Source: Bizionia paragorgiae
GTDB lineage: Bacteria > Bacteroidota > Bacteroidia > Flavobacteriales > Flavobacteriaceae
DNA: 64,000 nt
Direction: 5' to 3'
Assembly: GCF_900107625.1 (NCBI RefSeq)
Contig: NZ_FNQK01000010.1
Coordinates: 62,001-126,000 of the forward strand
Part shown: positions 1-64,000 of the stretch, piece after piece
Numbering within the stretch: position 1 is the first letter of the stretch
Layout: every line of letters begins with the position of its first letter
Position numbers and translations under genes: made by a program
The notes under the pieces: model-generated
Told to the model about the DNA's origin: nothing
Databases searched by the model: none
What the model saw: the letters and a program-made list of their open reading frames with translations, nothing else

Positions 1-1410
1 TGCGCTATTCATCGATAAGGATGGTAGGAGTATAGTTTCTGGGTTTTTAGCAGCGAGTACATCTTTTTCTTCATAGCTTAAACTGCGACCTGTTTTATAC
101 CGTAAATTTAAACTTGTATCACGATCTCCAATAACTTTCGACGGATTCTTAACATTTATAGTACCGTGATCGGTGGTTATAATTAACTTAAAACCCATTT
201 GCTGTGCTTGGATAATCATCTCTAAAAGTGGAGAATTTTTAAACCAACTCTGTGTTAGTGAACGATACGCTTTATCGTTGGATGCTAATTCTTTAACGAC
301 ATCCATTTCTGTTTTCGAGTGGGATAACATGTCTACAAAATTATAAACCACAACGGTTAAATCATTTTCTTTTAATCCTTTAAAATTTTCGGCTAGCTTT
401 CGGCCGGATTTCAGGTTGGTGATTTTATAGTACTCATGCTTTAGATGTGTTAACCCTAAACGCTTCATTTGAATATCTAAAAAATCCGCTTCATGTAAAT
501 TTTTCCCACCATCATCGGTGTCATTTTTCCATAAATCTGGATGAAGACGCTCCATATCTCTAGGCATCAACCCTGAGAATATCGCGTTTCTAGCATATTG
601 AGTTGCAGAAGGTAGAATACTAAAGTAAGGGGTTTCTGATTCTTTTTTATAGTAGGTCGACACAAAAGGTTCAAAGGCTTTCCATTGGTCGTATCTTAAG
701 TTGTCAACAACCACAAGCAGTGTAGGTTGCTCTTTACTTAATTCGGGAACGACTTTGTCTTTAAATAAATTATACGATAAGGTAGGGGCTTCAGTATTCG
801 GTTTAAACCAAGACGGGTAATTTTTATCTATAAATTTACCAAACTGTATATTAGCTTCGTTCTTTTGCGATTCTAAAATTTCAAACATCGCCGGGTCTTC
901 AATATCCTCTAGCTGAATTTCCCAATAAATAAGCTTTTGGTACAGCGTAACCCACTCTTCATAGGAGTTTACCATAGATAAATCCATAGCAATCTTTCTA
1001 AATTCTTGTTGGTAATTAGACGTCGTTTTTTCTGAAACTAATCGCGAATGGTCTAAATTCTTTTTTAAACTCAGTAAAATCTGATTCGGATTAACAGGTT
1101 TTATAAGGTAATCAGCAATCTTATTACCAATAGCCTCCTCCATAATATACTCCTCTTCACTTTTGGTAATCATAACCACTGGAAGGGCGTTATTTTTCTC
1201 TTTAATCTCATGTAAGGTCTCTAAACCTGTTAGGCCCGGCATGTTTTCATCTAGAAAAACAATATCGAAGGTATTACTTTCTAATACTTCTAAGGCTTCC
1301 GTACCACTTTTGCATGTCGTTACAATGTAATTTTTCTTCTCTAAAAAAAGAATATGTGGTTTTAATAAATCTATTTCGTCGTCAACCCAAAGTATATTAA
1401 TAGTGTTCAT
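1..1410 (-). CDS. porX: PorX-like response regulator with PglZ domain (C-terminus cut by window edge)
   Basis: 470 codons are visible, reading from ATG at 1410 to the window edge without a stop. Residues 1-120 are a CheY-like receiver: acidic pocket D10-D11-E12, phosphoacceptor D54 in FLDENMPG, and a conserved Lys in IKPVNP. The remainder matches the PglZ/alkaline-phosphatase-like output domain of PorX (VVVDNLRYDQW near residue 235, a TTDHG motif near 430). In the family, PorX controls type IX secretion genes together with PorY and SigP. Known PorX proteins are about 515-520 aa, so perhaps 50 residues lie outside the window. Only 37 nt separate its start from the divergent HD gene. Identity is strong from two-domain architecture; regulation by phosphorylation is family knowledge. 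Confidence 0.9.
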   Translation of the reverse strand, partial: MNTINILWVDDEIDLLKPHILFLEKKNYIVTTCKSGTEALEVLESNTFDIVFLDENMPGLTGLETLHEIKEKNNALPVVMITKSEEEYIMEEAIGNKIADYLIKPVNPNQILLSLKKNLDHSRLVSEKTTSNYQQEFRKIAMDLSMVNSYEEWVTLYQKLIYWEIQLEDIEDPAMFEILESQKNEANIQFGKFIDKNYPSWFKPNTEAPTLSYNLFKDKVVPELSKEQPTLLVVVDNLRYDQWKAFEPFVSTYYKKESETPYFSILPSATQYARNAIFSGLMPRDMERLHPDLWKNDTDDGGKNLHEADFLDIQMKRLGLTHLKHEYYKITNLKSGRKLAENFKGLKENDLTVVVYNFVDMLSHSKTEMDVVKELASNDKAYRSLTQSWFKNSPLLEMIIQAQQMGFKLIITTDHGTINVKNPSKVIGDRDTSLNLRYKTGRSLSYEEKDVLAAKNPETILLPSLSMNSA

Positions 1411-1447
1411 GTATATTTGTTTAAATTTAATTTAAAATATTAAAAGC

Positions 1448-2677
1448 TTGCAGACTATTAACAAACTCAAAATATTAAACGACCCAATTTACGGATTTAT
1501 TACCATACCTAATTCGATGATTTTCGATTTAATAGAGCATAAGTATTTTCAGCGGTTACGTCGTATCTCTCAAATGGGCTTATCCTATTTGGTATATCCT
1601 GGTGCTCATCACACGCGATTTCACCATGCTATAGGGTGTATGCATTTAATGCAAAAAGCGGTTAATGTACTGCGTTTTAAGGGGGTGGCAATTAGTGAAG
1701 AAGAGCAAAATGCACTTTATATTGCTATTTTATTACACGATATTGGTCACGGACCTTTTTCTCATGCTATGGAACACAGTATTGTAAATGGGGTGTCTCA
1801 TGAGCATATTTCTATGTTTTTTATGCAAAAACTGAATAAGGAATTTAACGGCGATTTAACACTTGCTATTGAGATTTTTCGAGGAAAGTACAAGCGACAG
1901 TTTATGTGCCAGTTAATTTCTAGTCAAATTGATATGGATCGCGCAGATTACCTTAAGCGCGATAGTTTTTATACCGGGGTGGCCGAAGGGAATATTAATA
2001 GCGAACGTTTAATTACCATGCTCAACGTAAAAGACGACCAACTGGTTGTTGAGAATAAAGGGATTTACAGTGTCGAAAAATTCCTTACCGCAAGGCGTTT
2101 AATGTATTGGCAAGTCTATTTACATAAAACGGGAGTGGCGGCCGAACAATTGCTAATAAGAGTATTAAAAAGGGCAAAGGAGCTTACACGCCAAGGCGTA
2201 ACCTTAACGGCAAGTATGCCTTTAATGTACTTTTTAAAAAACGATATTACTTTAGAACATTTTAATACAGAAGCCTTAGAGTTATTTTCAGAATTAGATG
2301 ATTATGATATTGTTTCGGCAATGAAGGCCTGGCAGTATGAAGACGATTTTGTTTTGAAAAACCTCTGTGGAATGATTATTAACAGAGATTTATTAAAATG
2401 TAAATTAAAAAAGAAACCTATAAAAAAAGAATTGCTAACAAAACATCGCGAGGCCTTAATCGCAAAATACAACATCTCAAAAACAGAAGCAGATTACTTT
2501 GTGTTTTCGGGAGAGGTTTCTAATCAGGCGTTTACAGAGAAAAAGCAGCGAATAAAAATTTTACATAAAAACGGTAAAATTGAAGATATAGTTAAGGCTT
2601 CAGATCAATTAAACATAAAAGCCTTATCAAAATCGGTGACGAAATATTTTATATGTTACCCAAAGGAAAAAGTTTGA
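1448..2677 (+). CDS. HD-domain phosphohydrolase (SAMHD1/dGTPase-like)
   Basis: 409 aa cytosolic HD-superfamily protein. Metal-binding residues are visible: H60 in RFHHAIG, H97-D98 in [12 protein letters not shown], and an Asp in [10 protein letters not shown] (residues 160-169). The arrangement matches the SAMHD1/dGTPase branch, so it may hydrolyse nucleoside triphosphates, but the substrate is not known from sequence. The start used is TTG: the next in-frame ATG is residue 24 and would remove the [14 protein letters not shown] block, which belongs to the family N-terminus. It lies 25 nt upstream of lpxD and probably shares its transcript. Function beyond HD hydrolase is unassigned. Confidence 0.85.
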
Positions 2678-2702
2678 TACATTTTTTCTATTTTTGTCAA
2701 TC

Positions 2703-3731
2703 ATGAAGTTTACAGCAGAACAAATAGCAGATATTTTAGAAGGCGAGGTTTCGGGGAACCCAAGCGTTGAAGTTTCTAAATTATCAAAAATTGAAGAAGG
2801 CGTCGAAGGAGCATTAACCTTTTTGGCAAACCCTAAATACACGTCACATATTTATAATACAAAAGCATCTATTGTAATTGTAAATAAAAGTTTTACACCC
2901 GAGAAAACGGTAACGCCCACTTTAATTAAAGTTGACGACGCCTATAAGTCATTCTCCAAACTTTTAGAATATTACAATCAGGTAAAGCTTAATAAGTTCG
3001 GAATCGAGCAACCCGTTGTGGTGCCAGAATCGACCGTAATAGGAAAAGATGTCTATATAGGTGCCTTTTCATATTTAGGTGAAAATGTGGTAATCGGTGA
3101 TAATGTAAAGATTTTTCCTAATAGTTTTATCGGTGATAACGTTACAATAGGAGATAACACCATTCTGTTTTCAGGAACTAAAATATATTCAGAATGCAGT
3201 CTCGGTAAATATTGTATTATCCATTCTGGAGTTATTATAGGAGCCGATGGTTTTGGTTTTGCTCCTAATGAAAATGGTGAGTATATTAAAATACCCCAGA
3301 TAGGTAATGTTATTCTTGAAGATTTTGTAGAGGTAGGAGCGGCTACAACTATAGACCGCGCAACCTTAGGTTCTACAATTATTAGAAAAGGTGTTAAGCT
3401 AGACAATCAAATTCAAATCGCTCATAATGTTGAGATTGGTAAAAACACGGTTATTGCAGCGCAAACTGGTATAGCGGGTTCTACTAAAATTGGTGAAAAC
3501 TGCCAAATTGGTGGTCAAGTTGGTTTTGCGGGACATATTACAGTGGGGAATAATGTAAAAATACAGGCGCAATCTGGTATTGGTCGTAATGTAAAGGATA
3601 ATGAAGTTTTACAAGGCTCTCCTGCTTTGTCTTATGCCGATTATAACAAATCTTACGTATATTTTAAAAATTTGCCTAAACTGGCAAAATCCATAAATGA
3701 ACTAGAAAAAAAAGAATATGGCAATAGTTAG
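2703..3731 (+). CDS. lpxD: UDP-3-O-(3-hydroxyacyl)glucosamine N-acyltransferase LpxD
   Basis: 342 aa, the normal LpxD length. It transfers a 3-hydroxyacyl chain from acyl-ACP to the 2-amino group of UDP-3-O-acyl-glucosamine in lipid A synthesis. An N-terminal uridine-binding domain (about 1-100) is followed by left-handed beta-helix hexapeptide repeats (about 100-310). The catalytic-type His is H241 in QIQIAHNV. I chose ATG 2703; a TTG at 2694 would add only three residues. A TATTTTTG string just upstream (2689-2696) looks like a -7 box but would leave no leader, so I do not call it a promoter. The 3' end overlaps lpxC by 14 nt, indicating coupled translation. Confidence 0.93.
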
Positions 3732-5124
3732 TACTGAAATAAAGCAAAAAACGATAAGTAAGGAAGTATCCCTTAAAGGGGTGGGCTTACATACAGGAAA
3801 AGATGTCACATTAACCTTTAAGCCTGGTCCAGTAAATTCTGGGTTTGCTTTTAAAAGAGTAGATTTAGAAGGTGCTCCTACTATAGAAGCTGATGCTAAT
3901 TATGTTACAACTACACAAAGAGGTACCTGTTTAGAAAGAAATGGAGTGACTATTCAAACTTGTGAGCACGTTTTAGCGGCGTTTATAGGTTTAGATATTG
4001 ATAATGCTATCATAGAACTCAATAATTCTGAGCCACCAATTATGGACGGGTCATCAAAGTATTTTGTGGAAGCTATTGAAGAGGCTGGTATTGTAGAACA
4101 AGATGCATATAGAGAAGAGTACGTGGTGAAAAACGTAATTTCTTACACCGACGAAGAATCGGGAAGTGAAATTCTTGTTATGCCAGCAAATGAATACCAA
4201 GTTACTACTATGGTGGATTTTGGAACCAAAGTATTGGGTACCCAAAATGCGACCTTAAATAACATGTCTAATTTTAAGGATGAAATAGCAAGTTCAAGAA
4301 CGTTTAGTTTTTTACACGAACTTGAAATGTTATTGGAGAACGGACTGATTAAAGGAGGGGACTTGAACAACGCTATTGTATATGTAGATAAGGAATTATC
4401 TGAAGCTACGATGGAAAAGTTAAAAGTTGCTTTTAAAAAGGATTCTATTTCTGTTAAACAAAACGGTATATTAGACAACCTAACATTACACTATCCTAAT
4501 GAAGCCGCAAGACATAAATTATTAGATGTCATTGGCGATTTAGCATTAATTCGTACACGAATCAGAGGTAAAGTTATAGCTAATAAACCTGGACATTTTG
4601 TAAACACCCAGTTTGCTAAAAAAATGTCTAAACTCATAAAAAACGAGCGTCGAAATAATGTGCCTGCAATCGATTTGAATCAAGAACCAGTAATGGATGT
4701 GAATCAAATTATGCAAATGTTACCGCATAGGCAACCTTTTTTGTTAATCGATAAGATTTTTGAAATTACCGATGATCGTGTTATTGGAATGAAAAATGTG
4801 ACTATGAACGAGTCGTTCTTTCAAGGTCACTTTCCTGGCGCACCAGTAATGCCAGGGGTACTTATAGTGGAGGCAATGGCTCAAACAGGAGGTATTCTTG
4901 TTTTAAGTACAGTTCCTGATCCAGAAAACTACCTCACATTTTTTATGAAAATGGATAATGTGAAATTTAAACAAAAAGTAGTTCCTGGAGATACTCTAAT
5001 TTTTAAATGTACCTTAATTTCACCTATACGTCGTGGTATTTGCCATATGCAAGGTTATGCTTATGCCAATGGTAAATTATGTGCTGAAGCCGAATTAATG
5101 GCGCAAATTTCAAAAGTAAAATAA
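3718..5124 (+). CDS. lpxC/fabZ: Bifunctional LpxC deacetylase / FabZ dehydratase
   Basis: 468 aa fusion typical of Bacteroidetes. The N-terminal part (about 1-305) is LpxC, the zinc UDP-3-O-acyl-GlcNAc deacetylase that commits material to lipid A: E83-H84 in CEHVLAAF, H266 and D270 in [11 protein letters not shown], and general-acid candidate H293 in GHF. The C-terminal part (about 325-468) is the hotdog FabZ domain, 3-hydroxyacyl-ACP dehydratase, with H371 in GHFPG and E385 in VEAMAQ. All expected catalytic residues of both halves are present. The fusion links the deacetylase with the fatty-acid step that competes for its acyl donor. Start overlaps the end of lpxD. Confidence 0.95.
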
Positions 5125-5147
5125 AAATCAATCACAAAAATCACAAC

Positions 5148-5933
5148 ATGAACCAACCACTAGCTTACGTGCATCCCGGTGCTAAAATTGCTAAAAATGT
5201 AGTCATTGAGCCTTTTACAACAATCCATAATAATGTTATTATTGGAGAAGGCACTTGGATTGGAAGCAATGTTACCATAATGGAAGGTGCCAGAATTGGA
5301 AAGAACTGTAGTATCTTTCCAGGTTCAGTTATTTCGGCAGTACCACAAGATCTAAAATATAATGATGAGGATACACTTACTATTATAGGTGATAATGTTA
5401 CTATAAGAGAATGTGTAACCATTAATAGAGGAACAACCGACAAAATGAAAACCGTTGTTGGTGATCATTGTTTAATTATGGCTTATTGCCATATTGCTCA
5501 CGATTGTGTAGTTGGTGATTATTGCATCTTTTCGAATAACACGACATTAGCAGGACATATTACAGTTGGTGATTATGTTGTGCTCGCAGGAATGACGGCT
5601 GTTCACCAATTTTGTTCTATTGGTAACCACGCTTTTGTAACCGGTGGATCTTTAGTAAGAAAAGATGTGCCTCCATTTGTAAAAGCAGGTAGAGAACCTT
5701 TATCTTACGTCGGTATAAACTCTGTTGGTCTAAGACGTCGCGGTTTTACAACCGATAAAATAAGGGAGATTCAAGATATTTATCGCATTTTATATCAAAA
5801 GAACTATAACAACACACAAGCAGCAGGAATTATTGAGGCTGAAATGGAAGCGACACACGAGCGCGACGAAATCCTTCAGTTTATAAAAGATTCTCAAAGA
5901 GGTATTATGAAAGGCTATTTCAAGTCTAACTAA
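5148..5933 (+). CDS. lpxA: UDP-N-acetylglucosamine O-acyltransferase LpxA
   Basis: 261 aa, standard length. It catalyses the first lipid A step, 3-O-acylation of UDP-GlcNAc. Hexapeptide beta-helix repeats run from about residue 10 to 190, and the helical C-terminal domain includes the GLRRRGF segment typical of LpxA. Catalytic His is H118 in HIAHDCVVG. It lies 23 nt after lpxC/fabZ in the same operon, so lpxD-lpxC/fabZ-lpxA supply the first three lipid A enzymes together. Confidence 0.95.
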   Translation: MNQPLAYVHPGAKIAKNVVIEPFTTIHNNVIIGEGTWIGSNVTIMEGARIGKNCSIFPGSVISAVPQDLKYNDEDTLTIIGDNVTIRECVTINRGTTDKMKTVVGDHCLIMAYCHIAHDCVVGDYCIFSNNTTLAGHITVGDYVVLAGMTAVHQFCSIGNHAFVTGGSLVRKDVPPFVKAGREPLSYVGINSVGLRRRGFTTDKIREIQDIYRILYQKNYNNTQAAGIIEAEMEATHERDEILQFIKDSQRGIMKGYFKSN

Positions 5934-5980
5934 CTTCTATAAATCGTAATAATTAAATATTAAAATATTAAAACTAGATC

Positions 5981-6547
5981 ATGGCATCAACATCAGACAT
6001 AAGAAACGGACTCTGTATTAGATATAACAACGACATTTATAAAATTATAGAATTTTTACATGTAAAACCTGGTAAAGGTCCAGCATTTGTAAGAACAAAA
6101 ATGAAGAGTGTTACCAGCGGTAAAGTGTTAGAAAATACATTTTCAGCAGGACACAAAATTGAAGACGTTCGTGTAGAAACTCATAAATTTCAATTTTTAT
6201 ATCACGATGGTGAATTCTACCATTTTATGAACCAGGAAGACTACACGCAAATTCGTTTGTTAGAAGCGGCTTTAGATAGACCTGATTTAATGAAGGAAGG
6301 AGAGGTAGTAACAGTATTGATTAATACCGAGGATAACATGCCGTTATCTGTAGAGATGCCTGCTAGTGTTGTATTAGAAGTAACCCATACAGAGCCTGGT
6401 GTTAAAGGAAATACTGCCACTAATGCAACAAAACCTGCTACTGTAGAAACAGGTGCAGAGGTTAACGTGCCATTATTTATTAATGAAGGGGATAAAATTA
6501 AAATTGAAACTGATAAAGGAACCTATAAAGAAAGGGTAAAAGAATAA
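5981..6547 (+). CDS. efp: Elongation factor P
   Basis: 188 aa EF-P, which relieves ribosome stalling at polyproline. Three beta-domains are present: KOW-like N-terminal domain with the tip loop KPGKGPAF (the modifiable Lys would be K32), an OB-like middle domain, and the C-terminal domain ending in INEGDKIKIETDKGTYKERV. It follows lpxA by 47 nt and sits in the lipid A operon, a known Bacteroidetes arrangement. No EF-P modification enzyme is seen nearby. Confidence 0.95.
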   Translation: MASTSDIRNGLCIRYNNDIYKIIEFLHVKPGKGPAFVRTKMKSVTSGKVLENTFSAGHKIEDVRVETHKFQFLYHDGEFYHFMNQEDYTQIRLLEAALDRPDLMKEGEVVTVLINTEDNMPLSVEMPASVVLEVTHTEPGVKGNTATNATKPATVETGAEVNVPLFINEGDKIKIETDKGTYKERVKE

Positions 6548-6583
6548 TTATAAGGTCTTTTAATCTTTATAAACGCATTTAAA

Positions 6584-7519
6584 ATGAAATTCCCCAAATT
6601 ACATTCTTTAAAGGAAATTGCACAATTAATACAGTGTGATTACATTGGTGATGATGATTTTCCTGTTTTAGGAATGAACGAAATTCATGTTGTAACCCCT
6701 GGGGATATCGTGTTTGTAGATCACCCTAAATATTATGATAAGGCCCTTCAGTCGGCAGCAACCGTAGTATTAATAAACAAAAAAGTAGATTGTCCAGAAG
6801 GTAAAGCCTTGTTGATTAGTGACGATCCTTTTCGTGATTTTAATGTATTAACGCGTCATTTTAAACCTTTCCAAAGTGCGAATGTAAGCATCTCTCCAAC
6901 AGCAAGTATTGGAGAAAATACTATAATTCAACCCAATTGTTTTATAGGACACCATGTAACTATAGGAAAAAATTGTACTATTCATTCTAATGTGAGTATA
7001 TATGACGATACGGTAATTGGAGATAACGTTTCTATTCACGCCGGTACTGTTTTGGGAGGAAGTGCTTTTTATTATAAAAAACGCCCAGAAGGTTACGATC
7101 AGTTAGTATCTGGTGGTCGCGTTATAATAGAAAACAATGTGCATATTGGCGCCTTGTGTTCTATTGATAAAGGGGTAACTGGTGATACAACAATAGGGGA
7201 AGGGAGTAAGTTGGATAATCAAATTCAAGTTGGTCACGACACCATAATTGGTAAAAACTGCCTCATAGCCTCACAAACTGGAATTGCAGGATGTTGTATC
7301 GTTGAGGATGGCGTGACGCTTTGGGGTCAAGTTGGCACAACAAGCGGTATTACAATTGGTGAAAATGCAGTGGTCTTAGGACAAGCAGGTGTAACCAAAT
7401 CGATTTCAGGAAATAAAACATATTCTGGAACACCTATAAATGAAGCGCGTGCAAAACTAAAAGAAATAGCAACGCTTAGAAAACTTCCAGAACTAATAGA
7501 ACAACTAAAAAAGAAATAA
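6584..7519 (+). CDS. LpxD-like acyltransferase, second paralogue
   Basis: 311 aa with the LpxD layout: a short N-terminal uridine-binding-like domain and hexapeptide repeats from about residue 100 to 290. The LpxD-type His is kept (H218 in QIQVGHDT), as is the LDNQIQ signature. It is about 30 residues shorter than the LpxD at 2703 and carries a loop around residues 164-178 (YYKKRPEGYDQLVSGG). Flavobacterial genomes usually label this gene as another UDP-3-O-acylglucosamine N-acyltransferase. Retention of the catalytic His suggests activity, but the substrate may differ from LpxD. It is 36 nt after efp and 2 nt before the next gene. Confidence 0.8.
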   Translation: MKFPKLHSLKEIAQLIQCDYIGDDDFPVLGMNEIHVVTPGDIVFVDHPKYYDKALQSAATVVLINKKVDCPEGKALLISDDPFRDFNVLTRHFKPFQSANVSISPTASIGENTIIQPNCFIGHHVTIGKNCTIHSNVSIYDDTVIGDNVSIHAGTVLGGSAFYYKKRPEGYDQLVSGGRVIIENNVHIGALCSIDKGVTGDTTIGEGSKLDNQIQVGHDTIIGKNCLIASQTGIAGCCIVEDGVTLWGQVGTTSGITIGENAVVLGQAGVTKSISGNKTYSGTPINEARAKLKEIATLRKLPELIEQLKKK

Positions 7520-7521
7520 TT

Positions 7522-7935
7522 ATGACAGCTAAAGAAGTAGTTAAACAATTTTACGATCTTGATTTTGCTAAAGATGACACTGTTTTAGATTTAATTCACC
7601 CCAATTGCGAATTAAATTGGAACAGTAGTAAAGGCTACACATGTTTAGATTATAAAGGTATTCAGGAAAAAATTGCTGATATAAGAGAAACGTACTTTAC
7701 GTTTAATTATAAACTTAGTCATTTGTTAGAGGATAATAATACGGTTACAGCGCGTTATACGATTTACGGAACGCCTATCGAAAAAGATGGTGAAGACAAT
7801 AATCAAGAAGCTATAGCGCATTTTATCTCTATTTGGGAGGTAAAAGATGGCAAATTATATAGAGGATATGAGATAAGTCAGCTGTTAGATGACAAGGCAG
7901 AAAATATCTCTACTTTTTCAGAAATAAACATATAA
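7522..7935 (+). CDS. NTF2-like/SnoaL-like protein
   Basis: 137 aa small cytosolic protein with the cone-shaped NTF2/SnoaL pattern: N-terminal helix (VVKQFYDLDF), central strands and a C-terminal WEVKDGKLYRGYEISQLL strand pair. Members of this fold are very diverse, so no enzymatic function can be given. It is 2 nt behind the second lpxD paralogue, so it is very likely co-transcribed with the lipid A genes. Confidence 0.7.
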   Translation: MTAKEVVKQFYDLDFAKDDTVLDLIHPNCELNWNSSKGYTCLDYKGIQEKIADIRETYFTFNYKLSHLLEDNNTVTARYTIYGTPIEKDGEDNNQEAIAHFISIWEVKDGKLYRGYEISQLLDDKAENISTFSEINI

Positions 7936-7964
7936 AAATAATTCGTAAATAGCGCTCAAAACCT

Positions 7965-7972
7965 TATTTTTG
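7965..7972 (+). promoter_or_regulatory. Probable sucD promoter, -7 box
   Basis: TATTTTTG fits the Bacteroidetes -7 consensus TAnnTTTG and lies 27 nt before the sucD ATG, giving a leader of about 20 nt. The -33 region near 7941-7945 has TTC rather than TTG. Confidence 0.55.
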
Positions 7973-7999
7973 CAGCGTTTTAAATAATAAACTATAAAG

Positions 8000-8875
8000 A
8001 TGAGCGTTTTAGTAAACAAAAATTCAAAAATAATAGTTCAAGGATTTACTGGTAGTGAAGGTACTTTTCACGCAGGACAAATGATTGAATACGGAACTAA
8101 CGTAGTTGGTGGTGTAACACCAGGTAAAGGTGGTCAAACACATTTAGACAGACCCGTTTTTAATACTGTATCAGAAGCTGTTGAAAAAGCAGGTGCTGAT
8201 ACTACAATCATTTTTGTACCGCCAGCATTTGCTGCTGATGCAATTATGGAAGCTGCTGATGCAGGTATTAAAGTAATCATTACAATTACTGAAGGTATTC
8301 CTGTTGCTGATATGATCAAAGCAGCGGATTATATTAAAGACAAAGACTGTCGTTTAGTAGGTCCTAACTGTCCAGGAATTATTACTCCAGGTGAGGCTAA
8401 AGTTGGTATTATGCCAGGTTTTGTTTTCAAAAAAGGAACTGTTGGTATCGTTTCTAAATCAGGAACATTAACTTACGAAGCTGCAGATCAAGTTGTAAAA
8501 CAAGGATTAGGAATCACAACTGCTATCGGAATTGGTGGAGATCCAATTATTGGAACTACAACTAAAGAAGCGGTAGAATTATTAATCAACGATCCTGAAA
8601 CGGAAGCTGTTGTTATGATTGGTGAAATTGGAGGTCAACTAGAAGCTGATGCCGCTAACTGGTATAAAGAAAGTGGTAGCAAAAAACCTGTTATTGGTTT
8701 TATCGCTGGTGAAACTGCTCCTGCAGGTCGTACAATGGGACACGCTGGTGCAATCGTTGGTGGTAGTGATGATACCGCTCAAGCTAAAAAAGCAATTATG
8801 AGATCATGTGGAATTCACGTGGTAGATTCTCCTGCTGAAATTGGTAAGAAAGTTGCCGAAGTTTTAAAAGGATAA
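8000..8875 (+). CDS. sucD: Succinate-CoA ligase, alpha subunit
   Basis: 291 aa, normal SucD length. With SucB it converts succinyl-CoA to succinate in the TCA cycle with substrate-level phosphorylation. The CoA-binding Rossmann domain starts at [11 protein letters not shown]. The ligase domain contains the phosphohistidine H248 in [12 protein letters not shown]. The gene has its own promoter box and a strong terminator behind it. sucB is not in the window, so the two subunits are encoded apart, which is usual in this group. Confidence 0.96.
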
Positions 8876-8900
8876 GTAGAACATACATCGTATATAAAAA

Positions 8901-8929
8901 AGCTGTTTCAATCGAAACAGCTTTTTTTA
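8901..8929 (+). terminator. Rho-independent terminator after sucD
   Basis: 9-bp stem AGCTGTTTC/GAAACAGCT with loop 8910-8913, followed by a T tract. Confidence 0.85.
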
Positions 8930-9099
8930 TGCCCAATTATTTGATTTCAATCACTTACAAGTAGTAACACTGGTAACATCTCCGCCTAATTCGTTAAAAA
9001 AACAAGTTTGTTACTGTTAAAATATGTTAAAATAATTATAATATGCTAATGTTATCGTCGCGTTGGCAGTACATTAGCTTGCGAACTTAACTAGTAATA

Positions 9100-9117
9100 A
9101 GCTACAAAACTGTAGCT
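9100..9117. repeat. Short perfect inverted repeat in the M16 leader
   Basis: AGCTACA-AAAC-TGTAGCT, 7-bp arms, ending 17 nt before the M16 ATG. It has no T tract, so it is not a terminator. It overlaps a direct-repeat pair, AGCTTGC...TTAAC, at about 9076-9091 and 9115-9125. Role unknown; it could be a leader hairpin. Confidence 0.4.
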
Positions 9118-9134
9118 TGCTTAACCCACCACAA

Positions 9135-12107
9135 ATGAAACATTTAAATTTTGTTGTTGTGTTTATACTTGTTGCTTTTGTTTACAGTTGTAAGAAAAGT
9201 AATAAAGAAACACCAACACCCGTAAAAACAGAAACTATAACCGATGCAAATGGTTTTAGTTATGAAACAGTTAATAATGATCCTACCGGTTTACGCTTGT
9301 ACACGTTGGATAACGGACTTAAAGTGTATTTAAGTAAGAACACCGACGAGCCTACAATTCAAACCTATATAGCTGTTAGAGCAGGGTCTAATTACGATCC
9401 TAAAGAATCTACAGGTCTAGCGCATTACTTAGAGCACATGGTGTTTAAAGGTACTCATAAAATAGGTACTCTAGATTGGGAAAAAGAAAAAGTGTATTTA
9501 GATTCTATTTCTCAATTATACGAACAACATAGAGCTGAACAAGATCCTGATAAAAAACGCGCTTTATATAAAAAAATTGACGAGGTTTCACTAGCGGCAT
9601 CACAATTTTCTGTGGCTAATGAATACGATAAAATGACGAGTTCTTTGGGAGCTACAGGTACAAATGCACATACCTGGTTTGAAGAAACAGTATATAAAAA
9701 TAAAATTCCTGCGAACGAGTTAAGTAAATGGTTAGCTTTAGAAGAAGAGCGTTTTAGTACTTTAGTACTACGTTTATTTCATACCGAGTTAGAGGCGGTT
9801 TTTGAAGAGTACAATCGCGGTCAAGACAATGATTTTAGAAAAAGCTATGCCGCAATGTTGTCAGATTTGTTTCCAAAGCATCCTTATGGTCAACAAAAAA
9901 CGATTGGTACGGCAGAACATTTAAAAAACCCTTCTTTAGTAGACATCAATAATTATTTTGACAAATACTATGTGCCTAATAATATGGCTATGGTATTGGT
10001 AGGGGATTTGGATTTCGACAAAACAATCCAAGAAGTTAACGCTACGTTTGGTAACTTAGAAAAGAAAGAAGTTGTTCACCCAGAGCTTCCTAAAGAGGAA
10101 CCTTTATCAGGAATTATTGAATCTGAAGTCTTCGGACCTACTTCAGAACGCGTTACGATTGCATTTAGATCTCAAGGTGTTAACACTAAAGAAGAGCAAC
10201 TTGTAACCCTATGTGATATGATTTTAGCAAATGGAAATGCCGGTTTAATAGATTTAAACTTAAATCAGAAGCAAATTGTTCAAAATGCTGGATGTTCCCC
10301 AACATTTTTAAATGATTATGGTTACCATAGTTTTAATGGTTCACCTAAAGAAGGGCAGTCTTTAGAAGAGGTTAAAGATTTACTTTTATCGCAAATAGAA
10401 AAGCTTAAAAAAGGGGAGTTTGAAGATTGGATGATTGAAGCCGTAGTTAACGACTTAAAAAAATCTCAACTTCAGCAATATGAAAATAGTACCGCTTTAG
10501 CTACTGCTTATTTTAATGCCTTTATCCACCGTGAAAACTGGGCCGATAAAGTAGCATTTTTAGATGAATTAAAAAGCATTACGAAACAAGAGGTTGTTGA
10601 TTTTGCTAATTCATTTTATCAAAATAACTATGTTGTAACGTACAAACGCAAGGGTGAGGATAAAAGTATTGTAAAGGTATCAAACCCAGGTATTACACCA
10701 GTAAATCTTAATCGCGATAAAGCGTCGGAGTATATGACTAATTTTAACGCGATTAAATCCGAAGAACTTAAACCTGTTTTTATAGATTATAAAACAGAAA
10801 TAAAAGAAACGACTACAGATAACGGCCTTAAAGTGTCTTACGTTGAAAATAAAACCAACGATTTATTTAATATGAATATCATTTTCGATATGGGAAGTGA
10901 TCATAATAAACAATTGGATTTAGCGGTTGGTTATTTAGAGTATTTAGGTACCGATAAGCTTTCAGCTGAAGACCTTAAAAAAGAATTTTATAAGTTAGGT
11001 ATCGATTATTCTGTAAATGCTGGCCCAGAAAAAACATATGTAGGATTAAGTGGATTAAAAGAAAACTTACCTAAAGGCTTAGAGTTATTAGAGCAACTAT
11101 GGACTAATGCTAAACCTGATCAAGAGGCTTATGAGAAATATGTTAAAGCTATAAGTAAAGACAGACAAAATAACAAAACAAACAAAGCAAGTATCTTACG
11201 TGGTGGTTTATTAAATTATGCCAAATACGGTGAAAACTCGAGATTGCGTAATATTATTCCGATTACTGAATTAGAACTAATCACACCTCAAGAATTGGTG
11301 GACTTAGCTAAAGATTTAAGAAACTATAAACAACGCATATTTTATTATGGTAAAGATGTGGATGCGGCTGTAGCAGCTTTAAATACACATCACAATGTTT
11401 TTGGAGAATTAAAAGATTATCCAGAAGCTAAAGTGTATACTGAACAGGAAACTGGAGGTAATGTCTTTTTTGTTGATTTTGATATGGTCCAATCAGAAAT
11501 GATGTTTTTAGCTAAAGGTGATCCCTTTAAGCCAGAAAACATGGCAGCATCAACCTTATTTAACACCTATTTTGGTAGCGGTTTATCATCTATAGTCTTT
11601 CAAGAAATTCGTGAATCTAAATCTCTAGCCTACTCTGCATGGGCAAGTTATGCTACAGCAAGGGATAAAGATGATTCTAATTATGTTATGGCATATATGG
11701 GGACTCAAGCCAATAAAATGCCTCAAGCCGTAGAAGCTATGATGAATTTAATGAGTGATATGCCCGAAGCAGAAGATCAGTTTAACGCGGCGAAAGAAGC
11801 AACGCTTAAAAAAATAGCTGCTCAGCGTATTACAAAAGCTAATATATTTTGGAACTACGAAAGACTGCAAAAATTAGGTATCGATAACGATAATAGAGAA
11901 GAGATGTATAACACGATCCAGAATATGACTCTTGAAGATTTAAAAACATTCTTCAATACAAATATTAAAGGTGAAAAATACAATGTTATGGTTATTGGAA
12001 ATAAAAAAGATGTCGATTTTAAATCTTTAGAAAAACTTGGAAAAGTAAAGGAAATGGATGTCGATTATTTATTTAATTACCAAAAACCTACAGACATTAA
12101 AATCTAA
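9135..12107 (+). CDS. M16 (insulinase-like) zinc metallopeptidase, lipoprotein
   Basis: 990 aa from ATG 9135. A lipoprotein signal ends at C19 (FVYSC), so the protein should be anchored in the envelope. The first M16 domain carries the inverted zinc motif HxxEH (H97, E100, H101 in HYLEHMVFKGT) and the downstream Glu-rich helix ELEAVFEEYNRG. A second, catalytically silent M16 half follows with the usual C-terminal substrate-binding segment (SSIVFQEIRESKSLAYSAWA). Two-domain fused M16 peptidases degrade peptides in the periplasm; the exact substrate is unknown. A TTG at 9117 would add six residues before the Lys-containing n-region, so the ATG is preferred. Confidence 0.88.
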   Translation: MKHLNFVVVFILVAFVYSCKKSNKETPTPVKTETITDANGFSYETVNNDPTGLRLYTLDNGLKVYLSKNTDEPTIQTYIAVRAGSNYDPKESTGLAHYLEHMVFKGTHKIGTLDWEKEKVYLDSISQLYEQHRAEQDPDKKRALYKKIDEVSLAASQFSVANEYDKMTSSLGATGTNAHTWFEETVYKNKIPANELSKWLALEEERFSTLVLRLFHTELEAVFEEYNRGQDNDFRKSYAAMLSDLFPKHPYGQQKTIGTAEHLKNPSLVDINNYFDKYYVPNNMAMVLVGDLDFDKTIQEVNATFGNLEKKEVVHPELPKEEPLSGIIESEVFGPTSERVTIAFRSQGVNTKEEQLVTLCDMILANGNAGLIDLNLNQKQIVQNAGCSPTFLNDYGYHSFNGSPKEGQSLEEVKDLLLSQIEKLKKGEFEDWMIEAVVNDLKKSQLQQYENSTALATAYFNAFIHRENWADKVAFLDELKSITKQEVVDFANSFYQNNYVVTYKRKGEDKSIVKVSNPGITPVNLNRDKASEYMTNFNAIKSEELKPVFIDYKTEIKETTTDNGLKVSYVENKTNDLFNMNIIFDMGSDHNKQLDLAVGYLEYLGTDKLSAEDLKKEFYKLGIDYSVNAGPEKTYVGLSGLKENLPKGLELLEQLWTNAKPDQEAYEKYVKAISKDRQNNKTNKASILRGGLLNYAKYGENSRLRNIIPITELELITPQELVDLAKDLRNYKQRIFYYGKDVDAAVAALNTHHNVFGELKDYPEAKVYTEQETGGNVFFVDFDMVQSEMMFLAKGDPFKPENMAASTLFNTYFGSGLSSIVFQEIRESKSLAYSAWASYATARDKDDSNYVMAYMGTQANKMPQAVEAMMNLMSDMPEAEDQFNAAKEATLKKIAAQRITKANIFWNYERLQKLGIDNDNREEMYNTIQNMTLEDLKTFFNTNIKGEKYNVMVIGNKKDVDFKSLEKLGKVKEMDVDYLFNYQKPTDIKI

Positions 12108-12146
12108 ACTATAAATACGTACTTCTATACCGTAATTATTTAGCAC

Positions 12147-12185
12147 AAAAACCTCACAGTTTATATTAAATTGTGAGGTTTTTAT
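12147..12185 (+). terminator. Terminator after the M16 gene
   Basis: Stem ACCTCACA/TGTGAGGT (12151-12158 with 12172-12179), flanked by an A run and a T tract, so it could work on both strands. Confidence 0.8.
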
Positions 12186-12207
12186 ATATAAAACACTTTG
12201 TATTTAC

Positions 12208-12215
12208 TATATTTG
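12208..12215 (+). promoter_or_regulatory. Probable fabG promoter, -7 box
   Basis: TATATTTG matches TAnnTTTG. Its G is 26 nt before ATG 12241, which supports that start over an in-frame ATG at 12217 that would be almost leaderless. No good -33 TTG at the right spacing. Confidence 0.5.
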
Positions 12216-12240
12216 AATGACTAATAAATCACAAAAACTA

Positions 12241-12987
12241 ATGAAAATTTTAGAAGGAAAAACAGCTATCATTACAGGAGCAAGTCGTGGAATTGGAAAG
12301 GGAATTGCTCAAGTTTTTGCACAACAAGGTGCAAATGTAGCATTTACATACAGCTCTTCGGTGGAAGCGGCTAATGCGTTAGAAAAAGAATTAAATGCCT
12401 TAGGCGTTAAAGCTAAAGGATATAAAAGTAATGCCGCTAATTTTGATGAAGCTCAAGCGCTTGCCGAAGATGTTGTAAAGGAATTTGGAAGTATAGATAT
12501 TCTTGTTAATAACGCAGGAATTACTAAAGATAATTTACTAATGCGTATTACTGAAGATGATTTTGATAAGGTGATCGAAGTCAATTTAAAATCAGTATTT
12601 AATATGACTAAAGCGGTGCAACGTACCATGCTTAAACAACGTAAAGGATCTATAATCAATATGAGTTCGGTAGTAGGAGTAAAGGGTAATGCTGGTCAAA
12701 CTAACTACGCTGCATCTAAAGCTGGTATTATAGGATTTTCTAAATCTGTTGCTTTAGAACTGGGCTCTAGAAATATTAGAAGTAACGTAATCGCTCCTGG
12801 TTTTATAGAAACCGAAATGACAGCAAAATTAGATGAAGAAACCGTAAAGGGATGGCGTAATGCAATACCTCTAAAACGTGGTGGGACTCCAGAAGATATT
12901 GCCAATGTTTGTGTGTTTTTAGCCAGCGATATGTCGGCTTACATTACAGGTCAAACACTGAATGTTGATGGTGGAATGCTAACTTAA
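12241..12987 (+). CDS. fabG: 3-oxoacyl-ACP reductase FabG
   Basis: 248 aa short-chain dehydrogenase, the FabG length. NADPH-binding motif TGASRGIG (12-19), NNAG (90-93), and the Ser-Tyr-Lys site S143, Y156 and K160 (YAASK) are all present. It reduces 3-oxoacyl-ACP in fatty acid elongation. The C-terminal PEDIANVCVFLASDMSAYITGQTLNVDGG is typical. It heads a short plus-strand series with the VWA gene 16 nt downstream. Confidence 0.93.
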   Translation: MKILEGKTAIITGASRGIGKGIAQVFAQQGANVAFTYSSSVEAANALEKELNALGVKAKGYKSNAANFDEAQALAEDVVKEFGSIDILVNNAGITKDNLLMRITEDDFDKVIEVNLKSVFNMTKAVQRTMLKQRKGSIINMSSVVGVKGNAGQTNYAASKAGIIGFSKSVALELGSRNIRSNVIAPGFIETEMTAKLDEETVKGWRNAIPLKRGGTPEDIANVCVFLASDMSAYITGQTLNVDGGMLT

Positions 12988-13003
12988 TAGATTTTTAAAA
13001 TTA

Positions 13004-15025
13004 ATGAGTTACCCAACTCTTTTATATATCATTTTAGCTGGAATTGCAGCTCTTTTAATAGCGCTTTTTCAATATAAATTCAAAACAAAAAGCGCTGCTA
13101 ATAAGACAGCGCTTTTTGTGGTTTTACGAACCATTACATTTTTCGCTGTGTTTTTGTTGTTAATAAATCCGGAATTTGAACAACTTACCATAAGCACAGA
13201 AAAACCAAACTTGGTAGTGGCCGTCGATAACTCAAATTCTATTAAACACCTCAATAACGACGATAAAATACTAGAAATTTTAGAATCGTTAAAAGAGAAC
13301 AACGCTATCTACGATAAATTTAATGTGGATATCTTTTCCTTCGGTAACACACTGCAACCATTAGACACCTTAGATTTTAAAGAAAACCAAACCAACATCG
13401 CTGCAGCTTTTAATAGCTTAAACCAGGTTTATAAAAACACCTTGTCTCCAACCATAATTATAACCGATGGAAATCAGACTTATGGTAGCGATTACAGTTA
13501 TGCAGCTAAAGCCTATAACCAAGAGATATATCCCATCGTAATAGGAGATACCACCAGTTATACCGATTTAAATCTGACCCAGTTAAACGTTAATAGGTAT
13601 GCCTTTTTAAAAAATAAGTTTCCTGTTGAAGCTATTGCAGTATACACCGGTAAAGATCCGATAACGACTACCTTTCAAATCACTCAGGGTAAGGCAATCA
13701 TCTACTCGAAACAGTTAACCTTTTCAGAAACAAAAACCTCTGAAATAATAAACTTGACTTTACCAGCGCATAGTGTCGGAGTACAATCGTATACAGCTAC
13801 AATACGTCCTATTGATATAGAAAAAAACACGACTAATAATTCTAGAAACTTTGCAGTCGAAGTTATTGATCAAAAAACAAACGTTGCTTTGGTGAGCTCT
13901 ATTTTACATCCAGATTTAGGCGTCCTTAAAAAGAGTATTGAAACCAACGAACAACGCACGGCAACCATCTTAAAACCCCACGAGTTACTAGGTAAATTAA
14001 ATGATTACCAAATGGTTATCGCCTATCAGCCCAACTCAAAATTCACTCAGTTATTTGCGGAAATTGAGACTTTAAATAAAAATAAATTTGTGATTACCGG
14101 GACAAAAACAGATTGGAATTTCCTTAATACGCAATCCCCACACTACAAACAAGAGGTAACATCGCAAACTGAAGATTATCAAGCACATTTAAATACCAGT
14201 TATTCATCATTTATTGTTGAAGATCTAGATTTCGAATCATTACCTCCATTATCATCTCCTTTTGGAGCACCCGAATTTTCAATCCCAATAGAACCTTTAT
14301 TGTATAAAACAGTAGGGAATTTTAAAACTAATGAACCGCTTTTAGCGACGTTTGAAGTAGGAGGGAATCGTGAAGCTATTTTATTTGGTGAACACCTTTG
14401 GAAATGGAGGGCTCAAAACTATTTAAACACAGAAAGCTTTAGCGAATTTGATAATTTTATAGGAAAACTGGTTCAATATTTAAGTTCTAACAAACGTAAA
14501 AATCGATTAGAAATTGAGTATAAATCATTTTATCAAGGGAATACAAATGTAACTATTAAAGCACAGTACTTTAATAAAAACTATGAGTTTGATAAATCGG
14601 AAACTTTAATGTTAACAGTTAAAGATGAGACGAATACAGTCGTAAAAACCCTGCCGTTTTTACTTAAAAACAATGGTTTTGAGGCCGATTTAAGTGACTT
14701 ACCAGCAGGATCCTATCAGTTTTCAGTCCAAACGAAATTAGAAAACATTTCTAAATCCGGAGCGTTTCAAATTCTCGAGTATAACGTAGAACAACAGTTT
14801 TATAGCGCTAATGCTTCAAAATTAGACTACATTGCCACACAGCGTTATTTTGCGACAAATTATCAAGAGTTATTTACTAACTTGTTAGAGAATTCGAACT
14901 ATAAACCGATTCAAAAAAGTAATAAAAATACAGTGCCTTTAATCGACTGGAAATATCTATTAGCATTAATAGTATTAAGTCTATCGATTGAATGGTTTTT
15001 AAGAAAATATAAAGGATTAATTTAA
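13004..15025 (+). CDS. VWA-domain membrane protein, function unknown
   Basis: 673 aa. Two N-terminal membrane segments (about 5-24 and 38-54) and one near the C-terminus (about 650-668) bracket a large extracytoplasmic region. A von Willebrand A-like domain starts with the MIDAS motif DxSxS (D75-S77-S79 in VDNSNS) and includes IIITDGNQTYGSD. A glutamine-amidotransferase-like region without evident catalytic residues may follow (about 290-480). The layout resembles the uncharacterised BatA-related VWA proteins common in Bacteroidetes. It follows fabG closely and precedes the prohibitin gene by 21 nt. No pathway can be named. Confidence 0.7.
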   Translation: MSYPTLLYIILAGIAALLIALFQYKFKTKSAANKTALFVVLRTITFFAVFLLLINPEFEQLTISTEKPNLVVAVDNSNSIKHLNNDDKILEILESLKENNAIYDKFNVDIFSFGNTLQPLDTLDFKENQTNIAAAFNSLNQVYKNTLSPTIIITDGNQTYGSDYSYAAKAYNQEIYPIVIGDTTSYTDLNLTQLNVNRYAFLKNKFPVEAIAVYTGKDPITTTFQITQGKAIIYSKQLTFSETKTSEIINLTLPAHSVGVQSYTATIRPIDIEKNTTNNSRNFAVEVIDQKTNVALVSSILHPDLGVLKKSIETNEQRTATILKPHELLGKLNDYQMVIAYQPNSKFTQLFAEIETLNKNKFVITGTKTDWNFLNTQSPHYKQEVTSQTEDYQAHLNTSYSSFIVEDLDFESLPPLSSPFGAPEFSIPIEPLLYKTVGNFKTNEPLLATFEVGGNREAILFGEHLWKWRAQNYLNTESFSEFDNFIGKLVQYLSSNKRKNRLEIEYKSFYQGNTNVTIKAQYFNKNYEFDKSETLMLTVKDETNTVVKTLPFLLKNNGFEADLSDLPAGSYQFSVQTKLENISKSGAFQILEYNVEQQFYSANASKLDYIATQRYFATNYQELFTNLLENSNYKPIQKSNKNTVPLIDWKYLLALIVLSLSIEWFLRKYKGLI

Positions 15026-15046
15026 AATAGATAAATAAGAAAGTAA

Positions 15047-15859
15047 ATGGAAAAATTACCAAAAGTAGGCGTACCAATTATCATTGGAATTGTAATAGTA
15101 TTAATAGTAATGTTTAAATCGACAGTCACTATCGACTCAGGACAAGCGGGTGTTTTATATCGAACATTCGATAATGGTGTAGTAACCGATGAGCCGCCAT
15201 TAGGTGAAGGCTTTCATGTTGTTGCCCCTTGGAATAGAGTAACAATTTATGAAGTTCGTCAGCAAGAAATTTTAGAACAAATGAATGTGTTATCTTCAAA
15301 TGGATTAGACATTAGATTAGAAGCTTCGGTATGGTTTCAACCTAGTTTTAAAGATTTAGGAAAATTACATCAAGAAAAAAGTGAAATGTATAAAGACCGT
15401 GTGCTTTTACCAGCTATTCGATCGGCAGCTCGTAGTGTTGTAGGACGTTATACACCAGAGCAATTATACTCTAGTAAACGTGATGCTATTCAACAAGAAA
15501 TTTTTGAAGAAACTAAAAACATTGTAAAAGATCAGTACATTCAACTTAACGAAGTTTTAGTAAGAGATGTGACTTTGCCATCAACAATAAAAGATGCCAT
15601 AGAACGCAAATTGAAACAAGAACAAGAGTCTTTAGAATACGAATTTAGATTAGTTACGGCGACAAAAGAAGCTCAGAAACAAATTATTGAAGCTCAAGGT
15701 AAAGCGGATGCTAACAGAATTTTAAGTGCCTCTTTGACCGATAAAATCCTTCAAGACAAAGGTATCGAAGCTACTATTAAACTATCAGAATCACCTAATA
15801 GTAAGGTTGTTGTGATCGGATCAGGAGATAGTGGAATGCCTATAATTTTAGGCAACTAA
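15047..15859 (+). CDS. Prohibitin-family SPFH membrane protein
   Basis: 270 aa with one N-terminal membrane segment (about 9-24) and an SPFH/prohibitin domain: GQAGVLYRTFDNGV, GEGFHVVAPW and the RSAARSVVGRYTPEQLYSSKRD region, then a coiled-coil rich segment with KEAQKQIIEAQGKADANRIL. In the family such proteins form large ring assemblies at membranes and often regulate FtsH-like proteases. No protease gene is next to it here. A perfect 18-bp hairpin follows its stop codon. Confidence 0.88.
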   Translation: MEKLPKVGVPIIIGIVIVLIVMFKSTVTIDSGQAGVLYRTFDNGVVTDEPPLGEGFHVVAPWNRVTIYEVRQQEILEQMNVLSSNGLDIRLEASVWFQPSFKDLGKLHQEKSEMYKDRVLLPAIRSAARSVVGRYTPEQLYSSKRDAIQQEIFEETKNIVKDQYIQLNEVLVRDVTLPSTIKDAIERKLKQEQESLEYEFRLVTATKEAQKQIIEAQGKADANRILSASLTDKILQDKGIEATIKLSESPNSKVVVIGSGDSGMPIILGN

Positions 15860-15872
15860 TTATTGTCATTAT

Positions 15873-15913
15873 AAATATAAATTACAAATCATTAGGATTT
15901 GTAATTTATATTT
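15873..15913. repeat. Perfect 18-bp inverted repeat after the prohibitin gene
   Basis: Arms AAATATAAATTACAAATC (15873-15890) and its exact reverse complement (15896-15913), with loop ATTAG. It begins 14 nt after the stop codon and probably ends transcription or protects the 3' end, although no long T tract follows. Its 3' arm overlaps the weak his promoter candidate. Confidence 0.75.
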
Positions 15914-15924
15914 AACAATATTTG
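15899..15924 (+). promoter_or_regulatory. Candidate his operon promoter
   Basis: TTG at 15899-15901, 15 nt, then AATATTTG at 15917-15924, one mismatch from TAnnTTTG. It would start RNA near 15931, some 14 nt before the leader peptide ATG. Position is fitting but both boxes are imperfect. Confidence 0.35.
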
Positions 15925-15944
15925 TACTCAATAAAACAAGATCA

Positions 15945-15998
15945 ATGCCTTTTATTCAATTACATCATCATTTTCATATTTGCTCTCAAGCGAAGTGA
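15945..15998 (+). CDS. hisL: his operon leader peptide
   Basis: 17-codon ORF reading MPFIQLHHHFHICSQAK, with His at codons 7, 8, 9 and 11. Four His codons within five positions, upstream of hisG and followed by an intrinsic terminator, is the hallmark of ribosome-mediated attenuation of histidine biosynthesis. The reading frame is too short to be found by a normal ORF search. The peptide itself is expected to have no other function. Confidence 0.85.
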   Translation: MPFIQLHHHFHICSQAK

Positions 15999-16042
15999 AA
16001 GTGTATTGAATAAATTCAACATATTTTTTAAACCCGTTTGAG
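15985..16042 (+). promoter_or_regulatory. Putative his antiterminator pairing
   Basis: CTCAAGCG (15985-15992, end of the leader ORF) can pair with CGTTTGAG (16035-16042) over 8 bp including one G-U pair. The second segment overlaps the 5' arm of the terminator, so the two hairpins exclude each other. A ribosome stalled at the His codons would leave 15985-15992 free; one that reached the stop at 15996-15998 would cover it. Pairing checked by hand only. Confidence 0.55.
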
Positions 16043-16061
16043 TAAATCAAACGGGTTTTTT
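16030..16061 (+). terminator. his attenuator terminator
   Basis: 11-bp perfect stem AAACCCGTTTG/CAAACGGGTTT (16030-16040 with 16048-16058), 7-nt loop and a T tract. It lies between the leader peptide and hisG, 49 nt before the hisG ATG. Confidence 0.85.
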
Positions 16062-16109
16062 ATTTCTACTCACTAGCGGTTTACTCAAATTTTATTAATC
16101 TAAATATAA

Positions 16110-16967
16110 ATGAGTAAATTAAAAATTGCAATTCAAAAATCAGGACGACTCAACGAAGAGTCCATGCGAATCCTTAAAAACATTGGTATTTCTATAGATA
16201 ATGGTAAAGACCAACTTAAAGCATCAGCAAGAAACTTCCCCTTAGAGGTTTTTTACCTTAGAAACGGTGATATTCCTCAATACCTTAGAGATGGCGTTGT
16301 AGATATTGCTATAATTGGAGAGAATGTATTAATAGAAAAAGGTCAAGATTTACCTATAGTAGAACGTCTAGGATTCTCAAAATGTAAAGTCTCTATTGCC
16401 GTACCAAAATCCTCAAAAAGCAAAAGTTTACAAGATTTAGAAGGGAAGCGCATAGCAACATCGTATCCAAATACCGTAAATCATTTTTTAAAACTTAACA
16501 AGGTCTCTGCCGATTTGCACGTTATTAATGGCTCTGTGGAAATCGCTCCAAATATAGGTTTAGCTGATGCGATTTGCGATATTGTTTCTAGTGGAAGTAC
16601 CTTATTTAAAAACGGATTAAAAGAGATTGAAACCCTATTAAAATCGGAAGCCGTTTTGGCTGTATCTCCAAAAATATCGAATGAGAGTAAAACTTTATTA
16701 GATACACTTCAATTTAGAATACAAGCGGTATTAAAAGGTCAGAATTCTAAATATGTCTTACTGAATGCGCCTAACGCAAAGCTAAATACTATCATCAGTC
16801 TTTTACCAGGGATGAAGAGTCCTACAGTTCTACCACTAGCTAAAGAAGGTTGGAGTTCTGTACACTCGGTAATTAACGGAAATGAATTTTGGGCGGTCAT
16901 AGATGCTTTAAAAGCTGCTGGGGCCCAAGGCATATTAGTTTGTCCAATCGAAAAAATGGTCGTGTAA
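16110..16967 (+). CDS. hisG: ATP phosphoribosyltransferase (long form)
   Basis: 285 aa long-form HisG, catalysing the first committed step of histidine synthesis, PRPP plus ATP. The catalytic bilobed domain covers about 1-210 (IAIQKSGRL, ADAICDIVSSGSTLFKNGL). The C-terminal ACT-like regulatory domain (about 215-285) confers histidine feedback inhibition in the family. It is first in the his operon behind the attenuator, and its stop overlaps the hisD start (TAATG). Confidence 0.96.
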   Translation: MSKLKIAIQKSGRLNEESMRILKNIGISIDNGKDQLKASARNFPLEVFYLRNGDIPQYLRDGVVDIAIIGENVLIEKGQDLPIVERLGFSKCKVSIAVPKSSKSKSLQDLEGKRIATSYPNTVNHFLKLNKVSADLHVINGSVEIAPNIGLADAICDIVSSGSTLFKNGLKEIETLLKSEAVLAVSPKISNESKTLLDTLQFRIQAVLKGQNSKYVLLNAPNAKLNTIISLLPGMKSPTVLPLAKEGWSSVHSVINGNEFWAVIDALKAAGAQGILVCPIEKMVV

Positions 16968-18247
16968 TGAATTATATAGAAAACCCTAGTAAAAACCTGT
17001 GGACTGAGATTCTAAAACGTCCTACACAGTCTGTAAACACTATCGAACAGACCGTAATTCAATTATTTGATGATATTAAACGGAATGGTGATAAGGCCAT
17101 TTCCAAATACACCGAGCTATTTGACGGCGCCTCTTTAAGTCACTTTCTCGTTTCAGAATCAGAGTTGAAATCAGCTTCTAAATATGTGACAGCTGAATTA
17201 AAAGAAGCTATACAGCAAGCTAAATCTAATATAGAAAGATTTCACGCAGCACAAAAAACTGCGCCCATAAAAGTAGAAACCCAACCCGGGGTTTTATGTT
17301 GGCAAGAGAAAAGAGCAATTGAAAACATCGGATTGTATATTCCTGGAGGATCGGCACCTTTATTTTCTACCGTTTTAATGTTGGCCGTACCTGCTCAGAT
17401 TGCAGGATGTAAAGAAATTATTTTGTGTACTCCACCAAATAAAGATGGGCAAATAGCTAACGAAATCCTTTACACAGCAGCACTTTGTGGTGTTACAAAA
17501 GTGATAATGGTAGGAGGAATTCAAGCCGTTGCCGGCTTAACTTTTGGTACCGAGAGCATCCCTAAAGTAAATAAAATATTTGGACCAGGAAATCAATTTG
17601 TGACTGTAGCCAAGCAAATGGCAACAAAATACGGTGTAGCTATCGATATGCCTGCTGGACCCAGTGAACTTTTAGTAGTTGCAGATCATAGTGCAAACGC
17701 TAGTTATGTAGCTTCCGATTTGTTAAGCCAAGCAGAACATGGTGCCGATAGTCAAGTGATTCTAGTATCCACGTCCAAAGCGCTTATTAAAGCTGTTGAG
17801 CGTGAACTCTATAAACAACTAAAAGCATTGCCAAGACAGGAGATAGCCGAACAAGCACTTGCTAGTTCTAAATTAATTTTAGTCGATTCTCATGCCATAG
17901 CTTTGGACTTAATAAATGAATATGGGCCAGAACACCTTATAATATGCACTAAAAATGAAGATTATTACTGCACTAATGTTGTAAATGCAGGCTCTGTCTT
18001 TATCGGTAATTTCACTCCTGAAAGTGCTGGTGATTACGCTTCAGGGACTAATCATACCCTACCAACAAACGGATTTAGTAAGGCCTATTCCGGAGTGAAT
18101 TTAGATAGCTTTATGAAAAGTATGACCTTTCAAAAAATCACTAAGAGCGGTTTGCGAACACTAGGTAAAGCCATAGAACTTATGGCAGAAGCAGAAGGAC
18201 TACAAGCTCACAAAAATGCAGTATCAATACGATTAAAAGACTTATAA
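16967..18247 (+). CDS. hisD: Histidinol dehydrogenase
   Basis: 426 aa from ATG 16967, which shares a base with the hisG stop; a longer in-frame extension back to 16889 would run inside hisG and is not credible. The zinc enzyme makes the last two oxidations to histidine. Family blocks seen: GLYIPGGSAPLFSTVLM, VGGIQAVAGLTFGTESIPKV, IFGPGNQFVTVAK, DMPAGPSELLV, LLSQAEHGADSQVIL and GPEHLII. Length is normal. Confidence 0.96.
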   Translation: MNYIENPSKNLWTEILKRPTQSVNTIEQTVIQLFDDIKRNGDKAISKYTELFDGASLSHFLVSESELKSASKYVTAELKEAIQQAKSNIERFHAAQKTAPIKVETQPGVLCWQEKRAIENIGLYIPGGSAPLFSTVLMLAVPAQIAGCKEIILCTPPNKDGQIANEILYTAALCGVTKVIMVGGIQAVAGLTFGTESIPKVNKIFGPGNQFVTVAKQMATKYGVAIDMPAGPSELLVVADHSANASYVASDLLSQAEHGADSQVILVSTSKALIKAVERELYKQLKALPRQEIAEQALASSKLILVDSHAIALDLINEYGPEHLIICTKNEDYYCTNVVNAGSVFIGNFTPESAGDYASGTNHTLPTNGFSKAYSGVNLDSFMKSMTFQKITKSGLRTLGKAIELMAEAEGLQAHKNAVSIRLKDL

Positions 18248-19284
18248 TGAGTATACAACACTTACTAAGAAATAATATAAAAAACTTAAAAGCTTATGCT
18301 TCTGCTCGCGATGAGTTTCAAGGGAATAGTACTAGTTTACGGTTTTTAGATGCTAATGAAAATCCCTATAACACAGGATTTAATCGTTATCCAGATCCGA
18401 AACAATTGCAATTAAAAGCACTGCTTGCTAAACATAAAAAATGTAGGCTAGAAAACATCGTTTTAGGTAATGGGAGTGATGAGATATTAGATTTAATCAT
18501 TAGAGCATTTTGTGAGCCTAATCGAGATAGTATCATCACGCTACCACCCACTTATGGAATGTATGAAGTATTAGCAACTATTAATGCGGTAGCTGTAAAA
18601 AAAATAAATTTATCATTGGGTTTTCAACCCCAAGTGGATGCTATTTTAGAAGCAACTACACCTCGAACTAAAATTTTGTTTTTGTGTACTCCAAACAACC
18701 CTACGGGTAATAGTTTTACGGAGCAGGCTATGGAAGAATTGCTCTTGAAATTTAAGGGAATTATTGTGATTGATGAAGCGTACATTGATTTTTCAAATCA
18801 AAAAAGTTGGTTGGAGAAATTAGACCAATTCCCTAATCTTATTATCACACAAACCTTCTCTAAAGCTTATGGTTTAGCTGGAATACGCTTGGGAGTCTGC
18901 TATGCTTCAGAAGAAATAACTGAAGTACTTAATCGGATAAAACCGCCGTACAATATTAATGTATTAACCCAGAAAAAAGCTTTTGACCGGCTTTTAGAAC
19001 ACCAATTGGTTCAAACAGAAATCAACCAAATAAAAACAAATAGAGCACAGCTAATTGAGGCATTAAAACACGTCGCGTGTATAGAAGAAATTTATCCTTC
19101 AGAAAGCAATTTTGTCTTAGTTAAGGTAGATCATGCCACAAAGCGTTATCACGAATTGGTTAGTAAAGGTATTGTTATTAGAAATAGAACTAACGAGCCA
19201 TTATGTACTAACTGCTTGCGTTTAACAGTAGGTAACGAAGAAGACAACGTGCTATTAATAACAAGTTTACAAGCTCTAAAATAA
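18247..19284 (+). CDS. hisC: Histidinol-phosphate aminotransferase
   Basis: 345 aa fold-type I PLP aminotransferase. Motifs: [13 protein letters not shown] near the start, [33 protein letters not shown], and the PLP-Lys region [14 protein letters not shown]. It converts imidazole-acetol phosphate to histidinol phosphate. The ATG overlaps the hisD stop (TAATG), so translation is coupled. Confidence 0.95.
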
Positions 19285-19285
19285 A

Positions 19286-20428
19286 ATGAAAAACATGAGA
19301 AAAGTATTATTTATAGACCGCGATGGCACTCTAATTAAAGAAGTTGCAGACGAACAAATTGATGACTTTAACAAGCTAGAGTTTTATCCTAAAGTCATTC
19401 AGTATTTAAGCAAGATAGCTACAGAATTGGATTTTGAAATTGTAATGATTACTAATCAAGATGGATTAGGAACTCTAGAGTTTCCTGAAGACACCTTTTG
19501 GCCGGTTCACCAATTTATTATCAATACGTTTGAATCTGAAGGAGTGATTTTTAAGCAACAGTTTATAGATAAAACATTTGCTAAAGATAACGCCGCAACA
19601 CGCAAGCCCAATACCGGGTTATTAAACCAGTATTTTTCTGCAGAATATGATTTAGAAAATTCATTTGTGATTGGAGATCGCTTAACAGATGTTGAATTGG
19701 CTAAAAACTTAGGAGCCAAAGGAATTTATATTAACGATAATACCCATTTAGGAACCAACGAAATTACTGTTAAAACAGCGGAGTTAAAAGCTGTTATAGC
19801 ACTAGAAACCAACGATTGGCAAGTCATTTATGAGTATTTAAAATTAAAATCCCGTTCGGCGACTATCCGCCGACAAACTAATGAAACGCAAATAGCCATA
19901 GATTTAAACTTAGATGGTACAGGGTTGAGTGACATTGACACAGGGATTGCTTTTTTCGATCACATGTTAGATCAAATTGCACGCCATGGCAATCTGGATT
20001 TAGTCGTTAAGGTTAATGGCGATTTGGAGGTCGATGAGCACCACACTATTGAAGATACCGCGATTGCTTTAGGAACCGCTTTTAATCAAGCTCTAGGAAG
20101 CAAATTAGGCCTCGAACGCTATGGTTTTTGTTTACCAATGGACGATTGTCTAGCGCAAGTAGCTATTGACTTTGGCGGGCGGAATTGGCTCGTTTGGGAA
20201 GCCGATTTTAAACGTGAAATGATAGGGAAAATGCCTACAGAAATGTTTATGCATTTTTTTAAATCGTTTACCGATGGTGCGCAATGTAATTTAAATATAA
20301 AAGCAGAAGGCATTAACGAACACCATAAAATTGAATCCATTTTTAAAGCCTTTGCAAAAGCTATTAAAATGGCTATTAAACGCGATGTTAACGCTATGGT
20401 TTTACCAAGTACTAAAGGCGTATTATAA
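19286..20428 (+). CDS. hisB: Bifunctional histidinol-phosphatase / imidazoleglycerol-phosphate dehydratase
   Basis: 380 aa fusion. The N-terminal HAD phosphatase (about 1-165) has [11 protein letters not shown], the TNQDG loop and [14 protein letters not shown]. The C-terminal IGPD domain (about 185-380) has the metal-binding [27 protein letters not shown] and [18 protein letters not shown] blocks. The fused form matches enterobacterial-type HisB. ATG 19286 gives MKNM; ATG at 19295 is an alternative start. One nt separates it from hisC. Confidence 0.95.
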
Positions 20429-20456
20429 AAAACGTAAAACACTTTAAATTAAAACT

Positions 20457-21041
20457 ATGAATGTTGTTATTATTGATTACGGAGCAGGAAATATTAAAAG
20501 TCTGCAATACGCTTTTAACCGATTAGGCAGTAGTGCTATACTTACAAATTCTCCTGAGAAAATTAAAGCCGCCGATCGGGTAATTTTTCCTGGGGTAGGT
20601 CAGGCGAGTAGCGCTATGAAAATGCTTCAAAAGAATAAACTTGACCATCTTATTCCCACCTTAACACAACCGGTTTTGGGTATTTGCCTTGGGATGCAAT
20701 TGCTTTGTAATACCTCCGAGGAAGGCAATACTAAAGGACTTGGCATTTTTGACACACAGGTCAAGCAATTTTCAAAAAACGTAAAAGTGCCACAAGTAGG
20801 ATGGAATACTATTGAGAATTTGAAATCCGATCTCTTTAAATCTATTAATGACAAGGCTTATATGTATTTGGTGCATAGTTATTATGCTGCTATAAATTAT
20901 CAAACCATTGCACATACCAGCTACGATACAATCTATGCTTCGGCCTTACAGCACAATAATTTTTACGGGGTTCAATTTCATCCCGAAAAAAGCGGTGATG
21001 TAGGCGCCCAATTATTAAAGAATTTTTTAGAACTAGACTAA
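20457..21041 (+). CDS. hisH: Imidazole glycerol phosphate synthase, glutaminase subunit
   Basis: 194 aa class I glutamine amidotransferase that passes ammonia to HisF. The nucleophile Cys lies in GICLGMQLLC, the oxyanion-strand region in FPGVGQASSAM, and the His-Glu pair in QFHPEKS. N-terminus VVIIDYGAGNIKSLQYAF is typical. It is 28 nt downstream of hisB. Confidence 0.95.
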   Translation: MNVVIIDYGAGNIKSLQYAFNRLGSSAILTNSPEKIKAADRVIFPGVGQASSAMKMLQKNKLDHLIPTLTQPVLGICLGMQLLCNTSEEGNTKGLGIFDTQVKQFSKNVKVPQVGWNTIENLKSDLFKSINDKAYMYLVHSYYAAINYQTIAHTSYDTIYASALQHNNFYGVQFHPEKSGDVGAQLLKNFLELD

Positions 21042-21092
21042 GCAATTGGATAAGACTAAAGAAAAGGATAACAGACAATAAAAAAGTTAATT

Positions 21093-21830
21093 ATGAGAAT
21101 AATACCCGCAATAGACATAATAGATGGTAAATGTGTTCGCTTATCAAAAGGCGATTACAATACAAAAAAGATATATAACGAAAATCCTTTGGAGGTCGCC
21201 AAACAGTTTGAGGATTCTGGTATTCAATATTTACATTTAGTGGATTTAGATGGTGCCAAGGCAAAGCATATAGTAAATTATAAAGTACTCGAGGCTATCG
21301 CGACGAAAACAAATCTAAAAATAGATTTTGGTGGGGGTTTAAAATCAAGTGACGATTTAACCACTGCGTTTAATTCTGGTGCAAAGCAAGTTACTGGAGG
21401 AAGTATTGCAGTGCACAATACTGAAATCTTCGAAAATTGGTTATCTACCTACGGTTCACAAAAAATTATTTTAGGAGCCGATTGTAAAAATGAAAATATC
21501 GCTATTAGTGGATGGTTAGAAGACAGTACCCTAAAGGTAATCCCGTTTATAAAAGGCTATCAAAAAAAAGGTGTCCAATATGTAATCTGTACCGATATTT
21601 TAAAGGATGGCATGCTTGAAGGTCCGTCGTTAGCATTGTATAAAAAGATACTCTCAGAATGTTCAAACAGCAATAGTAAAGATCAGTCTGTAAAACTAAT
21701 CGCTTCTGGAGGAATTACAAGTATAACGGATTTAGAAACGTTAAAAGACCTAGGCTGCGAAGCGGCTATAATAGGAAAAGCCCTTTACGAAAACCGAATT
21801 TCGTTAAAAGATCTAGAGCGTTTTTATTAA
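21093..21830 (+). CDS. hisA: Phosphoribosylformimino-AICAR phosphate isomerase
   Basis: 245 aa TIM barrel. The catalytic Asp near the N-terminus is in [14 protein letters not shown], the second in [14 protein letters not shown]. Phosphate-binding loops FGGGLKS and ASGGITS are present. It is 51 nt after hisH and 19 nt before its paralogue hisF. Confidence 0.95.
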
Positions 21831-21849
21831 TCCCAATCAACTAATTATT

Positions 21850-22605
21850 ATGTTAACAAAACGCATTATACCATGTCTCGATATTAAAAATGGGCGTACA
21901 GTAAAAGGAGTGAATTTCAAGGGCTTACGAGACGCCGGCGACCCTGTTGAGCTTGCTAAACGCTATGCAAATATGGGGGCCGACGAACTTGTTTTTTTAG
22001 ATATTTCGGCAACTTTAGAAGAGCGCAACACCACCTTAGATATGGTTTTAAAGGTTGCAGAGCAAATCAACATCCCATTTACCGTTGGCGGCGGTATTTC
22101 CTCGGTTGCTGATGTAGATAGACTTTTAAAATCAGGAGCCGATAAGATTTCTATTAATTCATCAGCCATAAAACAGCCTGCTCTAATTAACGAGCTATCC
22201 AATACCTTTGGAAACCAGTGCATAACTGTAGCTATTGATGCAAAAGAAATTAATGGCGAGTGGATTGTTCACTTAGCTGGTGGACATATACCCAGCAAAT
22301 TAAATCTCTTTGAATGGGCAAAAGAAGTAGAACGCAGGGGAGCTGGTGAAATTTTATTTACCTCTATGAACAATGATGGAACTAAATTAGGTTTTGCAAA
22401 TAAAGCTTTAGGTCAATTATCGTCGACTTTAAATATTCCTATTATTGCTTCTGGTGGCGCAGGAACCATACAGCATTTTATCGACAGCTTTAAAAAAGGA
22501 AAAGCCGATGCCGCCTTGGCAGCAAGTGTTTTTCACTTTAATGAAATCACTATACCCGCCTTAAAAAAAGAATTACAAAATAATGGTATTCCTGTGCGGT
22601 TATAA
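21850..22605 (+). CDS. hisF: Imidazole glycerol phosphate synthase, cyclase subunit
   Basis: 251 aa TIM barrel partner of HisH, producing imidazole glycerol phosphate and AICAR. Markers: [19 protein letters not shown] with the catalytic Asp, TVGGGISS, the AIDAKE strand, and [12 protein letters not shown] carrying the second catalytic Asp. Length is standard. Confidence 0.96.
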
Positions 22606-22636
22606 TTGTAACCCGCATTAAAACACTAAAAAACGA

Positions 22637-23239
22637 ATGATGACTATAGATTTTAATAAAAACAAAGACGGTTTGGTACCCGCTATAATCCAAGATTACA
22701 ATACTAAAAATGTATTGATGCTAGGCTATATGAATGAAGCGGCTTTTAAAGCTACTAAAGACACTAAAAAAGTAACTTTTTACAGCCGATCTAAGCAACG
22801 CTTATGGAGAAAAGGAGAAGAAAGCGGTAACGTATTGCACGTGGTAGATATGCAACTGGATTGCGATAATGACAGTTTACTTATATTTGTTAATCCTGAT
22901 GGACCCACTTGCCATAAAGGATCTGATACCTGTTGGAATACCAAAAATGAAACGCAGTACGGATTTATCTCTGTATTAGAAAACACGATCACATCACGAA
23001 TTAGTGGAAACCAAGAAGGATTGTCTTATGTCGCATCCCTTTTTGAAAAAGGCATTAATAAAATAGCACAAAAGGTAGGGGAGGAAGCGGTAGAAGTTAT
23101 TATAGAAGCTAAAGATAATAACGATACGCTGTTTTTAAATGAAAGTGCAGATTTGCTATTTCACTATTTATTATTACTTCAGGCCAAAGGCTTTAAGCTC
23201 AATGATGTCGTTTCCGTTTTACAAGAAAGAAATCATTAA
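22637..23239 (+). CDS. hisIE: Bifunctional phosphoribosyl-AMP cyclohydrolase / phosphoribosyl-ATP pyrophosphatase
   Basis: 200 aa fusion. The HisI half (about 1-105) has the zinc-binding pattern LDCDNDSLLIFV and GPTCHKGSDTCW. The HisE half (about 110-200) has KIAQKVGEEAVEVIIEAK and an NESADLLFHYLLLL helix. It performs steps 2 and 3 of the pathway and closes the operon; a 15-bp hairpin follows immediately. ATG at 22637 and at 22640 are both possible. Confidence 0.95.
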   Translation: MMTIDFNKNKDGLVPAIIQDYNTKNVLMLGYMNEAAFKATKDTKKVTFYSRSKQRLWRKGEESGNVLHVVDMQLDCDNDSLLIFVNPDGPTCHKGSDTCWNTKNETQYGFISVLENTITSRISGNQEGLSYVASLFEKGINKIAQKVGEEAVEVIIEAKDNNDTLFLNESADLLFHYLLLLQAKGFKLNDVVSVLQERNH

Positions 23240-23240
23240 A

Positions 23241-23285
23241 AAACCTTGATTTATTAGTCATTTTTAGAACAATAAATCAAGGTTT
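23241..23285. terminator. Terminator at the end of the his operon
   Basis: 15-bp perfect stem (23241-23255 with 23271-23285), loop of 15 nt. It lies between the his operon and the convergent gene at 23309-23749 and may serve both. The T tract is short on the plus strand, and an A run upstream gives a T run on the minus strand. Confidence 0.7.
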
Positions 23286-23308
23286 ATCGGTTATTTAGTC
23301 ATTGATTT

Positions 23309-23749
23309 TTATGAAATCCAACCTTTACTTAATGCTTTTTTAGCTAGATAGTAAATTACAAATCCGAATATTAACACCATAATAGGCATAATAACGGCTC
23401 CAGGGCCATATACTTCTAAAGCATTACTGATGAATAAATTATAAATCAGCTGAACGATGATCCCTATCAACGACACCAATAGCAGTACTTTTGCCCAACT
23501 TTTTCTCAATAAAAGCGCTAAACTCCCTAGAAATCCAAAAAACACTGCAGTTGCAAATGCGGCCATAACCCATCCGGGAGTATTTATAACCATTTCTAGG
23601 ATTTCTGGATCCGGATACATGGCTTTAAAGGCTTCGGTTTGGTAAGCTTGTTGTAAATACTGATAGACTCCCATAGCATTCCAGATTAGTGCAAAACCTG
23701 CTATAATCCAATACCAAATGGGCGGTTTTTGTGTCGTTTTTTCAGTCAT
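23309..23749 (-). CDS. Uncharacterised four-TM membrane protein
   Basis: 146 aa. Four hydrophobic segments lie at about 11-30, 58-80, 85-108 and 115-138. A conserved-looking WYWIIAGFALIWNAMGVYQYLQQAY stretch is followed by an extracytoplasmic loop. I recognise a recurring flavobacterial protein of this type but no function. It converges on the his operon and shares its terminator hairpin. Confidence 0.65.
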   Translation of the reverse strand: MTEKTTQKPPIWYWIIAGFALIWNAMGVYQYLQQAYQTEAFKAMYPDPEILEMVINTPGWVMAAFATAVFFGFLGSLALLLRKSWAKVLLLVSLIGIIVQLIYNLFISNALEVYGPGAVIMPIMVLIFGFVIYYLAKKALSKGWIS

Positions 23750-23844
23750 ATATTTGATAGTTTTAGTTAGTTAATAGAATACAAGGTATTAAAATTTTGC
23801 GAAATGTGATTATATAAGCTACTTTCGGCCAAAAATAAATTATT

Positions 23845-24621
23845 TTGAAAAAGTTTTTCTACGTTATAACATTACAATATTTAGGATACCGTTTTCACGG
23901 ATGGCAAAAACAGCCTAATGTTAAAACGGTACATTTAATGGTAGATAGGACCTTAAATTATATTTTAGAAGGCAAACGCTTTAAGAGTTTGGTGTCAGGG
24001 AGAACCGATGCCATGGTTTCTGCCGAAAACGCAGCTTTCGAATTGTTTTTGTATGAACCAATTGAGGATTTACAGGCATTTTTAGATTTGTTTAATTATA
24101 ATTTACCTCAAGATATTCGCGCTACAGGTATTCGGGAAGTGGATGCCAAGTTTAATATTATTCAACATTCAAAACTTAAAGAATACAATTATATTTTTGC
24201 GTTTGGAGATAAATTCCATCCCTTTTGTGCGCCTATAATCACCACCATATTAGACGATTTGGATATTGATATTATGATGGAAGGCGCTAAACTGTTCGAA
24301 GGCGAACATTATTTTAAGAGTTATTGCTTCCGACCAACAGATCACGGTATTTATACGCGGACAATAGAACTTTGCGAACTGGTTGAAAACACAAAATATA
24401 CAGCAAATTTTTTCCCTGAAAAAACCTATATGTTACGAGTTAAAGGAAAAGGTTTTATGAGAAACCAAATCCGATTAATGATGGGGACTTTAATCGATTT
24501 AGGAAAAGGAAAATTAAGCCTACAAGACATTAAAGACTCCTTAAAGCCTGAAAACACAAACAGAATGGAATATATCGCTCCTGCATCAGGGTTAATATTA
24601 AGCAAAATAGATTTTGAGTAA
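23845..24621 (+). CDS. TruA-family tRNA pseudouridine synthase, divergent
   Basis: 258 aa with the TruA fold layout: N-terminal LQYLGYRFHGWQKQPNVKTV, the active-site segment SGRTDAMVSAENAAFEL with catalytic Asp D55, and the C-terminal GKGFMRNQIRLMMGTLIDLGKGKLS. Canonical TruA has RTDAGVHA; here it is RTDAMVSA, so the residues after the Asp differ. The start is TTG at 23845, giving MKKFFYVITLQY; no ATG is near. It probably modifies the tRNA anticodon stem, but it may be a paralogue with another site rather than the housekeeping enzyme. Confidence 0.8.
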   Translation: MKKFFYVITLQYLGYRFHGWQKQPNVKTVHLMVDRTLNYILEGKRFKSLVSGRTDAMVSAENAAFELFLYEPIEDLQAFLDLFNYNLPQDIRATGIREVDAKFNIIQHSKLKEYNYIFAFGDKFHPFCAPIITTILDDLDIDIMMEGAKLFEGEHYFKSYCFRPTDHGIYTRTIELCELVENTKYTANFFPEKTYMLRVKGKGFMRNQIRLMMGTLIDLGKGKLSLQDIKDSLKPENTNRMEYIAPASGLILSKIDFE

Positions 24622-24713
24622 TAACAAGGTGTTAAAATTATTAGCAGTATTTAAGCGGGTTTAACTTAAATTATGTTAATTAAATCCTAAGCAGGTTAAA
24701 GGTTGTTAAAGCC

Positions 24714-24743
24714 TTGTCTTCACTGTAATATGTCTCTATATTG
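24714..24743 (+). promoter_or_regulatory. Probable dps promoter
   Basis: TTG (24714-24716), 20-nt spacer, TATATTG (24737-24743), one T short of TAnnTTTG. It is 26 nt before the dps ATG. Confidence 0.45.
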
Positions 24744-24769
24744 AATGGAAACCAAAAATCTATTCAATT

Positions 24770-25282
24770 ATGAGTTATTTAAATATACAAGACGAAAAAT
24801 TATTACCTGTAGTTATGGAGCTAAACACGTTATTAGCAGATTACCATATCTATTACCAAAAACTGAGAACGTTTCACTGGAACGTTTTAGGAAAAAATTT
24901 TTTCGATTTACATGTTAAGTTTGAAGAAATGTACAACGATTCAAAAGTAAAAATTGACGAAGTAGCGGAACGTATTTTAACATTACGTCATCATCCTGTT
25001 AGTAAGTTTAGTGACTATCTAAAAATGTCTTCTATTAGAGAAGGTAACACTTTAGAAACAGACGAGGATATGGTTAAAGAACTTTTATCTGATCACAAAA
25101 TCATTTTAGCACAAATGTCTAGTGTCCTCGATAAGGCGGATAAAGCTGGGGATGAGGGAACAATTGACTTAATAGGAGCGTATATTCGTGAATTAGAAAA
25201 AACAAGTTGGATGTTGAACGCATGGTCTAAAAGTTCTAAAGAACAACTTAAAGTGAGTGGGTTAGAAGCTGCAACTCATTAA
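24770..25282 (+). CDS. dps: Dps-family DNA-protection ferritin
   Basis: 170 aa four-helix Dps. The ferroxidase ligands of the family are visible in LRTFHWNVLGKNFFDLHVKFEEMYNDSKVKIDEVAERI (H36, H48 and the following acidic residues). It oxidises and stores iron, using peroxide, in a dodecamer that protects DNA during starvation. It stands alone with its own promoter candidate. Confidence 0.92.
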   Translation: MSYLNIQDEKLLPVVMELNTLLADYHIYYQKLRTFHWNVLGKNFFDLHVKFEEMYNDSKVKIDEVAERILTLRHHPVSKFSDYLKMSSIREGNTLETDEDMVKELLSDHKIILAQMSSVLDKADKAGDEGTIDLIGAYIRELEKTSWMLNAWSKSSKEQLKVSGLEAATH

Positions 25283-25354
25283 TTATTTGTATATTAATAC
25301 AATTAAATAACCCAATTATATCTTTAACCTTAAAACAACTAGCCAATACCGCGT

Positions 25355-26245
25355 ATGGAAGACCAAATTAAAAACTCTTTTAATTTACTGTCAGAAAAAT
25401 TGTTAGGGTGGTTTAATGCTTTTGTAAACAACCTCCCAAATTTATTTATTGCAATTATAGTTTTAGTCATTTTTTACTACCTCTCTAATTATGCAGCAAA
25501 ACTGGTCAAGCGATTAATTTCTAAGCGTATACACCAAGATTCTTTAGTAAATATAATCTCTAAGATCACGACAATTTTAGTATTGGCAGCGGGTTTATTT
25601 CTTGCTTTAGGCGTTCTTAATTTAAGTCGGACATTAGAAACACTTATTGGGGCTGCAGGAGTATCAGGATTAGTTATTGGTTTGGCATTACAAGGCACTC
25701 TTAGTAATACTTTTGCCGGAATCGTGCTCAGTTTCAGAAAATCGATTGAATTAGGACATTGGGTTGAAACCAATGGGTTTTCTGGCGAAGTTATAGAAAT
25801 TAGTCTCAAAAATTTTGTTGTGAAAGAAGCCGATAATAATATGGTGATGATTCCCAATAAAAGCATTTTAGAAAACCCGGTTAAGAATTATTCGCTGACA
25901 TCGAAAATGAGGGTCTCATTTAATTGTGGTGTAGGGTATGAGTCGGATCTAGAGTTTGTCGAAAAACTAACAAAAGAAACTATCGCTAAAGCATTTCCGA
26001 ATATAGAGAATACAGAGCAAGTCGAGTTTTATTATCAAGAGTTTGGATCAAGCTCTATCGATTTTTTATGCCGATTTTGGATTGAAGGCGATAAAGCAAT
26101 TTATAAATTAAGAGCTATTAATACAGCTATAATTGAAATAAAGAAAGCGTTCGACAAAAACGCTATAAATATCCCGTTTCCTATACGAACGTTACAATTT
26201 GATAATGATTTATCGCTAAATAATGATGTGAAGCCTTCTGAATAA
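25355..26245 (+). CDS. MscS-family mechanosensitive channel
   Basis: 296 aa small-conductance channel: N-terminal amphipathic and membrane segments (about 25-45, 65-85, 90-110), the glycine/alanine-rich pore helix GAAGVSGLVIGLALQGTLSNTFAGIVL, and the beta-domain NFVVKEADNNMVMIPNKSILENPVKNYS. It should release solutes under hypo-osmotic shock. Length is that of the basic MscS type. Confidence 0.93.
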   Translation: MEDQIKNSFNLLSEKLLGWFNAFVNNLPNLFIAIIVLVIFYYLSNYAAKLVKRLISKRIHQDSLVNIISKITTILVLAAGLFLALGVLNLSRTLETLIGAAGVSGLVIGLALQGTLSNTFAGIVLSFRKSIELGHWVETNGFSGEVIEISLKNFVVKEADNNMVMIPNKSILENPVKNYSLTSKMRVSFNCGVGYESDLEFVEKLTKETIAKAFPNIENTEQVEFYYQEFGSSSIDFLCRFWIEGDKAIYKLRAINTAIIEIKKAFDKNAINIPFPIRTLQFDNDLSLNNDVKPSE

Positions 26246-26387
26246 TATGTAGTGGTATAGCCGATTGACAAGCTTAAAAAGTAATGTGATCAATGATAAA
26301 ATAATTATATGAAGCAAAAATTAATTAAAAATTGATTACATTTAAAACAACCAAAAACCTATTATTAATTTTTAAAAACCAATTAAC

Positions 26388-26519
26388 ATGAAAAAATTAG
26401 CATACACTTTTATTGTATTGTTTACAATGGCGACTGTCTTTACAGGCTGTCGTGAAGAGAAATCGGCAGGAGATGCCATTGAAGATGTAGCAGATGATAT
26501 CGAAGATGCAGTAGATTAA
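26388..26519 (+). CDS. Small acidic lipoprotein, 43 aa
   Basis: Short ORF starting MKKLAYTFIVLFTMATVFTGC, a complete lipoprotein signal with lipobox FTGC and Cys at residue 21. The mature part is only about 23 residues, strongly acidic, with two similar motifs AIEDVADD and DIEDAVD. It has a terminator 32 nt behind its stop, so it looks like a real monocistronic gene. Function unknown. Confidence 0.65.
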   Translation: MKKLAYTFIVLFTMATVFTGCREEKSAGDAIEDVADDIEDAVD

Positions 26520-26550
26520 TGTACTGCGTTAATAATTCATTATAATATAA

Positions 26551-26577
26551 AGTCCCGAAAATCTCGGGGCTTTTTTC
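26551..26577 (+). terminator. Terminator after the small lipoprotein
   Basis: Stem AGTCCCGA/TCGGGGCT (one G-U pair), then TTTTTT. Confidence 0.8.
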
Positions 26578-26610
26578 TATGCCCTAAAACCTAAAAACAG
26601 ACTTACACTT

Positions 26611-27282
26611 ATGAATGCTGAAGCTATATTTAAATTTCTTACTCAATTAGAACTCAATAATAACAGAGAGTGGTTTTCTGACAATAAACAAGAGTTTAGA
26701 GCTGTAGAAACAGAAATTAAAATAGTTTACAATACTATTTTAGAAGCTTTAAATACGCATGATAATGTAGATAAAGTAAAGATTTTTAGAATTTACCGCG
26801 ATGTTCGTTTCTCTAAAAACAAACTTCCTTATAAAACTCATTTTGGAGGCTCTTTTCACCGCGTAAAACCAGAATTAAGAGGTGGCTACTATTTACAAAT
26901 ACAACCCGGTAATAAAAGTTTTATGGCCGCTGGATTTTGGAATCCTGAGCCTGCCGACTTATTAAGAATTCGTAAAGAATTCGAAACAGACGCTAGTGAA
27001 ATTAGAGCGATAATAGAAAACCCTAATTTAAAAAATACCTGGGGAGAACTTACCGGAGACGAAGTGAAAACCGCTCCAAAAGGCTTTAATCGCAATGATG
27101 AAAATATTGACCTTATAAGAAAAAAGCAATTTATATTTACTAAAAACTTTACTGACAAAGACGTTCTAGATCCTGAATTTACGACTCGAGTAAATGCTGC
27201 TTTTAAAACTATTCGTCCGTACTTTGACTATATGAGTTCTGTATTAACTACCGACTTAAATGGTGTTTCTACAATCTCATAA
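26611..27282 (+). CDS. DUF2461 family protein
   Basis: 223 aa matching DUF2461 (TIGR02453): N-terminal FKFLTQLELNNNREWFSDNKQEF, central RDVRFSKNKLPYKTHFGGSFHR, and GGYYLQIQPGNKSFMAAGFWNPEP. The family is widespread and has no established biochemical role. It is flanked by terminators, so it is transcribed alone. Confidence 0.85.
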   Translation: MNAEAIFKFLTQLELNNNREWFSDNKQEFRAVETEIKIVYNTILEALNTHDNVDKVKIFRIYRDVRFSKNKLPYKTHFGGSFHRVKPELRGGYYLQIQPGNKSFMAAGFWNPEPADLLRIRKEFETDASEIRAIIENPNLKNTWGELTGDEVKTAPKGFNRNDENIDLIRKKQFIFTKNFTDKDVLDPEFTTRVNAAFKTIRPYFDYMSSVLTTDLNGVSTIS

Positions 27283-27302
27283 AAACGTAGTAAAAAGTAA
27301 AA

Positions 27303-27326
27303 AAGCATCCTTTTTATAGGATGCTT
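27303..27326. terminator. Bidirectional terminator
   Basis: Stem AAGCATCCT/AGGATGCTT between convergent genes. The A run before it supplies a T run on the minus strand. The minus-strand stop codon (27314-27316) sits in the loop. Confidence 0.7.
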
Positions 27327-27757
27327 ATAATAGTATAATTCTTGTCATTAAACGTAAAGCGATCGCCTTTAGTTTTTCCTCTTAACAGTTGTCCAATAGG
27401 AGATTGCAAAGAGATGGCATAATAGGTTTTATTTTCAATTTCTATTTGCCCTACACTAGTTGAAATATAAAATGTAACACTTTCAGTTTCAACGACACTT
27501 CCTAAAACTGCAGTATTGCAGACGTTATTCGCGTTTATTTGCAATAAAAAGTCACGTATTCTTATGGCTTCATTTAAATACCCCGCGTTCTTTTCGAGAT
27601 CGTTTAATAATTTTCCATTTCCAGAGTCTTCATCTTCCGACTCTTTATCATTGGTTTCTATAGCTTCATTAATTAAAGCCATTTCATTTTTGTAATCGGT
27701 AATGCGTTTTTCGACATTATCCTTACACGCTTGCAAAAGGAGTTTTTTTGTGGTCAT
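27314..27757 (-). CDS. Gre-like transcription factor protein
   Basis: 147 aa. Residues 1-75 form two helices predicted to pair as an antiparallel coiled coil with an acidic tip (residues 36-44, DKESEDEDSG region), resembling the Gre tip that enters the RNA polymerase channel. Residues 85-147 look like the Gre C-terminal FKBP-like domain, with SLQSPIGQLLRGKTKGDRFTF. It is shorter than GreA (about 158 aa). Related flavobacterial proteins are sometimes mislabelled as 3-oxoacyl-ACP synthase. It follows the gene at 27764 by 6 nt. RNA polymerase binding is inferred, not shown. Confidence 0.65.
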   Translation of the reverse strand: MTTKKLLLQACKDNVEKRITDYKNEMALINEAIETNDKESEDEDSGNGKLLNDLEKNAGYLNEAIRIRDFLLQINANNVCNTAVLGSVVETESVTFYISTSVGQIEIENKTYYAISLQSPIGQLLRGKTKGDRFTFNDKNYTIISIL

Positions 27758-27763
27758 TGTTTA

Positions 27764-28180
27764 TCAAACAGCAGATAGGGTTTTGGGTTTATCTAATAAT
27801 TGTATATTGCTTTGTAAACGCTCTCTTATTATATTTATTAATCGTTTATTTAAAGCGGAAGAATTTTTAATATAACGTGAATATTCTTCAACCGTAAATT
27901 GACCGATAACCATGCCCTTTAACGCATTGCGTAATTTAATGTCTTTTTGAAGCGCATTTTCAATATAATCTAAGCGTTTTTCTAAAGGTAATTGGTAAAA
28001 TACATTTTTGTGTTTATCAATGTAGTTTCTAAAGACCTCTGTAAACAAGTTGCTTTGTAATTTTATAACAGGTCGTAAGGTTTCGTTTTGAAACCGCTCA
28101 CCACTACTCATACCGTCGGTGATCCTAATAGTTGATATCACTGGTCTAATCGCTAATAATTGCTCTTTACGTGTATTCAT
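27764..28180 (-). CDS. Uncharacterised flavobacterial protein
   Basis: 138 aa, mostly helical, no signal peptide or membrane segment. It begins MNTRKEQLLAIRPVISTIR and has a helical segment EEYSRYIKNSSALNKRLINIIRERL. I do not recognise a function. It is the first gene of a two-gene unit with the Gre-like factor and has a good -7 box upstream, so the two products may act together. Confidence 0.6.
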   Translation of the reverse strand: MNTRKEQLLAIRPVISTIRITDGMSSGERFQNETLRPVIKLQSNLFTEVFRNYIDKHKNVFYQLPLEKRLDYIENALQKDIKLRNALKGMVIGQFTVEEYSRYIKNSSALNKRLINIIRERLQSNIQLLDKPKTLSAV

Positions 28181-28211
28181 AATTTATAAGCCTTTGTTAT
28201 AAAAGTACAGA

Positions 28212-28219
28212 CAAAGATA
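28212..28219 (-). promoter_or_regulatory. Probable promoter of the 28180/27757 unit, -7 box
   Basis: Minus strand reads TATCTTTG (28219 to 28212), an exact TAnnTTTG, leaving a leader of about 25 nt to ATG 28180. No clear -33 TTG. Confidence 0.5.
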
Positions 28220-28689
28220 TCGCATAACACGATATGAAAATTATTTTGTTCACTAGGTTATGAACAATTACACCTGCCATGTTATGGCTTTTCATGACGA
28301 TATTATCCGTCTGTAAAGCTCTAGAAATCACTATGAGATACCACTAGTTTTGTAATAATTAATCAGATCATTTAGCTAACGCTGAAGAGATAAAACAACT
28401 GCAAACATTATAGCGCCTAAAATTGCAATTAGAGGGTCAGTATATTGTTGAAAAAACCTTTGTAAAATAAATTAATAAAAAGTTTATTGTGCATACAATT
28501 TAATCAGTCTCAAGCCGTTACAAGAGACGTAACATGAAAGGTTGAAAACAATTTATAATACAATTTTAACAAACTGATTTATAGCAGATTAAGAAATTAT
28601 TGTATATTCGCTTCGTTTTTAACCCCAACTTGAATTTCCCTTTAGCAAGTGATAGGTTAATTTTTAATTAAATAATAGATTAATAGTAT
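28220..28689. other. 470-nt gap without a convincing gene
   Basis: AT-rich stretch between divergent units. I see a short hairpin (GTCTC...GAGAC near 28511-28532) and a TATATTCG string near 28603-28610 that is one mismatch from a -7 box for the 28690 gene. An 18-codon ATG frame at 28260 has no supporting signals. No tRNA or conserved RNA recognised. Confidence 0.5.
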
Positions 28690-29598
28690 ATGAATAAACA
28701 CATTAAACGCAGTTGTTTTTTACTGCTTCTTTCCTTAAGCTTTTTAGCTAATGCACAACAGCAATTACCAATAGATTGTACAAGTGACATTGAGCACATT
28801 GCTCAATTACAAGATAGCTCACTTCAAGACATATTAAACACCGAAATAAATTCTAATGCGCAATGGAGGCGCTTAGTAGACTCTAAAAAGATGTCTATTG
28901 GAATTGTTGACCTTAGCGATGCATCGAATATAAGATATGCTGGGATTAATGATGAAAATATGATGTATGCGGCTAGTTTGCCTAAAATAGCTATTCTTTT
29001 GGCTGCCATGGATGCTATAGACAAAGGCGAGCTAAAAGATACTAAGGAAGTTAGAGATGATTTACGCTTAATGATAAGTAAATCTAACAATCAAGCTTCG
29101 ACGCGTATGATTGACCGCTTGGGTTATGAAAAAATAGAAGCCGTTTTACGAGCTCCAGAGACCAAGTTATACGACGAAAATGTAGGAGGAGGTTTATGGG
29201 TAGGTAAGCGCTATGCTGCTTCCGGTAAGCGTCACCCAGAGCCTTTAAAAGGATTAAGTCACGCAGCGACTACAAAGCAAGTGTGTAGTTTTTACTACCA
29301 ATTAGCCATGGGGAACCTAGTGAATACAAAACGCTCGAAAGAAATGTTAGAAATCATGAAAGACCCTGCCTTACACCATAAATTTGTAAATACATTAGAT
29401 CGCATTGCTCCAACGGCAAAGGTCTATAGAAAATCAGGTTCATGGAAAAACTTTCATTCAGATTCTGCATTAGTATGGGGACCAAATAGAAAATATATTA
29501 TCGTTGCTTTAATTGATGACAGTTATGGTGAACAAATTATGAGAAATTTGGTGGAACCATTAGATAAAGTCTTAAAAAAATCACGTTATTTACTGTAG
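28690..29598 (+). CDS. Exported class A beta-lactamase-like serine hydrolase
   Basis: 302 aa with a signal peptide (residues 1-22, ending FLANAQ). Penicillin-recognising motifs: S96-L-P-K99 (SxxK), a Ser-Asn motif at 130-134 (SKSNN), and KSGS near residue 258. The fold is that of class A beta-lactamases and DD-peptidase relatives, but the class A Glu166 loop is not obvious, so lactam hydrolysis is doubtful. It precedes the NTT-HEAT gene by 27 nt, on the same strand. A second, different serine hydrolase lies in the convergent unit. Confidence 0.8.
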   Translation: MNKHIKRSCFLLLLSLSFLANAQQQLPIDCTSDIEHIAQLQDSSLQDILNTEINSNAQWRRLVDSKKMSIGIVDLSDASNIRYAGINDENMMYAASLPKIAILLAAMDAIDKGELKDTKEVRDDLRLMISKSNNQASTRMIDRLGYEKIEAVLRAPETKLYDENVGGGLWVGKRYAASGKRHPEPLKGLSHAATTKQVCSFYYQLAMGNLVNTKRSKEMLEIMKDPALHHKFVNTLDRIAPTAKVYRKSGSWKNFHSDSALVWGPNRKYIIVALIDDSYGEQIMRNLVEPLDKVLKKSRYLL

Positions 29599-29625
29599 AA
29601 ACAACCAACAGTAATTAAAGACGAC

Positions 29626-32460
29626 GTGTTAAAACAAGTATTACACAAAACATTTGGATTAAGAGATGGTGAAATACACATCTCTTTTTTAATGCAATTG
29701 TATGTGTTTTTAATTATTACGGTTTTACTCATTGTAAAGCCAACCGTCAACGCACTTTTCTTATCGCGTCTAGGTGCAGAGCATCTTCCGTATGGTTATA
29801 TCTTAGTTGCAGGTATAGCTGTAATTACTTCTTATTTTTACAATAAGGCACTGCGAAAGTTTTCAATTCTTAATGTCACCATTATTTCATTGATCAGCTT
29901 TAGTCTTAGCTTTATTTTACTGAGTGTTTTTATTCAATTCGCGCTTTTAAATGATGTATTACTCTACATTTATTATTTAGGGGTTTCACTTTTCGCAGTA
30001 ATTGCCACCTCACAATTTTGGATTTTAGCTAATATGGTTTATAATTCAAGAGAAGCCAAGCGCATCTTTGGTTTTATTGGTGCCGGAGCAATTGCGGGAG
30101 GTATATTTGGAGGCTATCTTACCAGTATTATTGCCTCTAATTTCGGAAACAAGACTGTCGTACTCTTAGCAGGACTATTAATTTTATTGTGCATTCCTAT
30201 TTTAAAGAAAATCTGGAAACTGCGCATTCGTAAAATGAACATCTATGTCCGTAAACAACGTAAAGCAAATAAAACAGATGTCGAGGATTCTTCGATTATC
30301 TTAATTTCTAAATCAAAACACTTAACCTATCTTGCCTTTATTACAGGAATAGGAGTAGTGGTTGCTAAATTAGTCGACTTTCAGTTTAGTGATTTTGCGT
30401 ATAAAGCCATTAGTGATCCTGATGAGCTTGCAACCTTTTTCGGATTCTGGTTTTCTACATTTAATGTTATTGCTCTAGTGCTTCAGCTGTTTTTAACTAA
30501 CCGTATACTGAGTAAGTTAGGCGTGTCATCGACACTACTTATTTTACCTTTAGGTATAGCTTTAGGCTGCTTATTGTTTTTAACCTTTCCAGAATTATGG
30601 GTGCTTGTAATTATTAAGGGGATAGATGGGAGTTTTAAACAATCCCTCAACAAAGCAGCAGTTGAATTGTCTATTTTACCCATTCCATTACTTATAAAAA
30701 ACCAAGCTAAATCGTTTATAGATGTCGTTGTAGATAGTATTGCCACAGGAATCTCTGGCTTCATGTTACTTTTCTTAATTCGACGTTTAGAGCTCAGTAG
30801 TTCCTACATCACCGTTATTGTATTACTCTTTGTATTTGTTTGGATTATATTAATTTATAGACTTCGAGAGGCCTATTACGAATCATTTCGTGAAAATATT
30901 CAAAGAAATATTTCTGTAGACTCTAAAAGTAAGAAGAAGCAGAAAAACGACACTACAATTAGTGTGGCTCTAGATATTTTAAATAATGGTAATGAAGAAG
31001 ATATTATTGCTTTACTAAAACATATTAGTAGCTACAAATTAAGAAATTTAAAACCTAATGTCATTCATTTATTAGATCATGACTCTCATGATGTTAAAAA
31101 TGAAGCTATTAAACATTTATATGACTACGATAAGGGTACAGCGATAGAGAAAGTACAGCAATTAGTATATATTAAAAATGATGCTCTTGTATTAACAGCC
31201 TTAGAGTATATTTTAAACCACTCGTCATTATCAGAAGAACATTTTTTCAATAAATATTTAGACAATCAAAGTGATTACATTGCTAATGCAGCTTTACTAT
31301 GCTTAGCTAAAGAAGCATCAAACAACCAACATATAGCAAATCGCTTTCAGTTGGAAACTCGTATTCAGAATAGAGTACGGTATTTAAATTCCCCAGAAGG
31401 CTTTAGCAGAAAAGAGGCTGTAGGAGAGCTATTAATTACCATTGCTTATTCCGGAATAGAAAAGTATTACCCTTTTATTTCCGTCCATTTAAATAATAGA
31501 AACCCCTTTATAGTGGCCAAAGCGATTAAAGCCGCAGGGCTAACCAGCCATCAAAAATATATACTCCCCTTGTTAGAGTACATTGATGATGCGGAGCAGC
31601 GCAAAAATGCTATTAAGGCTTTAAAAGAATTTGGACCGCAAATTATAGACACTATTTTAGAATTAGAAAAAAATGAAACCCTTAAGGATAATATTAAACA
31701 ACATTTACCACGTGTAATCGAAGCGTTTAAAACCCAGGACGCGGTAAAAGTATTGTTTAGACTCATGCGAAGTCGTGATATTATTATCCGTTTAGAAGCC
31801 GTAAAATCGCTAATTAAACTAAAGAATAATAACAGTGCCTTAGATTTTAATAAACGCCTTCTTAAAAGTTTAATCTTTAAAGAAAGTAAATATTATAAAA
31901 CGACAGTGAATGCTATGCTGTCAGTGCGTTATAACATTGAACAGTATAAAGATAACGACGCGTTAACGGATAAAGACACCGAAATTTTACTTGCACGACA
32001 AAGTATTGAAGAGCTTTTAAAGCAACAACAACATCAAAGTTTAAAATGCATTTTTAAGCTGTTAAGTCTGCTGTATTATGAAGATGACATTGAAGTAACC
32101 TATGCCGGAGTCATTAGCGACGTTAAAGAAGCCCGTGTTAACGCCTTAGAGTTTTTAGATAATCTGATTCAAAACGATTTAAAACGGCGTTTATTTCCTT
32201 TAATAGAACACTTTGTAATAGATGAAGATGCTTATGACACCTCTGTTTTAAAGTTAAAACGACTACCAGAAAAAGCCTATATCAATATCTTATTAAAGAG
32301 TAGAGGTAAGAAGATAAAACTTGAGGTTTTAAATCTTATAAAACAGCTAGAAGATGTGAGCTATCTTCCCATTGTACTACCTTATAAAAAACATAGAAAT
32401 AAAGAGGTTAAGTTTTTTGCCTACGACACCATAAACAGCTTACAAGAATTGCAAGCTTAA
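29626..32460 (+). CDS. NTT-type nucleotide carrier fused to HEAT-like repeats
   Basis: 944 aa. Residues 1-415 hold about 12 membrane helices with the signature of ATP/ADP (NTT/TlcA) carriers: FWILANMVYNSREAKR (131-146) followed by a glycine-rich helix, and a second-half block near 335-370 (SFKQSLNKAAVELSILPIP, KSFID). Residues about 440-944 are cytosolic helical repeats of HEAT type with recurring LLDHDSHDVKNEAIKHL-like units. The start is GTG at 29626; the first ATG lies at residue 23, inside helix 1. The ends overlap: its stop and the stop of the convergent gene share bases 32457-32460. Substrate and direction cannot be read from sequence. Confidence 0.8.
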   Translation: MLKQVLHKTFGLRDGEIHISFLMQLYVFLIITVLLIVKPTVNALFLSRLGAEHLPYGYILVAGIAVITSYFYNKALRKFSILNVTIISLISFSLSFILLSVFIQFALLNDVLLYIYYLGVSLFAVIATSQFWILANMVYNSREAKRIFGFIGAGAIAGGIFGGYLTSIIASNFGNKTVVLLAGLLILLCIPILKKIWKLRIRKMNIYVRKQRKANKTDVEDSSIILISKSKHLTYLAFITGIGVVVAKLVDFQFSDFAYKAISDPDELATFFGFWFSTFNVIALVLQLFLTNRILSKLGVSSTLLILPLGIALGCLLFLTFPELWVLVIIKGIDGSFKQSLNKAAVELSILPIPLLIKNQAKSFIDVVVDSIATGISGFMLLFLIRRLELSSSYITVIVLLFVFVWIILIYRLREAYYESFRENIQRNISVDSKSKKKQKNDTTISVALDILNNGNEEDIIALLKHISSYKLRNLKPNVIHLLDHDSHDVKNEAIKHLYDYDKGTAIEKVQQLVYIKNDALVLTALEYILNHSSLSEEHFFNKYLDNQSDYIANAALLCLAKEASNNQHIANRFQLETRIQNRVRYLNSPEGFSRKEAVGELLITIAYSGIEKYYPFISVHLNNRNPFIVAKAIKAAGLTSHQKYILPLLEYIDDAEQRKNAIKALKEFGPQIIDTILELEKNETLKDNIKQHLPRVIEAFKTQDAVKVLFRLMRSRDIIIRLEAVKSLIKLKNNNSALDFNKRLLKSLIFKESKYYKTTVNAMLSVRYNIEQYKDNDALTDKDTEILLARQSIEELLKQQQHQSLKCIFKLLSLLYYEDDIEVTYAGVISDVKEARVNALEFLDNLIQNDLKRRLFPLIEHFVIDEDAYDTSVLKLKRLPEKAYINILLKSRGKKIKLEVLNLIKQLEDVSYLPIVLPYKKHRNKEVKFFAYDTINSLQELQA

Positions 32461-33773
32461 TTCCCAGAATCGTCAGCATCATCTTTGTACACTTCTTCTT
32501 TTACTTCTGTTTTGTTGTCTTTATTATTTTTATTGATGATATCGTCAATTTTACTAGCTAGATACATATGCGCTCCTGCAGAATTCTTATTCAACACGTT
32601 AGACATTAAGCAGACAATATATTTTGTGCCATTAGGATGTTCTACGATGATAACCGAATTCATATAATTAAATACATTACCCGCATAGTCACTACAGTTT
32701 GGATTTTTGGTACGGTCACATTTATAATAACTTCCCGATTTAAAATAAACGGCTGCGCTATCCAAACGCGGTGATCTCGCATAGCGAATACGTCTATCGG
32801 TACTATAAAGCAAGCGTTTCATTTCTAAGCTTGTTTCGTGATCGACTATAGCGCCTTGTTCTAGCTTTACTAAAAATTGCATTAACCCTTTTGGCGTTCC
32901 AATACTACCACCTTTGCGTCCTACATACTTTTCTGGACCACGTGTAAACAGTCCGCCTAATTTCCAATCATTTTCAGCGATTCCCATATTTAATAAAGGT
33001 TCATTAACAACGGCATGCGCCAAGTTAGTTAACGAATCTCTAGAGGTTTCTTTAAAAAATGCATCCGTTTTTTCTTGGTTAAGGAAAAAATACTCCGAAC
33101 CAAAGGCACGCATTAACATAGCTTCACGATACACCACACTAGCGGCACCATTATTACTTACAGACACCATGTGATCTAACCATTCGTATAGAGAAAACTC
33201 ATCACTTGCCACCACGCGTCGTTTTGTTAGTTTGTTTTTCTCAATATCGTAAACAGGAATGGTGTGGTGATCTCCAGTTCCCCAATACCCAGAAGTTACT
33301 CGAGTGTTTTTAAGGTAAAAAGCACGATCTTCCCAAGAATCAGGACACAATTCGCTAAGCTCCGTCATTAAAGCGACTAAAACCGCTAATTTCCCTACAC
33401 TTCCAGGTTGATACCCTACATGCTCGCGATAAGCCGCATACTTTAAATCTTCAGGATTACTCATATCTAAAATTGCTGCCGAATAACCACTACCAGGAAA
33501 CAATGCACGAACCTCTTTTGTAAACGCGTCATCTTCCTTTAATAGCACATCCATACTATCTTTAGATCGCGATTTTAAATTGAGTTTAATGTCTGCCAAG
33601 TTTAAATAAGCTCCAGCTGGAATTCTGTTGTACGGAATACTGTCGACTTGAATTTTTCTTAAATGGTAGAGTCTTGAAATACCGGTAGACTCATAACCAT
33701 CAATAGGGTAGGAGATAAAACCGAAGGACAAGATTATACAAAAACTTATGGTAAAATAGAATAGTTTTTTCAT
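32457..33773 (-). CDS. Second exported beta-lactamase-like serine hydrolase
   Basis: 438 aa with an N-terminal signal or anchor (residues 1-21). SxxK is S125-V-G-K128, SxN is S206-N207-N208, and KSG follows near residue 350. It is longer than the 28690 protein: an extra N-terminal region of about 90 residues and a charged C-terminal tail (KNNKDNKTEVKEEVYKDD). Four Cys are visible in the mature protein: C143, a pair in YYKCDRTKNPNC and one in IVCLMS, as in some exported enzymes. Its ATG overlaps the stop of the upstream dikinase gene (TAATG), so the two are translated together. Confidence 0.8.
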   Translation of the reverse strand: MKKLFYFTISFCIILSFGFISYPIDGYESTGISRLYHLRKIQVDSIPYNRIPAGAYLNLADIKLNLKSRSKDSMDVLLKEDDAFTKEVRALFPGSGYSAAILDMSNPEDLKYAAYREHVGYQPGSVGKLAVLVALMTELSELCPDSWEDRAFYLKNTRVTSGYWGTGDHHTIPVYDIEKNKLTKRRVVASDEFSLYEWLDHMVSVSNNGAASVVYREAMLMRAFGSEYFFLNQEKTDAFFKETSRDSLTNLAHAVVNEPLLNMGIAENDWKLGGLFTRGPEKYVGRKGGSIGTPKGLMQFLVKLEQGAIVDHETSLEMKRLLYSTDRRIRYARSPRLDSAAVYFKSGSYYKCDRTKNPNCSDYAGNVFNYMNSVIIVEHPNGTKYIVCLMSNVLNKNSAGAHMYLASKIDDIINKNNKDNKTEVKEEVYKDDADDSGN

Positions 33774-36694
33774 TAGTATAGCGCCGTGGATAAAGCCACG
33801 TGTTTATTTAAATTAATATTAGGCGAAATAGATATCAAATATTCTGAACTTTTAGCTTGCTTGTTTTCTACAAAAGGGCGGATTTGAAACAGCCACAGTT
33901 TATCGTCTTTAAAACCAAATTCTACATCATAGGCTTGATCTGCATCAGATGTGTTTCCTACTGTTTCCCTGATTGTTTTTGCTAATACTCGAATATCCTC
34001 TATATTTTTTTCATTTAATATAGGAGCGTTGTACGACGTGTAATAGGTTTTTGTCCCACCAACACTTGGTAATCGAATGTAATTAGGTTGTCTTGCAGGC
34101 GCCAATAATTCAGAGCTGTTTTTAGTAATTAATCGCGTTTCTGCCGATTGTCCGTCGACAGCACCACCAGCGCCACGGCTGAAAGCAACTGTTAAGTCGT
34201 TAGCATTACCTGTATTAATTCCTTTAGTAATCATAACTCCAGAATAATCTACATCGACACTTGGAATGATTAAAATAGAAGGGAAAACGTTCTCCGGATT
34301 CGATAAATACTTTTGCCTCCATTTAAAACTACGTTCGGTATAGGCAGAAGCCCAAACCTGCTTGATTCCTTTTAAAATAGCTTCCTCCGAAACGATATTA
34401 AATAAGGTCAAGTTTAAACCAGCGCCGGTAAACTCTTTAAGGTCCTCCATATTAGTATCACTTCTTAAAAACACGGGCACTGTCCCTAACGCACCATTAA
34501 AAGCGTCTTTAAAACTAGCTTTTATATCCTTTTCAAAAGCGCTACTTAAAGGCATCGCTATAATAGCTTTATGTAATTTGGTTAAGTTTTCTAATTGAAA
34601 AGCTTCTATACTTGCTTCATCTGTATTCTCTACACGCATAGCTTCCGCTTTTAAAAACGTATCGGTTAAATAGGTCCAATAGCTTTTTCCTTCGCCAGGC
34701 ATTTGTTGATCCATATGCGATCTAAACACACCAAAGGGAATCACCAAACCTTCTACTACTTGTTCCGGAAATAAGTGTTTAAGCTCTCCCAAGTTTGCAG
34801 CTTTAGGACCGCATAGTTTTCCCGAGTTAACGGCACGTACATCACGCATATTTAAAACTTCATTGGTATCCAATTTAATATCTTCAACAGGGACTGCTAT
34901 TCTATTTTTAGTTTTTTCGGTTTTAGAAAACAAGTCTTTTTCCTCTTCAGTCATATCGCCTTCCACTTTTAAAATAACATGGCCTTGGTTAGACACTGCG
35001 TAGAACACATTTTTACCGTCGTAAGCTTTTAAATCCTTTAGATTCTCGTAGGATAAGGCTGCGTTTGGAATACCTAAATTCCGTGCTAACAGTTGCACAT
35101 GGGATACTAAATTCCCTTCTGAAACGGTCATAATACCTGCTACAGGCTTTAAATCGGAAGGCGGTTTTTCAAAAATATAAATGTTATTAGAGTTTACGTT
35201 AACTTCTTCGGGGTTTCCGTCTACAACCATGAGTTTCCCAAAGGCGTACCCCGGATTTAACCCGCGAATTGCTGTTTGATTTTTAAGGTCTACAACGGCA
35301 TTATTAATGTTTGAAAGCTTCGCGATTAACGCTCCTAATTCACTCACTTCTTCACCAAGGTTTAACGAGATACTACTACGTACTTTGTCGTCTATAAAAC
35401 CATAGGCAAGTGGTTCGAATTTAGTATAGGTATTTACTTCCTCTTGATAATTTGCTTTAACCATTGTCGTTGTCCATTCTACAATACTACGACTCACATT
35501 AAGCACAGCGTGCAGTGTTTTTAATGTTGTTTTTTCTCCAGAAATCTGTGGTAATAATTGCGATTCGATGGCATCATACTCCCAAGATTCAATTAAACCA
35601 GTTCCTAAAGTAGCGCAAGCTAAAGTGTTTATTTTATATAAGTTATCGATTATATTTTCTGACTCCCATTCTTGTGATTCTTTTAATAAAGTATTTTCTA
35701 ATTGTATAGATAAGTCTAAAATTGCTAGTCGGTTTTTACTGTATTTAAAATCGGTAATATGCGTTCTTATTGTATATAAAACGTTGGCTATTGCCGAAGA
35801 TATTTGTTCTGGAGTAGAAGCTTGGGTATAGTCTTTTAGAAAGTTTGAAACACTAAGTGTCGCTTCATTTTTTTCGGTAATTTTTGATAAATCATCTTGT
35901 AAAACCTTAAAATCGATAGGAGCATAAAAGGCTTGCATCGTTTTTACTAATGCTTCAAACGCAGTTAATTCCTCTGCTTTCAATACAGATGCCTTGGTTT
36001 TAAGATAGTTGTTTACAAGTTTTATATCCGAGACTTCTGGCTGGCCATGAATTTTAATTCTGATATCCATAAACGACGGATGGTCTTCAGATAATAGTTT
36101 AGACTGACTACGCATGAGTTGCGCTATATTATCATCTCCGCTATGGGGAATATCTTTTAAACTTTGGCGTATTAAATAGTAATTTTGAATAATGAAGTCA
36201 TCATCCTTTAAGATTTGAATAAAAAAGTCTTTACCCCATGTTTCTTCATCTTCCGATTGGATAGCACCACGGTAAAATTGTGCTTTTCTAAGTACCCATC
36301 CATTATCAACACTACTTAAGTATTTTCCTATTTGATATTGCTTTAAACGACTAAAATTAGCATTGCGATCTAAAAACTCTTTTGGGGATAAGCCTGCTAA
36401 AATTTCACCAAAAAATAAGTGATTACTACGTCTTAACTGTAGTGCTGACGCCTTAAAACTTGCGTGTTGTATTCCGCCTCCAATAGCGTCTGGACAAGGA
36501 TCTTTAGGCTCTCTTTCTGTGCCGTCTTCACAAAACCATTTAATACGATGGTAGGGGCCACGTGGATCATCCTTATAAGTTGAAATCAACTGTGATATCT
36601 CCTGAGGCGTTCGTTCTTGTGAATAGGTCTTTAGCGTAAAACAATTGGCAATAAGAAATAGAGCTACAAATTTAAGTGTATTCATAAAGTGCAT
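33773..36694 (-). CDS. Exported PEP-utilizer/PPDK-type dikinase-like protein
   Basis: 973 aa with a signal peptide (about 1-25, ending TYSQ); ATG 36685 would shorten it by three residues. Residues 30-470 are mostly helical, with a Cys pair at 55 and 67. A phosphohistidine (PEP-utiliser mobile) domain lies at about 475-580 with H532 in SEGNLVSHVQLLARNLGIP. A PPDK N-type ATP-binding domain follows at about 615-945: GPKAANLGELK, FLRSDTNMEDLKEFTGAG, SGVMIT and VEFGFKDDKLWLFQIRPF. Having His before ATP domain matches plant glucan/phosphoglucan water dikinases rather than PPDK or PEP synthase, and no PEP/pyruvate-binding barrel is present. Activity and acceptor are unknown. Confidence 0.8.
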   Translation of the reverse strand: MHFMNTLKFVALFLIANCFTLKTYSQERTPQEISQLISTYKDDPRGPYHRIKWFCEDGTEREPKDPCPDAIGGGIQHASFKASALQLRRSNHLFFGEILAGLSPKEFLDRNANFSRLKQYQIGKYLSSVDNGWVLRKAQFYRGAIQSEDEETWGKDFFIQILKDDDFIIQNYYLIRQSLKDIPHSGDDNIAQLMRSQSKLLSEDHPSFMDIRIKIHGQPEVSDIKLVNNYLKTKASVLKAEELTAFEALVKTMQAFYAPIDFKVLQDDLSKITEKNEATLSVSNFLKDYTQASTPEQISSAIANVLYTIRTHITDFKYSKNRLAILDLSIQLENTLLKESQEWESENIIDNLYKINTLACATLGTGLIESWEYDAIESQLLPQISGEKTTLKTLHAVLNVSRSIVEWTTTMVKANYQEEVNTYTKFEPLAYGFIDDKVRSSISLNLGEEVSELGALIAKLSNINNAVVDLKNQTAIRGLNPGYAFGKLMVVDGNPEEVNVNSNNIYIFEKPPSDLKPVAGIMTVSEGNLVSHVQLLARNLGIPNAALSYENLKDLKAYDGKNVFYAVSNQGHVILKVEGDMTEEEKDLFSKTEKTKNRIAVPVEDIKLDTNEVLNMRDVRAVNSGKLCGPKAANLGELKHLFPEQVVEGLVIPFGVFRSHMDQQMPGEGKSYWTYLTDTFLKAEAMRVENTDEASIEAFQLENLTKLHKAIIAMPLSSAFEKDIKASFKDAFNGALGTVPVFLRSDTNMEDLKEFTGAGLNLTLFNIVSEEAILKGIKQVWASAYTERSFKWRQKYLSNPENVFPSILIIPSVDVDYSGVMITKGINTGNANDLTVAFSRGAGGAVDGQSAETRLITKNSSELLAPARQPNYIRLPSVGGTKTYYTSYNAPILNEKNIEDIRVLAKTIRETVGNTSDADQAYDVEFGFKDDKLWLFQIRPFVENKQAKSSEYLISISPNINLNKHVALSTALY

Positions 36695-36870
36695 TATAGC
36701 GGTTAGTTAGTGTATGTATTTAAAAATACAATAATAAACCATAAAATAACGCTGAAATACTCCAAAAGCATTAAATATTAGCTCTTTTCATAAAAATTAA
36801 AGCACATTGTATCTTACCGTTATAAATAACACGTCCTTTAAACTAGTTGTTTTTTTATGATTACGACTAC

Positions 36871-37155
36871 TTACTGCGCTAACGGCTTAAAGTATTTATG
36901 GTCTGCATAAAAGGTTCCGAAAGGTAATAAGGAACATAATATGATGATAAAAAATGCTTTATTATCCCATTTGTAAGTAGCCCTTAAAAAGATAGCAAAA
37001 GCGACATAGGCTACAAATAGTAAACCATGCGGCATGCCTAGCATTTTTACGTATTGCGGATCGTTAGCAAGGTATTTTAATGGGGTTGCAATAAATAAAA
37101 GTAGGATGTATGATAACCCCTCTAAAAACGCAATTATTCTAAACGTACTAAGCAT
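36871..37155 (-). CDS. DUF3817 membrane protein
   Basis: 94 aa from ATG 37155; a TTG at 37173 would add MKKKIF. Three membrane segments. The DUF3817 signature is clear: FRIIAFLEGLSYILLLFIATPLKY, MPHGLLFVAYV and a PFGTFYAD end. The same domain is found near the YqaE and MFS families but its role is not known. It stands alone. Confidence 0.85.
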   Translation of the reverse strand: MLSTFRIIAFLEGLSYILLLFIATPLKYLANDPQYVKMLGMPHGLLFVAYVAFAIFLRATYKWDNKAFFIIILCSLLPFGTFYADHKYFKPLAQ

Positions 37156-37268
37156 GAAAATTTTTTTTTTCAAAGCTAAGAATAAGCCGGCATTGGTACA
37201 AGTATTATTGGTCGTTTTTGTATCTATTAAAATTTAATAATAAAAGGAATTTTCTATTATTGAAACTG

Positions 37269-37276
37269 TATTTTTG
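37269..37276 (+). promoter_or_regulatory. Probable promoter of the 37293 helicase, -7 box
   Basis: TATTTTTG, exact TAnnTTTG, 16 nt before ATG 37293. This argues against the longer in-frame extension that starts at 37218. Confidence 0.5.
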
Positions 37277-37292
37277 CAGTTCAAATAAAATT

Positions 37293-38591
37293 ATGAAACT
37301 ACAAGATCGCATACTCAATAAATTAGGGATTAAAGCATTAAATGCTATGCAGGAAGAAGCTAATTTAGGTATCATGGCGGCGGATAATGTTATTCTATTG
37401 TCACCCACGGGAACAGGTAAGACCTTAGCTTTTTTATTGCCAATTATTAATAGCCTTCAAAATGATATTGAAGGTATTCAAGTGCTTATTTTAGTGCCGT
37501 CTCGCGAACTAGCAATTCAAATTGAACAGGTGGTTCGAGAAATGGGAACAGGATTTAAAGTTAATGCCGTGTATGGCGGGCGTCCGTTTTCGAAGGATAA
37601 AATTGAATTAAGTCATGCTCCAAGTATTTTGGTGGGAACACCGGGTCGTGTGGCCGATCATTTACGTCGAGAAACCATTAGTGTAAACCAAATTAAAACT
37701 TTGGTTTTAGATGAATTTGACAAGTCTTTAGAAGCTGGTTTTGAAGGCGAAATGAGTGAAATTATTTTCGCCTTATCACATATTGAAAAACGTATTCTAA
37801 CCTCAGCTACACAAAATATAGAAGTGCCTAAGTTTGTAGGTTTAGAAAATGAAGTTGTTATTGATTATTCCGATACGGTAGCTTCTAAATTAGCGGTAAA
37901 AGCCGTTTTATCACCCGACAAAAATAAATTACAAACCTTGGTCGACCTGCTATGTCATATCGGTAATAAACCGGGAATCATTTTTTGTAATTTTAAAGAT
38001 ACCATTCAATTTGTTAGTGATTTTTTAACCGACAATAAGATTGCTCACGGCTGTTTTTATGGGGGATTAGAGCAAATAGAGCGAGAGCGCGCTCTTATTA
38101 AATTTAGAAATGGTACGCATCAAATAATTATTGCAACAGATTTAGCAGCACGAGGCTTAGATATAAATGAATTGAATTTTATTATTCATTTTCAATTACC
38201 ATTAAAAGAAGAAGAGTTCACACATAGAAATGGTAGAACAGCTCGTATGAATAGTGAGGGTACGGCTTATGTATTACAGTGGGAAGAAGAGCCTTTACCT
38301 GAATTTATAAAAACAGATGGGATAGAACGTTTAGATACCAAAAAAGCACCTAAACCAACAGATTGGTCAACTTTATTCATTTCTGGAGGTCGTAAAGACA
38401 AAATCTCTAAAGGTGATATCGCCGGTTTATTGTTTAAACAAGGGGAACTAAATAAGGACGAATTAGGAATTATCGAACTCAAGCAGGACTGCGCTTTTGT
38501 GGCTGTACCACGATTTAAAGCAGAAGCGGTTATTGCTAAAACGAATAACACGCGCTTAAAAAAGAAGAAAGTACGAATTACCTTGGTTTAG
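37293..38591 (+). CDS. DEAD-box-family RNA helicase with DEFD motif
   Basis: 432 aa two-lobe helicase. Motif I LSPTGTGKT, Ia PSRELA, Ib TPGR, motif II DEFD instead of DEAD, motif III SAT, motif V ATDLAARG, and motif VI HRNGRTAR. The C-terminal 70 residues (LFISGGRKDKISKGDIAGLLFKQ) form an RNA-binding DbpA-type region, suggesting ribosome-assembly or RNA-remodelling work. The Ala-to-Phe change in motif II is unusual but keeps both acidic residues. An intrinsic terminator follows. Confidence 0.88.
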   Translation: MKLQDRILNKLGIKALNAMQEEANLGIMAADNVILLSPTGTGKTLAFLLPIINSLQNDIEGIQVLILVPSRELAIQIEQVVREMGTGFKVNAVYGGRPFSKDKIELSHAPSILVGTPGRVADHLRRETISVNQIKTLVLDEFDKSLEAGFEGEMSEIIFALSHIEKRILTSATQNIEVPKFVGLENEVVIDYSDTVASKLAVKAVLSPDKNKLQTLVDLLCHIGNKPGIIFCNFKDTIQFVSDFLTDNKIAHGCFYGGLEQIERERALIKFRNGTHQIIIATDLAARGLDINELNFIIHFQLPLKEEEFTHRNGRTARMNSEGTAYVLQWEEEPLPEFIKTDGIERLDTKKAPKPTDWSTLFISGGRKDKISKGDIAGLLFKQGELNKDELGIIELKQDCAFVAVPRFKAEAVIAKTNNTRLKKKKVRITLV

Positions 38592-38666
38592 AGAGTAGGC
38601 TTCAAACTGATAAAAGGAAGTATAACTAGTATAAGTAAGACAAAAGACTTCAATACTACAATAAAT

Positions 38667-38697
38667 AAAAAAGCGAGATTAAATATCTCGCTTTTTT
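38667..38697. terminator. Bidirectional terminator
   Basis: Stem AAAAAAGCGAGAT/ATCTCGCTTTTTT with a 5-nt loop between the helicase and the convergent Pmp3-like gene. Confidence 0.88.
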
Positions 38698-38700
38698 ATT

Positions 38701-38856
38701 TTATTCTTGATTAATATAGAAGGCGTGAATGACTCCAGGAAGCCACCCTAATAAGGTTAGGATTAAATTAATTAAGAATTTACCTCCTAGGCCATGTTTT
38801 AAAAACACACCTAATGGCGGTAAAAGAATAGTAATTAAAATGTTTAGTACAGACAT
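38701..38856 (-). CDS. YqaE/Pmp3-family membrane peptide
   Basis: 51 aa, MSVLNILITILLPPLGVFL at the start, then GGKFLINLILTLLGWLPGVIHAFYI. This is the two-helix UPF0057/Pmp3 pattern with LPPLGVFLK and LGWLPGVIHA. Family members are stress-related membrane peptides of uncertain mechanism. It converges with the helicase and shares its terminator. Confidence 0.85.
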   Translation of the reverse strand: MSVLNILITILLPPLGVFLKHGLGGKFLINLILTLLGWLPGVIHAFYINQE

Positions 38857-39010
38857 ATATTTTAGTTTTTATAGTTGAATAATTCGTTTGAAAGGTACTT
38901 AGCTAAAAAGTTAATAGGTTATTTATGTCATTAAATGTATTAATTTCATTGCAAAACTGCAGATGTTTAACAGATTTTGTTAAATTATCGTTTAGTTTAC
39001 TTTCAAATCT

Positions 39011-39018
39011 TAATTTTG
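39011..39018 (+). promoter_or_regulatory. Probable promoter of the BrkB-like gene, -7 box
   Basis: TAATTTTG fits TAnnTTTG exactly. It lies inside the longest possible reading frame of the next gene, so the true start should be downstream of about 39025. Confidence 0.45.
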
Positions 39019-39042
39019 TTAGAAACCAAACTTCACCACGCA

Positions 39043-39909
39043 TTGACTATAAAATCATTTAAAATACAAGATTTACCAAAACTGCTCTTAGAAACGGGTA
39101 AAGCATGGTATGCCAATGAACCTTTTAAATTGAGTGCTATCGTGGCCTATTATTCTATTCTATCTTTACCTGCCTTATTAATCATAATTTTTAACGTCGT
39201 TGGCAACGTGTGGGGTAGAGATATCGTTCAGGGTGAGGTTTTAGATGAGATTTCGCGAGCAATTGGTGTTGAGGCTGCCGAGACCATTCGGGGCATGTTG
39301 CTAGATAAAGGGGATAAGCCCACCTCAATATTTGCTACAACTATTGGGTTATTCACTTTATTATATGGAGCTACAGGTGTTTTTTACCAATTAGAAAGTG
39401 CATTTGATAGTATTTGGAAAACTGAACCTAGATTTTCTAATGGACTATTAGCAACAATTTTTAGTCGACTTAAAAGTTTTGGTTTTATTTTAATTATCGG
39501 TTTTTTACTTTTAGTAAGTTTTGTTATGACCTCACTATTAAGTACTTTTAGTAAACGCATTCAAAACCTATTACCGGATAACTTAATTGATTTTGTATTT
39601 GTTATTGATATTGTTATTTCTCTAAGCTTTATTTATGTACTCTTTGCCGCCATGTTTAAAGTTTTACCAAATGCTATTATTCCATGGAAAGCTGTAAAAA
39701 TAGGGGCTGGTTTAACGGCTTTACTTTTTACCATTGGAAAATACTTATTAGCCATTTATTTTAGTGAACTGGAACCAGGATCTACGTATGGTGCAGCAGG
39801 GTCTGTTATATTAATTATGTTATGGGTATCTTACACTAGTTTAATCTTGTTTTTCGGTGCTCATTTTACCAAAATTTATTCCGATCATTACATTACCGGT
39901 TCAGTATGA
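39043..39909 (+). CDS. YihY/BrkB-family membrane protein
   Basis: 288 aa from TTG 39043, chosen because a -7 box occupies 39011-39018; the open frame extends back to TTG 38977 and the real start is uncertain. Five to six membrane helices follow the motif FKLSAIVAYYSILSLPALLIIIFN, and the C-terminal YGAAGSVILIMLWVSYTSLILFFGAHFTKIY block is typical. Sometimes called ribonuclease BN or virulence factor BrkB, but the family is most likely a transporter of unknown substrate. Its end overlaps the next gene by 4 nt (ATGA). Confidence 0.82.
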   Translation: MTIKSFKIQDLPKLLLETGKAWYANEPFKLSAIVAYYSILSLPALLIIIFNVVGNVWGRDIVQGEVLDEISRAIGVEAAETIRGMLLDKGDKPTSIFATTIGLFTLLYGATGVFYQLESAFDSIWKTEPRFSNGLLATIFSRLKSFGFILIIGFLLLVSFVMTSLLSTFSKRIQNLLPDNLIDFVFVIDIVISLSFIYVLFAAMFKVLPNAIIPWKAVKIGAGLTALLFTIGKYLLAIYFSELEPGSTYGAAGSVILIMLWVSYTSLILFFGAHFTKIYSDHYITGSV

Positions 39910-40841
39910 AATCAATAGCTTTAGCATCCATTCACCAGCAATTACAACCTTTTATTCATAACACTCCAATTTTAACATCTACCTTATTAGATCAAAATAT
40001 TGGAGCTTCACTTTATTTTAAATGTGAGAACTTTCAAAAAACCGGGTCTTTTAAATTCCGCGGTGCTACTTATGCTATACAGCAGTTAAACGAAGAACAA
40101 AAGCGCAGAGGAGTAGTCACACATTCTTCAGGCAATTTTGCTCAAGCATTAGCTTTAGCAGCGCAGAGATTGGGGGTTAAAGCTCATATTGTAATGCCAA
40201 ATAATGCTCCGAAAATTAAAAAACAAGCCGTTTTAGAGTATCACGGTCATATTACTGAGTGCCTTCCGACAAATAGCGCAAGGGAAGCAGCGGCAGAACA
40301 TATAGAAAAAACATCAGGTGCCACATTTATTCACCCCTCAAATAATAAAAATGTTATTCTAGGTCATAGTACATCTGCCTTAGAATTACTTTCGGAAAAG
40401 CCCGATTTAAACGTGGTCATAGCACCTGTTGGGGGAGGTGGCTTATTAGCAGGAACGGCACTCGCAGGAGAGCAATATACGGACACTAAAATTATCGGAG
40501 CTGAACCCACACAAGTAGACGATGCTTATCGGTCGTTAATAAGCGGAACTATTGAAAAAAACACGCATACTAACACCATTGCCGATGGCTTACGTACACA
40601 TTTGGGGTCTATTAACTTTCCTATTATTCAAAAGCATGTACAGCGTATCATATGTGTTGAGGAAGACGAGATTTTAAATGCTATGATCCTAGTGTTTCAG
40701 TACTTAAAAATTGTTATAGAACCTTCTAGTGCTGTGGCATTAGCAGCTGTTATAAAAGAAAAAGAACGGTTTAAAAACCAATCCGTAGATATTATTATAT
40801 CCGGTGGAAATGTTGATTTAGAGCAGTTTTCTTTTAGCTAA
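39906..40841 (+). CDS. PLP-dependent serine/threonine dehydratase or racemase
   Basis: 311 aa fold-type II PLP enzyme. The Schiff-base Lys is K50 in TGSFKFRGA, the substrate loop is SSGNFAQALALAA, and the phosphate-binding loop is GGGGLLAG. Without a C-terminal ACT regulatory domain it resembles serine racemase or catabolic threonine deaminase. The canonical loop is SSGNHAQ/GQ; here it is SSGNFAQ. The start overlaps the BrkB-like gene, so they are co-translated. Racemase versus dehydratase cannot be decided from sequence. Confidence 0.82.
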   Translation: MKSIALASIHQQLQPFIHNTPILTSTLLDQNIGASLYFKCENFQKTGSFKFRGATYAIQQLNEEQKRRGVVTHSSGNFAQALALAAQRLGVKAHIVMPNNAPKIKKQAVLEYHGHITECLPTNSAREAAAEHIEKTSGATFIHPSNNKNVILGHSTSALELLSEKPDLNVVIAPVGGGGLLAGTALAGEQYTDTKIIGAEPTQVDDAYRSLISGTIEKNTHTNTIADGLRTHLGSINFPIIQKHVQRIICVEEDEILNAMILVFQYLKIVIEPSSAVALAAVIKEKERFKNQSVDIIISGGNVDLEQFSFS

Positions 40842-40892
40842 TTATACGATAGCGTCAAAACTATTTCTATATGCATTAACCTATTTGAAAGC

Positions 40893-40925
40893 GTATCTAT
40901 ACCTTAGGTAAATAAAAATAGATAC
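40893..40925. repeat. Inverted repeat just before the alcohol dehydrogenase gene
   Basis: GTATCTAT (40893-40900) and ATAGATAC (40918-40925), 17-nt spacer, ending 1 nt before the ATG. A second small dyad, ACCTTAGGT, lies in the spacer. It could be an operator or a translation-blocking hairpin; no evidence decides. Confidence 0.4.
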
Positions 40926-40926
40926 A

Positions 40927-41973
40927 ATGAAGCACGTTAAAGCATACGGAACAGAAAACCCAAACGCCCAATTACAACCCTTAACTATTGAACGCCGAGA
41001 GGTTCTAGACGATGATGTCGATATAGATATTTTATATTGTGGCGTCTGTCACAGTGATATTCACTCTGCACATAATGATTGGGGAGGGTCAAAATATCCA
41101 TTAGTTCCAGGTCATGAAATTATTGGTAGTGTTACTCAAGTGGGTACTGCGGTAAAGTCATTTAAAATAGGTGATTTAGTAGGTGTGGGTTGCATGGTCG
41201 ACTCGTGCCAAGACTGCAGCTCATGCGCAGAAGATTTGGAGCAATATTGCGAAAACGGCATGGTTGGCACCTATAACGGCAAAGACAAACATACCGGAAA
41301 ACAAACCTTTGGCGGATATTCTACAAACATAGTGGTGCGCGAAAAATTTGTTTTACGCATTCCCGAAAACCTCGATACCAAAGCTGTTGCTCCCTTATTA
41401 TGTGCTGGAATCACAACATTTTCTCCATTAAATCATTGGAAAATTAAAAAAGGAGATAAAGTAGGTGTAATTGGACTTGGTGGTTTAGGTCATATGGGAA
41501 TTAAATTCGCTCATGCAATGGGTGCTGAAACTATTATGATTACCACATCTCCAAATAAAGCTGAAAGCGCTAAAGATTTAGGGGCCGACGATGTGCTGAT
41601 TTCTAATGATAATGAGGCTATGAAAAAACATCGCGGAACTTTCGATTTTCTATTAAATACGGTCCCCGTAAAGCATGATTTAAACCCTTATATCTCCTTA
41701 CTAAAAAGAGATGCTACAATGGTACTTGTAGGTGCCATCGAGCCTTTAGAGCCAATGAATGGCGGACAAATTATATTGGGTAGGAAGCGCATTGCAGGAT
41801 CGTTAATTGGTGGTATCAAAGAAACACAAGAGATGTTAGATTTCTGCGGCAAACACAACATTGTAAGTGACATTGAAATGATCACTATGCAAGAGATTAA
41901 TACCGCTTTTAAAAGGGTTACGAGTAACGATGTAAAATACCGATTTGTAATTGATATGAAGAGCTTGAAATAA
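40927..41973 (+). CDS. Zinc alcohol dehydrogenase, NAD(P)-dependent (CAD type)
   Basis: 348 aa MDR enzyme. Catalytic zinc ligands are C41 in GVCHSD and H63-E64 in GHE, plus a Cys in LLCAGIT. Structural zinc Cys are C94, C97, C100 and C108. NAD(P) motif GLGGLGHMG. This branch (cinnamyl alcohol dehydrogenase/YahK-like) reduces aldehydes with NADPH. It starts a plus-strand run with a peroxiredoxin and a reductase and faces the TetR-led operon, which fits a role in aldehyde stress. Confidence 0.88.
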   Translation: MKHVKAYGTENPNAQLQPLTIERREVLDDDVDIDILYCGVCHSDIHSAHNDWGGSKYPLVPGHEIIGSVTQVGTAVKSFKIGDLVGVGCMVDSCQDCSSCAEDLEQYCENGMVGTYNGKDKHTGKQTFGGYSTNIVVREKFVLRIPENLDTKAVAPLLCAGITTFSPLNHWKIKKGDKVGVIGLGGLGHMGIKFAHAMGAETIMITTSPNKAESAKDLGADDVLISNDNEAMKKHRGTFDFLLNTVPVKHDLNPYISLLKRDATMVLVGAIEPLEPMNGGQIILGRKRIAGSLIGGIKETQEMLDFCGKHNIVSDIEMITMQEINTAFKRVTSNDVKYRFVIDMKSLK

Positions 41974-42013
41974 AATACCACTGAAGCTGACAGCTAATAA
42001 TAAATAAACAATA

Positions 42014-42520
42014 ATGATAAAACCAAGAGAGAAAACACCAGATTTAAATATACAGTTAGTAAACGGTACACAATGGAAGCTTAGCGAGCAATCGCCTAAA
42101 AATTTTACAATGATTCTTTTTTACAGAGGAAAACACTGTCCTGTATGTAAAAAACAATTGCAAGAGCTACAAGCTTCATTAAGTAAATTTACAGAACGCG
42201 GTGTTAATGTAATCGCTATGAGTTCAGATACAGAAGAGGTGGCGCAACAAACTTATAAAGAATGGAATATTAAAGATGTTCCTTTAGGCTACGGATTGCC
42301 AATAGAAGAAGCACGAAAATGGGGCTTATTTATTTCTAAAGGAATAAAGGACGAACCTGAACATTTTATAGAGCCTGGTTTATTTATCTTAACACCAGAA
42401 TCTACCGTGTATTGGGAATCTATTCAATCGATGCCGTTTGGGCGACCGGAATTTAAAGACGTTTTAGGCGGAATTGATTATATTCTTAAAGCCGATTATC
42501 CAGCTAGAGGAGAAGCTTAA
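42014..42520 (+). CDS. Peroxiredoxin-like AhpC/TSA-family protein
   Basis: 168 aa thioredoxin fold. The active site is C42-P-V-C45 in GKHCPVCKK, more like PRX/thioredoxin-type redoxins than classic AhpC. N-terminus gives the usual PDLNIQLVNGTQWKLSEQSP preface, and a typical Asp-rich SSDTEEVAQQ segment follows. It probably reduces peroxides with a thiol donor. It lies between the dehydrogenase and an F420-type reductase, with 40-48 nt gaps. Confidence 0.82.
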   Translation: MIKPREKTPDLNIQLVNGTQWKLSEQSPKNFTMILFYRGKHCPVCKKQLQELQASLSKFTERGVNVIAMSSDTEEVAQQTYKEWNIKDVPLGYGLPIEEARKWGLFISKGIKDEPEHFIEPGLFILTPESTVYWESIQSMPFGRPEFKDVLGGIDYILKADYPARGEA

Positions 42521-42568
42521 ACTCTTACTAACTGAAAAGAAAATAGAATTATTAACTTAAATATAGAA

Positions 42569-43201
42569 ATGATGAAAATAGGAATTATAGGAAGTGGAAA
42601 CATTGGAGGAAATTTAGGTAAACACTGGGCCAAAGGAGGCCATGAAGTATTATTTAGTTCAAGACACCCTGAACAATTAAAAGATTTAGTCCGCGATGCT
42701 GGAACTAATGCAAAAGCTATGAGTGTAGAACAAGCATTTGAAGCCAATGCGGATGTGTATTTATTGGCGACACCCTTTAAAGCTATCGGTAAGTTAGCAG
42801 AATTGTATGCTGGAGAATACGGAAATAAAGTGATTATTGATGCTACAAACCCTTATCCTGAACGCGATGGACAAATGGCTCAAGACGTAAGAGATAGTAA
42901 CCGTAATGCATCAGAGTATACGGCGATGAAGTTTGGTACAGCTAAGACGGCAAAGGCTTTTAATAGCATTAAAGCTGAGCATTTACGCGATTATGCTTGG
43001 CGAACTCAAGATAAGATTGCTATACCATTTGCTGCTCAAGATGCTGATAGTCGAGCAAAAACACAACAGTTAATTGAAGACATTGGATTCGATGCTGTAT
43101 ATATTGGAGATTTAGATCAGACTAAAATTATGGATCCGGAGCAAAAACTATACGGTAAAACGCTAGTTAGAAACGAATTAGAGGATTTAATTAAAGCATA
43201 A
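42569..43201 (+). CDS. NADPH-dependent F420-reductase-like oxidoreductase
   Basis: 210 aa Rossmann protein starting MMKIGIIGSGNIGGNLGKHWAKGGHEV, with the NADP(H) pattern GSGNIGG and SSRHPEQL at the second strand. It belongs to the F420-dependent NADP reductase/NAD(P)-binding family, but most Bacteroidetes members do not use F420 and the substrate is unknown. Its end is followed by a bidirectional terminator, closing the run that starts at 40927. Confidence 0.8.
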   Translation: MMKIGIIGSGNIGGNLGKHWAKGGHEVLFSSRHPEQLKDLVRDAGTNAKAMSVEQAFEANADVYLLATPFKAIGKLAELYAGEYGNKVIIDATNPYPERDGQMAQDVRDSNRNASEYTAMKFGTAKTAKAFNSIKAEHLRDYAWRTQDKIAIPFAAQDADSRAKTQQLIEDIGFDAVYIGDLDQTKIMDPEQKLYGKTLVRNELEDLIKA

Positions 43202-43240
43202 ACACCTAGACATTAAATGGACTATATCTTTTAAGATTGA

Positions 43241-43276
43241 AAAAGCCTGTTAACAATGAGTTTACAGGCTTTTTTA
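43241..43276. terminator. Bidirectional terminator
   Basis: AAAAGCCTGT/ACAGGCTTTT (43241-43250 with 43264-43273) between convergent operons; T tract on the plus strand. Confidence 0.8.
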
Positions 43277-43309
43277 TACATACTAATCACTAAGTGAACT
43301 TAATTCAGC

Positions 43310-44110
43310 TTATTTTAAAGCGTTTAGCAACTTCTCTGCAACTAATTCTGAAGAGGCAGGGTTTTGACCAGTAATTAAATTACCATCTTGTATAGCGTAG
43401 GCGGTCCAATCTTCTTTTTTAGAATACTCGCCACCATTCTCCTTTAGCATATCTTCAACTAAAAAAGGAACGACATCAGTTAGTTGTACAGCAGCTTCTT
43501 CAGTATTCGTGAATCCTGTTACTTTTTTGCCTTTAACTAAAGGTTTACCGTTCGCGTCTTTCACACTTTTTAAAGCGGCAGGGGCGTGACATACAAAAGC
43601 GATTGGTTTTTGTTGCGCATTAAATGCTTCAATTAAAGCAATCGATGTGCTGTCGTTTGCTAAATCCCATAGTGGTCCGTGACCACCAGGATAAAATACA
43701 GCATCAAAATCTGTTGCATCAACAGTGCTTAATGCCAATGTGTTTTTAATTTTGTTTTGAGCTGTAGCATCCGTTTTAAAACGCTCTGTAGCCTCTGTAC
43801 TTGCAGCTGGTGTATCGCTACTTGGATCTATAGGTGCAGCCCCACCTTTTGGTGTCGCTAATGTTATAGTTGCTCCTTGGTCTAGTAAGCTGTAGTACGG
43901 ACTTGCAAATTCTTCAATCCAAAATCCTGTTTTCTTACCTGTATCTCCTAACTGATCGTGAGATGTTAATACGAATAATATATTCATTTTATTTTCAGTT
44001 TTAATGTTATCTTCTAAAACGATTTCAGAAGTAGATGTTTTATCACTATCCTTACAGCTAGAGGCTGTAATAATAGTTAAAACGATGGCTAATGATTTTA
44101 ATAGATTCAT
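43310..44110 (-). CDS. DJ-1/PfpI (Hsp31-like) lipoprotein
   Basis: 266 aa with a lipoprotein signal (TASSC, C19). The rest is the DJ-1/PfpI fold with Hsp31-type residues: GFWIEEFASPYY supplying the catalytic Glu, and nucleophile C174-H175 in FVCHAPAAL. Such enzymes are type I glutamine amidotransferase-like; Hsp31 members act on methylglyoxal or glycated protein. The envelope location is unusual for this subfamily. It is the last gene of the TetR-led operon. Confidence 0.82.
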   Translation of the reverse strand: MNLLKSLAIVLTIITASSCKDSDKTSTSEIVLEDNIKTENKMNILFVLTSHDQLGDTGKKTGFWIEEFASPYYSLLDQGATITLATPKGGAAPIDPSSDTPAASTEATERFKTDATAQNKIKNTLALSTVDATDFDAVFYPGGHGPLWDLANDSTSIALIEAFNAQQKPIAFVCHAPAALKSVKDANGKPLVKGKKVTGFTNTEEAAVQLTDVVPFLVEDMLKENGGEYSKKEDWTAYAIQDGNLITGQNPASSELVAEKLLNALK

Positions 44111-44130
44111 TTAATATTTTTTCTAACTAA

Positions 44131-45291
44131 TTAATAAGCCATTTTTACAATTTTCTCGGCATCTTGAGGTGTAAGAGCTTGGCGTTCTCCTAAACCTTTC
44201 CATCCGCGATTTGTAAATCGTTTTGCAATTTCCTCAGCAGTTCCTTCAAAGTCTTTAGTATAATCAGATAGCTTGGTATCGATGCCTAAATCTTTGAAAA
44301 AAGCTTCTGTTTTTTCAATTGCTGCATAAGCTTTATCGTCTAAATTACCTTCGGTAACACCCCATACACGTTCTGCATATTGTGCTAATTTTTCTTTTTT
44401 AGATTCAAAATTATAGGTGTAGTGACTTGGCGTAATTATAGCTAAAGTCCTAGCGTGATCGATTCCAAAGAGAGCGGTTAATTCGTGTCCCATCATATGA
44501 ACTGCCCAATCACCTGGCATTCCTTGTTGAATTAATCCGTTTAAAGCCATTGTACAACTCCACATAAAATTAGAAGCTGCTTGGTAATCGGTAGGGTCTT
44601 TTAATACGGCTGGAGCCACTTCAATTAGTGTTTGTAAAATACTCTCTGCAAAGCGATCTTGTAATAATCCACCAACAGGATAAGTCATATATTGCTCTAA
44701 TACGTGGGTAAACGCATCTGCTAATCCATTAGCTATTTGACGTTGCGGAATAGATGTAATCACTTGAGGGTCTAGAATAGAGAATACTGGAAACAATCCA
44801 GGACCACCCATAGCTAGTTTTTCTTTAGTTTCTTGTCTTGTAATCACTGCTCCCGAATTCATCTCAGAACCTGTAGCCGGTAGCGTTAATACCGTTCCAA
44901 AAGGCATTCCTTTTGTAGAGCGGATATTATTTTTTAAAATATCCCATGGTGTATCTCCGTCGTAGAGCGCGGCAGCGGACAAGAATTTTGTTCCGTCGAT
45001 TACAGAACCTCCACCAACAGCTAATAAATACGTAATCTTTTCGTCTTTAATTACTTTTAAAGCTTTCATTAGAACGTCGTATTCAGGATTGGCAGGAATA
45101 CCACCAAACTCTATGGTATCTATTGACGATAAGGCCTTTTTTACTTGATCGTAAATACCGTTTTTCTTAATACTTCCACCACCGTAAAGTAATAGTACTT
45201 TGGCGCCTTTAGGTATTTCGTTAGTCAGTTTTTCTATGCTGTCTTTACCAAAAATAATTTTAGTAGGATTTTTGTATTCAAAATTGTTCAT
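44131..45291 (-). CDS. Iron-containing alcohol dehydrogenase (YqhD/BDH type)
   Basis: 386 aa group III dehydrogenase. The NADP-binding GGGS motif is in LLLYGGGSIKKNG, and GGGSVIDGTKF follows. Metal ligands are in the DAFTHVLEQY and HMMGHELTALFGIDHARTLAI blocks. The family reduces aldehydes such as butyraldehyde and methylglyoxal using NADPH. It sits between the MDR oxidoreductase and the DJ-1 gene. Confidence 0.9.
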   Translation of the reverse strand: MNNFEYKNPTKIIFGKDSIEKLTNEIPKGAKVLLLYGGGSIKKNGIYDQVKKALSSIDTIEFGGIPANPEYDVLMKALKVIKDEKITYLLAVGGGSVIDGTKFLSAAALYDGDTPWDILKNNIRSTKGMPFGTVLTLPATGSEMNSGAVITRQETKEKLAMGGPGLFPVFSILDPQVITSIPQRQIANGLADAFTHVLEQYMTYPVGGLLQDRFAESILQTLIEVAPAVLKDPTDYQAASNFMWSCTMALNGLIQQGMPGDWAVHMMGHELTALFGIDHARTLAIITPSHYTYNFESKKEKLAQYAERVWGVTEGNLDDKAYAAIEKTEAFFKDLGIDTKLSDYTKDFEGTAEEIAKRFTNRGWKGLGERQALTPQDAEKIVKMAY

Positions 45292-45302
45292 TGTTTTATT
45301 TT

Positions 45303-46301
45303 TTAAAGTTTTACAATCATTTTTCCTTTGTTTTTTCCATCGAATAAATCGATGAAAGCACGAGGGATGTTTTCAAAACCGTTAACTACAGTTTCGGTAT
45401 ATGTTAATTTACCTTCAGACAACCACATTGCTAAAGTTTGCATAGCTTCTGGGAACTTTTGTGCATAATTAGATACAATAAAGCCTTGCATTAAGGCGCT
45501 ATTCTTAACTAAGAAAGGTTGAACGCTAACGCCTTTTGGTACTTCGGTTGCATTATAAACAGAAATAGCTCCACAAATAACCATTCTTGCAAACGTGTTG
45601 ATATTAAATAGTACCGCATCAGAAATTGGCCCGCCGACATTATCAAAATAAATATCAACACCCTTAGGAGCCGCTTTAGCAATATCCGCTTGTATATCAC
45701 TGCTAGTCTTATAATTTATCCCTGCATCAAATCCGAATTTAGAGATTAACATATCGATCTTTTCATCGGTACCTGCTAGACCTATAACCCTAAGTCCTAA
45801 TAGTTTTCCTATTTGTCCAACTACACTGCCTACGGCTCCAGCAGCACCAGATACCACTAGTGTTTCGCCTGCTTTTGGTTTTCCGATTTCTGTTAATCCC
45901 AAATAAGCTGTTAATCCAGTCATTCCTAACAGGCCCAAATAGGCACTTAAAGGCGCTTTATCAGGGTCAACTTTAATAAGACCATCTCCATTTGAAATCT
46001 GTTTAGTTTTCCAATCTAATAGTCCAGAAACAACATCACCCTCTTGAAAGTTTGCATTTTTAGAGGCAATAACCTTAGCAATAACCCCCGAGCTTATTGG
46101 TTTATTAAGTTCAAAAGGAGGGATGTACGATTTAGAATCGCTCATTCGTCCTCTTAAATAAGGATCTACTGAGACATAAAGAGGTTCCAAAAGTAAATCT
46201 TGATCCTTTAGTGTCATTTCAGCCGTCTCGTTAACAAATTCAAAATCTGAAACTGACGGTTTTCCTTTGGGTCTGTTTTTTAATACTATTGTTTGTATCA
46301 T
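45303..46301 (-). CDS. NADP-dependent MDR oxidoreductase (CurA/PTGR type)
   Basis: 332 aa zinc-free MDR protein. Signature stretches are VSVDPYLRGRMSD, AYLGLLGMTGLTAYLGLTEIGKPKAGETLVVSGAAGAVGSVVGQIGK, and FDNVGG. This places it with NADPH-dependent curcumin/double-bond reductases that reduce alpha,beta-unsaturated carbonyls. It fits with the adjacent aldehyde reductase and nitroreductase. ATG 46301. Confidence 0.88.
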   Translation of the reverse strand: MIQTIVLKNRPKGKPSVSDFEFVNETAEMTLKDQDLLLEPLYVSVDPYLRGRMSDSKSYIPPFELNKPISSGVIAKVIASKNANFQEGDVVSGLLDWKTKQISNGDGLIKVDPDKAPLSAYLGLLGMTGLTAYLGLTEIGKPKAGETLVVSGAAGAVGSVVGQIGKLLGLRVIGLAGTDEKIDMLISKFGFDAGINYKTSSDIQADIAKAAPKGVDIYFDNVGGPISDAVLFNINTFARMVICGAISVYNATEVPKGVSVQPFLVKNSALMQGFIVSNYAQKFPEAMQTLAMWLSEGKLTYTETVVNGFENIPRAFIDLFDGKNKGKMIVKL

Positions 46302-46312
46302 AGTTTTAGGTA

Positions 46313-46945
46313 TTAATCGATTACAGTCACTAAGTCTTCTGTACTTTTTCTAACTTTTACTAAGTTTACTAACCAGTCGTCTTCTGTTTTTCTATATCCT
46401 AATGGAAGTAACACAGCGCTACGTAATCCTTTCTCTCTTAAGCCAAGTATTTGATCTACAGCCTCTGGATCGAATCCTTCAAGTGGTGTGGCATCAACCC
46501 CTTCGAACGCAGCAGCTGCAATAGCTTGTGAAAATGCTATATAAGCTTGTTTTGCTGCGTGATTAAAATTGACTTCAGCATCTTGTTGTGGGTAGGAATT
46601 TAATAACATTTGACGGTAGTTTTCCCATCCTTCATTTTTAAATCCTCGAATGTCGTTCGTTAAATCGAACATAAAATTAATACGATCTTCAGTATAGGTA
46701 TCCCATGCTGCAAATACGAGAAGATGAGAGCAATCGGTAATCACCGATTGATTCCAAGCTATTGGCTTAATCTGTTCTTTTATTTTTTGATTTTTTATTA
46801 CGAAGATTTCAAAAGGTTGTAAGCCACTAGATGTCGGGGCTAAACGTGCCGCTTCAAGAATACGATCGATTTTATCTTCAGCGACTTTTTCACCATTCAT
46901 CGCTTTAGCAGCGTATCTCCAATTTAATTTATCTAATAATTCCAT
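46313..46945 (-). CDS. Nitroreductase-family NAD(P)H oxidoreductase
   Basis: 210 aa FMN-dependent nitroreductase: ARLAPTSSGLQPFEIFVI (FMN site), GVDATPLEGFDPEAVDQILGL and SAVLLPLGYR. The family performs two-electron reduction of quinones, nitro compounds or flavins. It is 11 nt upstream of the MDR gene and 2 nt downstream of the NAD(P)H-binding protein. Confidence 0.88.
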   Translation of the reverse strand: MELLDKLNWRYAAKAMNGEKVAEDKIDRILEAARLAPTSSGLQPFEIFVIKNQKIKEQIKPIAWNQSVITDCSHLLVFAAWDTYTEDRINFMFDLTNDIRGFKNEGWENYRQMLLNSYPQQDAEVNFNHAAKQAYIAFSQAIAAAAFEGVDATPLEGFDPEAVDQILGLREKGLRSAVLLPLGYRKTEDDWLVNLVKVRKSTEDLVTVID

Positions 46946-46947
46946 AT

Positions 46948-47610
46948 TTATTTATTTGCTAGTTCTTTAATGTTGTGTGATTCTATTATCTCGACGCCTT
47001 TACTTGGGCCTTTGGAAGCCTCTAAAAGTGCTTGAGCTATGTGCTCGGCGTGTATGATTTTATATTTTTTTAAACCACCTATAAAAAGTGGTTGTAGCCC
47101 TTTTAGTACGATTAGCCCAACGGATTCTAAAAAGCGTTTTTCATGCCTCGGTCCGTCGATTAATGAAGGCCTAAAAACGATTGTATGTTTTAGTTTTTGC
47201 TGTATAACAGCAGCTTCCATTTCACCTTTAACGCTGTTATAAAACACCCGACTATCTTTATCAGCTCCCATGGCCGAAATCACCAGAAACGTCGGTATGT
47301 TATTCCTTTTACACAATTGTGCAGCAGCGACTGGAATACCGTAATCAATTGCTTTATATAGGTCTTTATTTGGTGTTTTTTTTGCCGTTGTGCCAATACA
47401 ACAAAATACGACATCTCCAGTAAAATCAGCTGCAAAAGCGTCTAATTTTAGTAAATCTCCTGTATACTGCTTGACTTTTTCAGGGAGCCCTTTTAAAGTG
47501 TTTCGGGAAAACAATTTAATGCTGTCAAACGACTCATCTTTTATTAGTTTTTTAAGCAGGTAAGACCCTGTTAAACCTGAAGCTCCTAATACAATAGCTG
47601 TTTTACCCAT
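46948..47610 (-). CDS. NAD(P)H-binding atypical SDR protein
   Basis: 220 aa from ATG 47610; a longer frame up to 47676 would lie inside the TetR gene. Begins MGKTAIVLGASGLTGSYLLKKL with the GASGxTG dinucleotide motif, then a CCIGTT strand and KGEMEAAVIQ segment in place of a YxxxK. This resembles HTATIP2/YwnB-like epimerase relatives. It overlaps the TetR gene end by 8 nt, so it is the first enzyme gene made with the regulator. Confidence 0.78.
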   Translation of the reverse strand: MGKTAIVLGASGLTGSYLLKKLIKDESFDSIKLFSRNTLKGLPEKVKQYTGDLLKLDAFAADFTGDVVFCCIGTTAKKTPNKDLYKAIDYGIPVAAAQLCKRNNIPTFLVISAMGADKDSRVFYNSVKGEMEAAVIQQKLKHTIVFRPSLIDGPRHEKRFLESVGLIVLKGLQPLFIGGLKKYKIIHAEHIAQALLEASKGPSKGVEIIESHNIKELANK

Positions 47611-48196
47611 TATTTGTACATTTTTTAATGCTATTCCATGCCGCTTGGTAAGCTTGTTCAATATCTGATGCTTCAATTTTTAAAACACCGCGTTGCTGCA
47701 TAACCATTAAGAAAGATAACGGGTTAATACTGTAGGCATATAAAAGGTAGTCTGAAATCTCATTAATCACACCTTCTTCCTTACCACGATGCCATAGGTC
47801 GAGTAGGGGTTTTAAATGACTTATACCAGCTTGTCTACTAGCTTCATCAATAATTGGTGCATTATCACATTGTGCTAAAAACAAGGACTCTCTAGTTTGA
47901 TTCAGTTTAAAATCGGCAATTCGTTTCCAAATCAATTCAAAACCTTCTTCAACAGTCATCGTTGGGGAGTATGTTTTAAAAGCATAGTCGGTAAACACTG
48001 CTTTAACTTCCACATACACTTTATTGACTAAATCCTGTTTATTATCAAAATAAAGGTAGATTGTGGCAGGAGAGACATTCGCAAGCTTAGCAATTTTTGA
48101 TATTGGTGTTGCATGAAACCCGTTATTATTAACTAGGTCTATAGTAGCACGTACTAATGCGTCTCTTTTATCAATACTTTTTTGCAGTTTGGCCAT
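47603..48196 (-). CDS. TetR/AcrR-family regulator
   Basis: 197 aa. N-terminal helix-turn-helix (about 10-55) with ISKIAKLANVSPATIYLYFDNKQDLVNKVY. The C-terminal ligand domain is all-helical. It leads a six-gene minus-strand operon (with NAD(P)H-binding, nitroreductase, MDR, Fe-ADH, DJ-1). A 10-bp palindrome lies in its promoter, so it most likely represses its own operon and lets go upon sensing an electrophile or quinone. The ligand is not known. Confidence 0.9.
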   Translation of the reverse strand: MAKLQKSIDKRDALVRATIDLVNNNGFHATPISKIAKLANVSPATIYLYFDNKQDLVNKVYVEVKAVFTDYAFKTYSPTMTVEEGFELIWKRIADFKLNQTRESLFLAQCDNAPIIDEASRQAGISHLKPLLDLWHRGKEEGVINEISDYLLYAYSINPLSFLMVMQQRGVLKIEASDIEQAYQAAWNSIKKCTNNG

Positions 48197-48218
48197 AATG
48201 TGTTTTAATTATCCGATA

Positions 48219-48226
48219 CAAAGATA
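48219..48226 (-). promoter_or_regulatory. Probable promoter of the TetR operon, -7 box
   Basis: Minus strand TATCTTTG (48226 to 48219) is an exact TAnnTTTG, with about 20 nt of leader before ATG 48196. Confidence 0.55.
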
Positions 48227-48235
48227 CGAAAAAAG

Positions 48236-48245
48236 TGAACGTTCA
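48236..48245. promoter_or_regulatory. Candidate TetR operator
   Basis: Perfect palindrome TGAACGTTCA, extended imperfectly by flanking A and T runs. It lies just upstream of the -7 box, in the spacer region, where bound TetR would block RNA polymerase. Confidence 0.6.
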
Positions 48246-48422
48246 TTCTTTTTTTAGTGTTTTTAATATAGGTTTAACATGTTTAGGACACAAAAAATGA
48301 TGAACTGACAACCTAAAGGGTAAGGTATAAGCACGATAACTTAAGAATGCAGCTTGTTTCTTAGGGTTTTTAGATTTAATAAATTAAGTGTCATACTTGA
48401 AAAATAAAAAAGAGATTATAAA

Positions 48423-49712
48423 TTATTTTCTAAAAATAACAAACAGTACAGTAGATAGAAATAGAAGCGCTATGTACCAGGTGTTAAGCAGCAAATTGAA
48501 ATAGCCTATGACGCCATCAGCAAGGCTTAATAATAATAAAACTTGAGCCCCATAGGGTAATACACCTTGAGTAATACAGGCGAAAATATCTAATAAAGAT
48601 GCTGATTTCTTAGCGTCCAAGTCGTATTCTGTATTTATAGTTTTTGCTATGGGCCCTGTGATAATAATGGAAACCGTATTATTAGCGATAGCTATATTCA
48701 CAGCACTTACTAAGGTGGCTATCCCAAATTGGGCTGAAGTTTTTCCACTAATCACTTTCCGCGTTTTTTCTAAAATAAACGCAATACCACCATTTTTAGC
48801 CACTAAAGCTGCTAGACCACCTGTTAACAAAGACAAAAGAAATATTTCTGTCATATTTGTAAATCCAGAATATGCTATCCTTGTAAATTCTAAAGTTGTA
48901 AAATCACTATAGATCACACCTAAAACCCCGGCTGAAACCACTCCTAAAAGCAGAGTTATAAAGACATTAACACCTATTACAGATAGAATAATAACCAAAA
49001 TATAAGGCATTATTTTAATAATGGAATAGGAATAGGATATATCTTGTGTGGTAGTGGACGCTATTTGCAAGCCGAAAAAAACAAGCACTCCCATGGTTGT
49101 CAAGGCAGCGGGTAAGACGATTTTAATATTTTCCTTAAATTTATCACTCATATTCACCCCTAAGGACTGGGTTGCAGCGATGGTGGTATCGGAAATTACT
49201 GATAAATTATCCCCAAACATAGAACCACCAAGTAGCGCACCACATAATATAGATAAGGAAAACACACCAGTATCTCCAAACCCTATAACGATTGGGCCTA
49301 AAGCAACTATTGCACCTACAGAGGTTCCGGTTGAAACAGATAAGAATGCTGCAATGATAAACACCCCTAAATAGATAAACTGACTTTGAATCATGTCTAA
49401 ACCTAAATTAACGATACTATCTACGCTCCCTGTCGCTTTAGTTACAGCTGCGAAGGCACCGGCTAAAAGGTATATCAAACACATGGTTAGAATTTTATGA
49501 TCACCACAGCCTTTTAAAAATGTTTCTATTTTAGACGGAATGGATTGTCCAAACAGTAAGAACGCCATTAAAATTCCTGCGATTACGGCAATTGGAGCCG
49601 GTAAGGCATAGAAATCATTTTGGGCAATTCCAACACCTAAAAAGATGCTAATAAATACTATAAAAGGTATTAACCCTTTAAAACTTGGTGTAACGGCATT
49701 ATTTGTAGTCAT
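48423..49712 (-). CDS. NhaC-family transporter (possible methionine carrier)
   Basis: 429 aa integral membrane protein with about 11-12 helices. Family blocks: STGTSVGAIVALGPI, GALLGGSMFGDNLSVISDTTIAATQSLGV, and a late SAVNIAIANNTVSIIITGPIA. The superfamily includes Na+/H+ antiporters and the MetT group predicted to import methionine. Its 150-nt leader carries a SAM-riboswitch-like element, which supports the methionine assignment. It stands alone on the minus strand. Confidence 0.82.
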   Translation of the reverse strand: MTTNNAVTPSFKGLIPFIVFISIFLGVGIAQNDFYALPAPIAVIAGILMAFLLFGQSIPSKIETFLKGCGDHKILTMCLIYLLAGAFAAVTKATGSVDSIVNLGLDMIQSQFIYLGVFIIAAFLSVSTGTSVGAIVALGPIVIGFGDTGVFSLSILCGALLGGSMFGDNLSVISDTTIAATQSLGVNMSDKFKENIKIVLPAALTTMGVLVFFGLQIASTTTQDISYSYSIIKIMPYILVIILSVIGVNVFITLLLGVVSAGVLGVIYSDFTTLEFTRIAYSGFTNMTEIFLLSLLTGGLAALVAKNGGIAFILEKTRKVISGKTSAQFGIATLVSAVNIAIANNTVSIIITGPIAKTINTEYDLDAKKSASLLDIFACITQGVLPYGAQVLLLLSLADGVIGYFNLLLNTWYIALLFLSTVLFVIFRK

Positions 49713-49797
49713 TTGTCTGTTTTTGCAGAATCACAAAAAAAGAGCTTGATAACAAATAGATAGGAATGGATTTAACATTTTTTCCAAAGTATTTGGC

Positions 49798-49859
49798 TTA
49801 TCCTTTTTAGCACCTTGCTTGTTATTGCAGGTTGCTATCTCTTTTGAGATTCTTGATAA
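49798..49859 (-). promoter_or_regulatory. Compact SAM-I-like riboswitch candidate
   Basis: On the minus strand the leader reads TTATC-AAGA, a simple ATCTC-AAAA-GAGAT hairpin, GCAACC, a P3 stem (CCTGC/GCAAGG with a bulged A), GGTGCTAA, then GATAA, which pairs with TTATC as P1. AAGA, GCAACC and AAGGTGCTAA are the SAM-I core strings. Missing are the kink-turn and pseudoknot of P2 and any P4 helix. At 62 nt it is much shorter than the usual aptamer of about 100 nt. The P3 loop ATAACAA can also pair with TTGTTAT (49755 to 49749), just before a T7 tract (about 49742-49735), a possible expression platform. Confidence 0.6.
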
Positions 49860-49868
49860 TTAAGGCGA

Positions 49869-49895
49869 CAAAACTAAAGGATTTTTATATATCAA
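49869..49895 (-). promoter_or_regulatory. Promoter of the NhaC leader RNA
   Basis: Minus strand: TTG (49895-49893), 16-nt spacer, TAGTTTTG (49876-49869), close to TTG-N17-23-TAnnTTTG. RNA would start near 49862, only a few nt before the riboswitch P1 strand. Confidence 0.6.
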
Positions 49896-50092
49896 AAACT
49901 TAAAATTTTGTTATAATTTATTTGTGATTCACCTTGTGTTTAATGCCTTGATAATGTGTCATTAATCAGCTCTTTTATAAATCCGAACACTTATAAATCA
50001 TATTAACTAAAACTTTATATAAATATACGTAACCATCTAAAAAAGACTTTATTATATCATATATTATTATTTTAAAATAAACTAAGTAAGAA

Positions 50093-50124
50093 TAAAAAAA
50101 GGTTGATATGCGAACATATCAACC
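50093..50124 (-). terminator. Terminator of the NO-reductase operon
   Basis: Stem GGTTGATATG/CATATCAACC with a CGAA loop (50101-50124); the A run at 50094-50100 is a T tract on the minus strand. Confidence 0.85.
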
Positions 50125-50152
50125 TCCTTAGATTACTTATTAATTTAATTGT

Positions 50153-52378
50153 TTATTTTATATTTTTTCTTTTAAAATTATATAGGGTTTCATCTATGGT
50201 AAACCAACAGAAATAAAAGATACCTGCCGAGAAAATAATATCACCAATCATACGCATCCATTTTAAGGTTTGTACTACTGGAGAGTATAATAATTCAGCA
50301 TCTCTCGCAAACGAATAACCTTGGGTAATAGACGTGTAGGCTTGAATGATTCCGATAGGTAATAGACTAAAGACCACCATTGCTACTAAACCTATATTTA
50401 ACAACCAAAAGGCGCGTTTAAGTTTAGTGTTTTGCCATACGCGATCTGAATAAAAACGAAGACAAATAATAATAAAGCCCATACCTAACATACCATATAC
50501 TCCAAATAGAGCTGTATGTGCATGCACAGCGGTTGTATTTAATCCTTGGATATAGTACAGTGCAATAGGCGGATTAATTAAGAATCCGAATACTCCAGCT
50601 CCAATAAAATTCCAAAAAGCAACAGCTATAAAGAAAAATATTGGCCATTTATATTTTTGAATCCAATCTTTACTTTTTAATAAGTTCCAATTTTCTCTAA
50701 TCTCAAAGCCCATTAAGGTTAAGGGTACCACTTCTAGTGCACTAAAGGTAGCGCCTAAGGCAATCGCTTGTACAGGTGTACCAGAATAGTATAGGTGGTG
50801 TAAGGTTCCGATAATTCCACCTGCTAAAAATATGGCTGCAGAGGCTACCGACACACGACCAGCAGTTTTAGGAGAAATCACTTTCATTCTAGAAAAAATA
50901 AAAGCAATCACAACGGTAGCAAACACTTCGAAAAAGCCTTCTACCCATAAGTGAACCAACCACCATCTCCAATAATTAATCACCGGCAGACTGCTATTTT
51001 CACCATACATTAATCCGGAGAAAAAGAATAATCCGATAGCCATCACCGAAATAAGAAGAATAATAATTAGATGTTTTGATTCATCATTTTTACGAATAGC
51101 AAATATTAGGTGACGACTTACCATAATAACCCAAAGTACCAAACCGATACCAAGGAAAATCTGCCAGAAACGCCCTAAATCCATATACTCATACCCTTGA
51201 TGCCCAAAGAAAAAGTTAGTTGTAAGGTCTAAAAATTGATGTACACCAAGCCATTCACCTAGCATAGAACCTAAAACGATAACGATTAAAGCGATAAATA
51301 AGAAGTTGATACCAAACACTTGGTATTTCATTTCTTTACCCGAAATCATAGGTGCTAAAAATAATCCGGTAGCTAACCACGTGGCTGCTATCCAAAAAAT
51401 AGCCAATTGCGTGTGCCACGTTCTAGAAATAGAGTAGGGTAGAACACTCGATAAATCAAAACCGAAAAAGGCTTGCCCTTCTACAGTATAATGCACGGTA
51501 ATAATACCTAAAACGACTTGTAGAGCAATTAATAACGAAATAACTATAAAATATTTTAATACTGATTTTTGAGAAGGTACTAATTGTAATTTCGATAGTG
51601 GATCAATATTCGGTTTCTCTAAAACTTCACCTTTTTCATGATTTCTAAGGTAATAATACGTTAGAATCCCGATAAATAGCAGAAGTAAGACAATAGATAG
51701 TCCTGACCAAATTAGAGAATCGTCGGTAATTAAATTGTCTATTAATGGCTCATGTGGCCAGTTTGAGGTGTAGGTGTAATCCTTTTCTGGTCTGTTGGTA
51801 CTTGCAGCCCAAGACGTCCAAAACAAAAACGCATTTAACTGCTCTAATTTAACCTCATCGGTTAACGCACCTTTAGGAATGGCGTATTGTTCGTGACCTT
51901 CAGAAAATATAGTGCTATAATGTTTAATATTTTCTTGAATGGCATTCCATCGTATTTCCGAAATACTAATGGTTTTAGTGTCTGGGTTAAAGCTATTGGT
52001 TTTAATATCTTTAATTAGGCGGGCTTTTAATGCGGCCTTCTTTTCAACATCTAAGTCATTATATGAGGTGTTAAAATCGGCCTGTGCCCAATGTTCTAAC
52101 ATATAAACAGCTTCTTTATGTATCCAATCGGCTGTCCAATCTGGCGCCACGTAACTCCCGTGACCCCATATAGAGCCCACTTCCATACCTCCGATGGACT
52201 CCCATACATTTTGGCCGATTTGTATATCAGCTTTAGTATAAACCTCTTCGTTGGTTTCTTTAATTATAACATGTTCGGGAATTGGGGGCTGTGTTTGGTA
52301 CACTTCGGTACCAATCCATATTAGTACGACGAATGATAGTACTACAACGCTTATAAAAGCGATCCATATTTTTCTCAT
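50153..52378 (-). CDS. norZ: Quinol-dependent nitric oxide reductase
   Basis: 741 aa, the qNOR length. The N-terminal part (about 1-230) contains a membrane helix and the fused NorC-like extracytoplasmic region (WESIGGMEVGSIWGHGSYVAPDWTADW). The C-terminal part is the 12-helix haem-copper oxidase-type domain with ligands RTWHTQLAIFWIAATWLATG, WWLVHLWVEGFFEVF with the NOR-type Glu, LHHLYY and HAHTALFGVYGMLGMGF. It reduces 2 NO to N2O with quinol. In an organism without other denitrification genes here it most likely detoxifies NO. Its neighbours cupin and NsrR-like regulator support this. Confidence 0.93.
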   Translation of the reverse strand: MRKIWIAFISVVVLSFVVLIWIGTEVYQTQPPIPEHVIIKETNEEVYTKADIQIGQNVWESIGGMEVGSIWGHGSYVAPDWTADWIHKEAVYMLEHWAQADFNTSYNDLDVEKKAALKARLIKDIKTNSFNPDTKTISISEIRWNAIQENIKHYSTIFSEGHEQYAIPKGALTDEVKLEQLNAFLFWTSWAASTNRPEKDYTYTSNWPHEPLIDNLITDDSLIWSGLSIVLLLLFIGILTYYYLRNHEKGEVLEKPNIDPLSKLQLVPSQKSVLKYFIVISLLIALQVVLGIITVHYTVEGQAFFGFDLSSVLPYSISRTWHTQLAIFWIAATWLATGLFLAPMISGKEMKYQVFGINFLFIALIVIVLGSMLGEWLGVHQFLDLTTNFFFGHQGYEYMDLGRFWQIFLGIGLVLWVIMVSRHLIFAIRKNDESKHLIIILLISVMAIGLFFFSGLMYGENSSLPVINYWRWWLVHLWVEGFFEVFATVVIAFIFSRMKVISPKTAGRVSVASAAIFLAGGIIGTLHHLYYSGTPVQAIALGATFSALEVVPLTLMGFEIRENWNLLKSKDWIQKYKWPIFFFIAVAFWNFIGAGVFGFLINPPIALYYIQGLNTTAVHAHTALFGVYGMLGMGFIIICLRFYSDRVWQNTKLKRAFWLLNIGLVAMVVFSLLPIGIIQAYTSITQGYSFARDAELLYSPVVQTLKWMRMIGDIIFSAGIFYFCWFTIDETLYNFKRKNIK

Positions 52379-52401
52379 GGTTTTTTATTTAGTAGGTTGG
52401 T

Positions 52402-52740
52402 TTATTTAATGACGTTTTTTACGCGATCCACACTATCCGTTTTGGATAATGATAAGCGTACAATACAATCTTCGGTGCATAACAAATCGTGTGGTACATT
52501 AGCTTCTAGAGCAATCAAATCGCCTTTTTTAAGTTTTAGTTTTTCGCCGTTTACACCAAAGTCTATAGCACCTTCAAAAATAGATACTACAATAGGTGAG
52601 GGGGCTTTATGCTCTTTCATTAATTGCCCTGAACGCATAGCTATTCTTATTTCTTTAGAATGGTTACTGTCCAAAAGAACTGTAATAGCAGGTTTGTCTG
52701 TGTTATAGACCAATTGGTCTGTCATTGAAGCTGTTTTCAT
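52402..52740 (-). CDS. Small cupin-domain protein
   Basis: 112 aa single cupin: conserved SGQLMKEHKAPSPIVVSIFEGAIDFGVNGEKLKLKKGDLIALEANVPHDL with metal-site His residues H44 and H88 but incomplete first-motif ligands. It is 23 nt upstream of norZ in the same operon. Similar cupins next to NO genes are common in Bacteroidetes; the function is not established. It might be a sensor or a small ligand-binding protein for the NO response. Confidence 0.78.
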   Translation of the reverse strand: MKTASMTDQLVYNTDKPAITVLLDSNHSKEIRIAMRSGQLMKEHKAPSPIVVSIFEGAIDFGVNGEKLKLKKGDLIALEANVPHDLLCTEDCIVRLSLSKTDSVDRVKNVIK

Positions 52741-52806
52741 AAATATTGAGATTATTTTGTTATTTGTTATAAAAGGGTCTTTTTATCCTTTATTGTTTTA
52801 AATCGT

Positions 52807-53241
52807 TTATGTTTTTAAGTGGAAGACATCTAATTCCATATCATTAGCTAACATTATAAGTGTCGTATTTTCAAGCATGTATTTAAGTTTTTCTCTAATG
52901 TCAACAAACTTGAAGTGTAGGGGACAAGGTTTATCTTCATTACATTGCTTAAGGCCAAGTCCACAACCCGTATATATATCATCGCCATCTAAAACTTTAA
53001 CCACTGCGCTTAAATTGAGTGTTTTCATTGCTTCCATTTCTATGTAAAATCCCCCGTGAGGGCCTTTTATAGAACTGACAATATTGTTTCTAGTTAACTG
53101 CTGTAATATTTTAGCAGTAAACGCTTGAGGTGAGTCTATAGCTTCCGAAATCGTAGTTAAACTTACCTTCGTATCCAGTAGTGATTGTTGAGCTATAAAA
53201 ATAACTGCTCGTAGTCCGTATTCACAAGATTTTGAAAACAT
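52807..53241 (-). CDS. NsrR-like Rrf2-family regulator
   Basis: 144 aa winged-helix Rrf2 protein. The N-terminal CEYGLRAVIFIAQ and ILQQLTRNNIVSSIKGPHGGFYI are typical. Three Cys (C93, C100, C106 in YTGCGLGLKQCNEDKPCPLH) could hold an iron-sulfur cluster as in NsrR and IscR. Because the next genes are cupin and NO reductase, NsrR-type NO sensing is the best guess, although Bacteroidetes Rrf2 members are not well characterised. It is 66 nt ahead of the cupin and could be on the same or a separate transcript. Confidence 0.82.
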   Translation of the reverse strand: MFSKSCEYGLRAVIFIAQQSLLDTKVSLTTISEAIDSPQAFTAKILQQLTRNNIVSSIKGPHGGFYIEMEAMKTLNLSAVVKVLDGDDIYTGCGLGLKQCNEDKPCPLHFKFVDIREKLKYMLENTTLIMLANDMELDVFHLKT

Positions 53242-53258
53242 AATAAAGATTTATACTA

Positions 53259-53289
53259 CAAAAGTAATTTAAAATATTATAAAGGACAA
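53259..53289 (-). promoter_or_regulatory. Promoter of the NsrR-like gene
   Basis: Minus strand: TTG (53289-53287), 20-nt spacer, TACTTTTG (53266-53259), a full match to the Bacteroidetes consensus. Leader about 11 nt. Confidence 0.7.
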
Positions 53290-53295
53290 TAATAT
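53274..53295. promoter_or_regulatory. Candidate autoregulatory operator
   Basis: ATATTAT-N8-ATAATAT dyad covering the -33 box and spacer of the nsrR-like promoter. A bound dimer would occlude the promoter. A loosely similar AT-rich dyad with CCTTTAT lies ahead of the cupin gene (about 52762-52793). Low information content makes this tentative. Confidence 0.4.
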
Positions 53296-53604
53296 CTTTT
53301 ATTAATTTTGAAAAATAATTAGGCATCCACTAACCTTAATTTTAAGTTAAATACTTCCGTAAAACTAGAACTCCATATAAATAGTTACTCGGAGTGAAAC
53401 CAATGTCCTATTTTTGTCGTTTTAAAAAATGTGGGGTATGAAATCTTCTCCACTACAATTAAAAAAATACTAGTAACCATAACGCCTTAAGCCCCCTGAT
53501 ATAATTGTTTTTTAATGAGCAGTTGTAGGTTTGCTTGCACATCATTGCGCGTAAACGGTATAAACTATTTAATATAATTATAAGGCCTTGCCTAAATATA
53601 GACT
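53296..53604. other. Upstream region of the CynX-type gene
   Basis: 309 nt without a gene. A candidate promoter is TTA (53385-53387), 21 nt, TATTTTTG (53409-53416), which would give a leader near 180 nt. A 14-codon frame starting near 53429 is present but has no special codons. No riboswitch or RNA recognised. Confidence 0.4.
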
Positions 53605-54795
53605 ATGGAAAAACAAGATGAAAACGGATTAAATAAAGCATCGCGGATTCTTTTACTTGTGGGTATATTATGTGTAGCAATAAATTTAAGACCAGCACTA
53701 TCGAGTATTGGTCCGTTAGTTGGGATGATTCGTCAAGACTTTGGACTCACGGAAACCTTATTAGGACTACTTACCACACTACCTTTAATCGCCTTTGGAA
53801 TTATTTCGACAATGACTCCTTTGTTCACAAAGCGTTTTGGTATTGGCAACACCTTATTAGCCGCACTTATTCTACTTAGTATGGGGATCGTTGTTCGCTC
53901 AATCGGCGGCATCATTACTTTGTATTTAGGAACCATATTATTGGGGATCGCTATTGCTTTTGGAAATGTATTAATTCCGGCATTAATAAAAAGAAACTTC
54001 CCACACAAAGCAGGCTTGGTCACTAGTTTGTATTCGGGTATTATGTCTCTAGGTGCGGCTGTTGCTGCAGGTTTAAGTTATCCTTTAGCACAAGCGATGG
54101 GCATGGGGTGGCGTGGATCGTTAGTTGTTTGGGCCGCATTGGCTATAATAGCACTAATTATTTGGATTCCGAATCTTAAACGTATAAAACGCACTACACC
54201 GAGTCGAAGCTTTAAAGAAGCCATGAAAAAACTTAGTGGCTCGTTATTGGTTTGGAAATTAGCATTGTATATGGGACTACAATCATTTGCTTTTTACGTG
54301 ATTTTAGCTTGGCTACCAGCTATTCTTATCGATCGCGGATTTGATGCGTCGTATGCCGGTTGGATGCTTTCTTTATCTCAAGCCACAGGGATTATAGGAG
54401 CTATATTGATTCCTATTTGGGCAGGCTCTAGAAAAGACCAACGCTTAGTAATCGCTGTTTTAGTACTTATTGAGGTCTTTTCGTTAATAGGGTTAATGAT
54501 TCCGAGTCTTGGAATGGTCGAATTATGGACTGGACTCATCGGAATGGCTTTGGGAGGTACTTTCGGACTCGCCTTACTACTTATTGTTTTACGATCTCAT
54601 GATGCAGAAACAGCAGCAGAACTTTCTGGGATTGTTCAGTCTATAGGCTACTTTATTGCTGCTACAGGTCCGTTTATCGTCGGTTTAATCTATGATATTA
54701 CTGAAGTATGGAATTATGCCATCATTTTATTGTTAGTATTGGCTATTTTAAAACTTATTATGGGACTTCCCGTGGGAAAAGACAGAAAAGTATAA
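53605..54795 (+). CDS. CynX/NimT-family MFS transporter
   Basis: 396 aa with 12 membrane helices. The N-terminal AINLRPALSSIGPLVGMIRQDFGLTETLLGLLTTLPLIAFG is the CynX/NimT signature. Family members were named for cyanate transport (CynX) and 2-nitroimidazole resistance (NimT), but the substrate here is unknown. It lies alone, about 360 nt from the divergent NsrR-like gene, and may or may not belong to the NO response. Confidence 0.88.
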   Translation: MEKQDENGLNKASRILLLVGILCVAINLRPALSSIGPLVGMIRQDFGLTETLLGLLTTLPLIAFGIISTMTPLFTKRFGIGNTLLAALILLSMGIVVRSIGGIITLYLGTILLGIAIAFGNVLIPALIKRNFPHKAGLVTSLYSGIMSLGAAVAAGLSYPLAQAMGMGWRGSLVVWAALAIIALIIWIPNLKRIKRTTPSRSFKEAMKKLSGSLLVWKLALYMGLQSFAFYVILAWLPAILIDRGFDASYAGWMLSLSQATGIIGAILIPIWAGSRKDQRLVIAVLVLIEVFSLIGLMIPSLGMVELWTGLIGMALGGTFGLALLLIVLRSHDAETAAELSGIVQSIGYFIAATGPFIVGLIYDITEVWNYAIILLLVLAILKLIMGLPVGKDRKV

Positions 54796-54860
54796 CTACC
54801 TACAGGTTTCCTAACATCCTTAAACCGTCGATTTTTAAAGTATAGCTATAATAGCGGGTT

Positions 54861-55298
54861 TTATTCATTAAGTAAAGCTTCCAAGGCATAATACAGCCTA
54901 TTTTGAGCATTATCTTGAGATCCAAAAATAGAGCGATTCAATACGCCATTGGCATCGATAAGCAGCCATTGTGGTGTACCTTCAGAGTCAAATTGATCGT
55001 ATATTTTATGGTACTCGTCGATATAAATTGGAAATGGCACTTCACCACTTGTAAAAATGGCTTTTATATTTTCTTTTGTCCCTTCTCGGTTTACAAAATC
55101 AGCATGTATACCTGCTACTTTAATACTAGGGTATTTTTGCTGAAACTCATAAGCTAATGGAATCGCTCGTCCCGTGCAACCTAAGCAATCATTATTATAA
55201 ATGATAAGTAGTAACACATGGCCTTTGTAAATCGACATAATATCGGTAGTACGTCCGTTTAAATCTTTAACTACTATTGAAGGAATTCTCGAATCCAT
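54861..55298 (-). CDS. TlpA-like redoxin
   Basis: 145 aa thioredoxin fold starting DSRIPSIVVKDLNGRTTDIMSIYKGH. The redox site is CLGC within IIYNNDCLGCTGRAIPL, and the cis-Pro segment EGTPQWLLIDANGV follows. There is no signal peptide, so it should be cytosolic. It resembles TlpA/ResA-like reductases that act on disulfides or peroxides. It precedes the MBL/rhodanese gene on the same strand but with a 296-nt gap. Confidence 0.8.
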   Translation of the reverse strand: MDSRIPSIVVKDLNGRTTDIMSIYKGHVLLLIIYNNDCLGCTGRAIPLAYEFQQKYPSIKVAGIHADFVNREGTKENIKAIFTSGEVPFPIYIDEYHKIYDQFDSEGTPQWLLIDANGVLNRSIFGSQDNAQNRLYYALEALLNE

Positions 55299-55594
55299 TA
55301 TATTATTTTTCTTGTATTATTTGTCCATGCTAAATTAATAACAAAATCTAGAATGACCATGTATTTATTTGAAGTCCCCTAAACATAAACCACTAGTGAA
55401 TTAATAAATTTGAAATCTCATTTTTGTGAATTGCTTTACTTTATATTAAGCCTTAGCAACACCGATTATAAACGTATTATAACACATTAAAACGGCCCTT
55501 TTATTTATAAAAATAGCAGACCGTTTATTTTAACCAGAACACCTAATCAGGATAGCATCCTGTCTGTTGATAATAAGCGTAAACTACCCACTAT
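55299..55594. other. Gap between redoxin and MBL/rhodanese genes
   Basis: 296 nt, AT-rich. It has a small hairpin CAGGAT-AGC-ATCCTG (55548-55562) without a T tract on either side and a looser AAACGG...CCGTTT pairing near 55490-55525. Nothing else recognised. Confidence 0.4.
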
Positions 55595-56923
55595 TTATTT
55601 AAACTTATTAATAGCATCACTTAAGTCATAAATATTTACCCCATTTAGTTTCTTCTGTAAAATACTACTCCCCGCAGCACTGCGATAACCACCAGCACAA
55701 TGCACAACAATAGGCTTATTGGTTGGAATGGTATCAGCCGTATGACGTAGGTTGTTTAAAGGGTGAGCAAGTGCCTGATCAAAATAGTGCTCGTTTTCTA
55801 TTTCACTCGTATTCCGAATATCAACAATTGTATACAGTTCTTTATTATTTTTAAAATGATCTATATCTAAAATCGGTGTTGTTTCTAAATTAATATTATC
55901 CAAAGTAATAACGGCTTTTAGTTGCTTTTCGTAGCCTATTTTTGAAACCCTATGTAGTAATTCCTCTTTATTCTTTTCATGGTCGATAACTAATGTAAAC
56001 GGTTCTTTTGGTTCTATAATCGCGCCCAACCAGGTTTCAAACTTGGCGTCTTTAGACAGGCCTTGAATATTAATACTACCTTTTAAATGACCTTTTTTAA
56101 AATCTGCTTCATTGCGAACATCGACAATAATTCCATCGGTTGCTGTCTTGTTTTTAAAAGGAACACTAGCAATTGCAGGCTCTAAATTATCGGCTCCCTT
56201 TTTGTTGATATCTACATTAAATCCAAAATAAGAAGGTATAAATGGTTGTCCGTCGAGCAAAGTAGCCATAAACTCTTCCTTAGATTGTTTTTTAAAGGCC
56301 CAATTTCCAAGGCGTTCATTTCCTAAAGTACTACTATTGGCATCACTAAGATTCTTTCCACAAAGAGAGCCAGCCCCGTGAGCTGGGTAAACTACGGCAT
56401 GATCGGGAATCTCATTAAATTTTGTCGTCATCGTGTGGTACATCATTTCGGCTAATGCTTCACGTTTGGCTTTTGTATTTCCGACATTCTCCCGTAAATC
56501 AGGTCGTCCTACATCACCTATAAATAAGGTGTCGCCAGTAAACAAAGCGATATCATCATCAGCCTGAGCCATAATCGTAATACTATCTGGAGAGTGTCCT
56601 GGAGTATTTATAGCCGTTAAGCTAATCGCTCCAATGGTAAGGCGATCACCATCATCGAATGCGGTATGCTTATAATCGGCACCCAATTTTGCACTATTAT
56701 AAATAGTAGCTCCCGTTTCTTTATGAATTTGTAAATGCGAACTCACAAAATCTGCATGCGGATGCGTTTCTATAACCGCCTTTATCTTAGCACTGTAAGC
56801 TTCTGCAAAAGCGTAGTATTCTTTTGGATTGCGTTCTGGATCTATAATTGCCATTTCACCATTGCTAACAATAGCATAAGAGTAGTGGGCTAGGGGCTTG
56901 TATTCGAATTGTTTTATTTTCAT
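55595..56923 (-). CDS. Persulfide-dioxygenase-like MBL protein with two rhodanese domains
   Basis: 442 aa. The MBL half (about 1-215) has ETHPHADFVSSH: H54, H56, D58, then H110 (TPGH) and D131 (GDTLF), giving the H-H-D mono-iron set of ETHE1-type persulfide dioxygenases. The first rhodanese domain (about 265-350) has LVIDHE where the active Cys should be, so it is catalytically silent. The second (about 355-442) has an active Cys in VHCAGGYRSAAG. Likely role: oxidation of glutathione persulfide or sulfane sulfur to sulfite, with the partner exporter TauE next to it. Confidence 0.86.
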   Translation of the reverse strand: MKIKQFEYKPLAHYSYAIVSNGEMAIIDPERNPKEYYAFAEAYSAKIKAVIETHPHADFVSSHLQIHKETGATIYNSAKLGADYKHTAFDDGDRLTIGAISLTAINTPGHSPDSITIMAQADDDIALFTGDTLFIGDVGRPDLRENVGNTKAKREALAEMMYHTMTTKFNEIPDHAVVYPAHGAGSLCGKNLSDANSSTLGNERLGNWAFKKQSKEEFMATLLDGQPFIPSYFGFNVDINKKGADNLEPAIASVPFKNKTATDGIIVDVRNEADFKKGHLKGSINIQGLSKDAKFETWLGAIIEPKEPFTLVIDHEKNKEELLHRVSKIGYEKQLKAVITLDNINLETTPILDIDHFKNNKELYTIVDIRNTSEIENEHYFDQALAHPLNNLRHTADTIPTNKPIVVHCAGGYRSAAGSSILQKKLNGVNIYDLSDAINKFK

Positions 56924-57162
56924 TGTAAGTATACGTTTAAATTAATAGATATTGTTTAGGGTTACTATAATAACCTTATGATTATAGTCACTAATTTTTA
57001 ATCATTTTTAAAAGTTATGAAATTACAAGTAAAACACCTGATGTTTAACAGGATATGTTAAAATTAAGAGCGCTGATTAATGAAAACCAAAGTTTAAACA
57101 TTAATGCCTTGAAAATTGAGTATAAAATAGCTTTGCCGTATCCCTATAATACAAGGGGAGTG

Positions 57163-57975
57163 TTAGTGTTTAACAAAGAATTCCATATAAAAAATAAACA
57201 CTGCCATAACGAGAATAAAATATCCAAAACCCTTTTTTAGTTTATTGCCATCAATAAAATTACTTAAATAACTTCCTATAAAAATCCCTGCGAAAGACAA
57301 GCTAGTAAAAGCAGCAAGAAACATCCAATCAATTTCCATAGTTAAGGCATCACCCATAAAGAAACCTAATAAGGATTTAAAGGCTATAATAACTAATGAG
57401 GTCCCAATAGCGATTTTCATTTGTACATTGGCAAATAAAACCAAAGCAGGAATAATTAAAAATCCACCACCAGCACCAATAAAACCTGTAATCCCACCTA
57501 CGACAAGACCTTCAGCTAAAATTAAAGGATAATTATATGTAACAGCGCTTTGGTCTTTTATGGTAGTCTCTCGGCGTCCCCTTAACATTGAAATAGCTGC
57601 AGGCACCATTAAAACAGCAAACAAGCCAAACATGATCATGCGACGTGTAAAAGCAAAGTTATTAAGTGTGAAAATAACCTCTGGTAACGCTGGTATCACA
57701 TAATACCGCACCAAGGTAACTCCGATAATAGAAGGAATCCCAAACACGAGCGCCGTTCTCCAATCGACATAACCTTTTAGGTGTTGTTTAATACCTCCAA
57801 CTAGGGCGCTTGCTCCCACAATAAACAAGGAATAAGCCGTAGCAATTTTTTCATCTACCGAAAATAAATAAGCAAGAACGGGAACAGCCAATATAGAACC
57901 GCCACCACCAATTAAACCAAGTACGATGCCAATAATCAAGGCACTTAAATAACCAAAAATTTCTAATAATGCCAT
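57163..57975 (-). CDS. TauE/SafE-family sulfite/anion exporter
   Basis: 270 aa from ATG 57975; the longer frame to 58011 adds MLYFRIKLQEVL and is not needed. Eight or so helices; two family repeats each with a glycine-rich motif: LIGGGGSILAVPVLAYLF and GFIGAGGGFLIIPALVLFA. Family members export sulfite or other sulfonates. The gene lies upstream of the persulfide-dioxygenase-like gene on the same strand, so sulfite produced there could be exported here. Confidence 0.87.
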   Translation of the reverse strand: MALLEIFGYLSALIIGIVLGLIGGGGSILAVPVLAYLFSVDEKIATAYSLFIVGASALVGGIKQHLKGYVDWRTALVFGIPSIIGVTLVRYYVIPALPEVIFTLNNFAFTRRMIMFGLFAVLMVPAAISMLRGRRETTIKDQSAVTYNYPLILAEGLVVGGITGFIGAGGGFLIIPALVLFANVQMKIAIGTSLVIIAFKSLLGFFMGDALTMEIDWMFLAAFTSLSFAGIFIGSYLSNFIDGNKLKKGFGYFILVMAVFIFYMEFFVKH

Positions 57976-58396
57976 AAGGACTTCTTGTAATTTAATTCGA
58001 AAGTATAGCATTTATTAAGACTTTAAAGTAACATAGGTTACAAATACTAATCAGCTGTGCGCTTTTAAACTTACTATTTCATTTAATCCTAGTCATAGAA
58101 TAACAGTATCAATACAAGCTAATAACTATCATTACTCAAGGGTCTAGTCTGTTAAAGACGTTCATATAACACAGTAAACAGGCTTGGAAAAAGTACCCAC
58201 AAAGTAAGTCTATCGAAATAATGCTATTACTTATACTAAGGTTAAAACTGAGTTGGCAATTTTTAACATTCTAAACCCTTAAATTTGCAGATAGCATTAA
58301 ATCGAAAAAAAGCTGAGCTGTTGTACACATTTAAAAGGGGCTTTAACTTGAAGTTCCACTCAGTAATTCACCTAAATAAATAATGGAATATATCTT
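57976..58396. other. Divergent intergenic region with a -7 box
   Basis: 421 nt between the divergent TauE and LLM genes. The clear signal is the box TAAATTTG at 58280-58287; a long leader of about 100 nt would follow. Most of the rest is AT-rich without recognisable RNA or repeats. Confidence 0.4.
58280..58287 (+). promoter_or_regulatory. Probable LLM oxidoreductase promoter, -7 box
   Basis: TAAATTTG matches TAnnTTTG. A TTG lies 24 nt upstream, slightly beyond the usual spacer. Confidence 0.45.
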
Positions 58397-59404
58397 ATGA
58401 AAGCAAAACCTACTTCATTTTCAGTATTAGACCTTGTTTTGGTATCTGAGGGGCATACTTTAAAAGAAACTTTTAAAAACGCATTAGAATTAGCACAACA
58501 TATCGAAACATTTGGTTACACTAGGTATTGGTTAGCAGAGCATCATAATTCACCTGCTATTGGAAGTAGCGCAACCTCGATTCTAATTGGGTACGTAGCT
58601 GGGGGCACTAATAGCTTACGCATTGGATCTGGCGGCATAATGCTTCCTAATCACTCGCCATTAATAATAGCGGAGCAATTTGGCTCCCTAGCATCACTTT
58701 ATCCCAATCGTATTGATTTAGGCTTAGGGCGTGCGCCTGGTACAGACCGTGAAACTGCGCAAGCTATACGTTCAGATTTTATGCAAGCGGCACATAGCTT
58801 TCCCGCAGAATTAGAAACTTTAGAAACCTATTTTTCAACTAAAAATGCACAGGCAAAAGTCCGCGCCACAGTAGCAGAAGGCGTAGAAGTTCCTCTGTAT
58901 ATATTAGGATCGAGTACTGACAGTGCGCATTTAGCAGCTAAAAAAGGACTTCCGTATGCTTTTGCTAGTCATTTTGCTACAACACATTTAGAAGAGGCCA
59001 TGGCTATTTACCGCAACACGTTTAAACCATCTAAGGTTTTAAACGCACCGTATGTGATGGCTGGGGTTAATATCATTATTGCAGATACCGACGAAGAAGC
59101 ACAACGGTTATCGACGTCTTTAATACGTATGATTGTCGGTATATTTACGGGGAAACGCGACTACATTCAACCTCCAGTCGCTATGAATGAAGAGTATAAA
59201 GAAATTTTACAGCACCCTCAAGTTCACCAGATGCTTAAGTATTCATTTATTGGTAGTAAGGCTACGGTTAAAGCTCAAGTTAAAGCGTTTATAGATAGTA
59301 CTCAAGCCAATGAGCTTATAGCGGTAACCAATATTTATAATATTAAGGATAGAATACGATCTTACGAATTATTCGCAGAGATCATGAAAGAATTAAATGA
59401 ATAA
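58397..59404 (+). CDS. LLM-class flavin-dependent oxidoreductase
   Basis: 335 aa luciferase-like TIM barrel. Typical blocks are YTRYWLAEHHN, GSGGIMLPNHSPLIIAEQFGSLASLYPNRIDLGLGRAPGTD and PLYILGSSTDSAHLAAKKGLPYAFASHF. The LLM group uses FMN or F420; most Bacteroidetes homologues are FMN monooxygenases of unknown substrate. It precedes a DEAD-box helicase by 48 nt. Confidence 0.9.
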   Translation: MKAKPTSFSVLDLVLVSEGHTLKETFKNALELAQHIETFGYTRYWLAEHHNSPAIGSSATSILIGYVAGGTNSLRIGSGGIMLPNHSPLIIAEQFGSLASLYPNRIDLGLGRAPGTDRETAQAIRSDFMQAAHSFPAELETLETYFSTKNAQAKVRATVAEGVEVPLYILGSSTDSAHLAAKKGLPYAFASHFATTHLEEAMAIYRNTFKPSKVLNAPYVMAGVNIIIADTDEEAQRLSTSLIRMIVGIFTGKRDYIQPPVAMNEEYKEILQHPQVHQMLKYSFIGSKATVKAQVKAFIDSTQANELIAVTNIYNIKDRIRSYELFAEIMKELNE

Positions 59405-59428
59405 TCTTATTACCAATCAAAGTGTGAT

Positions 59429-59436
59429 TATCTTTG
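59429..59436 (+). promoter_or_regulatory. Probable promoter of the 59453 helicase, -7 box
   Basis: TATCTTTG, exact TAnnTTTG, 16 nt before the ATG; no TTG at the -33 position. Confidence 0.45.
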
Positions 59437-59452
59437 TTAAAAAATTTATTTT

Positions 59453-60793
59453 ATGTTAAAACAGTTTTCAGAATTAGGATTAGAAAGTCAATTACAACAA
59501 AGTTTAACCGATTTACAAATCGTTGAACCTACGGAAGTACAAGAAAAGACGATTCCTATAATTCTAAACAAAAAAGAAGATGTCGTTGTTTTAGCAAAGA
59601 CAGGTACTGGTAAAACAGCTGCTTTCGGATTGCCTTTATTGCAATTAATTGATACCAAAAACTCTAGCATTCAAGCTCTAATTTTAGCACCAACACGAGA
59701 ATTAGGTCAACAAATTTCTTCAAACTTAGAATCCTTTGCAAAGTACCTTCCAGAGGTGTCTATTGCTTCAGTGTTTGGAGGTACTCCTATAAAACAACAA
59801 ATAGAGCGTTTAAAAAACCCAACACATATTGTTGTAGCAACACCTGGGCGATTGGTTGACTTAGTAACAAGAGGGGACATCGATATAAAAACCATAGCCT
59901 ACTTTATTCTTGATGAAGCCGATGAAATGGTTAGCGCTTTAAAAGAGGAGGTGGACACGATAATAAAAAGTATTCCTAAGACTAGGAGAACCTTATTATT
60001 TACCGCAACCATGCCTGGCACGATAAAACAGCTGGTGCAAAACTATATGTCTAAGCACGTTATTCATATAGACACCGATATGGCAACTGTTGGTCATCAA
60101 GGAATCGATCACCAGTACGTTGTTGTTGAACCTATTGAAAAACTAGACGTGTTACTTCATTTTTTAAACACTAGGGAAGGAGAGCGTGGTATAATATTTT
60201 GTAAAACGAAGGCTGCCGTTAATAAACTAGCCAAAAATTTAGCTATAAACAAATTCTCTTCGGGAGCACTTCACGGTAGTTTATCACAAGGTATTCGCGA
60301 TCGCATTATGGGGCAGTTTCGCGAAGGTTTTATTGACATATTGGTTGCAACCGATTTAGCGGCGCGAGGTATTGATGTTAAAGATTTATCGTATGTTATA
60401 AACTATCATTTACCTGACACTTATGATGCGTATGTGCATAGAAGCGGCCGTACAGCTAGAGCAGGAGCAAAGGGGCTTTCCTTAACGATTTTGCAGCAAG
60501 AAGAGGTGGATGATATTGCCGATTTCGAACAAGAGTTGGGGATTACCTTTAAAAAACATGAAAAAGCAGATGCTCAAAGTATTGAAGAAAACAATGCGTT
60601 AATCTGGGCAAAAAAAATATTTAAAACTAAGCCTAACCGAGAGGTTTCAGAAGATTTTAAAGCAAAAATAAAAACAATCTTCCATCATTTAACAAAAGAA
60701 GAGTTAGTTGATAAGGTACTTGCTAATTATATAGCACAAACCAATTCGGATAACCTTAAAGTACATTCTGAAAAACCTAAGAAAAAGAAATAA
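59453..60793 (+). CDS. DEAD-box RNA helicase
   Basis: 446 aa. Motifs: Q in TEVQEKTIP, I AKTGTGKT, Ia APTRELGQQ, Ib TPGR, II DEAD (DEADEM), III SAT variant TAT, V ATDLAARGID, VI HRSGRTARAG. The C-terminal extension is short and basic (KPKKKK end) rather than a DbpA-type domain. It is the general RhlE/DeaD type that remodels RNA, often in ribosome assembly or cold response. An intrinsic terminator follows. Confidence 0.92.
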   Translation: MLKQFSELGLESQLQQSLTDLQIVEPTEVQEKTIPIILNKKEDVVVLAKTGTGKTAAFGLPLLQLIDTKNSSIQALILAPTRELGQQISSNLESFAKYLPEVSIASVFGGTPIKQQIERLKNPTHIVVATPGRLVDLVTRGDIDIKTIAYFILDEADEMVSALKEEVDTIIKSIPKTRRTLLFTATMPGTIKQLVQNYMSKHVIHIDTDMATVGHQGIDHQYVVVEPIEKLDVLLHFLNTREGERGIIFCKTKAAVNKLAKNLAINKFSSGALHGSLSQGIRDRIMGQFREGFIDILVATDLAARGIDVKDLSYVINYHLPDTYDAYVHRSGRTARAGAKGLSLTILQQEEVDDIADFEQELGITFKKHEKADAQSIEENNALIWAKKIFKTKPNREVSEDFKAKIKTIFHHLTKEELVDKVLANYIAQTNSDNLKVHSEKPKKKK

Positions 60794-60813
60794 AGCTATA
60801 GATAATACAGCAT

Positions 60814-60848
60814 AAAAAGAGGATGGTCATAAGGTTATCCTCTTTTTT
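60814..60848. terminator. Bidirectional terminator
   Basis: AAAAAGAGGAT/ATCCTCTTTTT (60814-60824 with 60837-60847) with T tract; it lies between the helicase and a convergent gene. Confidence 0.85.
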
Positions 60849-60862
60849 ATTGACTATTAGTT

Positions 60863-61579
60863 TTACAACGCTCTTTTGATGTTGTAAACTTGAGCTTCAA
60901 CAATAAATTTCATAAAAAGGTATACCCATAATATATGACAAATTACAATTAAGACGGTAAATGTTCTGTTGTAATAAAAGAATTCGTTTATGGGTGATAG
61001 GGCCATTTGAAAAATATTAAAGACTCCAGAAGCTAATAAAATAACGCCATTAACATACCTATCATTAATATAAATTAGTGCTAGGATCCCACTAAACACA
61101 CCAAGACTCACAAAAGCTATAATAGTATAACTTATCATTTCACTAGGGATACTGCTAGAAAGTAAATTGATAACAGCATACGAAACGTAAACCACCAATA
61201 AAGCCGCAATTAATACAGGAATTGACACGATGGACTTAAGCACACTCTTTATAAGATACTTCTTTAAAACATAAGTAAAACTTAGTAAGTTTAACGCCGT
61301 AAATGACGCAATCCAAACAAAGTGTTTTTCAAAATCTTGGAAAATTAAAATATCGGTGATAAAAATCAATGACATACCAAAAACAAAAAACGGACTTATT
61401 TTGGACTTGGTCTTTCTAAGATAAATAATAAGTATGATTAATATAACTGGAGGTACAAAATAGACTAATTTGCTTTTATCTAAAAATAAGCTCGCAATTA
61501 CTACTGTCACGCATGACATTATAAATAAAAGGGTAATAAACTTTGTTTTATTTAATTCAGTATAAGCAGTTTTAATCAC
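60863..61579 (-). CDS. Uncharacterised multi-TM protein (possibly YhhN-like)
   Basis: 238 aa, almost entirely hydrophobic, with seven or eight helices (for example 15-33, 38-54, 65-80, 88-105, 115-137, 146-168, 176-193 and 205-228). The length and helix count resemble the YhhN/lysoplasmalogenase family, but I cannot see that family's acidic motifs clearly. It stands alone between terminators. Confidence 0.6.
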   Translation of the reverse strand: MIKTAYTELNKTKFITLLFIMSCVTVVIASLFLDKSKLVYFVPPVILIILIIYLRKTKSKISPFFVFGMSLIFITDILIFQDFEKHFVWIASFTALNLLSFTYVLKKYLIKSVLKSIVSIPVLIAALLVVYVSYAVINLLSSSIPSEMISYTIIAFVSLGVFSGILALIYINDRYVNGVILLASGVFNIFQMALSPINEFFYYNRTFTVLIVICHILWVYLFMKFIVEAQVYNIKRAL

Positions 61580-61922
61580 TGAAGGCTATTTAGAAGTTGG
61601 AGGGGATAAGTTACAACAATTACAATTAACATTATTTATTTAACTTTTTTATTAATACAACAGACTGTATCTACACCTTTTTAGGTAGTCATCAAGTCCC
61701 TAGAGAAAAACTTCTTATAAAATTCTAATAAATACAGACCTTAAAATAAATAGTCCAAAGGCTTGAGTAAGCAGCCACAGCGTGGGAAAGTAGCACCTTT
61801 TATTAGCAAAGTAATAAAGCGTTTTTACACATTTTTTAAAATTTATTATAAAATCGTAGTGTTTATTAATAAATTGGCATTACCTTTGCACTCAGATTAT
61901 CAAATTATTAATTACAATTATT
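61580..61922. other. Region upstream of the cold-shock gene
   Basis: 343 nt between divergent genes. The only clear signal is the promoter box at 61881-61888, which gives a leader of about 28 nt. A long CspA-type structured leader as in E. coli is therefore not indicated. Confidence 0.45.
61881..61888 (+). promoter_or_regulatory. Probable cold-shock gene promoter, -7 box
   Basis: TACCTTTG matches TAnnTTTG and lies 35 nt before the ATG. A TTG is nearby (61874) but too close to be the -33 element. Confidence 0.5.
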
Positions 61923-62114
61923 ATGAGTAAAGGAACAGTAAAATTTTTCAACGACACTAAAGGGTTCGGATTTATCACTGAAGAAGGTGTAGACAAAGAT
62001 CATTTTGTACACATTTCAGGATTAATCGACGAAATCCGTGAGGGTGACGAGGTTGAATTTGATTTACAAGAAGGAAACAAAGGATTAAATGCAGTTAACG
62101 TAAAAGTTATCTAA
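61923..62114 (+). CDS. Cold-shock-domain protein
   Basis: 63 aa CSD protein. RNP1-like KGFGFI and RNP2-like HFVHIS are present, and GTVKFFNDTKGFGFITEEG is the family start. It is an RNA chaperone binding single-stranded nucleic acid. It is monocistronic, with its own promoter box and a strong terminator. Confidence 0.95.
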   Translation: MSKGTVKFFNDTKGFGFITEEGVDKDHFVHISGLIDEIREGDEVEFDLQEGNKGLNAVNVKVI

Positions 62115-62133
62115 TATATATTTTAAGTTTTTT

Positions 62134-62165
62134 AAAAAGCCTATCAAACTATTGATAGGCTTTTT
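62134..62165 (+). terminator. Terminator after the cold-shock gene
   Basis: 14-bp stem AAAAAGCCTATCAA/TTGATAGGCTTTTT with an ACTA loop and T tract. Confidence 0.9.
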
Positions 62166-62285
62166 TGTGCGCAAAATTCTAGCTTTACTTAAACCTATTT
62201 GGACTTAGATTGATTAGAATAAATCTGCTATATTCGTACATTACAATTCAAATGATTTATATTATTTATAAAAACACGATATAAA

Positions 62286-62756
62286 ATGAGCAAAGAGAAA
62301 TTTATGCAGGAAGCTGTTAATGCAGCTTTAGAAGGAATGAATAATAATGAAGGCGGACCATTTGGTTGCGTCATAGTAAAAGATGGTAAAATTGTTGGTA
62401 GAGGTAATAATAGAGTGACATCCACTAACGACCCTACCGCGCATGCGGAAGTAAACGCTATTAGAGATGCTTGTAAAAATTTAAACTCCTTCCAATTAGA
62501 AGGGTGTGAAATTTACACTTCTTGCGAACCTTGCCCTATGTGTTTAGGTGCCATTTATTGGGCCCGTCCAGACAAAGTGTATTACGGATGCAATCAAGTT
62601 GATGCTGCCAACATAGGATTTGATGACGAATTTATTTACAAAGAAATTCCTCTACCTTATGAAAAAAGAAGTATTCCTTTTGAGCAGCTTGCCCACAATG
62701 TGGCCTTAGTACCATTTCAGGAATGGACAAAGAAAGAAGATAAAACAGAATATTAA
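62286..62756 (+). CDS. guaD: Guanine deaminase-type nucleoside deaminase
   Basis: 156 aa cytidine-deaminase-fold enzyme. Zinc motifs are HAEVNAIR (with catalytic Glu) and SCEPCPMCLGAIYWARPDKVYYG. The C-terminal AANIGFDDEFIYKEI and end in the SIPFEQL region match the Bacillus GuaD type rather than TadA. It would convert guanine to xanthine. Terminators flank it, so it is transcribed alone. Confidence 0.85.
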   Translation: MSKEKFMQEAVNAALEGMNNNEGGPFGCVIVKDGKIVGRGNNRVTSTNDPTAHAEVNAIRDACKNLNSFQLEGCEIYTSCEPCPMCLGAIYWARPDKVYYGCNQVDAANIGFDDEFIYKEIPLPYEKRSIPFEQLAHNVALVPFQEWTKKEDKTEY

Positions 62757-62780
62757 AGATTTACTTTCTAAACAAATTAA

Positions 62781-62819
62781 AAATCTCAGGTAACGCTATT
62801 ATCTGAGATTTTTTTTATG
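62781..62819. terminator. Bidirectional terminator
   Basis: AAATCTCAG/CTGAGATTT (62781-62789 with 62803-62811) plus eight T; lies between convergent genes and overlaps the end of the permease gene by a few bases. Confidence 0.85.
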
Positions 62820-63936
62820 TTGTCTTTTTATAACTCCATACCGCTAAGCCATTCATAATTACAGCATAAAGCAATGTTTTTGATAACTGCGGAAGTATAT
62901 CCATAAATCCAGAACCTTTCAACATCACCATTCGCATCACTTCTACAAAATATTTAATTGGGTTAAACTCTGTAAGCATCTGAGCCCATTCTGGCATGCT
63001 TTCAATGGGTGTGAATAAACCACTCATTAAAATGAAAATCACGGTAAAAAACCAAGCGATAAACATAGCTTGTTGTTGTGTGTCTGTAAAATTGGAGATA
63101 AACAAGCCTATTCCTAAAATCACCAATATATAAATAGAAGTGTATAGATACATAAGTGGTAAACTACCTAGCATAGGAACATCAAAAATGAGTTTAGCAA
63201 TAATTAAACCTATACTTAACAAGCCCATTCCTATTAACCAAAACGGGAATAATTTACCAATGATAAATTGACTTTTCTTAATTGGTGTCACGTTGATTTG
63301 CTCTAAAGTCCCGATTTCTTTTTCTCGAACAATGTTCATTCCTGATAAAAACAACGTAATCATAGTGACTAGTAAAACCAATATTCCTGGCACCATAAAC
63401 GTTTTATAGTTTAGCGTTTCGTTGTACCAGAATAAAGGAATGGTTTCTATGGTTATAGGCTGAATTTGTTTATCTGACACTTGAAACAAGTCAGTTTTTA
63501 AATTGTTATTAAACCGCTGAATGATTTGCGTCACATACACATTTTCAACTCCAGCAGCTGCACCATCAATCGCATTTATTGTCACTCCTAAACTATTGTG
63601 TTTCTCTTTTTGTAAATCGCGTTCAAAATACTGTGGTATTTCTAAAACAACATCTACTTCCCCTTGTAGCATAGCAGAACTTGCTAGTACTTCCGAAGGA
63701 AAATCTGCTAACACATTAAAATAAGTAGATGCCTTAAATTGTGCTATTAAGGCTCTTGATGTTGACGTGTGGTCGTTATCAATATACCCGAATCTGATAT
63801 TTTTAACTTCAAAAGTCGCTGCGTTAGATAAAATAACAAGTTGGAGTAGTGGTAACACAAAAATGATAGGTAGCATGCCCTTATTTCTAAAGATCTGCTT
63901 AAACTCTTTTTGTATGATATAAAATATTGTTTTCAT
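62815..63936 (-). CDS. ABC-2-type permease (YhhJ-like)
   Basis: 373 aa. N-terminal KEFKQIFRNKGMLPIIFVLPLLQLVIL, a large extracytoplasmic domain, then five C-terminal helices starting at FMVPGILVLLVTMITLFLSGMNIVREKEIGTLEQINVTPI. This is the DrrB/YhhJ family that pairs with an ATPase and often an HlyD-like periplasmic adaptor to export compounds. It overlaps the upstream permease end by TAATG. Substrate unknown; ATPase genes should lie beyond the window. Confidence 0.88.
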   Translation of the reverse strand: MKTIFYIIQKEFKQIFRNKGMLPIIFVLPLLQLVILSNAATFEVKNIRFGYIDNDHTSTSRALIAQFKASTYFNVLADFPSEVLASSAMLQGEVDVVLEIPQYFERDLQKEKHNSLGVTINAIDGAAAGVENVYVTQIIQRFNNNLKTDLFQVSDKQIQPITIETIPLFWYNETLNYKTFMVPGILVLLVTMITLFLSGMNIVREKEIGTLEQINVTPIKKSQFIIGKLFPFWLIGMGLLSIGLIIAKLIFDVPMLGSLPLMYLYTSIYILVILGIGLFISNFTDTQQQAMFIAWFFTVIFILMSGLFTPIESMPEWAQMLTEFNPIKYFVEVMRMVMLKGSGFMDILPQLSKTLLYAVIMNGLAVWSYKKTT

Positions 63937-64000
63937 TACTCCAGCCTAATTTTATATTTCTTCACACTCAATGCAATAAAAAACACGGTCATTCCTAACA
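63936..64000 (-). CDS. C-terminal end of a second ABC permease (cut by window edge)
   Basis: The minus-strand frame ending at TAA 63936-63938 encodes LGMTVFFIALSVKKYKIRLE, a hydrophobic helix followed by a short basic tail, as seen at the C-terminus of ABC-2 permeases. The TAA overlaps the ATG of the next gene, the usual order of tandem ABC-2 permeases in Bacteroidetes. Only about 21 codons are visible, so identity is tentative. Confidence 0.55.
   Translation of the reverse strand, partial: LGMTVFFIALSVKKYKIRLE

Follow-up and report, generated by a model that had tools for sequence, protein, structure and literature searches.

A conserved four-gene locus of Bacteroidetes links an exported dikinase-like protein to an NTT-HEAT carrier-family protein and two predicted hydrolases

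Four neighbouring genes in the analysed window, a stretch of 64,000 nucleotides from Bizionia paragorgiae, form a real unit, and their linkage is established. They encode the exported dikinase-like protein DIK, the carrier-family protein NTT-HEAT and the predicted hydrolases BLA1 and BLA2 (Table 1). Together, the set suggests a so far undescribed energy-driven chemistry in the cell envelope. NTT-HEAT and BLA2 are convergent with stop codons that share four bases (TTAA), and a TAATG junction joins DIK and BLA2. The genome that contains the window has a single PPDK_N gene and a single TLC gene.

Table 1. Coordinates of the four genes and of their parts within the window.
Feature	Position	Strand	Description
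BLA1	28690-29598	+	302 aa; PF13354 5e-22; signal sequence
NTT-HEAT	29626-32460	+	PF03219 + HEAT_2
NTT-type 12-helix membrane domain	29626-30915	+	residues 1-430; PF03219 1e-10
HEAT-repeat domain of NTT-HEAT	30955-32457	+	residues 444-943; HEAT_2 1.3e-14; all-helical model
BLA2	32457-33773	-	438 aa; PF13354 8.7e-8
DIK	33773-36694	-	973 aa; exported dikinase-like protein; PPDK_N 1.4e-29
DIK ATP-grasp (PPDK_N) domain	33860-34858	-	residues 613-945; PF01326 1.4e-29
DIK phosphohistidine-type domain	34895-35284	-	residues 471-600; aligns with 8a8e, the PEP synthase of P. furiosus
DIK His532 codon	35099-35101	-	predicted phosphoryl carrier (GNLVSHVQLLARN); invariant in 32 homologues
DIK N-terminal domain	35285-36616	-	residues 27-470; no known relative
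DIK signal sequence	36617-36694	-	residues 1-26, ...TYSQ/E; hydrophobic segment after K/R

Homologue and co-occurrence searches covered the phylum. The order DIK> BLA2> NTT< BLA1<, orientation included, was kept at 69 of 97 DIK loci, and the DIK of the window shares 53-81% identity with the homologues at these loci. The genes flanking the module are variable, as none of them recurs in more than 6 of 84 loci; a linkage of this kind is far beyond chance. When all ORFs of 82 loci were clustered, only the BLA1, BLA2, NTT-HEAT and DIK families proved to be conserved. Within the Flavobacteriaceae, DIK (traced by its N-domain) and NTT-HEAT occur in the identical 39 of 199 genomes (198 genera), a count uncorrected for kinship, and in G608, G640 and G684, which belong to these 39, both are present though unlinked. 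Elsewhere in the phylum, the module recurs in further families and classes, sometimes rearranged yet clustered, and NTT-HEAT was found in 8 of the 9 DIK genomes checked outside the Flavobacteriaceae. One distant genome (G358) has DIK, BLA2 and BLA1 together with a divergent NTT protein without HEAT repeats. At one locus (L044) the DIK-BLA2 half and the NTT-BLA1 half come from different lineages, which would fit a single system whose halves can be swapped.

The compact arrangement claimed in the earlier note was thus confirmed in its ORF coordinates, overlapping stops and TAATG coupling. Its view that the four genes belong together was borne out by their conserved neighbourhood in related genomes and by the one-to-one occurrence of DIK and the carrier within the family. 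A chance neighbourhood was rejected on the conserved order, the variable flanks and the identical 39 genomes. That the genes are neighbours by history alone and do no joint work is a general possibility, and shared ancestry inflates the counts; however, the order is kept while the flanks change, other classes have rearranged the genes and still hold them clustered, and the family-wide co-occurrence is one-to-one with unlinked cases included. We consider this explanation extremely improbable. The setting in which the four-gene set stays together is marine Bacteroidetes. The N-domain of DIK was absent from the plasmids and viral contigs searched, and a phage or plasmid origin was rejected, as phage records match the ATP domain only, at 23-24% identity. 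A PADLOC search for a defence system gave no informative match.

Export of DIK, BLA1 and BLA2 was called by a simple hydrophobicity rule applied to the N-termini of the homologues. DIK starts with a hydrophobic segment preceded by K/R in 32 of 32 homologues, and the signal usually terminates in xAQE or xSQE despite divergence of the sequence. A cytosolic PEP synthase with a mis-called signal was rejected on these grounds. The PF01326 (PPDK_N) match spans residues 627-950, and the ATP domain lies C-terminal, ending at about residue 945 of 973. Comparison with the ATP domain of rifampin phosphotransferase (5hv6) gave a TMt of 0.84-0.85. Residues K631, R744, D923, E925, Q937 and R939, the equivalents of the PPDK ATP contacts K22, R92, D321, E323, Q335 and R337, are invariant in 32 homologues, and a degenerate ATP domain was therefore rejected. 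The phosphohistidine region is matched weakly by PF22973/PF00391 (Pfam E about 0.08, below the cut-off) and was modelled poorly, with pLDDT <50 at residues 511-548. H532 in GNLVSHVQLLARN aligns with the catalytic His of P. furiosus PEP synthase 8a8e. The earlier description of DIK as an exported protein with dikinase parts agrees with these results: the hydrophobicity rule predicts export and not a cytosolic place, and neither the ATP-binding residues nor the phospho-His vary among the homologues, although Pfam matches the phosphohistidine domain weakly. The reaction predicted from these sequence features is ATP-dependent phosphorylation of His532 and transfer to an acceptor.

The N-terminal half of DIK probably binds the acceptor. 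Residues 27-470 gave no match in Pfam, NCBIfam or PDB and no carbohydrate- or glucan-binding domain by sequence or fold; 24% of residues 25-220 are invariant, and so are C55 and C67. Domain and fold searches found no PEP/pyruvate-binding barrel in DIK, and orthology to rifampin phosphotransferase, PPDK or PEP synthase was rejected on domain order and model cut-offs. Further matches of the C-terminal half are to two dikinase-type ligases, PigC (2.7e-20) and RedH (9.9e-17). DIK could accordingly be an ATP-dependent ligase, in which phospho-His activates the acceptor for a new amide, ester or ether bond and the hydrolases cut or transfer the same type of bond. Peptide or ester bonds are the substrates of PBP-type hydrolases, which fits this explanation. 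Yet PEP synthase models match the C-terminal half better (1.1e-26), and the N-terminal half lacks a recognised condensation domain; we regard a ligase as quite unlikely.

Both hydrolases score above the PF13354 cut-off and keep the SxxK, SxN and K(T/S)G motifs of this family. In BLA1, S96-LP-K99, S132-N-N134 and K248-SG are invariant in 22 homologues, and in BLA2 the same holds for S125-VG-K128, S206-NN208 and K345-SG in 24 homologues. By the hydrophobicity rule, 22 of 22 BLA1 homologues have a signal sequence, and 23 of 24 BLA2 homologues have a hydrophobic segment at the N-terminus, which points to export or membrane anchoring of BLA2. Export of both penicillin-recognising hydrolases, as first proposed from the window, is in keeping with these counts. 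BLA1 scored 21.9 bits against the beta-lactamase equivalog-level model (cut-off 200), and BLA2 gave no match to equivalog-level beta-lactamase models; by this measure neither is a true class A beta-lactamase. BLA1 is predicted to be a class-A-beta-lactamase-like serine hydrolase.

NTT-HEAT scores 41.5 bits against PF03219 (cut-off 21). The top Foldseek PDB matches of its membrane domain are AtNTT1 (9j3l, TMt 0.75) and CpNTT1 (9j3n, 0.68), with 17-18% identity, and a generic MFS protein is disfavoured by this ranking. With an even number of helices and positive loops, the HEAT domain would be cytoplasmic if the protein is N-in with 12 TM helices. The residues K155, E245, E385 and K527 are reportedly important for transport by AtNTT1 (PMC10654386, PMC3306366). 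In NTT-HEAT, E245 is replaced by Ser/Ala/Gly121, K527 by Thr374 and E385, conservatively, by Asp251, while K155 falls outside the reliably aligned part. Thus, two of the three alignable residues of ATP/ADP exchange are missing, which, as far as the alignment can tell, counts against a classical ATP/ADP exchanger and not against the NTT fold family. The interpretation in the earlier note was, taken as a whole, supported in part; nucleotide movement by the carrier, which is one step of it, would fit the NTT fold and the PF03219 match, and the replacement of E245 and K527 speaks against it.

Many other charged residues do not vary in the membrane domain (K38, D251, K331, D334, K338, K343, E347, D366 and D370). 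Together with the loss of the AtNTT1 residues, this suggests that the cargo is charged and may differ from ATP. NTT-HEAT might carry NAD, a precursor or the product of the phosphorylation, for example, and DIK might take its donor from lysis ATP or another phospho-donor. PamNTT4, an NTT protein outside the classical clade, transports NAD (PMC5381601). Against another cargo, an ATP-type enzyme and a protein of a nucleotide-carrier family are paired without exception in the Flavobacteriaceae, and we place this explanation on the unlikely side. Nucleotide supply is the simplest explanation of the one-to-one pairing of DIK and NTT-HEAT.

We tentatively favour one module in which an extracytoplasmic ATP-dependent phosphotransferase is fed by a dedicated carrier, and give it a little less than an even chance. 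DIK would be exported into the periplasm, where its C-terminal ATP-grasp domain would phosphorylate His532 on a swivelling phosphohistidine domain. The phosphoryl group would then pass from His532 to an acceptor held by the N-terminal domain, with AMP as by-product of a dikinase mechanism. We infer that NTT-HEAT sits in the inner membrane, where it would deliver nucleotide to the periplasm and return the used nucleotide, and its HEAT repeats may be a docking or control part on the cytoplasmic side. BLA1 and BLA2, as acyl-serine hydrolases of DD-peptidase or esterase type, may act on the same envelope acceptor by preparing it, trimming it or taking part in its turnover. A glycan as this acceptor, one option of the earlier note, is conjectural. 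The bacterial periplasm is generally considered poor in ATP, which counts against this mechanism, as do the replaced AtNTT1 residues, the poorly modelled phosphohistidine region, the NTT without HEAT repeats in G358 and the lack of an ancestry correction in the co-occurrence count.

PPDK is reversible, and the reaction could run the other way: DIK would take phosphate off an envelope or extracellular compound to turn AMP into ATP, and NTT-HEAT would import the ATP in a form of phosphate or energy scavenging. ATP import is known for classical NTTs of intracellular parasites (PMC5381601). However, AMP and a high phosphoryl potential would be needed outside the cytoplasm, and no phosphatase-type partner is conserved beside the module, so that we judge the reverse reaction very unlikely.

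The usual view is that enzymes which use ATP serve no purpose in the bacterial periplasm, since no ATP is kept in it. DIK combines an intact ATP site with an ancient conserved signal and occurs one-to-one with an orphan member of an ATP-carrier family. The open-access literature searched yielded nothing usable on an exported dikinase or on such partners of NTT-HEAT. A dedicated bacterial extracytoplasmic phosphotransfer system, with a new acceptor domain, supply by NTT-HEAT and an envelope polymer modified together with two hydrolases, appears possible, with the balance tilted somewhat against it. If the carrier supplies nucleotide, the limits that textbooks set to chemistry in the envelope shift; NTT-HEAT proteins would gain their first function, and some bacteria would deliberately place ATP in the periplasm. 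Even with another cargo, the NTT-HEAT family gains a named partner that can be tested in culturable marine bacteria.

Among known systems, the alpha-glucan water dikinases (GWD/PWD) share with DIK the order of acceptor-binding part, phosphohistidine domain and C-terminal ATP domain, and likewise lack a PEP-binding barrel. Unlike them, DIK is exported, and no carbohydrate-binding domain can be recognised in its N-terminal part; the GWD phosphohistidine model gave a trace match (E 0.078). Rifampin phosphotransferase and PEP synthase share with DIK the ATP domain, in sequence and fold, and the catalytic His motif. Both are cytosolic, place the ATP domain first and carry a rifampin- or pyruvate-binding domain, whereas DIK is exported and has neither. 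NTT-HEAT has the architecture of the fusions of Major et al. 2017 (PMC5381601), with HEAT repeats C-terminal to the NTT part; these are described there as a monophyletic group that is widespread in bacteria and whose function is uncharacterised. Some of them carry a cyclic-nucleotide-binding domain, which NTT-HEAT lacks, and no mention of DIK, BLA1 or BLA2 as partners was found in the sections consulted. The plastid and Chlamydia ATP/ADP translocases AtNTT1 and CpNTT1 have the same fold as the membrane domain of NTT-HEAT, which differs in its added HEAT domain and in the residues E245 and K527 (not kept) and E385 (Asp). In the eukaryotic secretory pathway, luminal kinases are fed by ATP carriers, as with Fam20C and SLC35-type carriers. 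The likeness, a kinase outside the cytosol with a nucleotide carrier, would be one of analogy between unrelated families.

The four reading frames of the module (28690-36694 of the window) match the coordinates in the earlier note. They encode a dikinase-like protein (DIK, 973 aa), two serine hydrolases (BLA1 and BLA2) and an NTT-family membrane protein with HEAT repeats (NTT-HEAT). The convergent NTT-HEAT and BLA2 ends overlap by 4 bases, and DIK and BLA2 share a TAATG at their junction. The B. paragorgiae genome has one PPDK_N gene, DIK, and one TLC gene, NTT-HEAT.

Genes of the module, with strand and supporting matches
Gene	Position	Strand	Evidence
BLA1	28690-29598	+	reading frame; Pfam PF13354 5e-22
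NTT-HEAT	29626-32460	+	reading frame; Pfam PF03219 1e-10 + HEAT repeats
BLA2	32457-33773	-	reading frame; Pfam PF13354 9e-8
DIK	33773-36694	-	reading frame; Pfam PPDK_N 1.4e-29 at residues 627-950

Scanning 84,980 species genomes turned up 129 relatives; the best 80 were examined. All 80 titles are Bacteroidetes, almost all Flavobacteriaceae; the nearest, Bizionia saleffrena (L034), has a DIK 81% identical and keeps the flanking genes too. Across 84 loci (best relatives plus related loci), BLA2 was present in 84, NTT-HEAT in 70 and BLA1 in 68, and the genes flanking the module in the window in at most 6. Clustering of all locus ORFs left these four as the only conserved families. The order DIK> BLA2> NTT< BLA1< (symbols give orientation) occurs in 69 of 97 DIK loci, the rest being partial, some with an early contig end, or rearranged. 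L158, L178 and L179, from a different class and a different family, keep this order; L159 (another class) has DIK-BLA2-NTT, L162 (another family, same class) DIK> BLA2> NTT> BLA1<, and L163 and L165 DIK-BLA2-BLA1 with no NTT adjoining. The four genes, grouped as one compact locus in the earlier note, are thus conserved neighbours with varying flanks and form one module.

At L044:9959-18195, a DIK-BLA2 half (86 and 91% identical to L048) meets an NTT-BLA1 half of a different lineage (90 and 75% identical to L085) at the convergent stops. Such mixed identities may be an assembly artefact; the apparent reading is a natural chimera, with exchangeable module halves.

Co-occurrence was assessed in 199 Flavobacteriaceae genomes covering 198 genera; 39 of them encode the DIK N-terminal domain, and full-length NTT-HEAT (564-727 bits, NTT-domain profile) was detected in the identical 39. 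Remaining profile matches scored 19-94 bits and were fragments, except for three shorter NTTs of ~440 aa (G518, G619, G577; 64-94 bits), which are too short for HEAT repeats and occur in genomes lacking DIK. The Pfam NTT model alone recovered 38 of the 39 DIK genomes and no DIK-less genome. Where DIK and NTT-HEAT are unlinked (G608, G640, G684), both are retained. Phylum-wide (345 genomes), DIK was found in 11, PF03219 in 23 and both in 9. Fisher p-values of 2e-10 (phylum) and 4e-40 (family, weaker Pfam counts) overstate the strength because shared ancestry is uncorrected. With the better profile, NTT-HEAT was detected in 8 of 9 DIK genomes outside Flavobacteriaceae, G358 giving a weak match only. 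DIK and NTT-HEAT are therefore paired one-to-one across the 199 Flavobacteriaceae genomes. In one genus of another family (L160, L180), DIK is solitary at its locus and NTT-HEAT lies elsewhere in the genome.

NTT-HEAT also has a second, different envelope context. In six loci of other-class Bacteroidota without DIK (L167, L168, L170, L171, L172, L175) it lies beside Omp85-type proteins and a large lipoprotein with no Pfam match; in some of these loci a metallophosphoesterase or a further NTT, consisting of a single domain, is present as well. Two further genera (L173:6981-13435, L174:7056-13520) encode a longer, divergent NTT-like protein of ~1050 aa followed by a second, different protein of ~1050 aa. 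In L173 this second protein is an nSTAND NTPase carrying WD40 repeats, which suggests a further putative partner for NTT-like proteins.

The membrane part of NTT-HEAT matches the fold of the plastid and Chlamydia ATP/ADP translocases AtNTT1 (TMt 0.75) and CpNTT1 (TMt 0.68) at 17-18% identity, and both outrank all other MFS proteins by E-value. PMC10654386 names K155, E245, E385 and K527 of AtNTT1 as charged residues important for transport, and PMC3306366 describes mutants of three of them. Residues were counted along the HMMER alignment with an assumed offset of 84, with which each of the four lands on the expected residue type of the chain. E245 is replaced by S121 (S/A/G in homologues) and K527 by T374; E385 corresponds to an invariant Asp, D251, and K155 lies outside the aligned part. 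Further charged residues of the membrane part are invariant. NTT-HEAT is thus an NTT by family and probably a carrier of charged cargo, but its residues lend no support to classical ATP/ADP exchange. According to PMC5381601, NTT-HEAT proteins occur widely and are functionally uncharacterised.

In all 32 aligned DIK homologues a basic residue precedes a hydrophobic stretch at the N-terminus, and xAQE or xSQE usually comes next, a pattern typical of Sec signal sequences; the export proposed earlier is predicted throughout. The C-terminal half is alignable to PEP synthases and rifampin phosphotransferase (RPH), and the ATP domain of the AlphaFold model (pLDDT 80) superposes on that of RPH (5hv6, TMt 0.84-0.85). 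The predicted ATP contacts K631, R744, D923, E925, Q937 and R939 and the predicted phospho-His H532 are invariant in the 32 homologues; from alignments and family knowledge, we take them to be the PPDK and RPH equivalents. C55 and C67 of the N-terminal domain are also invariant, and C628 is kept in 94%. Residues 27-470 have no Pfam, NCBIfam or PDB family match. Invariant positions make up 24% of residues 25-220, 9% of 221-470 and 31-32% of the catalytic domains; being near the catalytic value, residues 25-220 are likely an acceptor-binding or second catalytic part. In relatives of the same bacterial family (L006, L009, L010, L013), the His half, the ATP half or both are matched at 26-29% identity, and stop codons separate the matching segments; this may be a dikinase divided over two genes or subunits.

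Both hydrolases retain SxxK, SxN and KSG and are predicted to be exported or anchored. BLA1 scores far below beta-lactamase model cut-offs and BLA2 has no match to these models; we infer a DD-peptidase or esterase.

The three points on which the earlier picture could have failed (neighbouring genes, DIK export, ATP-binding residues) were each checked and held. In that picture, DIK would transfer a phosphoryl group to an envelope acceptor, NTT-HEAT would supply nucleotide, and BLA1 and BLA2 would act on a target shared with DIK. We infer each of these steps, and hold the full mechanism tentatively, slightly on the doubtful side. Although all parts of the module except the DIK N-terminal domain come from known families, we are aware of no described system composed in this way, and a search of the open-access literature returned none.
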